Shown here piece after piece: positions 1-64,000 of a DNA stretch of 64,000 nucleotides (its first letter is position 1; each line of letters starts with the position of its first letter). The notes under the pieces were generated by a model, which was not told the DNA's origin, searched no databases, and was given only the letters and a program-made list of their open reading frames with translations. Made by a program: the position numbers and the translations under genes. This stretch comes from Martinezella lusitana (GTDB lineage Bacteria > Pseudomonadota > Alphaproteobacteria > Rhizobiales > Rhizobiaceae), in the NCBI RefSeq assembly GCF_014207095.1, contig NZ_JACHBG010000018.1, positions 1 through 64,000 of the forward strand. Reading direction: 5' to 3'.

Positions 1-138
1 TGCTGGCCTCCATTCCAGCATCAATGATCAATCACAAATCTGCTGATTTGGGAATCCCGCAACGATTCCGATAAGAAATGATCCGCTCTAAAGCGCTGGA
101 TGCTCGCTCGAAGGATCGCGATGGGCACTAGACACGGT
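1..138. other. Left-edge non-coding stretch
   Basis: This AT-richer stretch lies downstream of the minus-strand LysR gene. I see no convincing coding frame, RNA gene or clear terminator hairpin in it. The gene to its left is outside the window. Confidence 0.5.
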
Positions 139-1047
139 TCAGGTCAGAAACGGTCTCTTCGATTTCAATGTTTCCGTCAGCGCTTCGCCGAAGGTTGCGA
201 TCGGGCGGGCGAGCCGGCCCGCCGGCGGCCGGTGCAGCAGCCAGTTGACCACCTTCGGACGAAAATCCGGGGCCTCGACAATCTCGACGTCATTGCGCCA
301 GCGGCTGTCTGCTAGTGCCGCCGGCGTCAGCACTCCGATGCCGAGGCCGCGTGCAACGAGCGACATGCGCAGATCGGCACTCATGGCCTCGACGCCGACA
401 TCGAAGGGAAGCCGTTCCGCCTCGAAGCGATGCTGAATGAAGGCGCGGAAGCCACAGCCGCTCTGGTTCATGATCCAGGGAAAACGCGAAAGCTCTTCAA
501 GTCTGGGTGTCTTCGGAACACCGAGCGACGGTGCGGCGACAAGAATAACACTGTGAACGCCGAGCACCTCGCCGACAACATTCTCCGGCGGCTCCACGCC
601 CTCGGCCAAGCAGACGGTCGCCGCGTCCAGCTGGCTATGGGCAACCTGTTCGATCAGCTGCGGCGACCATCCGGATGCGATCCGCAGCGTCAATTGTGGA
701 AACTGGCTGCGTAGCGCATCGAGCGGAGCCGATAGAGCGGCCTCGGAGAGATAGGGCATAATACCAAGGCGAAACTCCCCGCCGATCGCGCCTCCCGGCG
801 ACACGCCTGCTTTCAGGTCATCGAGTGAGCGCAGGACGCGGCGTCCATGCTCATAGGCCTCCCGCCCGGCGGCTGTCGGCTTGAGCGGCTTGGATTGCCG
901 ATCGAGCAGCGCGATGCCGAGACTATCCTCGAGGTTCTGGATGCGTCGCGTGATGCCCGGCTGCGTGAGATTGATGCGCGCGGAAGCGGCGACGATCGAG
1001 CCTGTTTCGACCACGGCGACGAAAGCCTCGAGATCATGGATGTTCAT
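139..1047 (-). CDS. LysR-family transcriptional regulator
   Basis: This is a 302-residue LysR-type DNA-binding regulator of normal family length. The N-terminal winged helix-turn-helix (about residues 1-60) has the family pattern DLEAFVAVVETGSI...A.LTQPGITRRIQNLE. Residues 90-295 form the effector-binding domain, with the usual late GLGIGVLTP segment. It is transcribed away from the MFS gene at 1149, and the 101-base gap contains an inverted repeat, so it probably controls that transporter and itself. The ligand cannot be read from the sequence. Confidence 0.93.
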   Translation of the reverse strand: MNIHDLEAFVAVVETGSIVAASARINLTQPGITRRIQNLEDSLGIALLDRQSKPLKPTAAGREAYEHGRRVLRSLDDLKAGVSPGGAIGGEFRLGIMPYLSEAALSAPLDALRSQFPQLTLRIASGWSPQLIEQVAHSQLDAATVCLAEGVEPPENVVGEVLGVHSVILVAAPSLGVPKTPRLEELSRFPWIMNQSGCGFRAFIQHRFEAERLPFDVGVEAMSADLRMSLVARGLGIGVLTPAALADSRWRNDVEIVEAPDFRPKVVNWLLHRPPAGRLARPIATFGEALTETLKSKRPFLT

Positions 1048-1055
1048 GAAAATCT

Positions 1056-1097
1056 CGCATAATCATTATTAGTTCAATTCAATTGCCGCATTATGCG
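1056..1097. promoter_or_regulatory. Inverted repeat in LysR/MFS divergent promoter
   Basis: CGCATAAT at 1056-1063 is mirrored exactly by ATTATGCG at 1090-1097, with a 26-base spacer. An internal small palindrome, TAATCATTA, lies just inside the left arm. It sits in the gap between the divergent LysR and MFS genes, where a LysR-type regulator would bind. Binding itself is inference. Confidence 0.5.
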
Positions 1098-1148
1098 ACA
1101 AGGCGATAAACATGGTCATCTTTATTATCATAAATTACTGGAGAGTCC

Positions 1149-2372
1149 ATGTCACAGGCCCCCGAACGTATAGCGACCGAGCCTGCGGACGATCTGTCCG
1201 AAGCCGGCGTCCCTTCGACATTGCTGTTTGCCACGGCCACCGGCGTCATCATTCTCAATCTCTTTGCGCCGCAGACGCTCGTCGGCATCATAGGTCCGTC
1301 GCTCGGCTTTTCCGAGAGCGGCGCGGGCCTTGTCGCGATGGCATCGCTGCTTGGTTATGCCGCCGGGCTGTTCTTCCTCGTGCCGCTGGCGGATCTGATG
1401 GAAAATCGGCAGCTGGTGCTGCGCATGCTCGTATCGGCCTTGGTGATGGCTATAGCGGCTGCCTTTGCGCCAACGGGATGGAGCCTGCTTATTTTCCTGT
1501 TCTTCTTGGGAGCAGCCTGTTCCGCCATTCAGATCCTGGTGCCGATTGCTGCGGCCATGACGCCGCCGGAGCATCGCGGCAGAGTGATCGGTAACGTCAT
1601 GAGCGGCGTGATGGTCGGCATATTGGTGTCTCGCCCGTTGGCGAGCCTGATTGCCGACTATTGGGGGTGGAGGAGCTTCTATGCCGTCAGTGCCGCAGCA
1701 CTTGCGCTTCTTACCGCCGTATTGGCCTTGCGGCTTCCGCAACGCCGTCCCCTGGCGACCGTTAGCTATGGTGCTCTCATCGGTTCGCTTTTCCAGTTGC
1801 TTCGCGATGAGCCGGTGCTGCGGCTGCGATCTTTCACCGCCGCCTTGCTGATGGCGAGCTTCAGCCTGTTCTGGACGACTGTCGCTCTACGCCTGGTCCA
1901 GCCTCCCTTCTCGCTTACTCAATCCGGCATCGCTCTGTTTGCGCTTGTCGGGGCTGGCGGCGCCGCGGCCACCTCTCCCTTCGGCCGTATGGGCGACAGA
2001 GGATGGACGCGGATGGCGACTATGGTGTCGCATCTGATCCTGCTTGCCGCCATGGCTCTCGCAGCCTGGGCTGGCGAAATAAGATCCGGCCATCCGCTGG
2101 CCTTGCTGATCCTGCTCGGCCTCAGCGCCGTGATGCTCGATGTCGGCGTGACCGGCGATCAAACCCTGGGAAGACGGGCCGTCAATCTGCTGAACCCGGA
2201 AGCACGCGGGCGCATCAACGGTCTCTTTGTCGGCATATTCTTTCTCGGCGGAGCGCTGGGATCGGCGCTGGCCGGGACGGTTTGGGATCACGGTGGTTGG
2301 GTTGCGGTCTGCTCAGTTGCCGCCGGTTTCGGGACCGTCGCCCTGGTGACGGCGCTTTCCGCGCGGAGGTAA
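1149..2372 (+). CDS. Major facilitator superfamily transporter
   Basis: This is a 407-residue polytopic inner-membrane protein with about 12 hydrophobic segments, typical of proton-driven MFS exporters. The loop after the second segment carries a variant of MFS motif A (LADLMENRQLVL). The central loop PPEHRGRVIGNVMSGVMVGI is also typical of drug- or metabolite-efflux members. A GGAGAG ribosome-binding site lies just before the ATG. It is divergent from the LysR gene, which likely regulates it. The substrate is unknown. Confidence 0.9.
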   Translation: MSQAPERIATEPADDLSEAGVPSTLLFATATGVIILNLFAPQTLVGIIGPSLGFSESGAGLVAMASLLGYAAGLFFLVPLADLMENRQLVLRMLVSALVMAIAAAFAPTGWSLLIFLFFLGAACSAIQILVPIAAAMTPPEHRGRVIGNVMSGVMVGILVSRPLASLIADYWGWRSFYAVSAAALALLTAVLALRLPQRRPLATVSYGALIGSLFQLLRDEPVLRLRSFTAALLMASFSLFWTTVALRLVQPPFSLTQSGIALFALVGAGGAAATSPFGRMGDRGWTRMATMVSHLILLAAMALAAWAGEIRSGHPLALLILLGLSAVMLDVGVTGDQTLGRRAVNLLNPEARGRINGLFVGIFFLGGALGSALAGTVWDHGGWVAVCSVAAGFGTVALVTALSARR

Positions 2373-2375
2373 ATG

Positions 2376-2408
2376 AAACGGGGTGGTCACCGTTGGCCAC
2401 CCCGTTTT
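2376..2408 (+). terminator. Hairpin terminator between MFS and chemoreceptor genes
   Basis: An 11-base perfect stem, AAACGGGGTGG (2376-2386) with CCACCCCGTTT, closes on a 10-base loop and is followed by a short T run. It lies just after the MFS stop codon and can serve both converging genes. Confidence 0.8.
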
Positions 2409-2529
2409 GAGATAGAGAATTTTCAGGAAAAGGTCGCGGCAGCTTGCCCTTTGGAATGCGGAAACGCTCCAGACGCCGGGTCGCGTCGCTGCCCTCCGTA
2501 CGGCTGCGACGCGGGACCGCAAGGCGATC

Positions 2530-4533
2530 TCAGAACTCCGTCCAGTCCGCATCCTTGCTTGTTGACGCCTGGCCCGCGCCGAATGCGCTCAGCAACTTCT
2601 GGCCGAGCGCCCGTGCCGGTGAGGGGGTTGCGCGCACTTTGGCTCCATCGACCGAGCGGACGGCCGGTGCTGCGACAGGTCGCGGTGCAGGGCGGGCCGA
2701 CGCGCGCGACGTGGTGCCTGCAATTGGCGCCATAGAGAGATGGGCGGCTTCGCTGCCGCTCGTGCGGAACTGGCCGAGCAAGGCCGCCAGCGAGGCAGCT
2801 TCCGTCGCCAGGCCGTGGCTCGCAGCCGTGCTTTCCTCGACCATCGCCGCATTCTGCTGGGTGCCGTGATCCATCGCGTTGACGGCGGTGTTGATCTCCT
2901 GCAGGCCGGCCGACTGCTCGCGCGAGGCCTCGGCGATCGCATGCACATGGCGATTGATTTCCTGCACCTCGGAAACGATGGCGGCAAGCGCCTTGCCGGT
3001 CTCGCCGACCAGGTCCACACCGGTGCGCACATGCGTTTCCGAGGTGGCGATCAGCGTTTTGATTTCCTTGGCTGCATTGGCGGAACGCTGCGCCAGCTCG
3101 CGCACTTCCTGGGCAACCACGGCAAAGCCCTTGCCGGCTTCGCCGGCGCGTGCCGCCTCGACGCCTGCATTCAGCGCCAGAAGGTTGGTCTGGAAGGCGA
3201 TGTCGTCGATGACGCTGATGATGTTGTTGATCTCTCCCGAGGACTTCTCGATCTGCTCCATGGCGCCGATGGCGTTGCGTACGATTTCGCCCGACCGTTC
3301 AGCGCCGGTGCGCGTATGGGCGACAAGTTGGCTTGCTTCTTGTGCGCGCCGAGCCGCATCCTTGACCGTCGTAGTGATCTGCTCCAGCGCAGCGGCGGTT
3401 TGTTCGACGGCTGCAGCCTGCTGTTCCGTCCGCTTGGAAAGCTCGTCGGCTGCGCCGCGCACTTCGTTGGCGCCGGCGCTGATGGCGCGGGCGTTGACGC
3501 CCACCGCCTGCATGGTTCCGTTGAGCTTCACGAGCGAGCTGTTGAAGTCCTGTCGCAACTGATCGAGATGCGCGATGAACTGAGTGTCGATATGCGTGAC
3601 GAGATCGCCCTCGGCCAGTCGCTTCAAGCCGTCGCCGACGGCCTGGACGGCCTGCTGCAAGTGGGCAGCTTCGGCGGCCTGCCGGGCTTCGCGCTGAGCG
3701 CGCTCGCTGTCGCTCAGCGTGCGATCGGCTTCGGCCTGCGCCTCTAGGCGAGCCCGTTCGATGGCATTGTCACGGAAGACCGCGACGGCGGATGCCATCT
3801 GGCCGATCTCGTCGCGACGGTCGCGGCCCACGATCTCGTTGGTCGTATCGCCATCGGCGAGTGCCGTCATGCGCCGATGCAGGCGCATCAGCGGTGCAGC
3901 GATGCCGCTCTGCGCGACATAGATACCCAGGACCAGCGCAAGCAATGTCAGGCCGCTGAGGGTAACGAGCGTGTAGTTGACGGCGCTGTTGACGTCGGCG
4001 GACAAGGCGTCCGCACCGTTGTTCATACGGTTGCTCAGGGCGGCATCGTTGGCGATCATGATGGCGACGATCTTGCCCAGCTTGTCGTTGACCAGGACCA
4101 TGGTTGCTTCAGCGCCCTTGTGGTCGCCGTCCGCGCGCTGCCGCACAGCCTTGTTCGTCAGCGTTTGCAGCTCGTCCAGGCCGGTCAAAAGATCTTCGAT
4201 CGACTGCTTCTCGTCGGGAACGAGGCTCAGAGCATGCCGGAGCCGGGTCCGCGCCTCGTCGAAGTGATTTTCACTCGATGCAACGGCCTTGAACGCATCG
4301 CTGGCGGGATCGAAATTCAGCATCAAGCTTGCCTGCAGCACTGACGCCAATGAAGCTGCGCTGGCACGTGCAGATTCGGTCGCCGCAACGGCTTCGTTGT
4401 CGAGGAAGGCGCTGTAGGCGCGGTCTGCCCGGCGGAACTCGCCGGCGATATGCAACAAGCCGGCGATGGAGATGACGCCGAGGAGCAGGATCACCGCGAG
4501 CATCTTGGTCTTGATTTTCAGATTCTTGAACAT
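2530..4533 (-). CDS. Transmembrane methyl-accepting chemotaxis protein with C-terminal DWTEF tail
   Basis: This 667-residue chemoreceptor senses a periplasmic signal and feeds the CheA/CheW pathway. TM1 is at about residues 10-29, a helical periplasmic sensor region at 30-186, and TM2 at 187-209. HAMP-type linkers and a long coiled coil follow. The signalling hairpin contains [19 protein letters not shown] and [16 protein letters not shown]. The reading frame stays open upstream, but the ATG at 4533 gives the standard short N-terminus [10 protein letters not shown] before TM1. The last five residues, DWTEF, fit the aromatic-x-x-aromatic tail used by some receptors to tether CheR or CheB. It stands alone, far from the che operon at 57 kb. 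Confidence 0.95.
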
Positions 4534-4956
4534 GGCTGTCCGTCTGCGAATGCCGCCGGCATCAAGGAAACATGCTGAGCGCCGCTTGCCCGAAGGGATC
4601 AACGGCGATGTTGCTTGATGGTTGCGGTTGGAGGTCGATTTGCTTGATACCTTGCGAGGAAGGTTTGGACGACCTGCTTCATGCGATCGGCCCGGCCGAT
4701 GTCGTCGATGCCAGCGAGTACAATCAACAGAGTTTAATCGACTGCTAACGACGAGGTATTGGAGGCGGAATTCCCGTGTTAAATTTGCCGTTGGCCGAAG
4801 TTGCACAACTGGTCGATGTATGAGGGATGGTTCATTCAGCCTGTAGGCGCCGCTGCAGGTAACCCGAGACGCATTATTCCCCCTTCGGCGTGACTCTGCT
4901 AAATCGGATTCGTGAACCAGGAATATGCAGCCACGATCGGAGACGGGATCAAGACC
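4534..4956. other. Intergenic region upstream of chemoreceptor and solute-binding protein
   Basis: This stretch of about 420 bases separates the divergent chemoreceptor and binding-protein genes and must hold both promoters. I find no sigma-54 box, long palindrome or convincing small gene. Open frames here are extensions of the neighbouring genes without good start signals. Confidence 0.4.
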
Positions 4957-5832
4957 ATGCGTGTTTGCCTTTCGTCGCTCATCTCTGTGGCCCGGCTTCT
5001 GACGCATGTGGCGCTGATTGCGGTTTCATGTGCTTTGCCGCTTGCCGCTCAGGAGGCAAAGCCTTCCAGCCTGCCTATTCTGTTCGATGCCCGCGAGCGG
5101 CTGCCGAAACCTGACCTGTCTTCCCTGGTCAGATTGCGGTTCCTGACCTCGACGGATTTTCCACCTTTCAATTTCCTCGACCAGAATGGCAAGCTCACCG
5201 GCTTTCATGTCGAACTTGCCCGCAAGATCTGCGATGAACTCGCCATAGCGGACAAGTGCCAGATCCAGGCTCTGCCGTTCAACGATCTGCAGGGCGCCCT
5301 TGCGGCATCGCAGGGCGACGCAGTGATCGCCGGCATCGCGGTCCGGCCCGAGCTACGCAATAGCTTCGCCTTTTCCCGCCCATTCCTGATGTTGCCGGCG
5401 CGCTTCGTGCGCAATCTCAAGGCCAAGATCAATGGCACGACCGCAGCTTCGCTTGCCGGCCATCCGGTCGGCGTGGTCAAGGGAACGGCACATGAGGCGA
5501 TGTTGGCGTCATTCTTTCCGACGATCAAGCCGGTGCCGTTCGACGACAAGGATGCTCTTCTGGCCGCCGTCAAGGACGGAAAGGTCGATGCTGCCTTTGC
5601 CGATGGTCTGCAGCTGTCCTTCTGGGTATCGTCGCCGGCGGCCGAGAAATGCTGTGCATTTTTCGACGGCCCCTATCTGTCGCAGCAGTTTCTCGGCGAG
5701 GGCCTGACCATCATGCTGCGCCAGCAGGACGTCGATCTGACGGCAGCGATCAATCATTCGCTCGCCACCCTATCGCGCGATGGCAGACTGCAGGAAATCT
5801 ATCTGCGGTATTTCCCTTACGGGCTCTATTGA
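4957..5832 (+). CDS. Periplasmic amino-acid-type solute-binding protein (SBP family 3)
   Basis: A roughly 291-residue secreted protein. The N-terminus [15 protein letters not shown]...[12 protein letters not shown] looks like a signal peptide cleaved near AAQ-E. The mature part has the family-3 opening [31 protein letters not shown] and the segment [21 protein letters not shown]. Polar amino-acid-type ABC receptors share these. A GTG at 4912 would add 15 residues ahead of the signal peptide and has no ribosome-binding site, so I prefer the ATG at 4957. No permease or ATPase gene is adjacent, so it is an orphan receptor or serves a distant transporter. Confidence 0.88.
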
Positions 5833-5882
5833 CGAGAGCCCGTCAGGAGACGTGTGAAGCGGCTTTCCGTTCGGAACGCGGT

Positions 5883-6296
5883 TCAGGCCTTGCGGTAGCG
5901 TGCGATTGCGCTGCGCTCGATGGCGGCGCAGGTCAGTTTGTCGAGGCCGAGGCGGTCGCGAAGCAGGCTGAGCAGACGCAGTTCCTCCGCCTTCACCGAC
6001 AGGTCGGCTGAGGCGACTTCGACGGCAAGCGCATAAGCGGTGTCGTAAAGCCGGGCCGGGAGGGTATCGCGTACCGTTTCAAGCACGATGTCGAGCCCTT
6101 CGCTGCCCGATAGCAGCTTGGCGCAATCGCGCGAAACCGCAATCAGCTTCTCGTCGTCAAAGCCCTTGAACACCGGCAGGGCGTGAATGAGCTCTCCGAT
6201 GCGGCTAAGCTCCCGGTCGTTCATCGTGCGGTCGACGGCCGAGGCCAGTACCATGACGTAGATCAGGGCCTCATGAGCAGAAAGCGGCTTGTTCAT
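5883..6296 (-). CDS. TerB-like (tellurite resistance/DjlA-type) protein
   Basis: A 137-residue all-helical cytoplasmic protein resembling the TerB domain. It has acidic helices (VLASAVDRTMNDRELSRIGELI) and a second repeat-like part (EVASADLSVKAEELRLLSLLRDRLGL), the paired pattern of TerB folds. TerB domains are linked to metal sensing and stress. No other ter gene is nearby, so tellurite resistance should not be assumed. It is the last gene of a minus-strand run beginning with the S24-type repressor at 8407. The gap to the nuclease-like gene is 77 bases. Confidence 0.8.
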   Translation of the reverse strand: MNKPLSAHEALIYVMVLASAVDRTMNDRELSRIGELIHALPVFKGFDDEKLIAVSRDCAKLLSGSEGLDIVLETVRDTLPARLYDTAYALAVEVASADLSVKAEELRLLSLLRDRLGLDKLTCAAIERSAIARYRKA

Positions 6297-6373
6297 GACA
6301 GAAGAAGTCCTTTGATTTGGCAGACTGAAATGTCGCGCGTCTCATGCCAAAAGCTGGTGGCGGAAGCAAGGCG

Positions 6374-7726
6374 TCAGATCGGGTTGAGCGGATCTTCCTT
6401 GGGCAGGGCGGGGGCGAGGGTCGATTTTCCGTTCTTGCGCGGATCGTCACCGTACATGCCGCGCTTTTTCTCCTTCGCCTCGTCGACAAGCGCTTCGAGT
6501 GGCGAACCAGGCTGAGGATCGGCCCAGCCGAAGCGAACCAGCCAGGCGCTGAGATCGACGCGAACATAGCGGCATGCGGCCTTGACGGTGCCTTTCCACG
6601 AGGCGTCCGGCACGTCGCAATCGATGGAACGCCCACGCAGATACATTCGAAATGCGGAGCGCGCCGCCTGGCCGCAAGGCCAGCTCTTGCCGCTGGGACC
6701 GGTACACATCCGCTCGACATCGGTCGGAATGATCCCGTCAAGCTGAACGCTCCTGCCGCCGACGGTCAATGTGCCAGCCTGCTCAGCAAAGGGACGGACA
6801 AGCTCGACGGTCGTCGTCTGTCTATCCGGCTTGGCGGCCGGATCGATGGAAGTCTGATCCGAGGTGGCGTTTGGCTGTGGTTGAGGAAGGGTAGGCTGCG
6901 GCTGTTCGAGAAGGGTGCGATGCTCCGTTGCTGCCGTTTGCCGGTCGATCTGGTCCGCTGGCATCCGACTGTCAGGCAGCGGATCTGCCTTCGCCTGGTC
7001 CGTGGGAGCAGGCTGCGACGACGTCGATACGGCAGCGGGCTTATTCGCCGCCGTTTCAATGGGCTTCGATGCTTCGGCAGGTCCCGCCACAGTGTTTTTT
7101 TCAGCATCGAGTACGGCAGGCGCCGGCTGTATCGGCTGCGCTTCGACGGGCTTTGCCGGCGCATTGTTTGTCTGGGCGGTTTCGGTGGCGGCCTTGCTTT
7201 CCTGCGGCGTCGCGGATGCGGGCATCACGGACGTCTTGTCCTCGGCCTTCGCCGCTTCAGTGGTCTGGGCCTCGTCGATACTGTCGGCGGCCGGTATTGG
7301 CGGCACGGTAACGGCGGCCATTGCTGCGGCGTCCGAGGGCTGGATAGCGCTGTCAGGCGTGGTGGTTGCCGATGCGGGTTCTGCGGCTGGCGGTCCCGCT
7401 TTATCTGGCGTCGCCTCGCGGGCTGGCTTGGTGGGTTCCGTCTTTGTCTGTTCCTCCGGTTTCGGTTTGCCGGTAGCGGCAGTGTCCGGCCTGGTCGTTT
7501 CGGCGGGCTTCGGCGCCTCGATGTTCTTCGGAGGAGCGAGATCGATCTTGGACGTTGCTGCGGGAGTGGAGGCTGCGGAGGTAGCCGGGTGATTGTCTGC
7601 TACCGGGACGTTGCTGCCGCGGCCGGGCAGGCTGAAACCATGCCCACTGAACTGGACCGCGATCAGGGTCAACCAGGAACCGACGATCGCGCCTGCCACA
7701 CCTGCAAGCAAATTATTGCGACGCAT
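6374..7726 (-). CDS. Membrane-anchored protein with degenerate thermonuclease (SNase-like) domain
   Basis: A 450-residue protein with an N-terminal membrane anchor (about 6-25), a long Pro/Ala/Thr/Lys-rich low-complexity linker (about 40-320) and a C-terminal domain resembling the thermonuclease fold. In that domain TLTVGGRSVQLDGI matches the first strands, and AWLVRFGWA matches the conserved helix. The catalytic set of Staphylococcus nuclease looks lost: the Arg of the usual RL.GID.PE stretch is Gln, its DxPE acids are not aligned, and the usual YGR Arg falls on Thr in SWKGTV. Cysteines flank the domain. It starts 15 bases after the S24 repressor gene. A structural or binding role is more likely than nuclease activity. 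Confidence 0.75.
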   Translation of the reverse strand: MRRNNLLAGVAGAIVGSWLTLIAVQFSGHGFSLPGRGSNVPVADNHPATSAASTPAATSKIDLAPPKNIEAPKPAETTRPDTAATGKPKPEEQTKTEPTKPAREATPDKAGPPAAEPASATTTPDSAIQPSDAAAMAAVTVPPIPAADSIDEAQTTEAAKAEDKTSVMPASATPQESKAATETAQTNNAPAKPVEAQPIQPAPAVLDAEKNTVAGPAEASKPIETAANKPAAVSTSSQPAPTDQAKADPLPDSRMPADQIDRQTAATEHRTLLEQPQPTLPQPQPNATSDQTSIDPAAKPDRQTTTVELVRPFAEQAGTLTVGGRSVQLDGIIPTDVERMCTGPSGKSWPCGQAARSAFRMYLRGRSIDCDVPDASWKGTVKAACRYVRVDLSAWLVRFGWADPQPGSPLEALVDEAKEKKRGMYGDDPRKNGKSTLAPALPKEDPLNPI

Positions 7727-7741
7727 AACGAGAAAACTTTC

Positions 7742-8407
7742 CTATTGGCTAGCCCATATGATCCGGGCAATCCATTCCACCTCCGACAGATCGAAGCTGC
7801 GATTGGGGTGTTCGGGGTTGAGCGACAAGAGTTCTATCGACTTCGCGCTCTGCCGCAGCAGGACCTTGGCCATGACTTCACCCTCGCGGGTCTTCACAAC
7901 GACACGATCATTCTTCCTGATCTGAGCCCCTGGCTCGACAATCAGAATATCCCCGTCGCGATAGAGCGGCAACATGCTTTCGCCCTGCACCTCAAGCGCA
8001 TAAACGCCAGTGTTGTGGCCGGTCGCGGCGGGAAACTCCACGATATCCCAGCCCTGACCGGCGGGAAAGCCGCCATCATCGAAGAAGCCGCCGGCGCCCG
8101 CCTGGGCAAAACCGATGAGGGGGATAGCGTTTTCGCCGTGCTGAGCAAGGTGGGACAAACCTGGGCCATGCGGCTCACCGGGGCGGATGAAGCTCAGAAA
8201 CTGCTCCAGGCTGGCGCCTGTCGCCTCCAGCACTTTGGCGATCGATTCCGTTGACGGCCAGCGTAGCCGGCCATCCTGGCTCAATCGCTTCGACTTGTTG
8301 AAGGAGGTCGCATCGAGCCCGGCGCGGCGCGCGAGGCCGGAGGGTGTCAAAGCATGCCGTTCGGCAAGCCGGTCGATCGCCCCCCAAATTTGCTCGTGTG
8401 ACAGCAT
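7742..8407 (-). CDS. XRE-type helix-turn-helix repressor with S24 (LexA/CI-like) peptidase domain
   Basis: A 221-residue regulator. An N-terminal helix-turn-helix (about 1-70) is followed by an S24 self-cleavage domain. The catalytic pair appears intact: Ser144 in GESMLP and Lys181 in VMAKVL, spaced 37 residues apart as in LexA. Ala-Gly pairs at about 103-106 (AQAGAGG) are candidate cleavage sites. Such proteins repress genes until RecA-promoted self-cleavage, though many chromosomal members work differently. No phage genes are present. It heads a likely operon with the nuclease-like and TerB-like genes. Confidence 0.88.
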   Translation of the reverse strand: MLSHEQIWGAIDRLAERHALTPSGLARRAGLDATSFNKSKRLSQDGRLRWPSTESIAKVLEATGASLEQFLSFIRPGEPHGPGLSHLAQHGENAIPLIGFAQAGAGGFFDDGGFPAGQGWDIVEFPAATGHNTGVYALEVQGESMLPLYRDGDILIVEPGAQIRKNDRVVVKTREGEVMAKVLLRQSAKSIELLSLNPEHPNRSFDLSEVEWIARIIWASQ

Positions 8408-8634
8408 CGCCGCTCAGCATCTGTGCGCCGGCTTGCCCGGCGCTCAACTCTTTAAAAAACGTTAACCGAGGCCTCTGGGCGAGTAAAGCCCGGCATAGGA
8501 ATAGGATCCTTTATCTCTGTGCTTTCCCCCGTTGGTTTCAACGGCCCAAGCGCACTTCAAGAAAGAGCGTATCCAGAAACCGCCGCAACGACCCTCTGGT
8601 CCAGAATGCCGAAATGAACAGGAGGGCCGGCGCC

Positions 8635-9063
8635 TTAAGTCTTCTGCGGCAACGGTTTGGTATTAGGTTCCTCGTTCTGGAATTCCTTCGCCATGCCCAT
8701 GAAGCCGCGCATGAATTTCTGCATGATGCCCAGTGTGCGGTCGACTTCAGCATCGCTCGGAAGGTCCGAGCCCTTGTTTGCGGCAGCAGCTTTTTCCAGC
8801 TTCGCCACCCGGTCGGATAGCCGGTCCAGCTCGTCGTCATAGGCGGTGCGCTCGTCGGCGGCCATGCGGCAGACGAGATTGCCGTTCTGATCCTGGCATA
8901 TGGCCATCGCACCCGTCTGCCGATCGAGGCGGACGAAATGATCACCGCTGCGCTCGAGCTGGAAGCGCCCGGCATCCTGCTCGGCGGCCCCGCCCGGGGA
9001 TGCGAGGAGAAGAGCGGCAGGCAAGAACAAGGCCGCAAGGCCGATTCCGATTTCCTTCGTCAT
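8635..9063 (-). CDS. Small secreted hypothetical protein with coiled coil
   Basis: A 142-residue protein I do not recognise by name. It has an N-terminal signal peptide (IGIGLAALFLPAALLLASPGGAAEQ), then a compact part with two cysteines (MAICQDQNGNLVCRM), then a short coiled coil (DELDRLSDRVAKLEKAAAA). The ATG at 9063 is preceded by GGAGG, so the longer open frame to 9120 is not used. The role is unknown. It probably acts in the periplasm or at the envelope. Confidence 0.75.
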   Translation of the reverse strand: MTKEIGIGLAALFLPAALLLASPGGAAEQDAGRFQLERSGDHFVRLDRQTGAMAICQDQNGNLVCRMAADERTAYDDELDRLSDRVAKLEKAAAANKGSDLPSDAEVDRTLGIMQKFMRGFMGMAKEFQNEEPNTKPLPQKT

Positions 9064-9180
9064 GTCATCCTCCGGATTTTCTGCGTTAAAATCTCGAATC
9101 CACCACGGAAACCGTGGCATTGGCTGTCATTTTCGTGCAAAGCCCTATCACGACAGCTTTACATAGGGATGATGACCGCC

Positions 9181-9525
9181 ATGTCAGTGGTTTACAAGAT
9201 CGTGCCGGGTGCTCTCTGGGATCCAGCCAGACAAACCGGCGTTTTTCATGGCGCGCCGATCGACTTCACGGATGGTTATATCCATCTGTCCACCGGCAAG
9301 CAGGTGAAGCAAACGGCGGCTCTCTACTTTGCCGGCCAGACGGATCTGCTGCTTGTCGCGATCGATGGCGATGCGCTGGGCGAGAAGCTGGTATTCGAAG
9401 TCTCGCGCGGCGGCGATCTCTTTCCGCATCACTACGCATCTTTGCCGCTTTCGGCCGTGCTGTGGGAAAAGCCCCTGCCGCTCGGGCCTGATGGCGTGCA
9501 TATCTTTCCGGACCTGGCGGAATGA
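9181..9525 (+). CDS. DUF952 family protein
   Basis: A small (about 114 residues) cytoplasmic protein of the DUF952 family. It is recognised from MSVVYKIVPGALWDPA, from DGYIHLSTGKQVKQTAALYF and from the C-terminal GVHIFPDL. Start codons at 9169, 9172 and 9181 are all in frame. I chose 9181 because family members begin just before the YKI motif and AGGG lies 12 bases upstream. Its stop overlaps the pyrD start (ATGA at 9522-9525), so the two are translationally coupled. The biochemical function is not established. Confidence 0.85.
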   Translation: MSVVYKIVPGALWDPARQTGVFHGAPIDFTDGYIHLSTGKQVKQTAALYFAGQTDLLLVAIDGDALGEKLVFEVSRGGDLFPHHYASLPLSAVLWEKPLPLGPDGVHIFPDLAE

Positions 9526-10610
9526 TCGGCGCCTTTCTCGATCTCGGCCGGCGCGGCCTGCTTCTGTTCGATCCCGAAACGGCGCACGGCATGTCCATAT
9601 CGGCGCTGAAGTCCGGTCTCGTGCCTGCCTGCCGCGTCAATGCCGATCCGCGCCTGCGCCAGACCGTGGCGGGGCTAGAATTTGCCAATCCCATCGGTAT
9701 GGCGGCTGGATTCGACAAGAATGCCGAAGTGCCGGAAGCGCTCTTGAAACTCGGCTTCGGCTTCACGGAGATCGGCACGGTGACGCCGAAGGCACAGCCG
9801 GGCAATCCGCGCCCACGCATCTTCCGCCTGGTCGAGGACGAAGGCGTCATCAATCGCCTCGGCTTTAACAATGAAGGCCATGAAGCGGCATTTCAGCGGC
9901 TCAAGGCCATTCGCGGCAACGGCATCATCGGCGTCAATATCGGCGCCAACAAGGATAGCGCCGACCGCATCGCCGACTACGTCGCCGGCATCCGCGGCTT
10001 CTACTCCGTGGCGCGCTATTTCACCGCCAATATCTCCTCGCCGAACACGCCGGGCTTGCGTGACCTGCAGGCGCGCGAAAGTCTATCGGCATTGCTGTCG
10101 GCCGTGCTCGCCGCTCGCGATGAGGAGGCGGCAAAAGCCAGCAAACACATTCCCATCTTCCTCAAGATCGCGCCCGATCTGACCGAAGAGGGCATGGACG
10201 ATATTGCCGCCGAAGTGCTGGCGCATAAGCTGGATGGCCTGATCGTCTCCAACACGACGTTGTCGCGCGACGGCTTGAAGGATCAGCGCCAGGCAAAGGA
10301 AGCGGGCGGCCTTTCCGGCAAGCCGGTATTTGAAAAGTCGACCGTCGTGCTCGCCAAGATGCGCCGCCGCGTAGGCGCTTCCCTGCCGATCATCGGCGTC
10401 GGCGGCGTGTCGTCGGCGGAGACGGCGCTGGAAAAGATCAAGGCTGGAGCCGATCTCGTCCAGCTCTATTCCTGCATGGTCTATGAGGGGCCTGGTCTGC
10501 CTAGCCAGATCGTTTCCGGTCTGCCAAAGCTGCTCGACCGAGAGCGCGCCGGCTCGATCCACGATCTGCGCGATGCCAAGCTCGATTACTGGGCGAACCG
10601 AAACGTCTGA
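9522..10610 (+). CDS. pyrD: Dihydroorotate dehydrogenase, class 2 (quinone)
   Basis: A 362-residue enzyme that oxidises dihydroorotate to orotate in pyrimidine synthesis, passing electrons to membrane quinone. The N-terminal amphipathic region (IGAFLDLGRRGLLLFD) is the membrane extension of class 2 enzymes. Flavin-barrel motifs are clear: NPIGMAAGFDKNAEVPE, NRLGFNNEG, NISSPNTPGLRDLQ (with the class 2 catalytic serine), and GVGGVSSAETALEKIKAGA. It overlaps the DUF952 gene by 4 bases. Its last 25 bases overlap the end of the convergent MATE gene. Confidence 0.98.
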   Translation: MIGAFLDLGRRGLLLFDPETAHGMSISALKSGLVPACRVNADPRLRQTVAGLEFANPIGMAAGFDKNAEVPEALLKLGFGFTEIGTVTPKAQPGNPRPRIFRLVEDEGVINRLGFNNEGHEAAFQRLKAIRGNGIIGVNIGANKDSADRIADYVAGIRGFYSVARYFTANISSPNTPGLRDLQARESLSALLSAVLAARDEEAAKASKHIPIFLKIAPDLTEEGMDDIAAEVLAHKLDGLIVSNTTLSRDGLKDQRQAKEAGGLSGKPVFEKSTVVLAKMRRRVGASLPIIGVGGVSSAETALEKIKAGADLVQLYSCMVYEGPGLPSQIVSGLPKLLDRERAGSIHDLRDAKLDYWANRNV

Positions 10611-11935
10611 TCCGCGCGCTTCTTCAGGCCCATGGCCAGGAAGATGCCGCGAAACAGCAGAAAGGCGTTCATGGCCATCCAGAGGCCATGATTGCCGAGC
10701 GTCGGCACGAACACGGCGAGCGCCAAGAGGTAGCCGCCGAAGGAAAGCAGCATCTTGTTGCGCATCTCGCGTGACCATGTGGCGCCGATGAAGACGCCGT
10801 CCATCAGGAAGGCGAGGGCGCCGGTGAGGCCGGTTATCGCCGCCCAGGGCAGGTAGGTTCCGGCCGCAGCGCGAACCTCCTCGGAGGTCGTCAGCAGGCG
10901 GATCAGAGCTGGCCCAACTGTGAAGAAGAAGATGGCGGCAGCCAGCGCCAGCCCGAAGGACCAAAGCCCGGTCAGCCTCAAGCCACGCTCGAAGGCGGGC
11001 CGATAGTTTGCGCCGATCGAGCGGCCGGTGATCTGCTCGGCGGCATTCGCCAGTCCGTCGAGATAATAGCCTGACAGCAGGAAGAAGTTCATCAGCACGG
11101 CATTGGCGGCCAGCATCACGGCGCCGAAGCTGTTGCCGATGCGCGTCATCAGCGTGAAGGCGCCGATGAGCACGAAGGTCCGGATCAGAATATCGCGATT
11201 GAGCGCGAAGAGCTGCGTCAGCTTGGCGCGTGAGAGCAACTCCGATCGTGGCGGGCGTTCCTCGCCGGCGAAGCTGCGCAGCACGATCGCCAACCCCAGC
11301 AGCATGCCACATGCCTCGCCGATCAGCGTGCCCCAGGCAACCCCGGCGACACCCCAGCCAAGATAGAGGCCGAGCAGGATGGCAAGCACGATGTTGACGC
11401 CATTGATGACGGTTTGCAGCAAGAGCCCGATGCGGCCCTGGCCGCGTCCGAGCACGAAACCGAGCAGGGCGTAGTTGGCAAGAGCCGCCGGACCGGACAG
11501 CATGCGGATGGAGAAATAGGTTCGCGTCGCGTCGGCAATGCCGCCCTCCGGTCCCATCAGCTTGATGCCGATCCAAAGTAGGAGTGGCGACAGAACGACG
11601 ATCAGCACGCCGCAGCCGAGCGCCGAGATCAGCGCCCGCCAGAAGACGGCCTGCTGTTCGCGCCGATCATGCCGGCCAAAGGCCTGGGCGGTAAGGCCGG
11701 TCGTCGAGGCGCGCAGGAAGTTGAAGCTTGCGAAGAGGAGGTCGAACAGGACAGCGCCGATCGCCAGCCCGGCCAGCGCATCCGGCTGGCCCATGTGGCC
11801 GACCACGGCGGTATCGACAAGACCGAGCAGCGGCGTCGTCATGAAACCGAGCGTCATCGGGATAGCGATCGACAGCACGAGCCGATGCGTCACGTCGAAG
11901 GGCAGAACCTTCCGGCTCCCCTGTTGGACATCCAT
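10586..11935 (-). CDS. MATE family efflux transporter, DinF-like
   Basis: A 449-residue inner-membrane protein with about 12 hydrophobic helices in two homologous halves. The opening LSIAIPMTLGFMTTPLLGLVDTAVVGHMG is diagnostic of the MATE/DinF group, which exports cationic or other small compounds using ion gradients. It starts 16 bases after the CAP-domain lipoprotein gene on the same strand, so the two and the DUF6460 gene likely form one operon. The substrate is unknown. Confidence 0.93.
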   Translation of the reverse strand: MDVQQGSRKVLPFDVTHRLVLSIAIPMTLGFMTTPLLGLVDTAVVGHMGQPDALAGLAIGAVLFDLLFASFNFLRASTTGLTAQAFGRHDRREQQAVFWRALISALGCGVLIVVLSPLLLWIGIKLMGPEGGIADATRTYFSIRMLSGPAALANYALLGFVLGRGQGRIGLLLQTVINGVNIVLAILLGLYLGWGVAGVAWGTLIGEACGMLLGLAIVLRSFAGEERPPRSELLSRAKLTQLFALNRDILIRTFVLIGAFTLMTRIGNSFGAVMLAANAVLMNFFLLSGYYLDGLANAAEQITGRSIGANYRPAFERGLRLTGLWSFGLALAAAIFFFTVGPALIRLLTTSEEVRAAAGTYLPWAAITGLTGALAFLMDGVFIGATWSREMRNKMLLSFGGYLLALAVFVPTLGNHGLWMAMNAFLLFRGIFLAMGLKKRADQTFRFAQ

Positions 11936-11951
11936 TTTACCTTACGCCTCC

Positions 11952-12455
11952 TCAGATCGAGGAAAGCACCATGGACCAATATGGCCTGCCACCGGAAGAG
12001 GGAGCATAGGCAAGAGCGACGCCGAGACCGTCATATTTGCCGAGCATGTTGTGCAAATGCTTCGGCGAATTGATCCATGCAATCACCGCAGCGTTCACGT
12101 CGCGCTGTCCTTCGGCGATGTTCTCGGCCGCCGGCAGCTTGACGCCGCTGGCCTTGACGCGCTTGCCGAAATCATCGCCGATACCGATGAGGTGCTCCAT
12201 CTTGCCGGCATCCGCCATGCGCCGTGCCTGGTAGGCGGCGGCGGCCCCGGCGGCGGTGTCGATTTTGAGCGGCGGCAGGCCGTTCTTGGCGCGCAGCGCA
12301 TTGACGAGAGGCAAGGCGGAGGCGGTCTGGTCGCTGGCGGGCGTACTGGAAACGCGAGCGGGCGGCGTGGCGCAGCTTGCAACGGATGCGGTGAGCGCAA
12401 GGGCGGCGAGGCGCAGCGCATCGCGGCGCGAATAGTTCAGTGTCTGGGAGGTCAT
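11952..12455 (-). CDS. CAP/SCP-domain lipoprotein with twin-arginine signal
   Basis: A 167-residue exported protein. The N-terminus has SRRDALRL, a Tat-type twin-arginine motif, then a hydrophobic stretch ending in the lipobox VASC, so it is probably a lipoprotein. The rest is a CAP (SCP/PR-1) domain with GKMEH, AENIAEG and SPKHLHNMLGKYDGLGVA, which hold the usual His/Glu set. Bacterial CAP proteins are extracytoplasmic, and many have no known activity. The ATG at 12455 lies 1 base after the stop of the DUF6460 gene. The longer open frame to 12596 is an out-of-frame read of that gene. Confidence 0.88.
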   Translation of the reverse strand: MTSQTLNYSRRDALRLAALALTASVASCATPPARVSSTPASDQTASALPLVNALRAKNGLPPLKIDTAAGAAAAYQARRMADAGKMEHLIGIGDDFGKRVKASGVKLPAAENIAEGQRDVNAAVIAWINSPKHLHNMLGKYDGLGVALAYAPSSGGRPYWSMVLSSI

Positions 12456-12456
12456 G

Positions 12457-12723
12457 TCAGCTGCGATAGTTGAATAGGCGGAGGATGATGAAGATGGGAA
12501 TGACGATGCTGGCGCCGACGAGCACATAATCGCCGAACTCGCCGAGTGCGGCAAAGCCGCTGTGCCAGAGGTCGAGCAGGAAGCGGCGGACACCATAGAA
12601 GAAATCGAGCGGCCGCCAGCCGAAGAACTTCATCACGAAGCCGACGACGAGCGACACGATGGCGAGCTTCACCAGCGTGCGACCGGGCGAGTCGCCAAGG
12701 AATCTGTTCACCTGATCGGACAT
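12457..12723 (-). CDS. DUF6460-type small membrane protein
   Basis: An 88-residue integral membrane protein matching the rhizobial DUF6460 type. It begins MSDQVNRFLGDSPGRTLVKLA, with two hydrophobic helices (IVSLVVGFVMKFFGW and VGASIVIPIFIILRLF). The open frame reaches 12999, but the ATG at 12723 gives the conserved N-terminus. It is the first gene of a compact operon with the CAP lipoprotein (1-base gap) and the MATE exporter. No function is known to me. Confidence 0.85.
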   Translation of the reverse strand: MSDQVNRFLGDSPGRTLVKLAIVSLVVGFVMKFFGWRPLDFFYGVRRFLLDLWHSGFAALGEFGDYVLVGASIVIPIFIILRLFNYRS

Positions 12724-12816
12724 GCTGACGTCTCCATAATGGCAGTCTGTGGCTGTTGAGATAGGGCCGGCGCCTGCAACTCGCAAGCATTTTTGCCCGG
12801 CGGACACCTCAAACTG

Positions 12817-12863
12817 AAGCGCTTCCGGGAAAAGTGCGTAGCGGTTTTCCGTCCGGAATGCGG
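12817..12863. repeat. Rhizobial palindromic intergenic element
   Basis: An imperfect hairpin. TTCCGG at 12823-12828 pairs with CCGGAA at 12853-12858, and GGAAAA pairs with TTTTCC inside it. This resembles a palindrome common between genes in Rhizobiaceae. A further CGGAAGCGCT at 12904-12913 inverts AGCGCTTCCG at 12818-12827, so the full structure may reach 12913. A related partial sequence lies near 5857-5882. Confidence 0.55.
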
Positions 12864-12989
12864 AACGAAACAAGCCAGAGGGCTTTCGCGATTCGAAGAA
12901 AAGCGGAAGCGCTCTGGCGTCTGCCTGAAATAGGACTTGAGTTTTTTTATGGCCGCGTTCAAAGCCGAGCGTCAAACAGGAAAAAACCC

Positions 12990-13934
12990 ATGCTGCCAAG
13001 CCAGCTTTCCTCCGGCGATGTTATTACCGACCGCCGGGCCGACTATGCGAAGATGCTTGCCGAAAGCGGAGAGCTGCAGAGCGCCGCCGAACTGATGGAG
13101 CAGGCGCTGGAGCTCGTGCCGCGCTGGGCGGCGGGATGGTTCACGCTTGCGACCTATCGCGAGAAGGCCGGCGATGTGCAAGGTGCAATTGCTGCGCTGA
13201 ACGAAGTGCTGACGCTCGATGCGGGCGATGTCTTCGGTGCGGGTTTGAAGCTTGCGGTTCTCGGAGGAGCCGAGCTGCCGGACCGGCCGCCGAGCCTCTA
13301 CGTTGAGCGGCTGTTCGACGACTATGCCGATCGCTTCGAGACTTCGTTGGTCGAGAAGCTCTCTTATAGTGTGCCTGGCAAGCTTGCGGCCCTGATTGCT
13401 GAAACCGCTGGGATCCCGAAGCATTTCCGCCTAGCCGTCGATCTCGGCTGCGGCACCGGCCTGTTCGGGCCGGAAATCCGGGACCGCGTCGATCGGCTCG
13501 AAGGCTACGACCTGTCGAAGGGCATGCTCGCCAAGGCGGCGGAGAAGAATGTCTACGATCATCTCCGCCAGGCCGATTTGTCGGCGGAGCCGGATCTCTC
13601 AGGTGTTTTCGATGCAGGCTTTGCTGCGGGGCGTGCGGATCTGATCACCGCCGCCGATGTGCTGATGTATCTCGGCAATCTGCAAGACGTGATGACCATC
13701 GCTTGCCAGCTCGCAGCCGATGGCTCCATCTTTGCCTTTTCGGTGGAGGATGCGCAGCAGCCAGACGGCTATGTGCTGCGCGATTCCCTGCGCTTTGCAC
13801 ATTCAGAAGCCTACGTACGGGACGTATTGGCCGATCACGGCTTTGCGGTGCAGGATCTTGCCCGCAGCGTTATTCGCATGGATGCCGGAAAACCGGTCCA
13901 CGGCATTCTGTTCATTGCCCGCAAATCGGCCTGA
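12990..13934 (+). CDS. TPR-containing SAM-dependent methyltransferase
   Basis: A 314-residue protein with tetratricopeptide-like helices at about 14-80 (YAKMLAESGELQSAAELMEQALELVP and the following repeat). A class I methyltransferase domain comes next: motif I is VDLGCGTGLFG (150-160), then GYDLSKGML for the acidic loop. The combination resembles NDUFAF5/trans-aconitate-type methyltransferases with TPR heads found in alphaproteobacteria. The substrate is unknown. The ATG at 12990, with AGG upstream, excludes the intergenic repeat from the protein. Confidence 0.88.
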   Translation: MLPSQLSSGDVITDRRADYAKMLAESGELQSAAELMEQALELVPRWAAGWFTLATYREKAGDVQGAIAALNEVLTLDAGDVFGAGLKLAVLGGAELPDRPPSLYVERLFDDYADRFETSLVEKLSYSVPGKLAALIAETAGIPKHFRLAVDLGCGTGLFGPEIRDRVDRLEGYDLSKGMLAKAAEKNVYDHLRQADLSAEPDLSGVFDAGFAAGRADLITAADVLMYLGNLQDVMTIACQLAADGSIFAFSVEDAQQPDGYVLRDSLRFAHSEAYVRDVLADHGFAVQDLARSVIRMDAGKPVHGILFIARKSA

Positions 13935-14041
13935 TTATTCGAATCTTGCGAATTTAAAATAGGTCAGCATTGCTTACGTATTTTTGCTTGATTGTCGCCT
14001 GAGCTTTCAGCAGAAAGCCCCGGAAACATGAGGGTAAGCAC

Positions 14042-14677
14042 ATGGCGAACGCGAAGAGTGCATTTGGTGTCTGGAACACATCCGCGACCCGGCATTCATG
14101 GGCCGAGGACGTTCAGGGCATCATATCGGGCAGCCTAATTTCGTCGCTCGGGCTGTTCTGCCTTTCAAGCGCGGGGCTCCTGACCGGCAGTACCGCCGGT
14201 ATCGCCTTCCTGCTGCATTACGCGATCGGCGTGAACTTCGGTCTGGCCTTCTTCGTGGTCAACCTGCCGTTCTTCTATCTGTCGCTGAAGCAACTCGGCC
14301 CGGCCTTCACCATCAAGACCTTCATCGCCATTGCGCTGACCTCGCTGCTGACCAATCTGCAGCCGTTTCTGTTCGATATTGCGCACATCAATGCATTGTG
14401 GTCGGGAATCCTCGGCGGCATCCTGCTCGGCTTCGGGCTGCTCGCGCTCTATCGCCACCGCGCCAGCCTTGGCGGCGTCGGCATTCTGGGGATCTATGTG
14501 CAGGAGCGTTTCGGCATCAGGGCAGGGTTGGTGCAGCTTGCGATCGATCTATGCGTGCTCGCCGTTGCCTTTGCGGTTACCACGCCGACGGTCGTCCTCT
14601 GCTCGGTGATTGGCGCAATCGCGCTCAATCTCTTCGTCGCGATCAATCACCGTTCGGATCGCTACATCGCCCTTTAA
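14042..14677 (+). CDS. YitT family membrane protein
   Basis: A 211-residue membrane protein with about five or six hydrophobic helices and the YitT-type opening SSAGLLTGSTAGIAFLLHYAIG. Related segments are NLPFFYLSLKQLG and LGGVGILGIYVQERFG. Gram-positive homologues often carry an extra C-terminal DUF2179 domain, which is absent here. Transport function is assumed but not shown for the family. It stands alone with no operon partner. Confidence 0.85.
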   Translation: MANAKSAFGVWNTSATRHSWAEDVQGIISGSLISSLGLFCLSSAGLLTGSTAGIAFLLHYAIGVNFGLAFFVVNLPFFYLSLKQLGPAFTIKTFIAIALTSLLTNLQPFLFDIAHINALWSGILGGILLGFGLLALYRHRASLGGVGILGIYVQERFGIRAGLVQLAIDLCVLAVAFAVTTPTVVLCSVIGAIALNLFVAINHRSDRYIAL

Positions 14678-14702
14678 TTCGGGCTTGCGAGTTGCAGTCG
14701 GC

Positions 14703-14894
14703 TTACTGTTTGCGGCTTGGATCGGTGTCGACGATCGCGTCTTCGTGATACCAGCTGTCGAAGGCAGCCGTTGCAATGCTCGGACCGATATCGGGAGTAA
14801 GGTTCACCTTCGGGCGCTGGCTTACTGCCGTCGGGCGGGCCGCGACCGGGAACTGATAGATTTTTGCCGTCTCATGCCGAGCACTGGTTGCCAT
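14703..14894 (-). CDS. DUF2735 family protein
   Basis: A 63-residue protein recognised as DUF2735 from MATSARHETAKIYQFP and the C-terminal DSWYHEDAI. It is short, soluble and positively charged near the N-terminus. The start at 14894 follows GGGAGAG. The longer frame to 14978 lacks such a signal. In rhizobia this gene sits divergent from glnII, as here, which suggests a role in nitrogen control, but no activity is known. Confidence 0.85.
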   Translation of the reverse strand: MATSARHETAKIYQFPVAARPTAVSQRPKVNLTPDIGPSIATAAFDSWYHEDAIVDTDPSRKQ

Positions 14895-15333
14895 TCGCCG
14901 TCTCTCCCTTTTGGTTTTCAAGCGGTGCGCTTGAAGAGACAGCTCATATATAGCAAAGCCGAAGGCGAATATCATCATTCCGCTTAAAAAAAATGCTAAA
15001 TGACTAAATTATGGGCAATTTGACGATAATTGAGATGCTGCCGCTTCTTTGAACTCTCGCTTTTCCAATCTGTTCCTGGAGGATGCGAGCCTGCGACATC
15101 TTGGCAGTTCGATTGGAGCGGCGCTGGCGACTTGAAAAGATTCCAAGGCTTAAAGCCCGGAAATCCGGCTCCTAAAATCCTAGATCTAAAAATTTTCATC
15201 CGCTGGGCGACGTGCTTGAGGAAACTGGCACGGCAAATGCATCTCCCTTGGCAGCCGTTCGTAGCAAGGAATTACTCCGGCGGGCGCCGGGCAAGTTTCC
15301 TGCTTTGCCTGATTAACTGTTATGAGGTGCGTA
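14895..15333. other. Divergent regulatory region between DUF2735 gene and glnII
   Basis: This non-coding region of 439 bases holds the glnII sigma-54 promoter listed separately and a small hairpin, AGCCCGG/CCGGCT, near 15148-15170. I looked for NtrC sites of the GCAC-N-GTGC type and found none that I would defend. I see no small gene. Confidence 0.5.
15226..15241 (+). promoter_or_regulatory. Sigma-54 promoter of glnII
   Basis: TGGCACGGCAAATGCA matches the -24/-12 consensus TGGCAC-N5-TTGCA with one mismatch. It keeps the invariant GG (15227-15228) and GC (15239-15240) exactly ten bases apart. It lies about 93 bases before the glnII start codon. glnII of rhizobia is known to be NtrC/RpoN-dependent, so this is its expected promoter. 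Confidence 0.85.
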
Positions 15334-16374
15334 ATGACGAAATATAAGCTCGAGTACATCTGGCTCGATGGGTACACTCCGGTGCCGAACCTGCGTGGCA
15401 AAACGCAGATCAAGGAATTCGACGCTTTTCCGGCGCTCGAGCAGCTTCCGCTTTGGGGTTTTGACGGCTCCTCGACGATGCAGGCCGAAGGCCGCAGCTC
15501 GGATTGCGTGCTGAAGCCGGTTGCCATTTATCCCGATCCGGCCCGTACGAACGGCGCTCTCGTCATGTGCGAAGTCATGATGCCGGACGGCGTAACCCCG
15601 CATCCGTCCAACAGCCGTGCAACGATCCTCGACGACGAAGACGCATGGTTCGGCTTCGAGCAGGAATACTTCTTCTACAAGGACGGCCGTCCGCTCGGCT
15701 TCCCAGAATCCGGCTATCCGGCTCCGCAGGGCCCGTACTACACCGGCGTCGGCTACAAGAACGTCGGCGATATCGCTCGCGAAATCGTTGAAGAGCACCT
15801 CGACCTGTGCCTGGAAGCAGGCATCAACCACGAAGGCATCAACGCCGAAGTGGCCAAGGGTCAGTGGGAATTCCAGATTTTCGGCAAGGGCTCCAAGAAG
15901 GCCGCCGACCAGATCTGGATGGCACGCTACCTGCTGCTGCGTCTGTGCGAAAAGTACGGCATCGACATCGAGTTCCATTGCAAGCCGCTCGGCGACACCG
16001 ACTGGAACGGCTCGGGCATGCACTGCAACTTCTCGACCAAGTTCATGCGCGAAGTCGGCGGCAAGGCCTATTTCGAAGCGCTCATGGCGCAGTTCGACAA
16101 GAACCTTGAAGCTCACATTGCTGTTTACGGCCCGGACAACCACCTGCGCCTGACCGGCAAGCATGAAACTGCTCCGTGGAACAAGTTCAGCTACGGCGTT
16201 GCCGACCGCGGCGCCTCGATCCGCGTACCGCATTCCTTCATCAAGAACGACTATCGCGGCTACCTCGAAGATCGCCGTCCGAACTCGCAGGGCTGCCCCT
16301 ACCAGATCGCTTCGCAGGTTCTGACGACCATCTCGGAAGTGCCGACAGCTGGCTTCGGCTCGGTTGCTGCCTGA
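15334..16374 (+). CDS. glnII: Glutamine synthetase type II (eukaryote-like)
   Basis: A 346-residue enzyme joining ammonia and glutamate to form glutamine at the cost of ATP. It is the short, eukaryote-like GSII form, shown by KYKLEYIWLDGYTPVPNLRGKT, LPLWGFDGSSTMQAEG, GPYYTGVG and the ATP/glutamate loop SGMHCNFSTKFMRE. This isozyme is typical of Rhizobiaceae and a few other bacteria. The ATG at 15334 has GAGGTG upstream and leaves out four residues of open frame. Expression should respond to nitrogen limitation through the sigma-54 promoter. It ends at a strong terminator. Confidence 0.98.
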   Translation: MTKYKLEYIWLDGYTPVPNLRGKTQIKEFDAFPALEQLPLWGFDGSSTMQAEGRSSDCVLKPVAIYPDPARTNGALVMCEVMMPDGVTPHPSNSRATILDDEDAWFGFEQEYFFYKDGRPLGFPESGYPAPQGPYYTGVGYKNVGDIAREIVEEHLDLCLEAGINHEGINAEVAKGQWEFQIFGKGSKKAADQIWMARYLLLRLCEKYGIDIEFHCKPLGDTDWNGSGMHCNFSTKFMREVGGKAYFEALMAQFDKNLEAHIAVYGPDNHLRLTGKHETAPWNKFSYGVADRGASIRVPHSFIKNDYRGYLEDRRPNSQGCPYQIASQVLTTISEVPTAGFGSVAA

Positions 16375-16410
16375 TTTTTCTGATCTCGGTTGCCGGGGTC
16401 AGCACAAATG

Positions 16411-16441
16411 AAAAGCGCGGGATTTCGGTCCCGCGCTTTTT
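16411..16441 (+). terminator. Rho-independent terminator after glnII
   Basis: A perfect 12-base stem (AAAAGCGCGGGA with TCCCGCGCTTTT) encloses a 6-base loop and ends in a T run. It lies 36 bases after the glnII stop codon. It also reads as a terminator for the converging AhpD-like gene. Confidence 0.92.
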
Positions 16442-16459
16442 GCATTTCGAGAACTTGCT

Positions 16460-16921
16460 TCAAGCAGCCTTGCTGGCAGCGTCGATCGGATGCTGCGAGC
16501 GGAAGCCGACGGCGAGACGGTTCCAGACGTTGATCGTGGCAATCGCTACCGTGATCTTGACGATCTCTTCCTCGGTGAAATGTTCCCGCAGCGGCTCGTA
16601 GTCGGAATCCGGTATGCCGGTCTGGGCGATCTTCGTCACGGAGTCGACCCAGCGAAGCAGGGCGCGCTCGCGATCGTCATAGACGGGCGATTCCCACCAG
16701 ACGCACATGAGGTTGATCCACTGCTCGCTGAGACCGTCATGGCGGGATTCTTTGACATGCATGTCGACGCAGTAGGCACAGCCATTGATCTGCGAGGCGC
16801 GGAGCTTGATCAGGTGAATGAAGCGGCGCTCGAGGCCGCTGTTCTGAACGAAGTTCTCGAGTGCGACGACGGCCTTGTAGGATTCCGGGGAGGCCTTGGC
16901 GGGGTTGAAACGCGGATGCAT
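16460..16921 (-). CDS. AhpD-like/carboxymuconolactone decarboxylase family protein
   Basis: A 153-residue helical protein with the AhpD-type redox motif CAYCVDMH (Cys48, Cys51, His55), preceded by the usual LIKLRASQINGC. Proteins with this motif act as alkylhydroperoxidase-like enzymes in peroxide detoxification. A classical decarboxylase role is unlikely given the intact CxxC. It lies 30 bases downstream of an Rrf2 regulator on the same strand, which suggests redox-controlled co-expression. Confidence 0.9.
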   Translation of the reverse strand: MHPRFNPAKASPESYKAVVALENFVQNSGLERRFIHLIKLRASQINGCAYCVDMHVKESRHDGLSEQWINLMCVWWESPVYDDRERALLRWVDSVTKIAQTGIPDSDYEPLREHFTEEEIVKITVAIATINVWNRLAVGFRSQHPIDAASKAA

Positions 16922-16951
16922 GGTCTTCTCCTTGGGTTTTGATCTTGAGGT

Positions 16952-17458
16952 TCAGTTTCTGGTCTTGCGTTCATGCAGCTCGAGAAAGGCGCAGCCCCTC
17001 GCGGCTATTCCACCATCCGTGTCCGTCTGCCTGAGATCGGTCAGCACGTCGGCGATACTCGTCTTGGCCAATTCGGCCCGGTAAACACGCTCCGCCGCCA
17101 GCATGGCAGCATTGATGCCGCATGGCTTGGCGAAGTAACGCCCTTCCAGCGGGTTCGGGCCGCGCTGGCGGATTTCGGCGCATCTGAAGGCCGGTGCCGG
17201 ACCTTCCGCTGCCAGCACGATGTCAAGCAGAGTGATGTCCTCCGGCTTGCGCGCCAGCCGATAGCCACCTTTCGGCCCAGGCACGGTATCGAGAATGCCG
17301 GCGCCCGAAAGCGCCTGCAGATGCTTCAGCAGATAGCTGACGGAGACGCCGTGAAACTCCGCAAGCGCCGCTGCCGAGAGTACGCCGCCATCAGAAAGGC
17401 CAGCCAGCATGCCAACGCAATGAATGGATTGTTCGACGCCGTCTCCAAGTTTCATCAC
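16952..17458 (-). CDS. Rrf2 family transcriptional regulator
   Basis: A 168-residue winged-helix regulator of the Rrf2 family. The DNA-binding part has LAEFHGVSVSYLLKHLQALSGAGIL and the wing GPKGGYRLAR. Many Rrf2 proteins bind an Fe-S cluster through three cysteines. Here only Cys93 and Cys113 lie in the usual region, with Cys156 near the C-terminus, so cluster binding is uncertain and thiol sensing is possible. It precedes the AhpD-like gene in a likely operon, which fits an oxidant- or nitric-oxide-responsive switch. Confidence 0.9.
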   Translation of the reverse strand: MMKLGDGVEQSIHCVGMLAGLSDGGVLSAAALAEFHGVSVSYLLKHLQALSGAGILDTVPGPKGGYRLARKPEDITLLDIVLAAEGPAPAFRCAEIRQRGPNPLEGRYFAKPCGINAAMLAAERVYRAELAKTSIADVLTDLRQTDTDGGIAARGCAFLELHERKTRN

Positions 17459-17550
17459 TCTACCCTCATGATCGTAGATATTTTTTATCCGTGATTATGA
17501 TGACCGTCAAGCCCTTTCTTTTTTCCGCGATTTGTCGCTAGGGTTGAGGC

Positions 17551-20061
17551 GTGGACCAGATCGAGCCGAAGCATCCTCTTGCCTTGCCTGCCCCCTTTAC
17601 CCGCTGGTTTGCGGAAAAGGGCTGGCAGCCGCGTGCCCATCAGCTGGAGCTGCTTGCCCGTGCTGAAGCCGGCGAAAGCACGCTGTTGATCGCGCCCACC
17701 GGTGCGGGCAAGACGCTCGCCGGCTTCCTGCCGTCGCTGACGGATCTCACCCGGCGCGGCAAGATCCCGCCGGGCTCGGCGTTCACCGGCATCCACACGC
17801 TCTACATTTCGCCGCTGAAGGCACTTGCCGTCGATATCGAGCGCAACCTGATGAAGCCCGTTTCGGAGATGGGCCTGCCCGTATCAGTCGAAAACCGCAC
17901 CGGCGATACGCCAAGCGGCAAGCGGCAGCGGCAGAAGCTCAATCCGCCCGATATCCTGTTGACGACGCCGGAGCAGGTCGCGCTGCTGCTCGCCAACCGC
18001 GAGGCAGAGCGCTTCTTCAAGGACCTGAAATACATCGTCTTCGACGAGCTGCATTCGCTCGTCACCTCCAAGCGCGGCCATATGCTGTCGCTCGGCCTTG
18101 CCCGCATCCGCAAGCTCGCACCCGAGGTGCAGACCATCGGCCTTTCGGCGACCGTGGCCGACCCCATGGACCTGCAGAAATGGCTGGTGGCGCAAGAGCC
18201 GGGGGAGGAGCGCCATGCCGGCCTCGTCATCGTCGAGGGCGGCGCCAAGCCGGATATCTCGATCCTGTCGACGGAAGAGCGCATCCCTTGGTCCGGCCAC
18301 TCCGCCAAATATGCGATCCCCGATATCTATCGCGAGCTGAAGGCGCATCGCACGACGCTGCTCTTCGTCAACACGCGCTCGCAGGCCGAAATGCTGTTCC
18401 AGGAGCTGTGGTCGGCCAATGACGACAATCTGCCGATCGCCCTGCACCACGGCTCGCTCGATGTCGGCCAGCGCCGCAAGGTGGAAGCGGCCATGGCGGA
18501 AAATCGGCTGCGTGCCGTCGTCGCCACCTCGACGCTCGATCTCGGTATAGACTGGGGCGATGTCGATCTCGTCATCCATGTCGGGGCACCCAAGGGCGCG
18601 AGCCGCCTTGCCCAGCGCATCGGCCGCGCCAATCACCGTATGGACGAGCCGTCGAAGGCGATCCTGGTGCCGGCCAATCGCTTCGAAGTCATGGAATGCC
18701 AGGCAGCACTCGATGCCAACTATATCGGCGCGCAGGATACGCCGCCGATCGGCGCCGGCGCGCTTGATGTTCTCGCCCAGCACATTCTCGGCATGGCCTG
18801 CGCCGAGCCCTTCGACATGCTCGAGCTTTATGATGAGGTGCAGAGTGCGGCTCCCTATGCCGAGCTTCCCTGGGAGACCTTCGAACGCATCGTCGATTTC
18901 GTCGCCACCGGCGGCTATGCGCTCAGAACCTATGAGCGCTATGCCCGCATCCGTAAGACCCCGGAAGGGCACTGGTGTGTGTCCAACCCTCAGGTCGCCC
19001 AGCAATATCGCCTGAACCTCGGCACGATCGTCGAAGAGGCGATGCTGAATATCCGGCTGGTGAAGCGCAATGCGCTCGGTTCTCTAGGGCGAGGGGGAGC
19101 GCCGCTCGGCAAGGTCGAGGAATATTTTGTCGAGCAGCTTGCGCCCGGCGACACTTTTCTCTTTTCCGGCAAGGTGCTGCGCTTCGAAGGCATCCGCGAG
19201 AGTGAATGTCTGGCGTCGCAAGCTTTCTCGCTCGACCCGAAAATCCCTTCCTATGCGGGCGGCAAGTTTCCACTCTCGACCTATCTCGCCGATCAGGTGC
19301 GGGCGATGATTGCTGATCCCGACCGGCGTCACCGCCTGCCGGATCAGGTGCGCGACTGGCTGGAAATTCAAAAAGAGAAGTCGCTGCTGCCGAAGCGCGA
19401 CGAGTTCCTCATCGAGACTTTCCCGCGCGGCAGCCGCGCCTACCTCGTCGCCTATCCCTTCGAGGGCAGGTTGGCGCACCAGACGCTAGGCATGCTGCTC
19501 ACCCGAAGGCTGGAGCGCGCCGGCGCAAAGCCCATGGGTTTCGTCGCGACCGATTATTCGCTCGGCATCTGGGGGCTGGAGGATATGGGGCTGATGATCG
19601 CCAACCGCCGGCTCAGCCTTTCCGATCTCTTCGACGAGGATATGCTCGGCGACGATCTGGAGGCGTGGCTCGATGAATCCTTCCTGCTGAAGCGGACCTT
19701 CCGCAATTGCGCCGTCATTGCGGGCTTGATCGAACGCAGGCATCCGGGCAAGGAAAAGACCGGCCGGCAGGTGACGGTGTCGGCCGATCTGATCTATGAC
19801 GTGCTGCGCAGCCACGAGCCGGACCACATCCTGCTGCAGGCAACGAGGCAGGATGCTGCGACCGGGCTTTTGGATATTGGCCGACTTGCGGATATGCTGA
19901 GGCGAATCAAGGGCCATATCACCCATCGCGCGCTGGACCATATTTCTCCGCTTGCCGTGCCGGTGATGCTGGAAATCGGCAAGGTGCCGGTGCCGGGCGA
20001 GGCGCACGATTCCCTGCTTGCGGAAGCGGCCGACGACCTGATCCGCGAGGCGATGGGTTGA
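17551..20061 (+). CDS. Ligase-associated DEXH-box helicase (Lhr-like)
   Basis: An 836-residue superfamily 2 DNA helicase. Walker A is IAPTGAGKT (47-55), motif II is DELH within YIVFDELHSL, and motif VI is QRIGRANHR. The Lhr-type winged-helix and C-terminal domains follow. Length and order match the DEXH helicase that travels with an ATP-dependent ligase, a beta-CASP-like exonuclease and PdeM in bacterial DNA repair. It starts with GTG after AGGG. PdeM follows by 20 bases. The ligase and exonuclease genes are not in this window. Confidence 0.93.
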   Translation: MDQIEPKHPLALPAPFTRWFAEKGWQPRAHQLELLARAEAGESTLLIAPTGAGKTLAGFLPSLTDLTRRGKIPPGSAFTGIHTLYISPLKALAVDIERNLMKPVSEMGLPVSVENRTGDTPSGKRQRQKLNPPDILLTTPEQVALLLANREAERFFKDLKYIVFDELHSLVTSKRGHMLSLGLARIRKLAPEVQTIGLSATVADPMDLQKWLVAQEPGEERHAGLVIVEGGAKPDISILSTEERIPWSGHSAKYAIPDIYRELKAHRTTLLFVNTRSQAEMLFQELWSANDDNLPIALHHGSLDVGQRRKVEAAMAENRLRAVVATSTLDLGIDWGDVDLVIHVGAPKGASRLAQRIGRANHRMDEPSKAILVPANRFEVMECQAALDANYIGAQDTPPIGAGALDVLAQHILGMACAEPFDMLELYDEVQSAAPYAELPWETFERIVDFVATGGYALRTYERYARIRKTPEGHWCVSNPQVAQQYRLNLGTIVEEAMLNIRLVKRNALGSLGRGGAPLGKVEEYFVEQLAPGDTFLFSGKVLRFEGIRESECLASQAFSLDPKIPSYAGGKFPLSTYLADQVRAMIADPDRRHRLPDQVRDWLEIQKEKSLLPKRDEFLIETFPRGSRAYLVAYPFEGRLAHQTLGMLLTRRLERAGAKPMGFVATDYSLGIWGLEDMGLMIANRRLSLSDLFDEDMLGDDLEAWLDESFLLKRTFRNCAVIAGLIERRHPGKEKTGRQVTVSADLIYDVLRSHEPDHILLQATRQDAATGLLDIGRLADMLRRIKGHITHRALDHISPLAVPVMLEIGKVPVPGEAHDSLLAEAADDLIREAMG

Positions 20062-20081
20062 ACGAACAAGGATGAACTGAC

Positions 20082-20825
20082 GTGATCAACCGGCTGGCGC
20101 TGGCACGGAGCTTGAACTGTCAAGGCAGCGGCGAATCTGCGCCGGCTGCGGGCGTCGAGACCGTTGTTCATGGTATTGCTGCCGTCTGCGATCCGCTGGG
20201 TGCGCTCTATCTGCCTGAGGCCGGTATTCTCGTCGTCTCCGACCTGCATCTGGAAAAGGGTGCGGCCTTCGCCCGCCGAGGCATGATGCTGCCGCCATAC
20301 GATACCTTGGCGACGCTGACCGTTCTCTCCGCCGTCATCTCCCGCTACGATCCGAAGCTGGTCGTTTCGCTTGGCGACAATTTCCATGATCGCGTCGGTT
20401 CACAGCATCTGCCGGAAGAATTTCGCAGCCTCATCGTCAGCATGGCCCGCGGCCGCGAGTGGATCTGGATCAACGGCAATCATGATCCGGATGGCGCCGT
20501 CGATCTGCCCGGTCATTCGGTAGACGAGATGCATTATGGCGGCTTGACCTTCCGCCACGAGCCGAAGGCGGGGCGGCAGGCAGGCGAGATCGCCGGCCAT
20601 TTGCATCCCTCCGCTACCGTTCGACGCCGTGAAAAGTCGGTGCGCCGACCATGTTTTGCAACGGATGGCGCCCGCCTGTTGATGCCGGCCTTTGGCGTCA
20701 TGACCGGTGGTCTCGATCTTCGCCATAAGGCCATGGCAGGCCTCTTCGAGCGGGAAAGCCTGATCGCCCACCTACTCGGCCGCGACCGTATCTATTCCGT
20801 GCGCTTCGGCAATCTCTCGGCCTAA
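20082..20825 (+). CDS. pdeM: Ligase-associated metallophosphoesterase/endonuclease PdeM
   Basis: A 247-residue calcineurin-like phosphoesterase. The metal-binding motifs appear in order: SDLHLEKG, SLGDNFHD, NGNHD and GHLHP. The family is grouped with an Lhr-like helicase in DNA-damage response gene sets, exactly as in this pair. The first 25 or so residues before VHGIAAVCDPLGALYLP are variable, so the start is less certain. It ends convergently with the DHFR-like gene, overlapping by 4 bases. Confidence 0.9.
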   Translation: MINRLALARSLNCQGSGESAPAAGVETVVHGIAAVCDPLGALYLPEAGILVVSDLHLEKGAAFARRGMMLPPYDTLATLTVLSAVISRYDPKLVVSLGDNFHDRVGSQHLPEEFRSLIVSMARGREWIWINGNHDPDGAVDLPGHSVDEMHYGGLTFRHEPKAGRQAGEIAGHLHPSATVRRREKSVRRPCFATDGARLLMPAFGVMTGGLDLRHKAMAGLFERESLIAHLLGRDRIYSVRFGNLSA

Positions 20826-21382
20826 GCCGTGTTCGCGGGCTCGTAACGCAGGACCACTGCACCGGTCTTCAGAGCTTTGGATTCGAGCAGCTTCATCGGC
20901 CGCTGTTCGGATGCCGGCTTGAAATGCGGATTGCCGGAGCCCAGCACGACGGGAACGAGGCAGATGCGGATCTCGTCCACCTGCCCCGCCTTGAGCAGCA
21001 CATCCGTCACCTCGGCACTGCCGAACACGAACATGGTCTTGCCAGGTTCTTCCTTCAGCTTCTTCACTTCAGCGACAATGTCGCCGACGACGCGGGTGTT
21101 ATTCCAGTCCGCTTTGTCAAGCGTCCGCGACGCGGCGATCTTGGCGATACCGTTCATATAGGCAGCGATATCGGACGTTTCCGTCGCGGTCGGCCAATAA
21201 GCGGCCATGCCTTCATAAGTCTTGCGGCCGAAGATCAGCAGATCGCCTTCCTTGCAGAGGTCTTTCGAATAACTGTCCAGTTCGTCGCCCCAGGCGAGCA
21301 TGTGAAATCCGAGGTCCCAGGGCTTGGCTCCCTCGAAATAGCCGTCAAGCGTCATGAGATTCCAGACAACAAGTTTTCTCAT
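20822..21382 (-). CDS. Dihydrofolate reductase family (RibD C-terminal-like) protein
   Basis: A 186-residue protein with the fold of DHFR/RibD reductases, shown by LVVWNLMTLDGYFEG, LLIFGRKTYEGMAAYWP, MFVFGSAEVTDVLLKAG and DEIRICLVPVVLGSG. Such stand-alone members are probable NADPH-dependent reductases of unknown substrate. Two adjacent ATGs follow GGAGG. I use the second, at 21382, for better spacing. The HxlR gene at 21492 is divergent and probably controls it. Confidence 0.88.
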   Translation of the reverse strand: MRKLVVWNLMTLDGYFEGAKPWDLGFHMLAWGDELDSYSKDLCKEGDLLIFGRKTYEGMAAYWPTATETSDIAAYMNGIAKIAASRTLDKADWNNTRVVGDIVAEVKKLKEEPGKTMFVFGSAEVTDVLLKAGQVDEIRICLVPVVLGSGNPHFKPASEQRPMKLLESKALKTGAVVLRYEPANTA

Positions 21383-21491
21383 CATTTCCTCCACGATGAC
21401 AACTGTTTCAGAAGCGAAACTGGTTGCTAAAAGCAATTGGTTGAAAGCTAGTCGCACTGATGGCAAAATGCAAGCAGTTTTGGAGACCACC

Positions 21492-21995
21492 ATGGAAGCA
21501 TCATATCGCTCCGGCTGCCCGATCAATCTGACGCTGGAAATCCTCGGTGACCGCTGGAGCCTGATCGTCATCAGGGACATCATGTTCGGCAACCGCCGGC
21601 ACTTTCGAGAATTGCTGCAGAATTCGGAGGAGAGAATAGCGTCCAATATTCTTGCCGACCGCCTGAAGCGGCTGGTCGAGTGCGGCCTCCTGACCCGCGC
21701 AGATGACCCCACCCACAAGCAGAAGGCGGTTTACAGCCTGACCGAAATGGCGATCGACCTTGTGCCGCTCTTTGCCCATATGGGCGCCTGGGGCCGCAAG
21801 CATTTACCGGTATCCGAGGAGCTGTCGATCCGGGCCGAACTGCTGGAGAACGGCGGCGCGGCGCTCTGGGAAGATTTCATGGAGGAGCTGCGCGCCAAGC
21901 ATCTCGGCAAGGTGTTGCCGCCGGGCACACCCTGGGTGCTCGGCCGATTGACCGACGCCTATCTCGAAGTCGTCGATCGCCGCAAGGAAGGCTGA
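21492..21995 (+). CDS. HxlR family winged-helix transcriptional regulator
   Basis: A 167-residue regulator with the HxlR signature: Cys9 just before the helix-turn-helix (CPINLTLEILGDRWSLIVIRDIMFGNRRHFRELL), then ILADRLKRLVECGLLTR and the wing YSLTEMA. A C-terminal extension of about 60 residues follows. An in-frame stretch back to 21354 overlaps the divergent gene and lacks a good start. The ATG at 21492 has TGGAGA upstream. It likely represses the divergent reductase gene and may sense electrophiles through Cys9, as some relatives do. Confidence 0.9.
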   Translation: MEASYRSGCPINLTLEILGDRWSLIVIRDIMFGNRRHFRELLQNSEERIASNILADRLKRLVECGLLTRADDPTHKQKAVYSLTEMAIDLVPLFAHMGAWGRKHLPVSEELSIRAELLENGGAALWEDFMEELRAKHLGKVLPPGTPWVLGRLTDAYLEVVDRRKEG

Positions 21996-22805
21996 TCAGT
22001 TCTTTCGGAACATGAAGCTCGCGCCCCAACCCGTGACCAAGGCCAGCAATACGGAAAACACGCCATAGGCGACCGGCTGCTGATGTGCCGCATCCGTGAT
22101 CATCTGCTCTATGCCGGTCTTGATGACACGCAGCGGCAGCGCTTTTTCGCCGATGAACTTGCCGCTCTTGAAGAGATAGGCGCGAACTGTATGCACGCCG
22201 TTCGGCACATCGGCGGGGATCCTGAGCGTTGCCTTGAACAGCGAGGAACTGACGAAGCGCACGCCGGCCGGGTCGCTTTCGTAAAGTCCGCCTGCCGATT
22301 GCAGCCGCCGGAAAGCCTGCCGGAATTCCGGAACGTCGCCGACATTGCCGACGAAGCCGACTGGGGTGAGGGGGATGTGGTCGACGCCGATGCCGCGATC
22401 GCTGAGTTCAAGCGGCGCAGTGATGTTGTCGACAGCGCGCGTGCTCGACAGCGAATAAGCCTGCGGCACATGCTCGAACGTCATCGAGCGGGTGTTGACC
22501 CAGATGCCGAAGACGCGGTCCTTCCTGCGCACCGTCGCGTTTTCACGCGGCCCTTCCAGCACGACGACGATGTCGTATTGGCCGATCGCCAAAAGCAGCT
22601 GATCGGTGTTGGAAAGTGCGCCGAAGATCGTCAGATCGGCGCCTGCGAAATCGGAGGTGATGGCGATCTCGCTCGTCGATGTACCTATTTCCATCGTTTC
22701 ACGTGCCGTCGTCGATGTCGTCGGCTGGTCGAGCAGCACCTGCGCTTGCGCACCAAGCGGCGCAAGCAGCAGGATCGCGACAGCGAGGAGCCCGAAACCT
22801 CTCAT
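21996..22805 (-). CDS. TIGR02186 family exported protein
   Basis: A 269-residue protein with an N-terminal signal peptide (MRGFGLLAVAILLLAPLGAQAQ), a long extracytoplasmic part and a C-terminal membrane helix (VAYGVFSVLLALVTGWGASFMFRKN). It matches a family of unknown function found next to TauE-type exporters, and its ATG (22805) overlaps the stop of the TauE gene as ATGA. It probably sits in the inner membrane facing the periplasm as a partner of that transporter. The frame continues open to 23777, but that part is a shadow of the TauE gene. Confidence 0.85.
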   Translation of the reverse strand: MRGFGLLAVAILLLAPLGAQAQVLLDQPTTSTTARETMEIGTSTSEIAITSDFAGADLTIFGALSNTDQLLLAIGQYDIVVVLEGPRENATVRRKDRVFGIWVNTRSMTFEHVPQAYSLSSTRAVDNITAPLELSDRGIGVDHIPLTPVGFVGNVGDVPEFRQAFRRLQSAGGLYESDPAGVRFVSSSLFKATLRIPADVPNGVHTVRAYLFKSGKFIGEKALPLRVIKTGIEQMITDAAHQQPVAYGVFSVLLALVTGWGASFMFRKN

Positions 22806-23725
22806 CGGCTCACCCCTTCCATGATGACCGAGTAGACGTCCGCGGGCGTGACCACGAGTGCGATGGCCAGACGAAGCCCGACGGCAAGGACGAGAAGGCC
22901 AAGCAGGGCGCGGAGCTGCTCGCCGCGCAGCTTCTGGCCAACCCGCACGCCGTACTGCGCGCCGACGACGCCGGCCACCATCAGCATGAACGCAAGGATG
23001 ATATCGACGGAATAGTTGGTGGCCGCCTGGACGATCGTGGTGAAGGCCGTGACGAAGATGACCTGGAACAGCGATGTGCCGACGACGACATTCGTCGGCA
23101 CGCGCAGAAGATAGATCATGGCCGGCACGAGGATGAAGCCGCCGCCGATACCCATCGGCGTTAGCATGCCGACGAAAAAGCCGAGGCCGATCACCGGAAT
23201 GGCGCTGAGATAGAGCTTGGATTTCTTGAAACGCAGCTTGAGCGGCAGGCGCTGCACCCAGTTGTGATGGCGCAGCTTGGCGGTGGCCGGCGGCAGCTTG
23301 CCTGCGGCCCGGCGCATGGCGCGCACGCTTTCCCAAAGCATGAGCGTACCCACCGTGCCGAGCAAGAGCACGTAGATCAGCGAGATGATCAGGTCGATCT
23401 GTCCGAGCCGGCGCAACAGCACGAATAGCCACAGGCCGAAGGTCGCGCCCGCGAGACCGCCGGCGAGCAGGATCGTGCCCAGTTTCAGGTCGAGCGAACC
23501 TCGGCGAAAATGCGTTAGCGCTCCCGATACGGAGGAGGCGACGACCTGGTTGGAGCCGGTGGCGACGGCGACGACGGGGGGAATGTTGTAGAAGATCAGC
23601 AGCGGCGTGATGAGGAAACCGCCGCCCACGCCGAACATGCCGGAGAGAAACCCTACGGCTGCGCCCATGCCGAGAATAATGAAGATATTCACCGACAGTT
23701 CTGCGATCGGCAGATAGATCGTCAC
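22802..23725 (-). CDS. Sulfite exporter TauE/SafE family protein
   Basis: A 307-residue inner-membrane protein with about eight helices and the paired TauE motifs GFLSGMFGVGGGFLITPLL and FFVGMLTPMGIGGGFILVPAMIYLL. Family members export organosulfur anions such as sulfite or sulfoacetate. The actual substrate here is unknown. It is translationally coupled to the TIGR02186 gene by a 4-base overlap, and the pair forms a conserved-looking unit. Confidence 0.92.
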   Translation of the reverse strand: MTIYLPIAELSVNIFIILGMGAAVGFLSGMFGVGGGFLITPLLIFYNIPPVVAVATGSNQVVASSVSGALTHFRRGSLDLKLGTILLAGGLAGATFGLWLFVLLRRLGQIDLIISLIYVLLLGTVGTLMLWESVRAMRRAAGKLPPATAKLRHHNWVQRLPLKLRFKKSKLYLSAIPVIGLGFFVGMLTPMGIGGGFILVPAMIYLLRVPTNVVVGTSLFQVIFVTAFTTIVQAATNYSVDIILAFMLMVAGVVGAQYGVRVGQKLRGEQLRALLGLLVLAVGLRLAIALVVTPADVYSVIMEGVSR

Positions 23726-23954
23726 GCGCTGTTCCCATTTGCAGGCTTTCCGGCACGGAAATCGGAGCCTGAGCCATTTTCCCCTTTTAAACGGCGAATT
23801 CTAACCTGAAATCGTTGCCAGAGCCTTAGGAAAGCTGGACACGACAGATTCGAATTGCCCGCTCCACCTTAGCGCGGCTTTTTTCGCTTTTCTGTGACGA
23901 GCGCGGCGGCCACCCGAGGGCGGCATCGGGAGGGGTTTGGAGGAGTATCCCGCA

Positions 23955-23990
23955 ACAAAAATGCCGGCGTGGTTGCGCCGGCATTTTTGT
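23955..23990 (-). terminator. Bidirectional hairpin terminator downstream of podJ
   Basis: A perfect 15-base stem (ACAAAAATGCCGGCG with its complement) closes on a 6-base loop and has T runs on both strands. It lies 29 bases beyond the podJ stop and upstream of the TauE gene. Confidence 0.9.
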
Positions 23991-24018
23991 TTGACTGCGT
24001 TCGACAGGTGCGGATCAC

Positions 24019-27000
24019 CTACTTGTTGCGGGCGAGCAGCTCCTTGACGACCTGATCGGTCACCCGTCCATCGGACGGCAGGCCGACGGACTTCTGGAAG
24101 CTCTTCAGCGCCGCCACAGTCTTGTCGCCCATGCTGCCATCTGGCGCACCGGCATCGAAACCGTTCTTGTTGAGGATGGCCTGGATGTTGCGGATGGCCT
24201 TCTTCATGTCGATGGACGCGGTGTTCACGCCCTTGCCCGTGGTCCACTCGTCGGGAACATCCGTGCCGTTGGCCTTGGGATCAGCCTGCTGCGCCTTCCA
24301 GAGATCGACTTTGGCGCGAGCGCCTTCGAGATCGGCCGGCTTCATGGCGTTGGCGACTTCGTCACGCTTTTGCGCGGCGTCCTTGTCGCCGCTCTTTGCG
24401 GCGATTGCGAACCACTTGTAGGATTCCTGCAGATCCTGCTTCACGCCGTTACCGCGAGCATAAAGGATCGCAAGGTTGAACTGGCTGTCGGACACGCCGA
24501 GATTGGCAGCGCGCGTAAACCAGTTCGCAGCCGAGTCGTAGTCCTGCTGTCCCGCCGTCCCAGATGCGTAGAGGACGGCAAGGTTGTGCATGGCGCTGGC
24601 ATTGCCCTGATTGGCGGCCTGCTCATAATAGCCCTTGGCCTTGAGGAGGTCACGGTCGATGCCGTTGCCTTTCTCGTACATGCTCGCGAGCCGGTATTGT
24701 GCCGGAGCATAGCCCTTCGCGGCCGAAAGCTGATACCAGTTCGCCGCCTGCTTCAGATCCGTCGCGACATTGCGGCCGTCGGTATAGCGGGCGCCGATCT
24801 CGAAGAGCGCGACAGGGTCGCTCGATTTCGCGGCGGCGACAAGCGATGGCGGCTGAATGCCATCAGGCACCTGGATCTCTGCGGCCGCCGGAGCCGCGAC
24901 GGCGTTGTCGGTGGAAGCGTCAGCGCTCGCTTGCTGCCCAGGTGCTGTGCTGCCGCCAGAATTGTCGGCGGTGGCCGAGGGGACTTCGGCCGAAGGTGTT
25001 GCCGCAGGTTGGTCGCTGGTCGGTGCGAGTGCCGGGTTGGCAGATGCCGTCGCGGGCTGGACATTTGCCGTGTCCGCTGACGTCGCAACCGGCGCTGCGG
25101 CCTGGTTTGCAGCCGGCTGCTGATCATTGACGACCGGGGCTGCATTGGTGGCAACGCGGTTGGTCACCGCGCTATCTGCCGGCGCAACCATGGTCGAAAT
25201 TTCGGCGGGCGCGGGTGCCTTCTGGCCACGCGTCAACGTGTTGACGAGCGGGAAGGCCATGATCGCCAGCAGGGCCGCGCCAATGGCGAGCAGGATCGGG
25301 CGGCGGAAGCGCGAGAACGCTCCGCCCTTCTTCGCATCCTTCTTGCCGGCGGGTGCTGTCCGCTGGACTTGATCGACTTCGATCGCCGCGGCCTGTGCGG
25401 CACGGCGGGCTGCAGCGATATAGTCTGCACGCTCGTTTTCGGTCGGCTGACGGCCGCCGCGGGCGGTGTTCTGGCTGGCGCGTACGCGCTCCAGGATCTT
25501 CTTGATATCGGGCGCGCCGGAGCCGGGCTCCAGCAGCTCGTTTGCCTCTTCCGTCGGCATCATGTCGGCCGGGTCGATGGACGGTGCCTGTTCGATGACA
25601 GGGCGATCCGGCAGGAAGATCGGCTCGGCCTTCTCCGGCGTGAAGAAACGCTTGCCGAGGCTGGCGAGAAGGCCTGCCTTCGAACCGCTTTTCTTGGCGG
25701 CGGCCTTGATCTCTGCCTTGGTATTGGCATCGATTGCCTGTGCGACGGCGGTCTCGGACGCTGCGGCCGTTTCTGCGGGCGCAACCGTGCGGATGATCGG
25801 GCCGGCCTTCTGCTGTGCGGCCATCGGCGGCTTGATTGCCGGCGCATCCTCGTCGGCGAAGACGTCGCTTTCGAAGGCCGCTGCCGGCATGGTGGGTGCC
25901 GGTCGGCGATGTTCCATGTGGTCGAGCCGATCGGCGATCTGCAGCAGCGTGTCGTGCAACGCTTCGAAGGTGCGGTGCGTGCGCTCGTCGCTGGCGCGGC
26001 TAAGATCTTCGAGATGACGAAGGTCTTCGGCAAGAGCCGTCAGTGCGGCCATATCGCCATGCTGCGCGCTGCCGGCCATTCCGCCTTCGCGAGAATAGGC
26101 TTCAACGACGGTTTCCGCCGCATGGCGTGCGGCTTCGATGATGTATTCGTCGTTGGTCGCCATATAATCTTCGATGGCGCTCATCCGCCGATCGAAATCG
26201 ACAGGGAAATGCTCGCCCGCCGCTGCCCGGGGCTCGCTGGTGAGAAGGGTGGACAGGTGGGCGATCTGCTCTTCGAGGCTGCGCAGGGCCTGCGTGTCCG
26301 TCGGCGGTGCGGCTGTGCTGGCTTCGAGCCGGGCCGCGATGTCGGAGAGGCGGCCTTCGAGCCGGCGGACCGCACCGTCATCGATGTTTGCTGCCGGAGC
26401 CGGCGGATGGAAATCGATTTCGTCGATGCGGCGAGCGAGATAGTCCAGCCGGTCCGCAAGCGCATTGCCGACCGAGCCGTGTTCCAGCGCATCGATTTTG
26501 TGCGAGATGTCGGCGAGATAGGTGACGAGCTCCGGCTGCGGCGCCGCCTTCTGCGAGCGTTCCATCAAGTGCGAAAGCTGATCCAGACGCTCCTCGAGGC
26601 GAGCGACGGCCTTGGCGCTGCCCAGTTCGTCGATGCGCATGGCAAGCGCTTCGAGGCGACCGGAGAGATCGTCCGCGGGCTGGCGTCGTGCCGCATCGCG
26701 GCTCATGACATCGATCTGGTCGGCAAGGCCGCTCAGCTGGCCTTCGAGCCGCTGCATTGCCTGATCCTGCGGTTGCATCATCGAGCCGAGGCTCTCCATG
26801 GCAGTCGCGATCGTCAGCAGCTTGTTTTCCAGCGCATGCACGGCGGGGCTGTCGTTCATGCCGCCGAGGTGCTGCTTGATGTCGTCGAGGCGGTAGGCAA
26901 GCGATACGAGCTCGTCCTGCAGGCCGGTCGTGTCGATCGCTTTTACCTGGCGTTCGACGTGGTGCAGGGATTCCTCGCGGGCAAGGCCGTCCATCAGCGA

Positions 27001-27687
27001 ACGCAGCTCGTCGAACTCGGCCTTGAGACCCGCCGTCTCCGGCTGGCCGGTGAGCTGGTTGATGCTGTCGGCAAGCCGCGCCATGTCCTCGCGAACATCG
27101 GCTGCGAAATGTTTGTCGTTGCTGTTCTCGCGGATATCGCGAATTTCAGCGCGCAGGGCGTTTACTTCGCGGGTCACGCTGTCGGCGATGTCGCGCTTCA
27201 GGTCCTGGCGGAGATTGACGAGCGCCTGGGCGATGTCGACGGAGCTTTCGGCGGCCGGCCGCTGCTGCTGGCGTGGGCTATAGGCATCGAGCGGACGCCG
27301 GGCCGGCTGCGGCTCGGCCTGCGGGATTTCTTCGCGGCGCGCAAGCAGCCGCTCGCGGTTCGCCTCGAGCGCGCGCTGGCGCTGGCGGATTTCTGCAAGC
27401 GGATCTGGGCGGACCTCATGCTGCTCCTGGCGTTCGGAACGCAGCGGACGTTCATAGGGCCGGCTTGCGGGGTATTCGCGCTCGGGGCGCGGCGGCATGC
27501 GCTCCGGGGCCGCTGTCCGCTCGGGAACGGCGCCGTAGCCGGCTGCAACGCGCTGGCGCGTATCGCGCGAGGCTGCGGTGCCCATCAATCCCTCGATGCG
27601 CGCCTCCAGCCCCTCGATCGTGCGGCTCAGAGCATCCAGCGATGTCCAGTCGCCCGTGCTGGTAGGATTTGATCGCGATCCGCTCAT
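24019..27687 (-). CDS. podJ: PodJ-like polar organelle development protein (coiled coil, Sel1 repeats, peptidoglycan-binding domain)
   Basis: A 1222-residue bitopic protein. The cytoplasmic part (1 to about 795) is charged, with many long coiled-coil segments (for example MSRDAARRQ, LSHLMERSQK). A membrane helix lies at about 797-818 (PILLAIGAALLAIMAFPLV). The periplasmic part has an Ala/Pro-rich linker, about four Sel1/TPR-like repeats (about 949-1100) and a C-terminal peptidoglycan-binding domain (about 1146-1221). This order is that of PodJ, which organises the cell pole in Caulobacter and rhizobia. The ATG at 27687 is preferred over the open frame reaching 28074, which runs into AT-rich promoter sequence. 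Confidence 0.82.
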   Translation of the reverse strand: MSGSRSNPTSTGDWTSLDALSRTIEGLEARIEGLMGTAASRDTRQRVAAGYGAVPERTAAPERMPPRPEREYPASRPYERPLRSERQEQHEVRPDPLAEIRQRQRALEANRERLLARREEIPQAEPQPARRPLDAYSPRQQQRPAAESSVDIAQALVNLRQDLKRDIADSVTREVNALRAEIRDIRENSNDKHFAADVREDMARLADSINQLTGQPETAGLKAEFDELRSLMDGLAREESLHHVERQVKAIDTTGLQDELVSLAYRLDDIKQHLGGMNDSPAVHALENKLLTIATAMESLGSMMQPQDQAMQRLEGQLSGLADQIDVMSRDAARRQPADDLSGRLEALAMRIDELGSAKAVARLEERLDQLSHLMERSQKAAPQPELVTYLADISHKIDALEHGSVGNALADRLDYLARRIDEIDFHPPAPAANIDDGAVRRLEGRLSDIAARLEASTAAPPTDTQALRSLEEQIAHLSTLLTSEPRAAAGEHFPVDFDRRMSAIEDYMATNDEYIIEAARHAAETVVEAYSREGGMAGSAQHGDMAALTALAEDLRHLEDLSRASDERTHRTFEALHDTLLQIADRLDHMEHRRPAPTMPAAAFESDVFADEDAPAIKPPMAAQQKAGPIIRTVAPAETAAASETAVAQAIDANTKAEIKAAAKKSGSKAGLLASLGKRFFTPEKAEPIFLPDRPVIEQAPSIDPADMMPTEEANELLEPGSGAPDIKKILERVRASQNTARGGRQPTENERADYIAAARRAAQAAAIEVDQVQRTAPAGKKDAKKGGAFSRFRRPILLAIGAALLAIMAFPLVNTLTRGQKAPAPAEISTMVAPADSAVTNRVATNAAPVVNDQQPAANQAAAPVATSADTANVQPATASANPALAPTSDQPAATPSAEVPSATADNSGGSTAPGQQASADASTDNAVAAPAAAEIQVPDGIQPPSLVAAAKSSDPVALFEIGARYTDGRNVATDLKQAANWYQLSAAKGYAPAQYRLASMYEKGNGIDRDLLKAKGYYEQAANQGNASAMHNLAVLYASGTAGQQDYDSAANWFTRAANLGVSDSQFNLAILYARGNGVKQDLQESYKWFAIAAKSGDKDAAQKRDEVANAMKPADLEGARAKVDLWKAQQADPKANGTDVPDEWTTGKGVNTASIDMKKAIRNIQAILNKNGFDAGAPDGSMGDKTVAALKSFQKSVGLPSDGRVTDQVVKELLARNK

Positions 27688-28078
27688 ATCTTTTGCTCGC
27701 CTCGAACTATGACCACCCAGGTCACCGTGTTGACGGAAGAAAGACGCTGCGCCATTGCCGCAATGCCCGGATCCCGCCGTTCGGAAAGGGATAAATCTAT
27801 TGGCTTTCCTCAAACCGAGCCGCAAAGACACCGCGTCATTCAATGATAGATTGAAGAAGCGCGAAGCACTGCTGCTCAACTCGTACAATTTACGAAACGT
27901 GGTAAACAACTCGTTAAGTTTGGCGGAAATCTTTAACCTTTTATTTCGGTTCTGCTGTCGGATGCCTCGATATTCTTCCGATATTAGCTCGATAGAGACC
28001 ACGGGAACGCGGATCTTCGTTTGCGCCGATCCAAATTCCCATCTGTAGATCCCTAGAAAAAATCGGCGCGACAAAAAC
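27688..28078. other. Intergenic region upstream of podJ
   Basis: An AT-richer stretch of about 390 bases between podJ and the beta-oxidation operon. It should carry the podJ promoter. Two TTAA motifs (27914 and 27933) recall CtrA half-sites, but their spacing is not the usual one. Apart from this I see no gene, RNA or palindrome. Confidence 0.4.
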
Positions 28079-28110
28079 TTGACGTTTACGCAAACGTCAA
28101 TATTTTATAT
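28079..28110 (+). promoter_or_regulatory. Palindromic operator overlapping promoter of beta-oxidation operon
   Basis: TTGACGTTT (28079-28087) and AAACGTCAA (28092-28100) form a perfect inverted repeat around ACGC. Its left end supplies a -35-like TTGACG, and TATTTTAT begins directly after it at 28101 as a -10 candidate with a 16-base spacer. The operator therefore fills the promoter spacer. The sequence resembles operators of LiuR-type MerR regulators of acyl-CoA and branched-chain catabolism in proteobacteria. The protein that binds is inference. Confidence 0.72.
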
Positions 28111-28167
28111 GGGTAATCGCAGTGGCCGGAATCTGAGGTCCGGCGGCGAATTGGAGGAATTCGAGAG

Positions 28168-29964
28168 ATGCCAGTCTACAAGGCCCCGGTGAATGATACG
28201 CTCTTCGTCCTGAACGATGTGCTTGGGTTGGAGCGCTACAACAATCTTCCGGGTTATGCCGATGCGACGCCTGACATGATCGAGGCGATCGTCGGCGAGG
28301 CGGCAAAGCTGTCGGAAGAGGTGCTTTTCCCGCTGAATTACTCGGGTGATCAGGAAGGCTGCGTACGCCACGATGACGGCACGGTTTCGACGCCGAAGGG
28401 CTTCAAGGAGGCCTATCGCGCCTATCGCGAAGGTGGTTGGCTCGGCCTCGCCGTGCCGGAAGAATTCGGCGGGCAGGGACTTCCTTATGTGCTGCATTGC
28501 GCAGTCGGCGAATATACCTCCGCCGCCAACATGTCGCTGATGATGTATCCGGGTCTGACACAGGGCGCGATCGCAGCCATCCTCGTGCATGGCTCCGACG
28601 CGCAGAAGCAGACCTATTTGCCGAAGATGGTCGAGGGCACGTGGTCCGGCACGATGAACCTCACAGAACCGCATTGCGGCACCGATCTCGGCCTCCTGCG
28701 TACCAAGGCAGTTCCGCAAGCCGACGGCAGCTACAAGATTTCCGGCCAGAAGATCTTCATTTCCGCCGGCGAACACGACATGACGGACAATATCGTCCAT
28801 CTCGTCCTTGCCCGCATCGAAGGCGCTCCTGAGGGCACCAAGGGCATCTCGCTGTTCATCGTGCCGAAGTTCCTCGTCAGGCAAGACGGTTCGCTCGGCG
28901 CGCGCAACCCCGTTTCCTGCGGCGCGATCGAGCACAAGATGGGCATTCACGGTAACGCCACCTGCGTCATGAATTATGACGAGGCGACGGGCTTTCTGAT
29001 CGGTGCCGAGAACAAGGGCCTCAACGCCATGTTCGTCATGATGAACGAGGCGCGTCTGGCCGTCGGCTTGCAGGGTGTGTCGATCGCCGAAGTCGCCTAT
29101 CAGAATGCCGCCAATTATGCCCGCGAGCGCATTCAGGGCCGCTCGCTTTCCGGCCCGAAGGCGCCGGACAAGAAGGCGGACCCGATCATCGTTCACCCCG
29201 ACATCCGCCGCACACTGATGACCATCCGCGCCTTCAACGAGGCCGGCCGCGCCTTCCTGCTGTGGACGGCGCTGAAATCCGATATCGCCCATCGCTCCCC
29301 GGACGAGAAGGACCGTCAGGCAGCCGACGATGTCCTTGGCCTCGCGACCCCGATCCTCAAGGGCGTCATGACCGACAAGGGCTTTGAGCACGCCGTCATG
29401 GCGCAGCAGGTCTTCGGCGGCCATGGCTATATCGAAGAACACGGCATGAGCCAGTATGTCCGCGATGCCCGCATCGCCATGATCTATGAAGGCGCCAACG
29501 GTATCCAGGCGCTCGATCTCGTCGGCCGCAAGCTGGCGCTGAATGGCGGCCGCGCCGTCATGGCCCTGTTCAAGGAAATCGGCGATTTCTGCGAGGAGAA
29601 CCGCAACGACGAGCAGATGGGCTTCTTCACCAAACACCTGAAGAAGGGCTTGAACGATGTGCAGGCCTCAACCATGTGGTTCATGCAGAACGCCATGGCC
29701 AAGCCCGACAATGCCGGTGCCGGCTCGACCGATTACATGCACCTCTTCGGCCTCGTCGTCCTCGGCTATATGTGGGCGAAGATGGCGAAGGCGGCACAGG
29801 ATGGCCTTGCACGCGGCGATGCTGCGCGCGAGGATTATCTGAAGAACAAGCTTGTCACGGCGCGGTTCTATATGGAGCGCATCATGCCGGAAACGGCATT
29901 GCGCAAGGCTCGCATAGAAACCGGCGCCGACACCATGATGGAACTGGCGGCGGAAGCCTTTTGA
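28168..29964 (+). CDS. Acyl-CoA dehydrogenase (long, C-terminal-extended type)
   Basis: A 598-residue flavoprotein oxidising acyl-CoA to 2-enoyl-CoA. Core motifs include [36 protein letters not shown] and [14 protein letters not shown]. The likely catalytic base is Glu441 in [10 protein letters not shown]. Its length and the C-terminal domain place it with the roughly 600-residue group that includes broad-chain and DMSP-pathway enzymes. Co-transcription with thiolase and FadB-type genes points to fatty-acid beta-oxidation. It starts at ATG after GGAGG and is under the palindromic operator at 28079. Confidence 0.93.
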
Positions 29965-29999
29965 TCAAAGCGGCGCTTGCCGCTGCAGGGAGATGAGAC

Positions 30000-31208
30000 A
30001 TGACCGAGGTTTTCATTTACGACCACGTGCGCACGCCGCGCGGACGGGGCAAGAAGGATGGATCGCTGCACGAAGTGCCGTCCGTTCGCCTTGCCGCCAA
30101 GACGCTGGAGGCGATCCGCGACCGCAACGGCCTCGACACCGCAACGGTTGACGATATCATCATGGGCTGCGTCGATCCGGTCATGGAAGCCGGCGCCGTC
30201 ATCCCGAGGGGTGCCGCCTTCGAAGCCGGCTATTCCACCAAGGCCCCCGGCATGCAGATCTCGCGCTTCTGCGCCTCGGGCCTCGATGCCGTGAATTTCG
30301 GTGCCGCCAAGATCGCGCAGGGTGCTGACGACATCGTCATCGCCGGCGGTGTCGAAAGCATGTCGCGCGTCGGCTTGGGCATGTCCGGCGGCGCCTGGTT
30401 CATGGATCCCTCCGTCAACTTCCCGGCCTATTTCATGCCGCAGGGCGTATCGGCCGATCTCATCGCCACCAAATACGGCTTCTCGCGCGATGACGTCGAT
30501 GCCTATGCCGTCGAGAGCCAGAAGCGCGCCGCCAATGCCTGGGAAAAGGGCTATTTCAAGAATTCCGTCATCCCGGTGAAGGATATCAACGGCCTGACCA
30601 TTCTCGATCGCGACGAACACATGCGTCCAGGCACCGATATGCAGGCGCTCGCCTCGCTCAATCCGTCCTTCCAGCTGCCGGGCGAAATGGGCGGCTTCGA
30701 AGCGGTCGGCATTCAGGCGCATCCGGAAGTCGAACGCATCAATTACGTCCATCATGCCGGCAATTCCTCCGGCATCGTCGATGGCGCCGCCGCCGTGCTG
30801 CTCGGCTCCAAGGCGGGCGGTGAGAGTATGGGGTTGAAGCCGCGCGGCCGCATCAAGGCTTTCGCTAATATCGGCTCCGACCCGGCGCTGATGCTGACCG
30901 GCCCGGTTGACGTCACCGAAAAGCTCCTGAAGCGCAGCGGTTTGACGCTTGCCGACATCGATCTGTTCGAGCTCAACGAAGCCTTCGCCGCTGTCGTGCT
31001 GCGCTACATGCAGGCCTTCGATATCGAGCATGACAAGATCAACGTCAACGGTGGCGCCATCGCCATGGGCCATCCGCTCGGTGCGACCGGCGCGATGATC
31101 CTCGGCACCGTGCTGGACGAGCTGGAGCGCCGCGACCTCAATACCGCGCTGGTCACGCTCTGCATCGGCGCCGGCATGGGTACGGCCACGATCATCGAAC
31201 GCGTCTGA
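30000..31208 (+). CDS. fadA: Acetyl-CoA C-acyltransferase (thiolase)
   Basis: A 402-residue thiolase cleaving 3-ketoacyl-CoA to acetyl-CoA and a shortened acyl-CoA. The nucleophile is Cys91 (SRFCASGLD), the catalytic His lies in [11 protein letters not shown], and the second Cys is Cys388 (LCIGAGMG). It is gene two of the operon, 35 bases after the dehydrogenase and 12 before the bifunctional enzyme. That context supports the FadA role over biosynthetic acetoacetyl-CoA thiolase. Confidence 0.94.
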
Positions 31209-31220
31209 GGAGGGAAAGCA

Positions 31221-33431
31221 ATGGCTTACACAAATTTCACCGTTGAGACCGACGCAGACGGCATCGCACTCGTCACCTGGGATATGCCCGGCAAGTCCAT
31301 GAACGTCTTCACCGCCGAGGTGATGGATGAGCTGAACGCCATCCTCGACGCCACCGTTGCCGATGCAGCCGTCAAGGGCGTGGTCTTCACCTCGGGCAAG
31401 TCCTCCTTCTCCGGCGGCGCTGATCTGTCGATGATCAAGTCGATGTTCTCGCTCTATCAGGATGAGAAGGCGAAAGACCCGGCTGCTACCGCGCAGAAGC
31501 TCTTCAATCTCGTCGGGCGCATGACGGGCCTCTTCCGCAAGCTCGAAACCTGCGGCAAGCCGTGGGTCTCTGCCATCAACGGCACCTGCATGGGCGGCGC
31601 TTTCGAGCTGTCGCTGGCCTGCCATGGCCGCGTTGCGTCGAACGCCAAGAGCGTCAAGATCGCGCTGCCAGAGGTCAAGGTCGGTCTCTTCCCGGGTGCC
31701 GGTGGCACGCAGCGCGTCTCGCGCCTGGCGGACGCTCAGTCGGCCTTGCAGATGATGACGACGGGCCAGTCGCTGACGGCGGCACGCGCCAAGGCGATGA
31801 ACCTCGTGCATCAGGTGGTCGAGCCGGATCAGTTGATCCCGGCCGCCAAACAGATGATCAAGGACGGTCTGAAGCCGGTAGCACCTTGGGATGAAAAGGG
31901 TTTCAAGGCGCCGGGCGGCGGTATCTGGACGCCTGCCGCAGCCCAGCTCTGGCCGGCAGCCCCCGCCATCCTGCGCCGCGAAACATCGGGCAATTATCCG
32001 GCAGCACTCGCCATCCTAAAATGCGTCTATGAAGGCCTGCAGGTTCCGTTCGATACCGGCCTGAAGATCGAGCAGCGCTATTTCACCCATGTGCTGCAGA
32101 CCACCGAAGCCTATTCGATGATCCGCTCGCTGTTCATCTCCATGCAGGAACTTGGCAAGGGCGCTCGCCGTCCGGCAGGCCAGCCGAAGACCGAGTTGAA
32201 GAACGTCGGTGTCGTCGGCGCCGGTTTCATGGGCGCGTCTATCGCTTATGTTACGGCAGCCGCCGGCATTCCGGTCACGCTGATCGATCGCGATATCGAA
32301 GCTGCCACCAAGGGCAAGGGTGTTGGCGAAGGCCTGGTCAAGGATTCGATTAGTAAGGGAAGAATGACGCAAGACGAGGGTGCCGCGTTGCTTTCGCGCA
32401 TCACGCCTTCGGCTGATTATTCCGATCTGAAGGATGCCGATCTCGTCATCGAGGCGGTATTCGAGGATCGCGAGGTCAAGAAAGCCGTCATCGAGGCCGT
32501 CGAAGCCGTGTTGCCGCCAACTGCCGTCTTCGCTTCCAACACCTCGACGCTGCCGATCACCGGTCTTGCGAAGAATTCCAAACGTCCAGCGGACTTCATC
32601 GGCGTCCACTTCTTCTCGCCGGTCGAGAAGATGATGCTGACCGAAGTCATCCTCGGCAAGGAAACGGGTGACCGTGCCATTGCCGTCGCGCTGGATTACG
32701 TCGCCGCCATCAAGAAGACGCCGATCGTCGTCAACGACACCCGCGGCTTCTTCGTCAATCGCTGCGTCTTCCGCTATATCCACGAAGCCTATGACATGCT
32801 GATCGAGGGCGTGCCCGCAGCCATGATCGAGAATGCCGCCAAGATGGCCGGCATGCCGGTGGGGCCGCTGGCGCTCAACGACGAAGTCGCCATCGATCTC
32901 TCCTACAAGATCCTGAAGGCGACGGTCGCGGATCTCGGCGAGAAGGCCGTCGATCCGCGTCACATGCAGCTGGTCACCGGTCTGGTGGAGCGCGAAGGGC
33001 GCCTGGGCCGGAAGAACGCCAAGGGCTTCTATGAGTATCCGCCGAAGCCGGCCAAGAAGTCGCTCTGGCCGGGCCTTAGGGAACTCTATCCGCAGAAGAA
33101 GGCCGATGAGGTCGATGTCGGCGTGTTGAAGCAGCGCTTCCTCGTCACCATCGCGCTCGAGGCGGCGCGCACCATCGAAGAGGGTATCGTCACCGATCCG
33201 CGCGAGGCCGATGTCGGCTCGATCCTCGGCTTCGGCTTCGCCCCCTATACCGGCGGCGCGCTGTCCTACATCGACGGCATGGGCGTGAAGACCTTCGTGG
33301 ACCTCTGCGAAAAGCTGGCCGCCGCTTACGGCCCGCACTTCCAGCCGACAGCGCTGCTGAAGGACATGGCCGCGAAGGGCGAGACCTTCTACGGGCGTTT
33401 CGATCCCTATCGCGTCGAGAAGGCGGCCTGA
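31221..33431 (+). CDS. fadB: 3-hydroxyacyl-CoA dehydrogenase/enoyl-CoA hydratase bifunctional enzyme
   Basis: A 736-residue fusion catalysing the hydration and oxidation steps of beta-oxidation. The N-terminal crotonase domain shows [13 protein letters not shown] and [19 protein letters not shown]. The NAD-binding domain begins at [16 protein letters not shown], followed by [17 protein letters not shown] and the C-terminal dehydrogenase domains. An AGGAGGG site precedes the ATG. With the preceding two genes it gives a complete cycle except acyl-CoA ligation. It could also be called FadJ, since the two are not separable here. Confidence 0.95.
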
Positions 33432-33460
33432 GGCGAGGTTGATCTTTGATGGCAAATGAT

Positions 33461-33486
33461 AGGCCGCTCCTTTGGGGCGGCCTTTT
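33461..33486 (+). terminator. Terminator of beta-oxidation operon
   Basis: GGCCGCTCC (33462-33470) pairs with GGGGCGGCC across a 3-base loop, with one G-U pair, and TTTT follows. It lies 30 bases after the fadB-type gene. Confidence 0.85.
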
Positions 33487-33559
33487 CTTCGATCCTCGGC
33501 TTTGCCGGTCTTGTGGCCGATGGTAGGGGTCTCGTCGAGGTTAATTTGTAAGTATTATC

Positions 33560-34771
33560 TTACGCTACGCTCAGCTGCTTGTCCTTGCCGGCCCTTAGGG
33601 CAACGACACCCCAGCCGACGAGCAGAATGATGGCCGCAGCATAAATATCGGCCGCTTCGGCATATCCAAGCGCCTTCGACAGGAAACCTGCGACGATGGC
33701 GGGCACGCTGAAGGCGAGATAGCTCTCGATGTAGAAAGCAGAGAGAAGGCCGGCGCGTTCGTCGGGCTTGGCCAATGGCATGATGCTGCGTACCGTGCCT
33801 AGGAAGGTTGCCCCGAAGCCTGAACCAGCGATCACAGTTCCCACGGCAAGGATCGATACCTCGGCTGTATGCACGCCGGCAATCACGGCCAAGACGCCGA
33901 GCGTCATGCTCGATACGCCGAACCACATGGCTGTGGTGGCAGATCTTTTGCGCAATAGAAAAACGGCGCTCGCCCCGCTGATCGTCAAGGCGGCGACCAC
34001 GCAGCCGCCGATCAAGGGTGCAGTGCTGCCGGTCGTCGCGCTGACCAGTGAGGGGACCAGCGACAGATAGAAGCCGCCGAGCGCCCAGACGGCGATATTG
34101 ATAGGCGTCAGCGCCAGCAGTGTGCGTCGCACTTGCGGCGGTACCGCCACTTCCGGCTTCAGCGATGCGAGCAGCCCGGCCCGGCGCTTCGTTGTCTCCG
34201 GCATGAGCCAGAGAAGCGCCGCCTGAAGGAGGAGGAGGGCGAGCGTCACGGCATAGACGAGCAGCATCGGCGCGGGTGCGAACTGAACGAGCAGGCTCGT
34301 GCCGAGCGCGCCGACCGCCATGCCGGCAAGCGGCGCGAGACTATTGGTAATCGAGCCCCTGATCGGATCGAGATCGACAAGGGCAGCCCCAATGGAACTG
34401 GCCGCAGCGCCTGTTGCCAGCCCCTGCACGATGCGGGCCGCAATCAGCCAATTCGGTCCTGTGGCCATTAAAAATAACGCCATTGCCACCATATTGAGGA
34501 GGATCGATGCGAAGATGACAGGGCGCCGGCCGAGATGATCGGAAATCGAACCGACGATCAGCAACGCGACGAGGAGGGCGAAGGCATAGACGGCGAAGAT
34601 GACTGTGATCAGCACCGGCGAGAAGGCGAAGGTCTGCTGGTAGAGACGGTAGAGCGGCGTCGGTGCGGATGAGGCGGCAAAGAACAGCGCGCTGGTCGCG
34701 GCATAATAGAAGGGCGCAAGACGTCTGGCCGGTGAAATCGGCGCGCTAGCAGTGGAAACGGGCTCAGTCAT
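33560..34771 (-). CDS. Major facilitator superfamily transporter
   Basis: A 403-residue membrane protein with about 12 hydrophobic segments. MFS motif A appears as GSISDHLGRRPVIF, and RIVQGLATGAA matches the fourth-helix drug-efflux motif. It resembles drug/metabolite exporters of the DHA1 type. It is divergent from a TetR regulator with repeated operator half-sites between them, the classical layout of a repressor-controlled efflux pump. Confidence 0.92.
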   Translation of the reverse strand: MTEPVSTASAPISPARRLAPFYYAATSALFFAASSAPTPLYRLYQQTFAFSPVLITVIFAVYAFALLVALLIVGSISDHLGRRPVIFASILLNMVAMALFLMATGPNWLIAARIVQGLATGAAASSIGAALVDLDPIRGSITNSLAPLAGMAVGALGTSLLVQFAPAPMLLVYAVTLALLLLQAALLWLMPETTKRRAGLLASLKPEVAVPPQVRRTLLALTPINIAVWALGGFYLSLVPSLVSATTGSTAPLIGGCVVAALTISGASAVFLLRKRSATTAMWFGVSSMTLGVLAVIAGVHTAEVSILAVGTVIAGSGFGATFLGTVRSIMPLAKPDERAGLLSAFYIESYLAFSVPAIVAGFLSKALGYAEAADIYAAAIILLVGWGVVALRAGKDKQLSVA

Positions 34772-34800
34772 CGACTATATCCTGACTTAAAGCTAAAAGA

Positions 34801-34855
34801 TTGCGTTAGGCGGATATAGGGTGCCTGACGCACAAAAGCAAATAATTTGCGTTAG
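34801..34855. promoter_or_regulatory. Repeated operator half-sites between TetR and MFS genes
   Basis: TGCGTTAGGC (34802-34811) is mirrored by GCCTGACGCA (34823-34832) with one mismatch, and TTGCGTTAG recurs at 34847-34855 in direct orientation. Three copies of the same half-site within 55 bases, in the gap of a divergent TetR/MFS pair, indicate repressor binding. Confidence 0.7.
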
Positions 34856-34909
34856 TTGGTGTCGAATTGTGCACCACTGCCCGCAAAAGCGAAAGATTGG
34901 CAAAGGCTT

Positions 34910-35470
34910 ATGAGCCACAGAGAGAATCCTCGTCCGGGTGGGCGCAGCGCCAGAGTACAGGCGGCGGTTCATCAATCCGTCCGCGACATACTTGCAACGA
35001 TGGATCGCACCGATGTGACAATCCCTTTGATCGCACAGCGCGCCAATGTCACGCCGTCAACCATCTACCGTCGCTGGGGCGATCTGCAGGAGCTTCTGGC
35101 CGATGTGGCCGCTGCGCGCTTGCGGCCGGAGAGCGAGCCCCCGAGGATCGGCAGTGCCCGCGAAGATCTGGAATCATGGATCGAGCAATATGCCGATGAG
35201 ATGGCATCAGGTGTCGGACGGCAGATGTTGCGCGACGTTCTTTCCTCGACCGACGGCACCAGTGTCGAAAAGTGCCGCTGTTACATGCAGCAACAACTTG
35301 CCGTTCTCATTGCGCGGGCGGAGAAATCAGGCGAGCGCTTTCCTGATCTGGAAGAGCTGATGGATCATGTCATCTCGCCGATCATATACCGCATCCTTTT
35401 CGATTGCCCCATCGGCGAGGATTATGTTCGCGAACTGATCGCGAAGGTGATGCAGAAATTCAAAGGGTAG
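34910..35470 (+). CDS. TetR/AcrR family transcriptional regulator
   Basis: A 186-residue repressor. The helix-turn-helix is VTIPLIAQRANVTPSTIYRRWGDLQELLADVA, matching TetR regulators. The remainder is the helical ligand-binding domain, including a C-terminal TetR_C-like part. The ATG at 34910 follows AAAGG. An in-frame extension to 34856 would run into the operator and is not used. It likely represses itself and the divergent MFS gene. Confidence 0.92.
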   Translation: MSHRENPRPGGRSARVQAAVHQSVRDILATMDRTDVTIPLIAQRANVTPSTIYRRWGDLQELLADVAAARLRPESEPPRIGSAREDLESWIEQYADEMASGVGRQMLRDVLSSTDGTSVEKCRCYMQQQLAVLIARAEKSGERFPDLEELMDHVISPIIYRILFDCPIGEDYVRELIAKVMQKFKG

Positions 35471-35721
35471 ATCGCCGCAACCGACTCCGATGCGCCAACC
35501 GAATTCCACGAAGTCCGTCCCTGGCGTCGTTGGCTAGGTTGCTCGCAACTGACGAACAAGTAGATCGGCGCCGGCACAGATAAGTTGTTCTATCTGGGGA
35601 ATTATCTTGGGATATGCACGCTGGAGCGGGGCGATGCACCAATTTGCTGTTGAAAAATATGACAAAAGATGATGCTAATCATCATTAGTGAATTCAACGG
35701 CAACGCGAAGGGGACTGCTCA

Positions 35722-36147
35722 ATGCTTAATGAATTCAAGGCATTTATCGCCCGAGGCAATGTCATGGATCTCGCAGTCGGCGTGATCATCGGCGGTGCTT
35801 TCGGCGGTATCGTGAAATCGCTGGTTGACGACATCATCATGCCGATTGTCGGCGCCATTTTTGGCGGCTTCGATTTCTCGAACTATTTCGTCGGTCTTTC
35901 CTCGGCCGTCAATGCGCCGACGCTGGCTGCCGCCCGCGCCCAGGGTGCGGTTTTCGCCTACGGTAACTTCATCACCGTCCTCATCAACTTCCTGATCCTT
36001 GCCTGGATTATCTTCCTGATGGTCAAGGGCGTGAACAAGCTGCAAAGCCAGGTTGCGCGCAAGGAAGAGAAGGCTGCTGAAGCAGCGCCTCCGCCGGCTG
36101 ACGTTCAGCTGTTGACGGAAATCCGCGATCTTCTCGCGAAGCGTTGA
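35722..36147 (+). CDS. mscL: Large-conductance mechanosensitive channel MscL
   Basis: A 141-residue channel that opens under membrane tension to release solutes during osmotic downshock. Diagnostic parts are the N-terminal [25 protein letters not shown], the second membrane helix [21 protein letters not shown] and the charged C-terminal helix ending TEIRDLLAK. Length is normal. Upstream, ATGATG and CATCAT (35669-35685) form a short inverted repeat of unknown meaning. A terminator follows. Confidence 0.97.
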
Positions 36148-36169
36148 TCTCTCCTTAGGGGGTGTTTTT

Positions 36170-36203
36170 AAAAGCCTCGGTCCCGCAAGGGCCGGGGCTT
36201 TAT
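36170..36203 (+). terminator. Terminator after mscL
   Basis: AAAGCCTCGG (36171-36180) pairs with CCGGGGCTTT with one G-U pair, and the inner part CCC-GCAA-GGG extends the stem. It lies 23 bases after the mscL stop codon. Confidence 0.8.
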
Positions 36204-36291
36204 TCATCACGGAAATCGATCGGTCGCTAAGGCAAAGTCATGGGATTTGTCCGCCGCTCTGCTTTATGAAGGCAGAAACCGGAGATTCTGC

Positions 36292-37458
36292 ATGTCGATA
36301 CTGAATAGCCTCAGCCCGCGCGCGCTCGCAGCCCCCGAAAGCGGCATCGTCGAAGTGGTGAATTATGCCCGCGGCCGTGATGGCCTGCTGCCGCTCTGGG
36401 TCGGCGAGGGCGATCTGCCGACGCCCGATTTCATCAATCGCGCTGCCATGGCGTCGCTCAATGCCGGCGAAACCTTCTACACCTGGCAGCGGGGCATTCC
36501 GGAACTGCGTCAAGCGCTGGCGGATTATTACGGCCGGCACTTCGGCACTTCGCTGCCGATGGAGAATTTCTATGTCGTTGGCTCCGGCATGCAGGCGATT
36601 CAGCTTTCCGTCCAGGCGATTACCTCGCCCGGCGATGAGATGGTCTATCTGACGCCGGCCTGGCCGAACATTGCCGCGGCTCTCGAAATTGCCGGCGCGC
36701 GCTCGGTCGGTGTGCCGCTGCAATTCGAGAACGGCAAATGGATTGTTGATCTTGGACGCCTCGAGGCGGCGATCACCCCGAAGACCAAGGGTCTGTTCAT
36801 CAATACCCCATCCAACCCCACCGGCTGGACGGCGACCCATCAGGATCTCCGGGATATCCTGGCACTGGCGCGCAAATACGGCCTCTGGATCATGGCCGAC
36901 GAGATCTATGCGCTCTACTATTATGCCGGCGGCCGGGCGCCGAGCTTCCTGGACGTCAAGGAAGCCGACGACAAGATCCTCTTCGTCAACTCCTTCTCGA
37001 AGAACTGGTCGATGACCGGCTGGCGCGTCGGCTGGATCGTCGCTCCCGCAGAGCTCGGGCAGGTGCTCGAGAATCTCGTGCAATATTCGACATCGGGCGT
37101 CGCACAGTTCATGCAGCGGGGCGCAGTCGCCGCACTAAACGAAGGCGATGATTTCGTTCGCTCCAACATCGCCAAGGCGACCCGCTCACGCGACATTCTC
37201 TGCGAGGCGCTGATTGCGACCAATCGCGTGCATACGTTGAAGCCGGATGGTGCTCTTTACTCCTTCCTGAAGATCGACGGCGTCACCGACAGCCGCAAGG
37301 CCGCGCTCGACATCGTCGACAAGACCGGCGTCGGCCTGGCGCCGGGAACGGCATTCGGGCAGGGCGGCGAGCTCTTCATGCGCGCCTGCTTTCTGCGCGA
37401 TCCGGCAAAGATTGCCGACGCGGCCGAGCGCTTGAGCCGCTATATTCAGGGGTTGTAA
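36292..37458 (+). CDS. Class I/II pyridoxal-phosphate aminotransferase
   Basis: A 388-residue fold type I enzyme. The PLP-binding lysine is Lys237 (NSFSKNWSMTGWRVGW). Other family motifs are NTPSNPTGW and ADEIYALYYY, and the C-terminal substrate arginine lies in FMRACFLRD. It transfers amino groups between an amino acid and a keto acid; which one cannot be told. The ATG at 36292 follows GGAG. The frame extends 15 residues upstream without a good start. No operon partners. Confidence 0.92.
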   Translation: MSILNSLSPRALAAPESGIVEVVNYARGRDGLLPLWVGEGDLPTPDFINRAAMASLNAGETFYTWQRGIPELRQALADYYGRHFGTSLPMENFYVVGSGMQAIQLSVQAITSPGDEMVYLTPAWPNIAAALEIAGARSVGVPLQFENGKWIVDLGRLEAAITPKTKGLFINTPSNPTGWTATHQDLRDILALARKYGLWIMADEIYALYYYAGGRAPSFLDVKEADDKILFVNSFSKNWSMTGWRVGWIVAPAELGQVLENLVQYSTSGVAQFMQRGAVAALNEGDDFVRSNIAKATRSRDILCEALIATNRVHTLKPDGALYSFLKIDGVTDSRKAALDIVDKTGVGLAPGTAFGQGGELFMRACFLRDPAKIADAAERLSRYIQGL

Positions 37459-37507
37459 GAACGTCCGCTACTGCGGTTCGCAACGTTTGGCTTCGCGCTC
37501 TGTATAC

Positions 37508-37537
37508 CCCCTCTGTCCTGAAGAAAGGACGGAGGGG
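37508..37537. repeat. Hairpin downstream of aminotransferase gene
   Basis: CCCCTCTGTCCT (37508-37519) inverts to AGGACGGAGGGG (37526-37537) with one mismatch and a 6-base loop. It lacks a T run, so it is either a weak terminator or an mRNA-stabilising hairpin. Confidence 0.5.
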
Positions 37538-37706
37538 CGCATTCTCCGCAAGGTGCCATAGCGCCAATCCATAAAATGCAATCGATCCGGGAAAGGCTGT
37601 CCTAACCATTCCCGCAATCTTCCCCCTTCCGCCGTCTGCTTTTAATCAAATTGGCAAGGGACGACGCGCCATATATCGCCAACAAGACTTGGCGGGGACG
37701 CGAAGA

Positions 37707-38741
37707 ATGACGGTGTTGGTGACTGGCGGGGCCGGCTATATCGGCAGCCATATGGTCTGGAAATTGCTGGATGCGGGCGAGGACGTCGTGGTCATCGATC
37801 GCCTCTCTACCGGCTTCCGTTGGGCTGTCCCTCCTGCCGCCCGTTTCTATCTCGGCGATATCGCCGACGAAGCGCTGCTGCAGACGATCTTCGCCGAAAA
37901 CAGCATCGACGCCATCATCCATTTCGCCGGTTCGGCCGTCGTCCCGACTTCGATCGAAGACCCGCTTTCCTATTACGAAAACAATACCGGCAAGACCCGC
38001 ATCTTGATGAGTGCTGCGGTCCGTGCCGGAATTCGCCATTTCGTCTTTTCTTCCACCGCCGCCGTCTATGGAGCGCAGCCGGCCGACATGCCGGTCAGCG
38101 AAACCGCATTGCCGCGGCCGGAATCCCCTTATGGCCAATCCAAGCTGATGTCGGAGCTGATGTTGCGCGATGCCGCTGCGGCCTACGATTTCAGCTATGT
38201 GGCGCTGCGCTATTTCAACGTCGCCGGTGCCGACCCGGAAGGGCGGGCGGGACAATCGAGCCAAAGTGCCACCCATCTCGTCAAGGTTGCCTGCGAGGCG
38301 GCTCTCGGCTGCCGCCACCAGGTGAATATCTACGGCACGGACTATCCGACGCATGATGGAACCGGCGTTCGCGACTATATTCACGTCAGCGATCTTGCCG
38401 AGGCGCATCTCCTGGCATTGCGGCATCTGCGCGGCGGCGGTCGGTCGCTGGTTGCCAATTGCGGCTATGGCACGGGTTACTCCGTACTTGATGTGCTCAA
38501 CATGGTCATGCGCGTGCATGGCCGCGCTTTCCGTATTCATATAGCGCCGCGCCGACCCGGCGATGCCGCCAGCGTCATTGCCGATGCAACGCTTGCGCAG
38601 CGTGAGCTGGGCTGGACGCCGAAATACAATAGTCTCGAAACGATCGTGCGCTCGTCGCTGGATTGGGAAATCAGGCTGGCGAAGCGCGCCGGCCTCGACG
38701 CCGATGAGCCGCAGCTGATCCTTGCCGCCCAGAGCGCCTGA
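37707..38741 (+). CDS. galE: UDP-glucose 4-epimerase
   Basis: A 344-residue extended short-chain dehydrogenase interconverting UDP-glucose and UDP-galactose, a precursor for exopolysaccharide and LPS. The NAD motif is TGGAGYIGSH at the N-terminus. The active-site set is Ser116/Thr117 in VFSSTAAVYG and Tyr142-x3-Lys146 in PYGQSK. Later segments RYFNVAGADPEGRAGQ and GVRDYIHVSDLAEAH are GalE-specific. The ATG at 37707 gives the standard start. Specificity between GalE and related epimerases is inferred from these motifs. Confidence 0.92.
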   Translation: MTVLVTGGAGYIGSHMVWKLLDAGEDVVVIDRLSTGFRWAVPPAARFYLGDIADEALLQTIFAENSIDAIIHFAGSAVVPTSIEDPLSYYENNTGKTRILMSAAVRAGIRHFVFSSTAAVYGAQPADMPVSETALPRPESPYGQSKLMSELMLRDAAAAYDFSYVALRYFNVAGADPEGRAGQSSQSATHLVKVACEAALGCRHQVNIYGTDYPTHDGTGVRDYIHVSDLAEAHLLALRHLRGGGRSLVANCGYGTGYSVLDVLNMVMRVHGRAFRIHIAPRRPGDAASVIADATLAQRELGWTPKYNSLETIVRSSLDWEIRLAKRAGLDADEPQLILAAQSA

Positions 38742-38759
38742 CGCCGGCAGTCGCTGCCA

Positions 38760-39686
38760 TCAGCCTTCGGCGTTTCTCCAAGGGCCGAGAAATGCCGGCG
38801 CATTCCGGCGTACGGCTTCCGTCAGGAAATCGATGACGGTGCGCACCCGCGGCGACTGGCGCAGATCGCGGTGGCATGTGATCCAGTAATGACGCCTCAG
38901 ATCGACCTCCTGCGGCAGCACGACCTGAAGATCCGGGTGCTTGCCTGCGATGAAGAACGGCAGCACGCATAGCCCAAGGCCGCTCTTGGTTGCCGTCAGC
39001 TGCGCAAAGATACTCGAACTCTGGAATTGCGGCCTGATGCGTGGGTGGACATCGTCGAGATAGTCCAGCCCCGGCGCGAAGATCATATCCTCGATATAGC
39101 CGATGAAGGCAAAATTGGTCAGATCATCACGGCTTGCGACAGCCGGATGGCGGGCGAGATAGTCCCGGGATCCGTAGACCTGAAGATGGTAGTCAGTCAA
39201 CTTCTCGGTGAAGTAGGGGCCAGCCTTCGGCGGGTCGAGGACCACGACGATATCGGCCTCCTTGCGCGAGAGCGACATGATCTGCTGAATGGTAATGAGC
39301 TCGAGCGAGATATTCGGATGGCGCGCGGTGAATTCCGGCAGCACGCCCGTGAAGAAGAAGTTGGAAAAGCCTTCCGGCGCGCTGATGCGAACCACGCCGC
39401 GCTGCGTTGCCGACCCGGCCGAAAGATCTGCCTGCAGGCGCTCGGTTTCCTGCTCCATCCGCTCGGCTGTGTCGATGAAACGCTGACCCATGGCTGTCAG
39501 CATGTAGCCGCGCGGGTTGCGCTCGAAGAGTTTGACTTTCAAGGAGAATTCCAGCCGGTCGATGCGGCGGGAAACCGTGGCGTGACTGGTGCGCAACTGC
39601 CGGGCGGCGGTCGATAGCTGCCCTGTCCGCGCCACCGCGAGGAAGAATTGCAGATCGTCCCAGGTGAAATGCGGTGTGTGCTTCAT
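38760..39686 (-). CDS. LysR-family transcriptional regulator
   Basis: A 308-residue LysR regulator with helix-turn-helix FFLAVARTGQLSTAARQLRTSHATVSRRIDRLE and effector domain from about 95. It belongs to the group closest to GcvA/LrhA-like broad members judging from VRISAPEGFSNFF. The gene is divergent from the ABC importer genes starting at 39860, and a TGTTCA-N4-TGAACA palindrome sits just upstream of its start, so it likely controls itself and that importer. Confidence 0.92.
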   Translation of the reverse strand: MKHTPHFTWDDLQFFLAVARTGQLSTAARQLRTSHATVSRRIDRLEFSLKVKLFERNPRGYMLTAMGQRFIDTAERMEQETERLQADLSAGSATQRGVVRISAPEGFSNFFFTGVLPEFTARHPNISLELITIQQIMSLSRKEADIVVVLDPPKAGPYFTEKLTDYHLQVYGSRDYLARHPAVASRDDLTNFAFIGYIEDMIFAPGLDYLDDVHPRIRPQFQSSSIFAQLTATKSGLGLCVLPFFIAGKHPDLQVVLPQEVDLRRHYWITCHRDLRQSPRVRTVIDFLTEAVRRNAPAFLGPWRNAEG

Positions 39687-39698
39687 CCCTTCCCCTTC

Positions 39699-39825
39699 TG
39701 TTCAAAAATGAACAGACATTGTTTGGAATTAATTTCAATCGCGACTTGCGTCAACGTGTGAATTCCGTGATCTTGCCTTAAGAGGAAAGTCGTTTTTAGA
39801 AATTCGACCCGTCAAATTTGAACAG
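39699..39825. promoter_or_regulatory. Candidate LysR operator upstream of ABC importer
   Basis: TGTTCA (39699-39704) and TGAACA (39709-39714) form a perfect palindrome 13 bases before the LysR start codon. The half-site TGAACAG recurs at 39819-39825, about 35 bases before the binding-protein gene. A primary site and a second activation half-site fit LysR control of a divergent target. Confidence 0.6.
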
Positions 39826-39859
39826 ATTCGTTTTTGCCAAATCTCTGGGAGGAGAGGAT

Positions 39860-41068
39860 ATGCGAAAGAGTCTTATTGCATCCCTGGCATTTCTGCTTGC
39901 AACGAGTACCGCGGCTTTTGCCGCCGGCCCGGCCAATGGTTTCGTCAAGATCGGCATCTTGAACGACCAGTCCGGGGTCTATGCCGACTTCGGCGGCAAA
40001 TCGTCCGTGGAAGCCGCGAAAATGGCTGCCGAGGATTTCGGCGGCAAGGTTCTCGGCGTGCCGATCGAGATCATCAATGCCGACCATCAGAACAAGCCCG
40101 ACATCGCTTCCAATATCGCCCGTCAATGGTACGACCAGGACAAGGTCGATGCGATCATGGAGTTGACGACCTCTTCCGTGGCTCTTGCCGTGCAGGCTGT
40201 TGCCAAGGAAAAGAAGAAGATCGACATCGTCACCGGCGCCGCGACGTCGGATCTTACCGGCAAGCAATGTTCGCCCTACGGTTTCCACTGGGCTTATGAC
40301 ACGCATGCGCTCGCCGTCGGCACTGGCGGTGCACTCGTCAAGCAAGGTGGCGACACCTGGTTCTTCCTGACCGCGGATTATGCATTCGGCTATTCGCTGG
40401 AGCAGCAGACGAGTGATTTCGTCAAGGCGAACGGCGGTAAGATCTTAGGCTCTGTTCGTCATCCGCTGTCGTCGAATGACTTCTCGTCCTTCCTGCTGCA
40501 GGCGCAGTCGTCGGGTGCCAAGGTCATCGGCCTTGCCAATGCCGGTCTCGATACCGCGAATGCCATCAAGCAGGCTTCTGAATTCGGCATCAGCCAGAGT
40601 GGCCAGCATCTGGCGGCGCTGCTCTTCACGCTCGCCGAAGTTCATGGTCTCGGCCTGAAGGCGGCACAAGGCCTGACCCTGACGGAAGGCTACTACTGGA
40701 ATCTTGACGACAAGAGCCGCGAGTTCGGCAAGCGCTTCTTTGCCCGCACCGGCAAGATGCCGAACATGGTGCATGCCGGTACCTATTCCGCCGTGATGCA
40801 GTATCTGAAGGCGGTCCAGAAGGCCGGTACGGACGATACCGATGCCGTCGCCAAGGAGCTGCATGAAATGCCGGTTGACGACTTCTTCGGTCGCGGCGGC
40901 ACGGTTGGCGCGAATGGCCGTATGATCCACGACATGTATCTGCTTCAGGTCAAGAAGCCGGAAGAGAGCAAGGAGCCGTGGGACTATTTCAACGTGCTGG
41001 CGACGATCCCAGGCAAGGAAGCCTACATCGATCCAGCCAAGAGTGGCTGCGACCTCGTCAAGCAATAG
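39860..41068 (+). CDS. Branched-chain amino-acid-type ABC transporter substrate-binding protein
   Basis: A 402-residue periplasmic receptor of the Peripla_BP_6 (LivJ/LivK-like) family. The signal peptide is MRKSLIASLAFLLATSTAAFAA. The mature part has VKIGILNDQSGVYADFGG and a C-terminal pair of cysteines spanning the protein. The ATG at 39860 follows GGGAGGAGAGG. It heads the importer operon. The ligand cannot be read: members bind branched-chain amino acids, amides, aromatic acids and other compounds. Confidence 0.93.
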   Translation: MRKSLIASLAFLLATSTAAFAAGPANGFVKIGILNDQSGVYADFGGKSSVEAAKMAAEDFGGKVLGVPIEIINADHQNKPDIASNIARQWYDQDKVDAIMELTTSSVALAVQAVAKEKKKIDIVTGAATSDLTGKQCSPYGFHWAYDTHALAVGTGGALVKQGGDTWFFLTADYAFGYSLEQQTSDFVKANGGKILGSVRHPLSSNDFSSFLLQAQSSGAKVIGLANAGLDTANAIKQASEFGISQSGQHLAALLFTLAEVHGLGLKAAQGLTLTEGYYWNLDDKSREFGKRFFARTGKMPNMVHAGTYSAVMQYLKAVQKAGTDDTDAVAKELHEMPVDDFFGRGGTVGANGRMIHDMYLLQVKKPEESKEPWDYFNVLATIPGKEAYIDPAKSGCDLVKQ

Positions 41069-41083
41069 GGCTCGGACCAGCCT

Positions 41084-41866
41084 ATGGCGATGTCAGCGAC
41101 ACATCTGCATGAAGAGCCCCGGGTGGTACTGTCCGCCCGGGGACTACGACGGGATTTCGGCGGCTTCACTGCCGTCAAGAATGTCGATCTCGACGTTCAC
41201 CACGCCCGCGTCCATGCGCTGATCGGCCCGAACGGCGCCGGCAAGACGACGGTGTTCAATCTGCTCACCAAGTTTCTGCAGCCGACGCATGGCACGATCA
41301 CGCTGCTCGATACGGATATTACACGCACAAGGCCGGACAAGGTTGCGCGCATGGGCCTCGTGCGTTCCTTCCAGATTTCGGCCGTCTTTCCGCATCTTAC
41401 GGTGCTGGACAATGTCCGCGTCGCCCTGCAGCGACCGAACAATCTCGCCCATCAGTTCTGGCGGCCGCTGTCGTCGCTGGACAGTCTCAATGCGCGCGCC
41501 GAACAGCTCATTGCCTCTGTCGGCCTCTCAAAGGAGCGCAATGCCGTTGCGGCCGATCTTTCCTACGGCCGCAAGCGCGTGCTGGAGATCGCAACCACGC
41601 TCGCGCTCGATCCGAAGGTGCTGCTGCTCGACGAACCGATGGCCGGCATGGGGCTGGAGGACGTAAACACGGTCTCCGCGATCATCCGCGATGTTGCGCG
41701 CGATAGGGCTGTGCTCATGGTGGAGCACAATCTCTCGGTCGTTGCCGATATCTGCCACCATGTCACGGTGCTGCAGCGCGGTGAAATCCTGGCCCAGGGC
41801 GACTATGCGACGGTGAGCCGCGATCCGCGCGTCCGCGAAGCCTATATGGGCACGGAGGAGGCTTGA
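41084..41866 (+). CDS. ABC transporter ATP-binding protein, LivG type
   Basis: A 260-residue ATPase energising the importer. Walker A is GPNGAGKTT and Walker B is KVLLLDEPMAGMG, with the H-loop VLMVEHNLSVV. The signature region is LSYGRKRVLEIA, as usual for the LivG side. It starts 15 bases after the binding-protein gene and ends 2 bases before the partner ATPase. Confidence 0.95.
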   Translation: MAMSATHLHEEPRVVLSARGLRRDFGGFTAVKNVDLDVHHARVHALIGPNGAGKTTVFNLLTKFLQPTHGTITLLDTDITRTRPDKVARMGLVRSFQISAVFPHLTVLDNVRVALQRPNNLAHQFWRPLSSLDSLNARAEQLIASVGLSKERNAVAADLSYGRKRVLEIATTLALDPKVLLLDEPMAGMGLEDVNTVSAIIRDVARDRAVLMVEHNLSVVADICHHVTVLQRGEILAQGDYATVSRDPRVREAYMGTEEA

Positions 41867-41868
41867 CG

Positions 41869-42570
41869 ATGGCGCCGCTTCTGGAAGTTCAGGGCCTCAA
41901 TGCCTGGTATGGCGAAAGCCATATCCTGCACGGCGTCGACATGCGCGTAGGCGAAGGGGAAACCATCACCATCCTCGGCCGCAACGGCGTCGGCAAGACG
42001 ACGACATTGCGCACGATCGTCGGCATCGTCCGCGCCCGCAAGGGCAGGATCGCCTTTGCCGGCAAGGACATGATGCAGGTGCCTCTGCACAAGACGGCGC
42101 ATCAGGGCATCGGCTTCGTGCCGGAGGAGCGCGGCATATTCTCGACGCTCAGCGTCTATGAAAATCTCATGCTGCCGCCGGTCGTCGCCGCTGGCGGCAT
42201 GACGCTCGACGAGATCTTCGAACTGTTTCCCAATCTGCATGAGCGGCGCAACAGCGTCGGCACGAGGCTCTCGGGCGGCGAGCAGCAGATGCTCGCCATG
42301 GCACGCATCCTGCGCACCGGCGTTCGCATGCTGCTGCTCGACGAGCCCACTGAGGGCCTTGCTCCCGTCATCGTCCAGCGTATCGGCGAAGTCCTGCAGA
42401 AGCTGAAAAGCCGCGGCATGACGATATTGCTCGTCGAGCAGAATTTCCGCTTCGCCAGCCGCATCGCCGATCGCTTCTATCTGATGGATCACGGCCAGAT
42501 GGTTTCGGAATTTCCAGTCGGCGAATTGTCCGAACGGATGGATATGCTGCACAAGGTTCTGGGGGTCTGA
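41869..42570 (+). CDS. ABC transporter ATP-binding protein, LivF type
   Basis: A 233-residue ATPase, the second nucleotide-binding subunit. Walker A is GRNGVGKTT, the signature is LSGGEQQMLAMARIL, and Walker B is MLLLDEPTEGLAP. The ATG at 41869 follows GGAGGAGG. An in-frame TTG at 41863 overlaps the previous stop and is less likely. It runs directly into the first permease gene with a 3-base gap. Confidence 0.95.
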   Translation: MAPLLEVQGLNAWYGESHILHGVDMRVGEGETITILGRNGVGKTTTLRTIVGIVRARKGRIAFAGKDMMQVPLHKTAHQGIGFVPEERGIFSTLSVYENLMLPPVVAAGGMTLDEIFELFPNLHERRNSVGTRLSGGEQQMLAMARILRTGVRMLLLDEPTEGLAPVIVQRIGEVLQKLKSRGMTILLVEQNFRFASRIADRFYLMDHGQMVSEFPVGELSERMDMLHKVLGV

Positions 42571-42573
42571 GCC

Positions 42574-43461
42574 ATGACGATGATATTCGGCATCCCCGCC
42601 CAGGCTCTTCTCGGTCAATTGCTGATCGGGCTGATCAACGGCTCCTTCTATGCGCTCCTGAGCCTCGGTCTCGCGATCATCTTCGGCATGCTGCGGGTGA
42701 TCAATTTCGCCCATGGCGCGCTCTACATGCTCGGGGCTTTCACGGCCTATCTGCTGCTCGCCTATGCCGGCATCGGCTATTGGCCCGCTCTGGTTCTGGC
42801 GCCGCTCATCGTCGGCCTGTTCGGGGCGGTGGTCGAGCGGCTCTGCCTGCGCCAGCTCTACAAGATCGATCCGCTCTACGGATTGCTTTTCACCTTCGGC
42901 ATGGCGCTGACCATAGAGGGAACCTTCCGCTATCTCTATGGCTCTTCCGGCCAGCCCTATGCCGTTCCGACGGAACTGGCGGGCGCGAAAAATATCGGCT
43001 TCATGTTCCTGCCCGTCTATCGTGGCTGGGTGGTCATTGCCTCGCTGATCGTCTGCATCGGCACCTGGCTTCTGATCGAGAAGACGAAACTCGGCGCCTA
43101 TCTGCGTGCCGCGACCGAGAATTCCGTGCTCGTGCAGGTTTTCGGCGTCAACGTGCCGGTGCTGTTGACGCTGACCTACGGCTTCGGCGTCGCGCTTGCC
43201 GCCTTTGCCGGCGTGCTGGCCGCGCCGATCTACCAGGTCTCGCCGCTGATGGGATCGAACATGATCATCATCGTCTTTGCGGTCGTGGTCGTCGGCGGCA
43301 TGGGCTCGATCATGGGCGCGATCGTGACGGGCTATATGCTCGGAATTGCCGAAGGCCTGACCAAGGTTTTCTATCCGGAAGCCTCCAACATCGTCATCTT
43401 CGTCATTATGGCGATTGTGCTGCTAATCAGGCCGGCAGGCCTCTTCGGTCGGGATGCGTGA
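42574..43461 (+). CDS. ABC transporter permease, LivH type
   Basis: A 295-residue inner-membrane permease with about eight helices. The opening GLINGSFYALLSLGLAIIFGMLRVINFAHGALYMLGAF is characteristic of LivH proteins. The typical late motif VVVVGGMGSIMGAIVTGYMLG is present. It pairs with the LivM-type protein to form the channel. Its stop overlaps the start region of the next gene. Confidence 0.95.
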   Translation: MTMIFGIPAQALLGQLLIGLINGSFYALLSLGLAIIFGMLRVINFAHGALYMLGAFTAYLLLAYAGIGYWPALVLAPLIVGLFGAVVERLCLRQLYKIDPLYGLLFTFGMALTIEGTFRYLYGSSGQPYAVPTELAGAKNIGFMFLPVYRGWVVIASLIVCIGTWLLIEKTKLGAYLRAATENSVLVQVFGVNVPVLLTLTYGFGVALAAFAGVLAAPIYQVSPLMGSNMIIIVFAVVVVGGMGSIMGAIVTGYMLGIAEGLTKVFYPEASNIVIFVIMAIVLLIRPAGLFGRDA

Positions 43462-43462
43462 C

Positions 43463-44446
43463 ATGGCTGGATTGATCACAACAAAACCGAAGGCGCAGCC
43501 GGCCCTCTCCGTGCAGAAGCTGTTGCTGGTGATCGGCCTCGTCGGGCTGATATGGGCCCCCTTCTTCGTCTACCCGATCTTCGTCATGAAGGTGCTCTGC
43601 TTCGCGCTTTTCGCCTGCGCCTTCAATCTGTTGCTCGGCTATGCCGGCCTGCTGTCCTTCGGCCATGCGACCTTTTTCGGTGGTGCTGCCTATTTCACCG
43701 CATACACGGTGAAGGAATGGGGCGTTCCGCCCGAGCTTGGCATCCTGATCGGCGTTGCCGGCGCATCGCTGCTCGGCCTGGTCATGGGCTTCGTCGCCAT
43801 CCGCCGTCAGGGCATCTATTTCGCCATGATCACGCTGGCGCTCTCCTACATGTTCTATTTCTTCTGCCTGCAGGCGAAGTTCACCCAGGGTGAGGACGGC
43901 ATCCAGTCGGTGCCGCGGGGCTACCTGTTCGGAGTTGTCGATCTCAATAACTCCCTCAATATGTATTATTTTGTTCTCGCCGTGTTTTTGATCGGCGTCC
44001 TCATCACCTGGCGCTTCATCAACTCGCCCTTCGGGATGATCTTGAAATCGATCCGTGAGAACGAGCAGCGGGCGATCTCTCTTGGCTATTCCGTCGCGCA
44101 CTACAAGCTCGGCGCCTTCGTCATGTCGGCGGCGCTGGCGGGGTTGGCAGGCTCGGTCAAGGCACTGGTCTTCCAGTTCGCGACGCTCACCGATGTCGCC
44201 TGGCAGATGTCCGGCGAAGTCATCCTTATGACCCTGCTCGGCGGCATCGGCACGTTGATCGGCCCGATTTTCGGGGCGGGATTGGTGGCAACGCTGGAAA
44301 ACTATCTCGCCACTTCGGAATTTCCCGTCACCATCATCACCGGTATCGTCTTCATGGTTTGCGTGCTGCTCTTCCGCCGCGGCATCGTCGGCGAATTCTA
44401 TGCCTCGCGGCTGGGACGGAAACTGGGTTTCGAATATCGGCGCTAG
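43463..44446 (+). CDS. ABC transporter permease, LivM type
   Basis: A roughly 327-residue inner-membrane permease. It shows the LivM pattern NLLLGYAGLLSFGHATFFGGAAYF and GGIGTLIGPIFGAG. An ATG at 43454 also fits and would overlap the previous gene. The one at 43463 (MAGLITTK) has GGGA at good spacing. The order binding protein, two ATPases, two permeases differs from the common permease-first order but is seen in other operons of this family. Confidence 0.93.
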   Translation: MAGLITTKPKAQPALSVQKLLLVIGLVGLIWAPFFVYPIFVMKVLCFALFACAFNLLLGYAGLLSFGHATFFGGAAYFTAYTVKEWGVPPELGILIGVAGASLLGLVMGFVAIRRQGIYFAMITLALSYMFYFFCLQAKFTQGEDGIQSVPRGYLFGVVDLNNSLNMYYFVLAVFLIGVLITWRFINSPFGMILKSIRENEQRAISLGYSVAHYKLGAFVMSAALAGLAGSVKALVFQFATLTDVAWQMSGEVILMTLLGGIGTLIGPIFGAGLVATLENYLATSEFPVTIITGIVFMVCVLLFRRGIVGEFYASRLGRKLGFEYRR

Positions 44447-44458
44447 CGATTTGATTTT

Positions 44459-44590
44459 CCTTCTCCCCGCAGGCGGGGAGAAGGTGCCCGAAGGGCGGAT
44501 AAGGGCCCCGCACGGGCTTCCAGTAAATATGGAGTTTGCCGGACCTTCCTGCCCCTCACCCTAACCCTCTACCCGCACGCGGGGCGAGAG
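44459..44590. repeat. Palindromic mosaic repeat (RIME-like) after importer operon
   Basis: A perfect 12-base palindrome CCTTCTCCCCGC-AG-GCGGGGAGAAGG spans 44459-44484, followed by GGTGCCCGAAGGGC and by CCTCACCCTAACCCTCT with GCGGGGCGAGAGG. This block type is typical of rhizobial intergenic mosaic elements. A related block lies at 48324-48470. Confidence 0.75.
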
Positions 44591-44608
44591 GACGATAGAG
44601 TTTTTGGA

Positions 44609-46204
44609 ATGGATCGCTTCGATTACATCATCATCGGTGCCGGCAGTGCCGGATGCGTGCTGGCCAACCGGCTCTCGGTTGACCGCAACAACAGGGTGTT
44701 GCTGCTGGAAGCCGGCGGCAACGACAATTACCATTGGATCCATATCCCTGTCGGCTATCTCTACTGCATCAATAACCCCCGTACCGACTGGTGCTTCACC
44801 ACGTCGCCGGAAGCAGGCCTGAATGGCCGCTCGCTGAACTACCCCCGCGGCAAGGTGCTCGGTGGCTGTTCCTCGATCAACGGCATGATCTACATGCGCG
44901 GCCAGGCGCGCGACTACGATCTCTGGCGGCAGCTCGGCTGCGCCGGCTGGGGCTGGGACGATGTGCTGCCCTATTTCGTCAAGTCCGAGGATCACTATCG
45001 CGGCAGGGACGAGATGCACGGCGCCGGCGGCGAATGGCGAGTCGAGAAAGCGCGTGTTCGCTGGGCCGTGCTCGATGCCTTCCAAGCCGCGGCCAGGGAG
45101 GCGGGCATTCCGGAGACGGCTGATTTCAATCGTGGCAACAACGAAGGATCGGGTTATTTCGACGTCAACCAGCGCTCCGGCATCCGCTGGAACACGACGA
45201 AAGCCTTCCTGCGGCCGGCCATGCAGCGTGGCAATCTCACCGTCTACACGAAAGCGCAGGTCCGCCGCCTGATCGTCGAAGACGACGCTATCGCGGGCGT
45301 CGAATTCCAGCATGACGGCGTGGCGAAGCGCGCCTATGCGAACAAGGAGACGGTGCTGTCGGCTGGCTCCATCGGCTCGCCGCATATTCTCGAACTGTCA
45401 GGCATCGGTCACGGCGATGTGTTGAACAAGGCCGGCATCGAGGTGGTGCGCGAGGTCCGGTCCGTCGGCGAAAATCTGCAGGATCATCTGCAGCTTCGCC
45501 TTGCCTACAAGGTGACCGGCGTTCCCACACTGAACGAGAAGGCGACAAGCCTCATCGGCAAGGCGGCGATCGGCCTTGAATATCTGGTTCGCCGCTCAGG
45601 CCCGATGGCGATGGCGCCGAGCCAGCTCGGCATCTTCACGCGTTCCGGCCCCGACAAGGAAACGCCGGACCTGCAATATCACGTGCAGCCGGTCTCGCTC
45701 GACAAGTTCGGCGATCCGGTTCATCCCTTTCCGGCCATCACCGCCAGCGTCTGTAATCTTCGGCCCGAAAGCCGCGGTTCGGTGCATGCGCGCAGTCCTG
45801 ATTTCGCTCTGCAGCCGGCGATCAACCCGAACTATCTTTCCGCTGCGCGAGACCGGGAAATCGCCGTGCGCTCCATTCGCCTGACCAGGCGGATCGTAGC
45901 GCAGCCCTCGTTTGCCCGCTTCAGGCCGGAGGAGTTCAAGCCGGGGCCGGCCTATGAGACGGATGCGGATCTGGAGCGGGCCGCCGGCGATATCGGCACG
46001 ACGATTTTCCATCCAGTCGGCACGTGCCGCATGGGCGGCGACGCGCAAAGTGTGGTCGATCCCCGCCTGCGCTTGCGGGCATTGGCAAAGCTGCGCATCG
46101 CCGATGCCTCCGTCATGCCGTCGATCACATCGGGCAATACCAATTCGCCAACCATCATGATCGCCGAAAAGGCAGCCGAGATGATCCTTGCCGACCACAG
46201 ATGA
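44609..46204 (+). CDS. GMC-family oxidoreductase (choline/alcohol dehydrogenase-like)
   Basis: A 531-residue FAD enzyme of the glucose-methanol-choline family. The ADP-binding motif is YIIIGAGSAGCVLANRLS. GMC signature 1 lies around GKVLGGCSSINGMIYMRG, signature 2 at LSAGSIGSPHILELSGIG, and the catalytic His is in HPVGTCRMG. It oxidises a primary alcohol to an aldehyde. Choline itself is possible, but no betaine-aldehyde dehydrogenase is near. It follows the importer and precedes valine-type enzymes, so an imported branched alcohol or hydroxy compound is a fair guess. Confidence 0.9.
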   Translation: MDRFDYIIIGAGSAGCVLANRLSVDRNNRVLLLEAGGNDNYHWIHIPVGYLYCINNPRTDWCFTTSPEAGLNGRSLNYPRGKVLGGCSSINGMIYMRGQARDYDLWRQLGCAGWGWDDVLPYFVKSEDHYRGRDEMHGAGGEWRVEKARVRWAVLDAFQAAAREAGIPETADFNRGNNEGSGYFDVNQRSGIRWNTTKAFLRPAMQRGNLTVYTKAQVRRLIVEDDAIAGVEFQHDGVAKRAYANKETVLSAGSIGSPHILELSGIGHGDVLNKAGIEVVREVRSVGENLQDHLQLRLAYKVTGVPTLNEKATSLIGKAAIGLEYLVRRSGPMAMAPSQLGIFTRSGPDKETPDLQYHVQPVSLDKFGDPVHPFPAITASVCNLRPESRGSVHARSPDFALQPAINPNYLSAARDREIAVRSIRLTRRIVAQPSFARFRPEEFKPGPAYETDADLERAAGDIGTTIFHPVGTCRMGGDAQSVVDPRLRLRALAKLRIADASVMPSITSGNTNSPTIMIAEKAAEMILADHR

Positions 46205-46243
46205 AACCCTATTCATGGATGGCAGCAAGGACAGGAGATTTGC

Positions 46244-47302
46244 ATGGATACTACGGATGAGGTCATCATCGAGCGGCGCGGATCGGCCGGGATCATCAGG
46301 CTCAATCGCCTGAAGGCGCTGAACAGCCTGACATTGCCGATGGTACGGGTCATCGCTCCGGCCCTGGAGAATTTCGCCACAGATCCAACGATCGCAAGCG
46401 TCATTGTTATGGGCGAGGGCGAGCGCGGCTTTTGCGCGGGAGGTGATATCCGCCTGCTGCATCGGAGCGGCAAGGAAGGCACAGGCGAAGCGGAAACCTT
46501 CTGGCGGGAAGAATTCCTGCTCAACCATGCCATCTCTTGCTACCCAAAACCTTATGTCGTGTTGATGGATGGCATCACCATGGGCGGCGGTGTCGGCCTC
46601 TCGGCGCACGGCAGCCATCGCGTTGTCACCGAGCGCACCCGCCTTGCCATGCCCGAAACTGGCATCGGCTATTTCCCTGATGTCGGCGCCACGTGGCTGC
46701 TACCGCGCGCGCCGGGGGAAGCCGGCACCTGGATGGGACTGACCGGCCTTACCGTCGAAGCTGCCGATGTCATCCATGCCGGTTTTGCCGATCACTATGT
46801 CGCATCCTCGGCGCTGCCGGCACTCATGGATGCGATAGCAGCGCTGCCTGCTGCTGCCTCTGCTGCAGACGTCCATGCTCTGATCCGGACGATGGCGGCG
46901 GATGCCGGCGAAAGCCGGCTTGCGGCAAACCGCGAGGTGATCGACCGCACGTTCTCGGCAGACACAGTGGAAGGGATCTTAGCGGCATTGGCTGGTGAGC
47001 CTGGAGAGTTTGCCGCTGAAGCCGCCGGCGTGATCGCCAGCCGCTCGCCGACCAGCGTGAAGCTGACCTTACGGCTGCTCAGGGCAGGGCGAACGAGCGC
47101 CGATCTTGCCGAATGCCTTAATCGTGAACTCGGTGCCTGCAGGGGCATATTGTATAATCACGATTTCTACGAAGGTGTGCGCGCCGCTGTTATCGACAAG
47201 GATCGCAATCCGAAATGGTCCCCGGCAAGCCTTGCCGACGTCACCGCCGATGATATCGACCGCTTCTTCGTGCCGGCGCAGCCGCCGCTTTTCGCGAGCT
47301 AG
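46244..47302 (+). CDS. 3-hydroxyisobutyryl-CoA hydrolase-like enzyme (enoyl-CoA hydratase family)
   Basis: A 352-residue crotonase-fold protein of the HIBCH type, longer than simple hydratases. Motifs include GERGFCAGGDIRLLHR, MDGITMGGGVGLSAHG, and MPETGIGYFPDVGATWLLPR, the last being typical of the hydrolase group. It releases 3-hydroxyisobutyrate from its CoA ester in valine breakdown. The next gene, 3-hydroxyisobutyrate dehydrogenase, takes the product. It starts 39 bases after the GMC gene behind AGGAG. Confidence 0.9.
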   Translation: MDTTDEVIIERRGSAGIIRLNRLKALNSLTLPMVRVIAPALENFATDPTIASVIVMGEGERGFCAGGDIRLLHRSGKEGTGEAETFWREEFLLNHAISCYPKPYVVLMDGITMGGGVGLSAHGSHRVVTERTRLAMPETGIGYFPDVGATWLLPRAPGEAGTWMGLTGLTVEAADVIHAGFADHYVASSALPALMDAIAALPAAASAADVHALIRTMAADAGESRLAANREVIDRTFSADTVEGILAALAGEPGEFAAEAAGVIASRSPTSVKLTLRLLRAGRTSADLAECLNRELGACRGILYNHDFYEGVRAAVIDKDRNPKWSPASLADVTADDIDRFFVPAQPPLFAS

Positions 47303-47304
47303 AC

Positions 47305-47401
47305 CGGTTCAGCTGATCACGGGATTTCTGAACCGCTCTATCTCACCACTTTAAGCAATTCCGGAACGGAAGGCCGATCTGCGTCTTTCCCGGAATTGCT
47401 T
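47305..47401. repeat. Paired inverted repeats between valine-pathway genes
   Basis: CGGTTCAG (47305-47312) inverts to CTGAACCG (47328-47335). Next to it AAGCAATTCCGG (47353-47364) inverts to CCGGAATTGCTT (47390-47401), both perfect. The second resembles the CCGGAA palindrome at 12817. It may be a mobile intergenic palindrome or a processing site. Confidence 0.6.
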
Positions 47402-47426
47402 CAACCGATCATGGGAGGAAAACATC

Positions 47427-48308
47427 ATGACACGGATCGCATTCATCGGCCTCGGCAACATGGGAGGCCCGATGGCGGCCAATCTGGTCAAGGCGGGCCA
47501 TGCCGTCACCGGGTTCGACCTCTCGCACGATGTGCTGAAGGTGGCCGAAGCGTCGGGAGTAAAACCTGCGGGCGTGCTCACGGAGGCTTTGGCCGACGCG
47601 GAAGTGGTGGTGACCATGCTGCCGAAGGGCCAGCATGTCCTCACCGTTTGGGCCGACGTGCTGCGCTCCGTGCCCAAGGGGACCTTGGTAATCGACAGTT
47701 CCACAATCGACGTCGACAGCGCCCGCAAAGCGCATGCCATGGCAGGCGATGCAGGCTGCCTCTCGCTCGACGCGCCGGTGTCCGGCGGCACGGGCGGCGC
47801 GGCGGCTGGAACGTTGACCTTCATGGCCGGCGGTTCGACGGAAAGCTTTACGGCCGCCAAGCCGCTGCTTGATGTGATGGGCAAGAAGATCGTCCATTGC
47901 GGCGATGCCGGCGCAGGCCAGGCGGCGAAGATCTGCAACAACATGATCCTTGGCATCTCCATGATCGGCGTCTGCGAGGCTTTCGTGCTCGGCGAAAAGC
48001 TCGGCCTCTCGCATCAGGCCCTCTTCGACGTTGCCTCGACTTCGTCCGGCCAGTGCTGGTCGATCAATACCTATTGCCCGGTGCCCGGCCCCGTACCGAC
48101 CTCGCCCGCCAACAATGACTACAAGCCCGGTTTCGCGGCTGCCCTGATGCTCAAGGACCTGCGCCTGTCGCAGGAAGCTGCACTATCGAGCGGCGCGTCG
48201 ACGCCTCTGGGCGCCGAAGCGGCACAACTCTACGCGCTCTTCGAAAAGCTCGGCAATGGCGGCCGCGATTTTTCGGCTATTATCGAGATGTTTCGGGAAG
48301 CGAAGTGA
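47427..48308 (+). CDS. mmsB: 3-hydroxyisobutyrate dehydrogenase
   Basis: A 293-residue NAD-dependent beta-hydroxyacid dehydrogenase that oxidises 3-hydroxyisobutyrate to methylmalonate semialdehyde. Motifs are IAFIGLGNMGGPMAANLVKAGH for NAD binding, DAPVSGGTGGAAAGTLTFMAGG for substrate, and the catalytic Lys168 in GQAAKICNN. GGGAGGAAAACATC precedes the ATG. The partner methylmalonate-semialdehyde dehydrogenase (mmsA) is not in the window. Confidence 0.95.
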   Translation: MTRIAFIGLGNMGGPMAANLVKAGHAVTGFDLSHDVLKVAEASGVKPAGVLTEALADAEVVVTMLPKGQHVLTVWADVLRSVPKGTLVIDSSTIDVDSARKAHAMAGDAGCLSLDAPVSGGTGGAAAGTLTFMAGGSTESFTAAKPLLDVMGKKIVHCGDAGAGQAAKICNNMILGISMIGVCEAFVLGEKLGLSHQALFDVASTSSGQCWSINTYCPVPGPVPTSPANNDYKPGFAAALMLKDLRLSQEAALSSGASTPLGAEAAQLYALFEKLGNGGRDFSAIIEMFREAK

Positions 48309-48323
48309 GGAGTGCCGGTGACA

Positions 48324-48470
48324 GTGAGGGGCGTGAAAAGCTGCCCCTCACCCCGCATGCGGGGAGAGGGGGAGTTATGCCCCACGTAGCTTTCGGTGGC
48401 TGAGGAGCCTGCGGTTTTGCACGATCGTTCCCTCTCCTCGCTTGCGGGGAGAGGGCTAGGGTGAGGGGCT
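48324..48470. repeat. Palindromic mosaic repeat (RIME-like) before UvrD-type gene
   Basis: GTGAGGGGC (48324-48332) inverts to GCCCCTCAC (48343-48351). CCCCGCATGCGGGG (48351-48364) and CCCTCTCC with GGGGAGAGGG (about 48430-48456) form further palindromes, and GTGAGGGGC recurs near 48460. The block is related to that at 44459. Confidence 0.7.
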
Positions 48471-48486
48471 TTTTGGGAGGCTCAAC

Positions 48487-50562
48487 TCACCGCCACATGC
48501 CCCGCATGCGCGCACCCACGTCGACTCGCACCTCTCGCGCCCGAATGGCGGCCGCACTTTCAGCCCGTGCCTGCGGCCAGCCGCAGACCTCAAAGAACTG
48601 CAGCAGCGTCGCCGGAATGAAGCGGGTGCGGGAGGCAAAGACATGCCTGTCGCCCTGCGCATGTTGGCCGTGCACGAAGAAGCGCTGCGGAATGACGAGA
48701 TCGAGATTGTCCTTGGCCCGCGTCATGGCGACATAAAGCAGCCGTCGCTCCTCTTCGATTTCGGCGGATGATCCGACCGCGAGATCGGCGGGGATGCAGC
48801 CGTCGATGGCGTTGAGGATGAAGACCTTCGTCCATTCCTGCCCCTTGGCGGAATGGATGGTCGACAGGATCAGATAGTCTTCGTCGAGCAGCGGCACGCC
48901 GGCCTGATCGCTGGTGGCGTCAGGCGGATCGAGCGTCAGTTCGGTCAGGAAGCGCTCGCGCGAGCCGTAGCCTGCTGCGATCTGCTCCAGCTGGATGAGA
49001 TCCGCCAGTCGCGTCGATGCATCCTCGTGTACCCGCTCCAGATGCGGCTCGTACCATTGCCGAACCAGACCGATTTCGGCCGGCCATCCGGCCCCGCCGC
49101 TTTTGACCTCCCGTATCGTCTCGACGAAAGTGGTCCAGTCGTCTCCCGTGCGGGGCGGCGGCGGCAGCTCGGTCAGCGCCGTGATCGGGCTTGCCTCTTC
49201 GCCGATCTGGTCGAGCACGCGCTGCGCCGTCGAAGGGCCAACGCCAGGCAGCAGCTGCATCAGGCGGAAGCCGGCAACGCGGTCGCGCGGGTTCTGGGCA
49301 AAGCGCAGAGCCGCCAGCATGTCCTTGACATGAGCGCTGTCGAGGAACTTCAGCCCTCCGAACTTGACGAAGGGAATGTTGCGCCGGGTGAGCTCCACTT
49401 CCAGTGGGCCGCTATGGCTTGACGTGCGGAAGAGCACGGCCTGCTGTTTGAGCCTTGCGCCGCCCTCGCGATTTTCCAACACCTGATCAGCGATGTAACG
49501 CGCCTGGTCGGCCTCATCGCGCACCGTGACCAGCCGCGGTCGCTCCGTGCTCTGCCGCTCGGTGCGCAGGTTCTTGGTGAAGCGCTCCGAGGCGAGATCG
49601 ATCACGGCATTGGCGGCGGCAAGGATCGGCTGCGTCGAGCGATAATTGCGGTCGAGCGTGACGATATCGGCCGAGGGCGTGAAGGCCTTCGGGAAATCGA
49701 GAATGTTGCGCACGGTCGCGGCGCGGAAGGAATAGATCGACTGCGCATCGTCTCCGACGACGGTCAATCCTCGGCCGTCCGGCTTCAGGGCCAATAGAAT
49801 GGAGGACTGCAGCCGGTTGGTATCCTGATATTCGTCGACAAGCACATGATCGAAGCGGCTGCCGATATCCTCGGCGATCAGCGGCTCCTGCAGCATATGC
49901 GCCCAGTAGAGCAGCAGGTCGTCGTAATCGAGCACGTTCTGCACCTGCTTCGCCTCGACATAACAGGCGAAGAGATCGCGCAACTGCTGCTCCCACATGG
50001 CGCACCAAGGAAAGTAATCCCGCAGCACGCCATCGAGTGGCGCCTCCGCATTGACGGAGCGGGAGTAGATGGCAAGACACGTCGCCTTGGTCGGGAAACG
50101 GCTTTCGGTCTTGGAAAAGCCGAGGTCGTGACGCGCGAGATTCATCAGATCGGCGCTGTCTTCCCGGTCGTGGATCGTAAAGGCCGGATCGATGCCGATC
50201 TGCTCGGCATAATCCCGCAGCAGGCGCGCGCCGATGCCGTGGAATGTACCCGTCCAGGCAAGCGCATCGGCGGTGATGCCGGCATTCGTACCCAGCACCT
50301 CGCGACAGATCCGCTCGACGCGGCGGCCCATCTCGGCGGCGGCGCGGCGCGAGAATGTCATCAGCAGGATACGGCGCGGATCCGCGCCTTTGACGATCAG
50401 ATGTGCGACGCGATGGGCAAGCGTGTTGGTCTTGCCGGATCCTGCTCCTGCGATGACCAGCAGCGGACCGGCGACATGGCCGTCACCCTCAGTCGTGCCA
50501 TGCTCCACCGCCAGCCGTTGCTCCGGGTTGAGCTTTTCCAGATAGGCTGTGGCAGCGGTCAT
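48487..50562 (-). CDS. UvrD/Rep-like ATP-dependent DNA helicase
   Basis: A 691-residue superfamily 1A helicase. Walker A is GAGSGKT (39-45), motif II is VLVDEYQDTN, motif III is VVGDDAQSIYSFR, and motif VI is LLYVAMTRAKDNL. The ATG at 50562 has AGGAG at proper spacing. The frame extends to 50691 but begins in promoter-like sequence. It is a second-type helicase rather than canonical UvrD, judging by shorter length and a divergent C-terminus. The role is probably in replication-fork repair. Confidence 0.94.
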   Translation of the reverse strand: MTAATAYLEKLNPEQRLAVEHGTTEGDGHVAGPLLVIAGAGSGKTNTLAHRVAHLIVKGADPRRILLMTFSRRAAAEMGRRVERICREVLGTNAGITADALAWTGTFHGIGARLLRDYAEQIGIDPAFTIHDREDSADLMNLARHDLGFSKTESRFPTKATCLAIYSRSVNAEAPLDGVLRDYFPWCAMWEQQLRDLFACYVEAKQVQNVLDYDDLLLYWAHMLQEPLIAEDIGSRFDHVLVDEYQDTNRLQSSILLALKPDGRGLTVVGDDAQSIYSFRAATVRNILDFPKAFTPSADIVTLDRNYRSTQPILAAANAVIDLASERFTKNLRTERQSTERPRLVTVRDEADQARYIADQVLENREGGARLKQQAVLFRTSSHSGPLEVELTRRNIPFVKFGGLKFLDSAHVKDMLAALRFAQNPRDRVAGFRLMQLLPGVGPSTAQRVLDQIGEEASPITALTELPPPPRTGDDWTTFVETIREVKSGGAGWPAEIGLVRQWYEPHLERVHEDASTRLADLIQLEQIAAGYGSRERFLTELTLDPPDATSDQAGVPLLDEDYLILSTIHSAKGQEWTKVFILNAIDGCIPADLAVGSSAEIEEERRLLYVAMTRAKDNLDLVIPQRFFVHGQHAQGDRHVFASRTRFIPATLLQFFEVCGWPQARAESAAAIRAREVRVDVGARMRGMWR

Positions 50563-50835
50563 GAATTCTCCTGAACATGCCGGATTGAATATGGCCAGGC
50601 ACGATCCACGGCGAATCGCATCGGCGAGATTATCCGGACGTTCTATGGATGTTCCGAATCGCCAAAGCCTGTCAAGATTGGGGAGCCGCACGCGGATATG
50701 AGCCTTTGTGCAGGAATCTTATCCGGATTCGCTGAATTCAGGCTCGAAAAGGACTTTCTTCTTTCTTATGTATTATTCTGGCGCGGGGTTTTGAGTTTTT
50801 GGGCGTGGTAGTGCGTAGGATGAAGGTCTCAGGAC

Positions 50836-51711
50836 ATGAACGAAACGATTGCCACTAGGCTGCGTCTGCCTAGCGGGCTGGTGGCTTTACCTGATGGGCG
50901 GTTTGCACTTCTGGAGATGGATGCCAGCCGTCGCTGTCTGAAGATTTTCGAGACCAGCGGCGCATATCGGGAGATCTGCCGGATCGGCGGCAGCCCAAGC
51001 GGAATTGCGCTCGATGGGGACGGGTGCTTCTGGATAGCCGGCGGCCCGGAAAATTCGCTCGTCAGACTTTCGCCGCAAGGTCGCGTGCTGCAAGTGATCG
51101 AAGGCAGCGCAGACGGCCCATTCCTTCATCCGAGTGCACTCGCTTTCGGGCCGGACGGCCTGCTCTATATGACCGATTCCGGCATACGCCTCGATGACCT
51201 CCTCGAAGGCGGCCATATTCATCCCGATTTCTTCAAGGCTGCCTATAATGGCTGCGTCTATCAGATCGACCCCGCCGAGGGTCGCGTCATCAGGGTCCTG
51301 GCGGCTGGCCTGCTTCTGGCAAGCGGCATAGCATTCGACGCTGGCGGTCTGCTTTACTACAGTGAGACGCTGACCGGGAAAATCCACCGGCAGGTCATCG
51401 GCGGCCGGCAGGAACTGTTCGTGCAGTCCATGACGTCACCAGCCATCAATGTCTTGCGCGGGCCGTCCGGTCTCGCCTTCGATCGTACGGGCGTACTGTA
51501 TTGCGCAATGTATGGGCTCGGAGAAATTCTGCTTGTCGATGGCGATGGAAAGAGAACCGGCCATATCCGCACGAACGGTTCGAAGCCCGGCAATATCGCG
51601 TTCACGATCGATGGCAAACATCTGCTCGTCAGCGAACAAGAAAACGATGTCGTTGAAAAAATAACAGCGCCGCGTCCCGGATTACCGCTGCATATGCCGT
51701 CCATTTCGTAG
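50836..51711 (+). CDS. SMP-30/gluconolactonase-like beta-propeller protein
   Basis: A 291-residue protein with repeated strand motifs such as LPSGLVALPDGRF, SPSGIALDGDGCFWIA, HPSALAFGPDGLLYMTDSG and GPSGLAFDRTGVLYCAM. These give a six-bladed propeller of the SMP-30/NHL type. No signal peptide is visible, so it is probably cytoplasmic. Enzymes of this fold hydrolyse lactones or bind metals. The function here is not shown. It is a single gene with AGGA before the ATG. Confidence 0.82.
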   Translation: MNETIATRLRLPSGLVALPDGRFALLEMDASRRCLKIFETSGAYREICRIGGSPSGIALDGDGCFWIAGGPENSLVRLSPQGRVLQVIEGSADGPFLHPSALAFGPDGLLYMTDSGIRLDDLLEGGHIHPDFFKAAYNGCVYQIDPAEGRVIRVLAAGLLLASGIAFDAGGLLYYSETLTGKIHRQVIGGRQELFVQSMTSPAINVLRGPSGLAFDRTGVLYCAMYGLGEILLVDGDGKRTGHIRTNGSKPGNIAFTIDGKHLLVSEQENDVVEKITAPRPGLPLHMPSIS

Positions 51712-51785
51712 AACGGCCCCATCTCTCAGGGTAGTTGGCGGACATGCCCGGTGCCGGGCATGTCCTGTTGCAATCGAGCAGCCGT

Positions 51786-54344
51786 TTATTCCGCGGCAGG
51801 GATCTGCTTGTTGCCCTTGCCCGACTTGCCGTCGGTCGACGACGTATCGTTGGCGGCGGGCTTGGCATGGCGACGGCGCCAGTCGCCAAGGAAGAGCAGG
51901 ATCGGCGCTGCGATGAAGACCGAAGAGGCGCCGGCGACGAGAATGCCGAATACCATCGGGATCGCGAAGCTGGAGACGGCGCTGCCGCCCCAGATCGCCA
52001 TCGGCACCAGCGCCAGGAAAGCGGTGGCGTTGGTATAGAGGCTTCGCGCCAGGGTCTCGTTGATCGACTTGTCGATGATCTCTCGCAGCGGCATCGATTT
52101 GTAGAGCCGCATATTTTCACGCATACGGTCATAGACCACGACCTTGTCGTTCACCGAGTAACCGACGAGCGTCAGGATCGCGGCGATGGCCGTCAGGTTG
52201 AAATCGAGGCCGGTGATCGCGAAGAAGCCGATCGCCTTCGTGATGTCGAGGATCAGCGTGATGATGGCGCCGACCGCGAACGGCCATTCGAAGCGATACC
52301 AGATGTAGAACAGCATCGCGAGGCTGGCGATCACGACCGACAGGATACCGGCCTGGGCAAGCTCGCCCGAAACCTTCGGACCGATGACATCAGTGCCTTC
52401 GATACTCGCGCTCGGGTCGATCTTGACGATCTCTGCCTTGAGCTTGGTCACCGCGGCTGTCTGCGCCTCTTCGCCGCCGTCCTGCCGCTGGGCGCGGACG
52501 AGGAGGCTGTTGTTGTCGCCGAAGGACTGCAGTGCGATTTCGCCGAGGCCGAGCGTGTTCAGGCCCTCGCGGAAAGTCGCCAAATCAGCCGCTTCCTTGG
52601 TCTTGACCGACATCTGGATGCCGCCGCGGAAATCGACGCCATAGTTGAGGCCCGGATGGAAGAACAGGACCACCGAGGCGATCGACAGGATCGCCGAGAC
52701 GGTGACGCCAAAGAAACGGGCCTTCATGAACTGGATGTGCTTGTCATAGGGGCTGAAGGGGATCAGCGGCCTGATGTTGATCACCTTCAGCTTGCGGCGA
52801 CGGGTAATGGCGATCATCACGACGCGCACGAAGGCGACGGAGGTGAACATCGAGATGATGAGGCCGAGACCCATGGTCACGGCAAAGCCGCGAACCGGGC
52901 CGGAGCCAAAGTAGAACAGGATGGCGGCCGCGATCAGGGCCGTCATGTTGCCGTCGATAATCGTCGAATAGGCCTTCCGGAAGCCATTATCGATGGCGGC
53001 GAAGGCGCTCTGGCCCTTGCGGGTTTCTTCGCGGATACGCTCGTTGATGAGAACGTTGGCGTCAACAGCAAGACCGATACCGAGGACGACGCCGGCGATG
53101 CCGGGCAGCGTCAGCGTGGCGCCGACCAGCGTCAGAGCCGAGAAGGTCAGGACCGTGTGGATAAGCAGCGCGACATTCGCGAGGATACCCCAGGAGCCGT
53201 AGAGCACGAAGATGAAGGCGGCAACCAGGACGAAGCCTACCAGGCCGCTATAGATGCCCTTCTGGATCGCATCGGCGCCGAGGTCGGCGCCGACGGTGCG
53301 TTCTTCGATGACAGTCAGCTTGGCGGGCAGGGCGCCTGCGCGCAGCAGGGCTGCAAGCGTGGTGGCGCTGTCGGCGGTGAAGTTGCCGGAGATCTGGCCG
53401 GAACCGCCGGTGATCGGTTCGCGGATATTCGGCGCGCTCAGCACCTTGTTGTCGAGGACGATGGCGAAAGGCTTGCCGACATTTTCGCGGGTGATCTCAG
53501 CGAAACGATTGGCACCGGCGCTGTCGAAGCGGAAAGTGACGAGCGGCTCATGCGTGCTCGGATCGAAGCTGACGCGGGCGTCGGTCAGGCGGTCGCCGGA
53601 CAGTTCGATGCGGTCGAGAACCGGATAGTTGTTGCCCTGCTCGTCCTTCATGATGGTGACGCCAGGCGCCGGATTGTTCGGGTCGGCGTTGTCGGCCAGC
53701 AAGTGGAAGGACATCTTCGCGGTCGAGCCGAGCAGTTCGCGCAGGCGCGACGGATCCTGTGCGCCCGGAAGCTGGACGAGAACGCGGTTGGGGCCGACGC
53801 GCTGGATGGTCGGTTCGGCAACGCCCACCTGGTCGACGCGCTTGCGGATGACTTCAAGGCTCTGCTGGACGGCGGAATCGACGTTGGCGGAAATGCCGGC
53901 CTGCGAGAAGGACATGGCGATCGTCGCGCCGTTCGGCGCGATCGTCAGGTCAGACTGGCCGGCGGAAAGGCCCGAAGTGATCGTGTTGGCCAGCGTCTGC
54001 AGCTGGGTTACCGCCGCGCCGCTCTGCGTGGGGTCGGTAAGCGTCACGACGATCTGGTTGCCGTTGCGGACGATCGAACGGGTCAGGATGTTCTTGTCGC
54101 GCAGCACGCGGCGCGAATCCTGCTGCAGGGACTGCAGCCGGCCATTGGTCAGGTCCTTCTCGTCGACTTCCAGGACGAGATAGGAACCGCCGCGAAGGTC
54201 GAGGCCGAGGGAAACCTGGCTATGCGGCAGCCAGGATGGAATTTTGCTGAGGGCCGACGGCGGAAGCACGTTCGGCAAGGCAATCAGAAAGCCAAGCACG
54301 ATGATCACTGAATATAGTGTCACCAGCCATGGTGAAGTGCGCAT
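51786..54344 (-). CDS. secDF: Protein translocase subunit SecDF (fused)
   Basis: An 852-residue inner-membrane fusion of SecD and SecF, which use the proton gradient to help pull secreted proteins across the membrane. The SecD part shows SLGLDLRGGSYLVLEVD and the SecD-type periplasmic domain. LPGIAGVVLGIGLAVDANVLINERIREE is the conserved helix 4-5 segment. The SecF part begins near FMKARFFGVTVSAIL, with GVDFRGGIQMSVKTKE and YSVNDKVVVYDRMREN. Twelve membrane helices are expected. Many proteobacteria split the two proteins. Rhizobia often carry a fused gene. Confidence 0.97.
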   Translation of the reverse strand: MRTSPWLVTLYSVIIVLGFLIALPNVLPPSALSKIPSWLPHSQVSLGLDLRGGSYLVLEVDEKDLTNGRLQSLQQDSRRVLRDKNILTRSIVRNGNQIVVTLTDPTQSGAAVTQLQTLANTITSGLSAGQSDLTIAPNGATIAMSFSQAGISANVDSAVQQSLEVIRKRVDQVGVAEPTIQRVGPNRVLVQLPGAQDPSRLRELLGSTAKMSFHLLADNADPNNPAPGVTIMKDEQGNNYPVLDRIELSGDRLTDARVSFDPSTHEPLVTFRFDSAGANRFAEITRENVGKPFAIVLDNKVLSAPNIREPITGGSGQISGNFTADSATTLAALLRAGALPAKLTVIEERTVGADLGADAIQKGIYSGLVGFVLVAAFIFVLYGSWGILANVALLIHTVLTFSALTLVGATLTLPGIAGVVLGIGLAVDANVLINERIREETRKGQSAFAAIDNGFRKAYSTIIDGNMTALIAAAILFYFGSGPVRGFAVTMGLGLIISMFTSVAFVRVVMIAITRRRKLKVINIRPLIPFSPYDKHIQFMKARFFGVTVSAILSIASVVLFFHPGLNYGVDFRGGIQMSVKTKEAADLATFREGLNTLGLGEIALQSFGDNNSLLVRAQRQDGGEEAQTAAVTKLKAEIVKIDPSASIEGTDVIGPKVSGELAQAGILSVVIASLAMLFYIWYRFEWPFAVGAIITLILDITKAIGFFAITGLDFNLTAIAAILTLVGYSVNDKVVVYDRMRENMRLYKSMPLREIIDKSINETLARSLYTNATAFLALVPMAIWGGSAVSSFAIPMVFGILVAGASSVFIAAPILLFLGDWRRRHAKPAANDTSSTDGKSGKGNKQIPAAE

Positions 54345-54435
54345 GGGTATGATCCTTGGAAATACGCTGATGCCAACGGTCGGGCCGCTGGCGGAGTTAG
54401 GTCATGTTGGAAATGTGCGCGTCGGCGCGAACGGC

Positions 54436-54855
54436 TCAGGCGAAGCTGGCCGGCGGCGCTCGGGCAAGATAGACGCGGGAATGAGCGGATTCGAGCAGCG
54501 ATACGCTGGCTTGATCGCGGGGTTGCCAAGGCCTGGCCACATGCTCGAGCAAGGGAAAGGAGGCGAGCGTCGCTGGTCCGATATCGTTCCAGGTCGCCTT
54601 AGACGTCACCAGACGGTCGGCAACGACGATGCCGCGAATGGGGTCGCGTATGGAAAGGTAAAGCGGCTGTGTGTCTTTGCCGGAGGAGAGCGCATCTGCA
54701 TCCGCCCGCGTCGCGAGATTGATGCCGCCGCCGAGCGCAAGTCCGATATAGGCGAAGAACGCGACGAACAGCGAGGCGATCACGCGCGCTCCGGCGCGGT
54801 GCGTCCTGTCGTCTCTATCTTCGCTGTCGGCAGCGCCGAATTCGAACGGGCTCAA
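54436..54855 (-). CDS. Hypothetical membrane protein
   Basis: A 139-residue protein I do not recognise, starting at TTG 54855. One hydrophobic helix (VIASLFVAFFAYIGLALGGGI, about 26-46) follows an acidic N-terminus. The C-terminal part has ordered segments (YLSIRDPIRGIVVADRLVTSKATWNDIG) and codon use like its neighbours, so I take it as a real gene. It is upstream of secDF on the same strand. The ribosome-binding site is weak, and the exact start is unsure. Confidence 0.6.
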   Translation of the reverse strand: MSPFEFGAADSEDRDDRTHRAGARVIASLFVAFFAYIGLALGGGINLATRADADALSSGKDTQPLYLSIRDPIRGIVVADRLVTSKATWNDIGPATLASFPLLEHVARPWQPRDQASVSLLESAHSRVYLARAPPASFA

Positions 54856-55029
54856 CGGTCAGAAATGCCTTCTTTCCTTTGCCGGCGCGAACTCCGGCGG
54901 TTCGGTCATGATATCAGGACGCCCTGCGTCTTCATAGTGCGGCCCGTCATGTTGCACTTGTCATGATGCAGTTGCGCCAACCGGTCAACCGTCCCGGCGT
55001 GATTTCTTCCATGCCAAAACCATCAGTGA

Positions 55030-56526
55030 TCACGGCTTCGGCGCTAGGCAGCTTGCCGGGACACGATAGGCATGGAGCGTATCACCCTTCATGTCGCCGA
55101 AGGGAGGCGACCAGCTTTTGATGAGCTCGGCCTGGCCTTCCGGGCAGGTGATGGGGTCGGTGTCGACGAACAGAACAGGACCGGTCACAGCGGCGGGCAG
55201 GGAGAAATCCTGCTCGTAATAATTCCTAGGGAAGCCGCCGAAATTGCGGGCGTAGATATGGAATGGCTTGCCCTTCAGCGTATAGAAGAGGTCGGCAAGA
55301 ATGGCGCGGTCCGAGGCGACGATGTCAGACAGCTTCGCGGCCGTCGCGATATCGGCGATTTCCAGGCTGACGATGCTGCGGCCGACATAGCGCTTCATGA
55401 CGAGATCGCCACCCGGAATTTTCACGTCAAGCGCGAAGACCGTCAGCACCGGAATGACGACGGCGACGATCGCGCCGATGATCAGCGAGGTGACCAGGCC
55501 CTTCTTCGTCAGGCGGTACAGCAGCCAGACGGCGAGTATGGTGCCTGCGGCATAGGCGGATACGGCCCAATTGGCGTAGGCCTTGGCGAAAAGAGCCTGC
55601 AGAGAGATCAGGATCACCACTGGCATCGACAGCCAGAACAGCAGCTTTTCTTTGTCGTCGCTCTGTCCGCGGATCAACCGCCAAGTCGCCCACAACAGCG
55701 CGAAGAACACGACTGGGCCGACGACGCCGAACTGGGCGCCAACGAAGCCGAGTCCGTTGAAAAGGTGTTTCAGGGCGCTGGTTCCGCTGTCGCCGCTGCT
55801 CCAGCGAGCAATGCTTTCCGTATGCTTTACGGTCGCCGCATCATGCGTGAGGTTCCACCACAGATTGGGCGCCACGACGATGGCGCCGACGACAGCGGCT
55901 ATGGCCACGTCCCGCCAGGCAATCCGCGCCGAACGCAGCGTCAGCATGGCGATGCCCACGCCCGGCAGCAGGAAGAGCACGGAGTATTTCGTCATGAAGG
56001 CGAGACCGAGGCTGATGCCGAGGATCAACGCTTCGGAGACGGAGGAACGCCTGGTCAGGCCGAGAAAGGCCCAGATCGCAATCGTGATGAACAGGATCTG
56101 GATCGTATCGGTCGATACCAGCACGGCCGAAAGCGACGCAGCCGGCAGTGTGATGAAGATCACGCCGGCCCAAGGGGCGATAGCGCGCCCTTCCTCGCCA
56201 TCGAAGAGTCGGCGCGTCGTGACGATCAGCATCAACGCTGTGGCGAGATGGAAAAGCGGCGCGGATATGCGGATCCAGAAGGTGGAGTCCGATCCCGAGA
56301 TCGTATTGAAGAAGCGGATGACCCAGGCGATCATCGGCGGCTTGGAATAATAGCCGAAGTCGAGATTCTGACCCCAGAACCAATATTGCGCCTCATCGAC
56401 GAACAGATCCGTCCTGTTGATCAGCAGCATGAGCACGCGCCAAAGCGTCACGCCGAAGATGATCGCAAGCGCTACTCCCAGAGAAAGCGTCTGGGTATTT
56501 GTTCGGGATTGGGTCGTATCGGACAT
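55030..56526 (-). CDS. Glycosyltransferase family 39 (ArnT/PMT-like) membrane protein
   Basis: A 498-residue polytopic protein. The first periplasmic loop has the GT39 pattern LFVDEAQYWFWGQNLDFGYYSKPPMIAW, with the catalytic-type Asp-Glu pair. About 10-12 membrane helices follow, then a periplasmic C-terminal domain. Relatives move a sugar from a polyprenyl carrier to lipid A or other acceptors. The acceptor here cannot be named. It is a single gene. Confidence 0.88.
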   Translation of the reverse strand: MSDTTQSRTNTQTLSLGVALAIIFGVTLWRVLMLLINRTDLFVDEAQYWFWGQNLDFGYYSKPPMIAWVIRFFNTISGSDSTFWIRISAPLFHLATALMLIVTTRRLFDGEEGRAIAPWAGVIFITLPAASLSAVLVSTDTIQILFITIAIWAFLGLTRRSSVSEALILGISLGLAFMTKYSVLFLLPGVGIAMLTLRSARIAWRDVAIAAVVGAIVVAPNLWWNLTHDAATVKHTESIARWSSGDSGTSALKHLFNGLGFVGAQFGVVGPVVFFALLWATWRLIRGQSDDKEKLLFWLSMPVVILISLQALFAKAYANWAVSAYAAGTILAVWLLYRLTKKGLVTSLIIGAIVAVVIPVLTVFALDVKIPGGDLVMKRYVGRSIVSLEIADIATAAKLSDIVASDRAILADLFYTLKGKPFHIYARNFGGFPRNYYEQDFSLPAAVTGPVLFVDTDPITCPEGQAELIKSWSPPFGDMKGDTLHAYRVPASCLAPKP

Positions 56527-56685
56527 TAAAAGATAGATCTCGGTGCCAGGTTGTGAGGCTTAATACGGAACTATCAAGGCTAATGCTAGCTACTGGCGGA
56601 CGAGAAACGTGGGAAGGCGCCGGCCTGTAATCAGGCGACGAAGCGTCCAGGCAGGTCCGAAATCGGTATGTCCTGCCAGGCGGCG

Positions 56686-56799
56686 TTAAAGGACGCGAGA
56701 GGCGCTGCTGCCGCGTGCCTCTTCGATACGGCACAAAAGCATAAAGGCTGCGAGCGTCATGCCGGCCATCAGCGAGGCGGTCAAACCAAGAACAATCAT
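56686..56799 (-). CDS. Possible small membrane peptide (37 residues)
   Basis: A short frame on the minus strand gives MIVLGLTASLMAGMTLAAF then MLLCRIEEARG and a short tail. It forms one membrane helix followed by a charged end. The ATG has GGAGAGAG upstream at good spacing, and it lies within the 720-base gap between the GT39 gene and icpA. Codons look normal. It may be real, but there is no known family I can name. Confidence 0.4.
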   Translation of the reverse strand: MIVLGLTASLMAGMTLAAFMLLCRIEEARGSSASRVL

Positions 56800-57248
56800 T
56801 GCTCTCTCCGTATCGACATCGAGGTGTCTGCGCCTTGCAGCACTAGGGCATGAAGCTTGCTCGTGACTTGCGTTGAAGCGGCTTTTTCCCGTGTGCGAGC
56901 AAACCTAAAGGGCGGCCTCGGCCCGGAGGTGATCGAAACAGAACAGTCGACCTGAGGTCATTAACCTTCGGGCAAGGAATTAACCATAAATAATGAGGCT
57001 GAACGTCGGAATGGGAAAATTGTGACTCGTTCTCAGCAGGCATGAAGCCGCCCCGTCGTACCGGGTCCGATCCGGTATCCATCTCATCAAACAGGTCCGC
57101 AAAAGACTTTGATGAACGAGCGAGCTTCAGCGCCTCGATCATTTGATCGGCGGCTTCCTGTGCTTTTCCTCGCGTCCTCATCGCGCCTGGCGCGGATCAT
57201 CAGCGGTTCGCCGGCGCTTGCGCGCGCGGCACTTCGGCGGGGACGATT
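56800..57248. promoter_or_regulatory. Upstream region of che operon with CtrA-like motifs
   Basis: This 449-base region should hold the che operon promoter. TTAACC at 56961-56966 and TTAACCAT at 56980-56987 are CtrA-type half-sites 19 bases apart. CtrA is a known regulator of motility genes in rhizobia. The rest shows no convincing gene: a 112-codon minus-strand frame (57181-56843) ends in the AT-rich part and looks accidental. Confidence 0.5.
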
Positions 57249-58895
57249 TTGGCGCAAGATTCGCCGTCAGATCAGGCAGGTAGGGCGCAGGCTGGCAGCC
57301 TTCGCGACCGCTTGCGTTTTGCTGGTCTCGATGCCGGACAATGCGAGACCCTGCGCCGTAACCGGCCAATGCTTGAGGCCCATCTCAAGTCCGGCCTGCG
57401 CGATCTTTTCCACCGTTTCCAGACGTTTCCGGACGCTGCCCGCAATTTCGCCAGCGAAAGCCAGCTCGAACGGCTTCAGGATCTGCAGTCGTCCCATTGG
57501 GATGTTCTGACCGACGCCCGCTTCGACAGCCTCTATGCCGAGCGCGTCAAGGTTCTGTCCGACAGCGAAAGCAAGATGGGGCTCGATCCGCGCTGGCATG
57601 TTGCCGGTCACGGCGTGATGCTGGAACATATTCTGACCGGCCTCGTCGAGGAGATGGGTGGCCGGGCCATACTGCCGGGAGCCAAGCGCCGTGCGCGTGA
57701 GCTGAAGGAACTGGTCACATCGGTCGTCCGCCTTGTCATGGTCGATGTCGAGATTGCCGTATCCCTGCGTTTCAATGAATTGCGCATCGGGCATCAGCGG
57801 GCGCTGGCAGAACAGCGTCTTGCCGATCGCACCGAAGCGGCAGGCCTTATCGCCGATTTGGCCAACAGCCTTACCGGTCGCGATCTGACGGCCCGCCTGC
57901 CTGCCGATTGTCCCGAAGCTTATATGGAAGTGGCCGAAGCGCTGAACGCTGCTCTCGAAGACATCCGGCAGCAGTTTGCGGTGCTCTCCAGCGGCGTGCA
58001 GGCGGCGGAAGCGACGACGGATGCCATCGCGCGCACCTCCAGATCCTTTGTCGAGAATTCCGCTGAACACGCGCAAGGGCTCGCGGCCTCGGCCCGCCAG
58101 CTTGCCGAGCTTGCCGATCAGGTGCGCGGCAATGCCGCCAATACCCGTTCGGCGGAGCGCGCGGCAGCGTCGACGCGTAGCGCCGCGGAAGACAGCGGCC
58201 GGATTGTCGGGCAGGCGATATCGGCCATGGCGGATATCGAGACGTCGGCCGAAAAGATCGGCCAGATCATCGGCGTCATCGACGAGATCGCCTTCCAGAC
58301 CAATCTTCTCGCCTTGAATGCCGGTATCGAGGCTGCTCGCGCCGGCGACAGCGGCCGTGGTTTTGCCGTCGTCGCCCAGGAGGTTCGCGCGCTTGCGCAG
58401 CGCTCCGCCGATGCTGCGCGTGAAATCAAGGTTCTGGTTTCGGGCACGAAGGCGCAGGTCGACGCCGGCGTGCAGATGGTCGGCCGCACGCAGGATGCGA
58501 TCGGCAGCATCGTCCGCCAGGTAACGGATATCAACGACGCTATTTCCGGGATCGCGGCGGCGAGCGACGTGCAGGTGGCCGGCCTGCATTCACTCTCGGC
58601 TGATATTGGCGACTTCAGCACGCGTGCTGCCGCTGGCGAAGGCCTGGCCAATCGCTCGCAGGAAGGCGCCGATCACCTCCAGACCGTTGTTGTCGAACTC
58701 GGCCGCACCATCCGCGAGTTTCGCATCGAGCGGGAGCGGCGCCATGCGGCCTCTCCGGCGCCGGTGAAGGCTGCGCAGCAGCGACAGCTTCCCGGCCGCG
58801 ACGAATTCAACGTCGGGCGCGATGAAGACGAAATGGCCGACTTCGGCTTCCCGCTTCGCAGAGCGGCGATGGGAGGCGAACGCAATGCCTATTGA
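57249..58895 (+). CDS. icpA: Soluble chemoreceptor IcpA with globin-coupled sensor domain
   Basis: A 548-residue receptor without membrane helices. The first 180 residues follow the globin-coupled sensor pattern, and the C-terminal half is the MCP signalling domain ([35 protein letters not shown]). In sensor globins a proximal heme His stands in HxxIGL. Here the aligned stretch is ESKMGL with Glu at that position (residue 108), so heme binding looks unlikely. It starts at TTG with GGGGA upstream. The name follows the rhizobial che operon, where this is the first gene. The start is the least certain part. Confidence 0.9.
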
Positions 58896-58957
58896 TTTAA
58901 CCGTTTCATGCACATGCGGGCCGGCAGGCCCGATTTCAGGCAACAAGGAATAGAGCG

Positions 58958-59254
58958 ATGCCGAGCAGGAAAGGCGAAAAGACAATCAGTCTGGCCGCGG
59001 TGCTGGACCTCAACGAGGCTTCGACGCTGCGCGGCAAGTTGATGGGGATGCGCGGCAGCAATGTCGTGATCGATGCGTCCGGCGTCGAAAGGGTTGGGGC
59101 CTTGTGCATGCAGGTCATCATGGCCGCTGCCAAGACCTGGGATGAGGACAAGCTGTCCTTCACCTTTTCCAAGGTGTCGGACGCATTTCAAAAAACAATG
59201 CAGATGATTGGGGTCGACATCTCTCATCTACTTGCCAAGGAGATCCGGCAATGA
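58958..59254 (+). CDS. cheS: CheS-like STAS-domain chemotaxis protein
   Basis: A 98-residue protein with the STAS pattern ISLAAVLDLNEASTLRGKL and NVVIDASGVERVGALCMQV. It sits between icpA and cheY1, where Sinorhizobium CheS lies. CheS there binds CheA and speeds loss of phosphate from CheY1, making CheA the sink. Its stop overlaps the cheY1 start by 4 bases. Confidence 0.88.
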   Translation: MPSRKGEKTISLAAVLDLNEASTLRGKLMGMRGSNVVIDASGVERVGALCMQVIMAAAKTWDEDKLSFTFSKVSDAFQKTMQMIGVDISHLLAKEIRQ

Positions 59255-59616
59255 AGAAAAAAGTACTGACCGTGGATGATTCACGGACCATTCGAAACAT
59301 GCTTCTCGTCACCCTCAACAATGCGGGTTTCGAGACCATTCAGGCTGAAGACGGAGTCGAAGGCCTGGAAATTCTGGAAGAAGCCAATCCGGACGTGATC
59401 GTTACCGATATCAATATGCCGCGCCTCGACGGTTTCGGCTTCATCGAGGGCGTGCGCCGCAACGACCGCTATCGCGCCGTTCCGATCCTCGTCCTGACGA
59501 CCGAGAGTGACGCTGAAAAGAAGAATCGCGCCCGCCAGGCCGGCGCAACCGGCTGGATCGTCAAGCCGTTCGACCCCGCCAAGCTGATCGATGCCATCGA
59601 GCGCGTAACCGCCTAA
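59251..59616 (+). CDS. cheY1: Chemotaxis response regulator CheY1
   Basis: A 121-residue single receiver domain. The phosphoacceptor is Asp53 (VTDINMPRLDG), with Asp9/Asp10 for metal, Thr83 in VLTTESD and Lys105 in WIVKPFD. In rhizobia the first CheY is thought to act as a phosphate sink for CheY2, which drives the motor. The main-motor CheY2 gene is expected to the right of the window. Confidence 0.95.
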   Translation: MKKKVLTVDDSRTIRNMLLVTLNNAGFETIQAEDGVEGLEILEEANPDVIVTDINMPRLDGFGFIEGVRRNDRYRAVPILVLTTESDAEKKNRARQAGATGWIVKPFDPAKLIDAIERVTA

Positions 59617-59632
59617 ACAGGACCCGCCCCTT

Positions 59633-61930
59633 ATGGATATGAACGAAATCAAAGAGATTTTCTTCCAGGAGTGCGAAGAGCAGCTCGCCGAACTGGAATC
59701 CGGTCTCCTGAAAATGAATGATGGCGACCGCGATCCGGAAACCGTCAATGCCGTCTTCCGCGCCGTTCATTCCATCAAGGGTGGGGCAGGGGCTTTCGGT
59801 CTGGACGACCTGGTCTCATTCGCTCACGTCTTTGAGACCACGCTCGATTGCGTTCGATCCAATAAGCTGGAGCCGACCCAGGATGTCCTGAAGGTCATGC
59901 TGAAGGCTGCCGACGTGCTGGCCGACCTGACCAATGCCGCCCGCGATGGCGGCAGCGTCGATCCGGCGCGCAGCCGCGGGCTGGTCAAGGAGCTTGAGGC
60001 GCTGGCTAATGGCGATGTGCCCGCGCCATCCGCGGCAGTTGTCGCAGAGCCGGCTCCGAAGCCGGTCGCGGCGGCGCCTGCACCCGCGCCGACCGACGAC
60101 AGCGGCTTCCAGCCGATCCCGTTTAGCTTCGACGATGATTTTGGCTCCGATGAGCCGTCCGCCGATGCCCTGCCGGAATATGAAGTCACCTTCAAGCCCC
60201 GCTCGGATCTCTACGCCAAGGGCAATGACGCCACGCTGCTGCTGCGCGACCTCGCGCGGCTGGGTGAGATGAGCGTCTATTGTGATCTGGACGCGTTGCC
60301 GAGCCTTCCGGAACTCGACCCGGAAGGCGCCTATTTCAAGTGGACGATCTCGATCAAGACGAACAAGGGCGAAGATGCCATCCGTACCGTCTTCGAGTTT
60401 GCGGAATGGGATTGCGAGCTCGATGTCCGTGCTGTCAGAGCCGACGCAGGTTCTTCTGGCGATGAAGAGCTGCCGATGGTTCCGGTGCCCTTCGATCTTT
60501 CCATTCTCGATGACGAGCGCAGCGAGCCGGTTGCCAAGGCAATCGAGGAAGCTCCCGCGGCAAAGAGCGATGCCGCCGCCGCCGTTGCTGCAGCTGAAAC
60601 AGCCAGCAACGTCACGCAGCTTGCCGCCGTTGCCGCCCGCGTCGAAAAGAAGGAGGCGGCTCTTGCTGCCGCCGCAGCCGCCAACGCCGCTGCAGCGGCG
60701 CAAAACAATGCCGCCGCCGGCGTCGGCCAGACCATTCGTGTCGATCTCGACCGCGTGGATAGGCTGATCAACCTCGTAGGCGAGCTCGTCATCAATCAGG
60801 CGATGCTCTCCCAGAGCGTCATCGAGAACGACAACAACGGCACGTCGTCGATCAATATGGGCCTCGAGGAGCTGCAGCAGCTGACCCGCGAGATCCAGGA
60901 CAGCGTCATGGCGATCCGCGCGCAGCCGGTGAAGCCGGTCTTCCAGCGCATGTCGCGTATCGTCCGCGAAATCGCCGACATGACCGGGAAGTCGATCCGC
61001 CTGATCACCGAGGGCGAGAACACCGAAGTCGACAAGACCGTCATCGACAAGCTTGCCGAACCGCTGACGCATATGATCCGCAACGCCGTAGACCACGGCG
61101 TCGAAACTCCTGAAAAGCGCGCGGCACTCGGCAAGAATCCGGAAGGCACCGTCCGCCTGACGGCGAAGCATCGTTCCGGCCGCATTCTCATCGAGCTTGC
61201 CGACGACGGCGCTGGTATCAATCGCGAGAAGGTGCGCCAGAAGGCCATCGACAACGACCTGATTGCAGCCGATGCGAATCTTTCGGACGAGGAAGTCGAT
61301 AACCTGATCTTCCTGCCGGGCTTCTCGACCGCCGACAAGATTTCGGACATTTCTGGCCGCGGCGTCGGCATGGACGTGGTCAAGCGCTCGATCCAGGCAC
61401 TCGGCGGCCGTATCAACATCAGCTCCAGGCCCGGTCAGGGCTCCGTCTTCACCATGAGCCTGCCGCTGACGCTTGCCGTTCTCGACGGCATGGTGGTGAC
61501 GGTTGCCGGCCAGACCCTGGTTGTGCCGTTGACCGCCATCGTCGAAACGCTCCAGCCGGAGGCGTCCGCGATCCATTCCTTCGGTGCGAACCATCGCCTG
61601 ATCTCGATCCGCAACAGCTTCTGCCCGTTGGTCGATGTCGGCCGTATCCTGAACTTCCGCGCCACGCAGGCCAATCCGGTCGAAGGCGTCGCGCTGCTGG
61701 TGGAATCGGAAGGCGGCGGCCAGCGTGCGCTGATGGTCGATGCGATCCAGGGCCAACGCCAGGTCGTCATCAAGAGCCTCGAAGCCAACTATACGCATGT
61801 GCCCGGCATTGCGGCCGCAACCATCCTCGGCGATGGCCGCGTCGCATTGATCCTCGATGTCGATGCGGTGGTCGGCGCTTCCCGCGGCCAGTCGCTGAAG
61901 CCTGAAATGTCTTACGCAGCGGTGGGTTGA
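59633..61930 (+). CDS. cheA: Chemotaxis histidine kinase CheA
   Basis: A 765-residue kinase. P1 carries the phosphorylated His46 (AVHSIKGGAGAFG). A P2-like CheY-binding part covers about 180-270, followed by an unusually alanine-rich linker (about 300-365). P3 dimerisation begins near VDRLINLVGELVINQAML, P4 has the N box MIRNAVDHGVE and G1 box DDGAGIN, and P5 is the CheW-like end. It receives signals from the chemoreceptors via CheW and phosphorylates CheY and CheB. It is the central gene of the operon. Confidence 0.97.
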   Translation: MDMNEIKEIFFQECEEQLAELESGLLKMNDGDRDPETVNAVFRAVHSIKGGAGAFGLDDLVSFAHVFETTLDCVRSNKLEPTQDVLKVMLKAADVLADLTNAARDGGSVDPARSRGLVKELEALANGDVPAPSAAVVAEPAPKPVAAAPAPAPTDDSGFQPIPFSFDDDFGSDEPSADALPEYEVTFKPRSDLYAKGNDATLLLRDLARLGEMSVYCDLDALPSLPELDPEGAYFKWTISIKTNKGEDAIRTVFEFAEWDCELDVRAVRADAGSSGDEELPMVPVPFDLSILDDERSEPVAKAIEEAPAAKSDAAAAVAAAETASNVTQLAAVAARVEKKEAALAAAAAANAAAAAQNNAAAGVGQTIRVDLDRVDRLINLVGELVINQAMLSQSVIENDNNGTSSINMGLEELQQLTREIQDSVMAIRAQPVKPVFQRMSRIVREIADMTGKSIRLITEGENTEVDKTVIDKLAEPLTHMIRNAVDHGVETPEKRAALGKNPEGTVRLTAKHRSGRILIELADDGAGINREKVRQKAIDNDLIAADANLSDEEVDNLIFLPGFSTADKISDISGRGVGMDVVKRSIQALGGRINISSRPGQGSVFTMSLPLTLAVLDGMVVTVAGQTLVVPLTAIVETLQPEASAIHSFGANHRLISIRNSFCPLVDVGRILNFRATQANPVEGVALLVESEGGGQRALMVDAIQGQRQVVIKSLEANYTHVPGIAAATILGDGRVALILDVDAVVGASRGQSLKPEMSYAAVG

Positions 61931-61933
61931 TTT

Positions 61934-62401
61934 ATGTCCTATGCCGTCAAGAATCTGACCCAGGGGGTCCGGGAGCTGATAGCCTTCCGGATCGGCGATC
62001 AGGAATTCTGCGTCGACATCATGTCGGTTCGCGAAATTCGTGGTTGGACTCCGGCGACGGTCATGCCGCATGCGCCTGCCTATATGCTCGGCGTCATCAA
62101 CCTGCGTGGCGCCGTGCTGCCGATCATCGATCTTTCCAGCCGCCTCGGCATGAAGAATGCGGAGCCGACGGCCCGGCATGTGATCATCGTCGCCCAAGTC
62201 AAGCGCAAGGTTGTCGGCCTCCTGGTCGATGCCGTGTCCGACATCCTGACGATCACCGACGACAGCATCCAGCCGACGCCGGAGGTCTCGTCCGACCATG
62301 AGCGGCAGTTTGCACGCGGTATCGTCGCCATCGACCGTCGCATGATCTGCCTGATCGAACTGGAAGCCCTGTTCCCCGAGAGTGAAAGCGAAGCTGCATG
62401 A
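61934..62401 (+). CDS. cheW: Chemotaxis coupling protein CheW
   Basis: A 155-residue adaptor linking receptors to CheA. Motifs include [44 protein letters not shown] and [12 protein letters not shown]. It starts 3 bases after cheA and overlaps cheR by 4 bases, so the three are translated together. Confidence 0.96.
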
Positions 62402-63306
62402 GTGTGATGGGAGCAATAGATCTCAAGGCATCACCGGACGAGATCCTGGCCAGCGGCGAGTATCCGCTGACCCGGCGCGACCTCGCCGAGATCGCCGCCA
62501 TGATCTATGCGGATGCGGGCATTTCCCTCAACGAAAGCAAGGCGTCGCTGGTTTATTCGCGGTTGTCGAAGCATATCCGCGCGCTGGGCCTGCCAGGTTT
62601 CCGTGACTATTGTCTGCTGGTGTCTTCGCCGGCCGGAAGTGCGGAGCGGCGCGAGATGCTGTCGCATCTGACGACGAACTTCACCCGCTTCTTCCGCGAA
62701 AACCATCATTTCGATCATATGCGCACTGAAGTCCTGCCGGAGCTGCTGGCTCGTGCCAAGGCCGGCGGTCGCGTGCGGATCTGGTCGGCTGCCTGTTCCG
62801 ACGGGCAGGAACCCTATTCGATCGCACTGACGGTGCTGTCGCTCATGCCGAATGTGGCGGAGCTCGATTTCAAGATCCTGGCAACGGATATCGATCCGAA
62901 GATACTGGGCCTTGCGCGCGCCGGCGCTTATGATGAGGCCGCGCTGGAAACGATCTCGCCTGCCATGCGCAAGCAGTGGTTCCAAGAGGTCAATGTCCAG
63001 GGCCGCCGCAAGTTCCAGATCGATGATCGCGTCAAGCGGCTCATCACCTTCAACGAACTGAACCTGATGGCGCAGTGGCCCTTCAAGGGCACCTTCGACG
63101 TCATCTTCTGCCGCAACGTCGTCATCTATTTCGATGAGCCGACGCAGGTGAAGATCTGGTCGCGTTTCGCCGGCCAGCTGCAGGAAGGCGGCCACCTCTA
63201 TATCGGCCATTCCGAGCGTGTCGCGGGGGAATCGAAGCACCTCTTCGACAATATCGGCATTACCACCTATCGCTATCTCGGTAAAAACGCGGGGAGAAAA
63301 CCATGA
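62398..63306 (+). CDS. cheR: Chemotaxis protein methyltransferase CheR
   Basis: A 302-residue enzyme that methylates receptor glutamates using [13 protein letters not shown] (93-102) and [15 protein letters not shown] (129 on) are the cofactor-site motifs. The region [18 protein letters not shown] is also diagnostic. Its beta-subdomain binds the C-terminal pentapeptide of some receptors, which is relevant to the DWTEF tail of the receptor at 2530. It overlaps cheW and cheB by ATGA. Confidence 0.97.
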
Positions 63307-64000
63307 ACGCCGCTGCCCGTGTTCTCGTGGTCGACGATTCTGCGACCATGCGTGGTCTCATTACCGCCGTGCTGCGCTCGGATCCCGAGGTTGACGTCGT
63401 CGGCCAGGCGGGCGATGCGATGGAGGCGCGTGCCGCCATCAAGGCACTCAATCCCGACGTCGTTACACTCGATATCGAGATGCCGAATATGAACGGCCTC
63501 GATTTTCTCGAGAAGATCATGACGCTGAGGCCGATGCCGGTCATCATGGTTTCCACGATGACCCATCGCGGCGCCGACGCGACGCTCGCTGCGCTTGAAA
63601 TCGGTGCCTTCGACTGCGTCGGAAAGCCTTCGCCCGGTGAGCCGCATCCGTTTGGCGATCTGGCCGAGAAGGTCAAGGCGGCCGCCCGTTCGCAGCGGCA
63701 ATACGTCAAGCCCGTCGCCGAGCGCGCTCCGCCGGCTCCGGCGGTTGCCGATTTCCGAGTCGGCCGCAAGATCGTTGCGATCGGCTCCTCCACCGGTGGT
63801 GTCGAGGCACTGATCAATGTGCTGCAGAAATTCCCGGCCAATTGTCCGCCGACCGTCATCACCCAGCATATGCCGCCGACCTTTACACGCAGCTTTGCCG
63901 AACGGCTGAACCGCCTTTGCGCGCCGGTCGTTGAGGAAGCGACCGACGGCGCACGGCTGGCGATCGGCAAGATCTATCTGGCGCCAGGTGGGGAACGGCA
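63303..64000 (+). CDS. cheB: Chemotaxis protein-glutamate methylesterase CheB (5' part)
   Basis: The first 232 residues of CheB. The receiver domain has Asp57 ([12 protein letters not shown]). The esterase domain starts at [15 protein letters not shown], with catalytic Ser163, and includes His189 in ITQHMPPTF. The third catalytic residue, an Asp, lies beyond the right edge. CheB removes methyl groups to adapt receptors. The gene is cut by the window, not truncated. Confidence 0.95.

Follow-up and report, generated by a model that had tools for sequence, protein, structure and literature searches.

A putative LiuR-type operator in a rhizobial beta-oxidation promoter and its candidate MerR-family repressor encoded elsewhere in the genome

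Which protein controls a beta-oxidation operon that carries a perfect palindrome in its promoter and no regulator gene among its members? The operon lies on the forward strand of the 64-kb window (the whole stretch of DNA analysed) and comprises genes for a 598-aa acyl-CoA dehydrogenase (operon gene 1, 28168..29964; ORF list and domain searches), a 402-aa acetyl-CoA acyltransferase/thiolase (30000..31208; above the cut-off of NCBIfam NF006090) and a 736-aa FadJ/FadB-type multifunctional enzyme (31221..33431), whose best NCBIfam scores fall below the equivalog cut-offs. The first-pass annotation had called these three genes downstream of the palindrome and had remarked that the operon lacks a regulator; the gene calls hold, and the ORF list contains no regulator gene at 28168-33431. 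Gene 1 shares 96% identity with its counterparts in Rhizobium tropici SARCC-755 (L077) and Rhizobium sp. JAB6 (L123), which makes a Rhizobium close to these two the most likely source. A long divergent ORF on the reverse strand (24019..28074; ORF list) bounds the intergenic region on its upstream side; it has a Sel1-like/peptidoglycan-binding-like reading and an uncertain true start, and relatives of it adjoin the operon in several named loci. The palindrome, TTGACGTTT-N4-AAACGTCAA, occupies 28079-28100, and its 3' end lies 67 bases from the ATG of the acyl-CoA dehydrogenase gene. It is as perfect as had been claimed, both 9-base arms being without mismatch, and the full 22-base box, TTGACGTTTACGCAAACGTCAA, is the sole match in the window at up to three mismatches, with none in 100 dinucleotide shuffles. 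From its letters, the genome scan and its relatives, which include at least 120 named loci with exact arms, we identify this element (28079..28100, no strand assigned) as a putative palindromic operator, an ILV/LiuR-type box.

The palindrome and the promoter are closely interlocked. A consensus scan of 27900-28300 returned one promoter, TTGACG-16-TATTTT, with 9 of 12 matches (shuffles averaged 0.5). Its -35 element (TTGACG, 28079..28084, forward strand) consists of the first six bases of the left arm, the remainder of the palindrome forms the 16-base spacer, and the abutting -10-like element (TATTTT, 28101..28106, forward strand) begins at the very next base; a ribosome-binding site, GGAGGA, was read from the sequence at 28153..28158 on the same strand. 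The earlier description had placed the palindrome between the -35 and the -10. It does adjoin the -10 and fill the spacer, but the -35 lies inside it. Judged by eye, all 19 Rhizobiaceae promoters of the beta-oxidation operon that were compared have the -35 within the left arm, and in this set TATTTT, TATTAT or AGTTT(T/C) takes the -10 place.

Across the 7.2-Mb genome (68 contigs), the box was found at five places with at most three mismatches, two of them with both arms perfect, where an even-base model predicts about 0.02 matches and a reversed-pattern control gave none. Every one lies upstream either of a MerR gene or of acyl-CoA, ETF or nitronate monooxygenase (NMO) genes: the window operon (contig C18), an NMO-family gene (PF03060; C8:205957), a second acyl-CoA dehydrogenase gene with an enoyl-CoA hydratase gene behind it (C1:200337), etfBA with a 3-hydroxyacyl-CoA dehydrogenase gene (C22:42156), and the gene of a 129-aa MerR protein, where the site (C26:7577) stands 32 bases ahead of the first possible start. 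A sequence-only profile built from 24 sites, with 150 of 851 candidates scored in this genome, added two sites. C8:195069 precedes an AMP-binding (PF00501) gene that we read as fadD-like (4 mismatches, E 0.004); C1:431139 lies ahead of the gene for ETF-QO (PF21162; 5 mismatches, E 0.006). Both are weaker than the five, which we count against our best explanation. Combined, the box-bearing genes span activation, dehydrogenation, hydration, oxidation, thiolysis and electron transfer of beta-oxidation. The profile match C1:344431 (E 1.4, 6 mismatches) is a lead only, retained because better sites occur at orthologues elsewhere. Two other profile matches, C7:23632 (within an ABC ATPase gene) and C7:301588, were taken as chance (E 0.4-0.5).

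The MerR gene (C26:7631-8020, 129 aa) thus bears the box at its own promoter. Its product scores above the cut-offs of PF13411, PF00376 and PF09278 (MerR_1, MerR-DNA-bind), but for CueR, ZntR and MerR it falls far short of the NCBIfam cut-offs. It has no close paralogue in its own genome, the next matches reaching 29-33% identity and the three best of these falling outside its tree group. An orthologue is present in all 37 genus genomes, and the box stands at its promoter in 29/29 genus loci examined (at most three mismatches). In a tree of 138 of the 167 matches, the protein belongs to a 28-row LiuR clade (support 98/85; the rows include no experimentally named LiuR sequence), which is nested in a larger group including Burkholderiales MerR proteins. 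Omitted from this tree were 23 of the 29 genus copies, two copies of the protein itself, two duplicate loci, the second L301 match and the truncated L115; it has few columns and flagged long branches, among them L009, L076, L007, L008, L228, L122 and L216. The first-pass annotation had likened the palindrome to LiuR-type (MerR family) operators, had predicted a regulator elsewhere in the genome linking this operon to others and had asked for a genome scan, in which random scatter would have spoken against it. Such scatter was not seen; the five sites at related genes or the MerR gene, the two profile matches and the LiuR-clade membership of a box-bearing MerR gene all point the same way, and the interpretation is supported and largely right.

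The genomic context of this gene differs from that of its relatives. In the genus it stands alone, with no liu or fad gene of the reference set within about 1.5 kb on either side in 29/29 loci; the same flank check in genomes reached via named records found none in 28/28 loci (the L140 flank being shorter). In other families, by contrast, most clade members are the first gene of a merR-paaI-liuA operon. Among the 21 clade-mates fetched from 24 non-genus places (at least 47% identity, down to G086; G104, G171 and G179 left out), a PaaI-type thioesterase gene is next in 18 and liuA is nearby in 18, those without liuA being L289 (same family, alone), L292 (thioesterase present) and L300 (contig end). 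A box with at most five mismatches precedes the MerR gene in 10 of the 21; in the other 11, LiuR loci in other families, none was found at that threshold, and this again counts against our best explanation. The box is found at the LiuR gene in 14/14 loci of the narrow-sense Rhizobiaceae (G185-G198: Rhizobium, Shinella, Neorhizobium, Ciceribacter, Endobacterium, Mycoplana and two unnamed Rhizobiales), compared with 7/14 others. A third context was seen at L200 and L201 (G060 and G041, two other families), where a related MerR gene follows a long-chain acyl-CoA ligase-like gene and no box with up to six mismatches was found.

Both the box and its targets recur widely. Sites were found in 45 of 61 genomes (own included) and in 37/37 within the genus, where these 37 genomes gave 192 forward matches compared with 3 for the control (G036 one, G034 two). 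The scan of named genomes yielded at least 120 loci with exact arms, an even-base model expecting about 4 in the whole collection; those listed comprise 62 alpha-, 50 beta- and 3 gammaproteobacterial loci and 5 without a class. In 117 of the loci listed (exceptions: L018, L076 and L121), an acyl-CoA/ILV-pathway or MerR gene lies no more than 500 bases downstream of the site, which for the beta loci is a consistency count, since the labelling references were partly taken from those loci, while 50 operon and 8 NMO matches among the 62 alpha loci rest on references from our own genome. Exact arms precede genes for IcmF-like, LiuA, LiuB, PaaI-type thioesterase, MBL-fold, SDR, thiolase, EtfB and MerR proteins in Betaproteobacteria, a set that agrees with the ILV box of LiuR; LiuA, LiuB, IcmF, PaaI and AtoB are names read from sequences, with LiuA and LiuB of the present genome confirmed in Pfam. 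The profile was also run on six genomes (two of the genus, Shinella, Neorhizobium, Mesorhizobium and Nitratireductor; 150 candidates scored each) and placed a site before the operon, the second acyl-CoA dehydrogenase gene and the LiuR gene in 6/6, before the NMO gene in 4/6, and before etfB, the ETF-QO gene, the fadD-like gene and a gene for a 131-aa protein without Pfam match in 3/6 each. No site before liu genes emerged from this sample, and the profile sites at L402, L403, L404, L407 and L408 have no convincing target next to them. The same targets come back in Rhizobium, Shinella, Neorhizobium, Mesorhizobium and Nitratireductor.

Based on these comparisons, we propose, with a probability of roughly 0.85, that the box serves as operator for a dimeric repressor of the MerR family, namely the LiuR orthologue at C26:7631-8020, which would jointly hold down beta-oxidation until an acyl-CoA releases it. 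Put more broadly, a repressor encoded elsewhere, which would control most of the fatty-acid breakdown pathway, very probably docks at this box. The LiuR orthologue would bind the palindrome as a dimer and, because the box covers the -35 and the entire spacer, the bound dimer would block RNA polymerase. It would likewise occupy the boxes at its own gene and at the genes for the second acyl-CoA dehydrogenase and enoyl-CoA hydratase, etfBA, ETF-QO, the fadD-like protein and NMO. The box starts with TTGAC at the operon and at the LiuR, second dehydrogenase, etfB, fadD-like and ETF-QO genes; by eye, each of these boxes has a -10-like block immediately behind it or 1-2 bases on, weak for the second dehydrogenase and ETF-QO. 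At the NMO genes, where the box comes after a CTGCTAT-like block, the start point would lie beneath it, which suits occlusion by a repressor. Beta-oxidation would thereby be kept off until an acyl-CoA, probably the product of FadD or a derivative of it, frees the operator. In Sinorhizobium meliloti, smc02229-fadAB, which from gene order and names we read as the counterpart of the window operon, is described as rising in stationary phase, and fatty-acid genes as strongly up in the wild type relative to a mutant lacking fadD (PMC7232532). These observations make the FadD product or a derivative the likely signal. Fatty-acid breakdown is also tied there to stationary-phase survival (PMC7232532).

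The same regulator could instead act in the classical MerR manner, as an activator untwisting the promoter on binding its inducer. It has the MerR_1 and MerR-DNA-bind domains, and the operator lies within the promoter spacer, as for the metal-sensing activators CueR, ZntR and MerR, with which it shares the MerR helix-turn-helix. However, metal-resistance MerR sites are described as palindromes in a spacer of 19 or 20 bp (PMC1526738), whereas the window promoter has 16 bases, and at the NMO genes the box, downstream of a CTGCTAT-like block, would lie over the start point. A 16-base spacer with a box over the -35 and up to the -10 fits a repressor and not classical MerR activation, which we therefore regard as improbable. 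Still less probable is that another regulator, of TetR or GntR type or the TetR protein encoded at 34856-35470, binds the palindrome and that the MerR gene merely shares the site. A perfect palindrome would fit TetR dimers too, and this TetR gene is located about 1.4 kb beyond the operon, but it adjoins an MFS gene and has no box at up to three mismatches; moreover, the gene upstream is a MerR gene in 55 of 77 orthologous operons, and the association of the box with MerR genes extends to Burkholderiales. That the palindrome is an intrinsic terminator hairpin and no protein site at all was rejected as having almost no chance, even though a terminator scan flags it (9 pairs, then a T-rich stretch): the hairpin contains just 3 G-C pairs and sits between divergent gene starts, and its letters are conserved beyond what symmetry demands, with related genes downstream in 117 of the at least 120 exact-match loci listed.

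If the LiuR orthologue is the repressor, its regulon differs from the one its name implies. LiuR, of the MerR family, is listed as regulating branched-chain amino acid use in 103 genomes from 15 groups (PMC5343134) and is termed a repressor (PMC3223726); in Rhodospirillum rubrum, the merR/liuR, liu and ivd genes are described as carrying the ILV box (PMC7238569). The MerR protein studied here falls in the same clade, and the box is the same, its exact arms preceding liu-type, IcmF-like, thioesterase and MerR genes in Burkholderiales. In contrast to LiuR, the gene stands alone and the box is found at beta-oxidation genes. The genome's own liu operon (liuA at C1:323007) has a best box match of 8 mismatches within 19 kb. 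We found liuA in 23 of 25 genus genomes searched (13 close copies, 10 at 66-69% identity), and the 1.5 kb before it contained no box in any of the 23 (best 8-10 mismatches, control 8-11). Since the box is absent there, the regulon in the genus looks like one of fatty-acid oxidation, and the MerR protein would be LiuR by descent, not by regulon.

In other families, relatives of the window operon often have a second MerR gene of this family at their head. The survey of the order covered 150 genomes, 78 of them with an orthologue of operon gene 1. With the window's own operon set aside, 2 kb of upstream sequence was compared for the remaining 77 (two shortened by contig ends), and it contains such a MerR gene in 55/77. 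A box with at most five mismatches, a cut picked after viewing the table, occurs upstream in 43/77 (control 0/77, minimum 7). It is present in 37/55 operons with the upstream MerR gene compared with 6/22 without (Fisher p 0.002, in a test that ignores relatedness), and 16 operons have neither. No box at this cut was found in 34/77 orthologous operons, or in 18/55 with MerR upstream, and these gaps, like the 6/22 operons that have the box but no MerR gene upstream, count against our best explanation. Nearly all in-operon MerR proteins form a separate tree group (73 rows, support 82/92; L240 and L246 lie outside). Its junction with the LiuR group has support 92/72, and the few columns and long branches leave the order of these paralogues uncertain. 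Among named loci with both the site and the orthologue, MerR is upstream in 12/17 Phyllobacteriaceae, 3/14 Rhizobiaceae (Rhizobium 0/5) and 0/2 Brucellaceae with enough sequence. A copy search in 29 genomes, at a cut-off of 1e-15 that a strongly diverged copy could escape, gave one MerR copy in 17 (the 14 genomes G185-G198, two Phyllobacterium and Brucella gallinifaecis), two in 11 (Mesorhizobium, Nitratireductor, Aquamicrobium and Ochrobactrum sp. CGA5) and none in Sneathiella. The second copy lies away from the operon in Aquamicrobium, M. xinjiangense and Ochrobactrum and adjoins it in Mesorhizobium and Nitratireductor, so that the box there has two candidate readers, a further point against our best explanation.

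At the window operon, the in-operon paralogue is missing and the box is present. We put forward, at even odds, a takeover: ancestrally in the order, the in-operon MerR paralogue would have read the operon box and LiuR a box of the same type at the leucine operon; the Rhizobium lineage would then have lost the paralogue and kept the box, and LiuR would have quit the leucine operon and become the sole global repressor of fatty-acid oxidation, with Mesorhizobium and Nitratireductor keeping both. Such a loss of one of two paralogous regulators that share one DNA word would offer a possible example of network rewiring.

Repression of beta-oxidation genes is also the role of FadR (GntR), PsrA and FadP (TetR), which belong to protein families other than MerR; FadR is described as absent outside Gammaproteobacteria and FadP as unique to Betaproteobacteria (PMC5343134). 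Our analysis proposes a concrete regulator gene and target list for rhizobial fatty-acid breakdown, and a literature search of titles and abstract openings found no MerR regulator of rhizobial beta-oxidation. Kazakov et al. 2009 reportedly assigned control of fatty-acid degradation genes to LiuR orthologues, as a prediction for 22 alphaproteobacterial species, which is the same conclusion as ours and leaves its novelty modest; paralogue loss with takeover is the newer reading.

Several minor observations concern genes near the box. Divergent MFS transporter and TetR genes at 33560-35470, next to the operon, probably form a separate efflux unit. A second perfect box lies just ahead of the start of the NMO gene (L001:525-1484 and 8 named alpha loci). 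The gene for the 131-aa protein without Pfam match (MNEVIDQIA...; L324:1539-1934 on the genome's own C1, also L384, L395, L398 and L209) has a box 17-22 bases ahead of its start in several genomes. In Polaromonas, exact boxes at L018:388 and L121:3347 lie near a polyphosphate kinase 2-like gene, an odd partner for an ILV box. Finally, at L045, L059 and L071 (Rhodoferax, Curvibacter), an exact box lies ahead of an SDR dehydrogenase gene whose divergent neighbour resembles PhaR, the polyhydroxybutyrate regulator.
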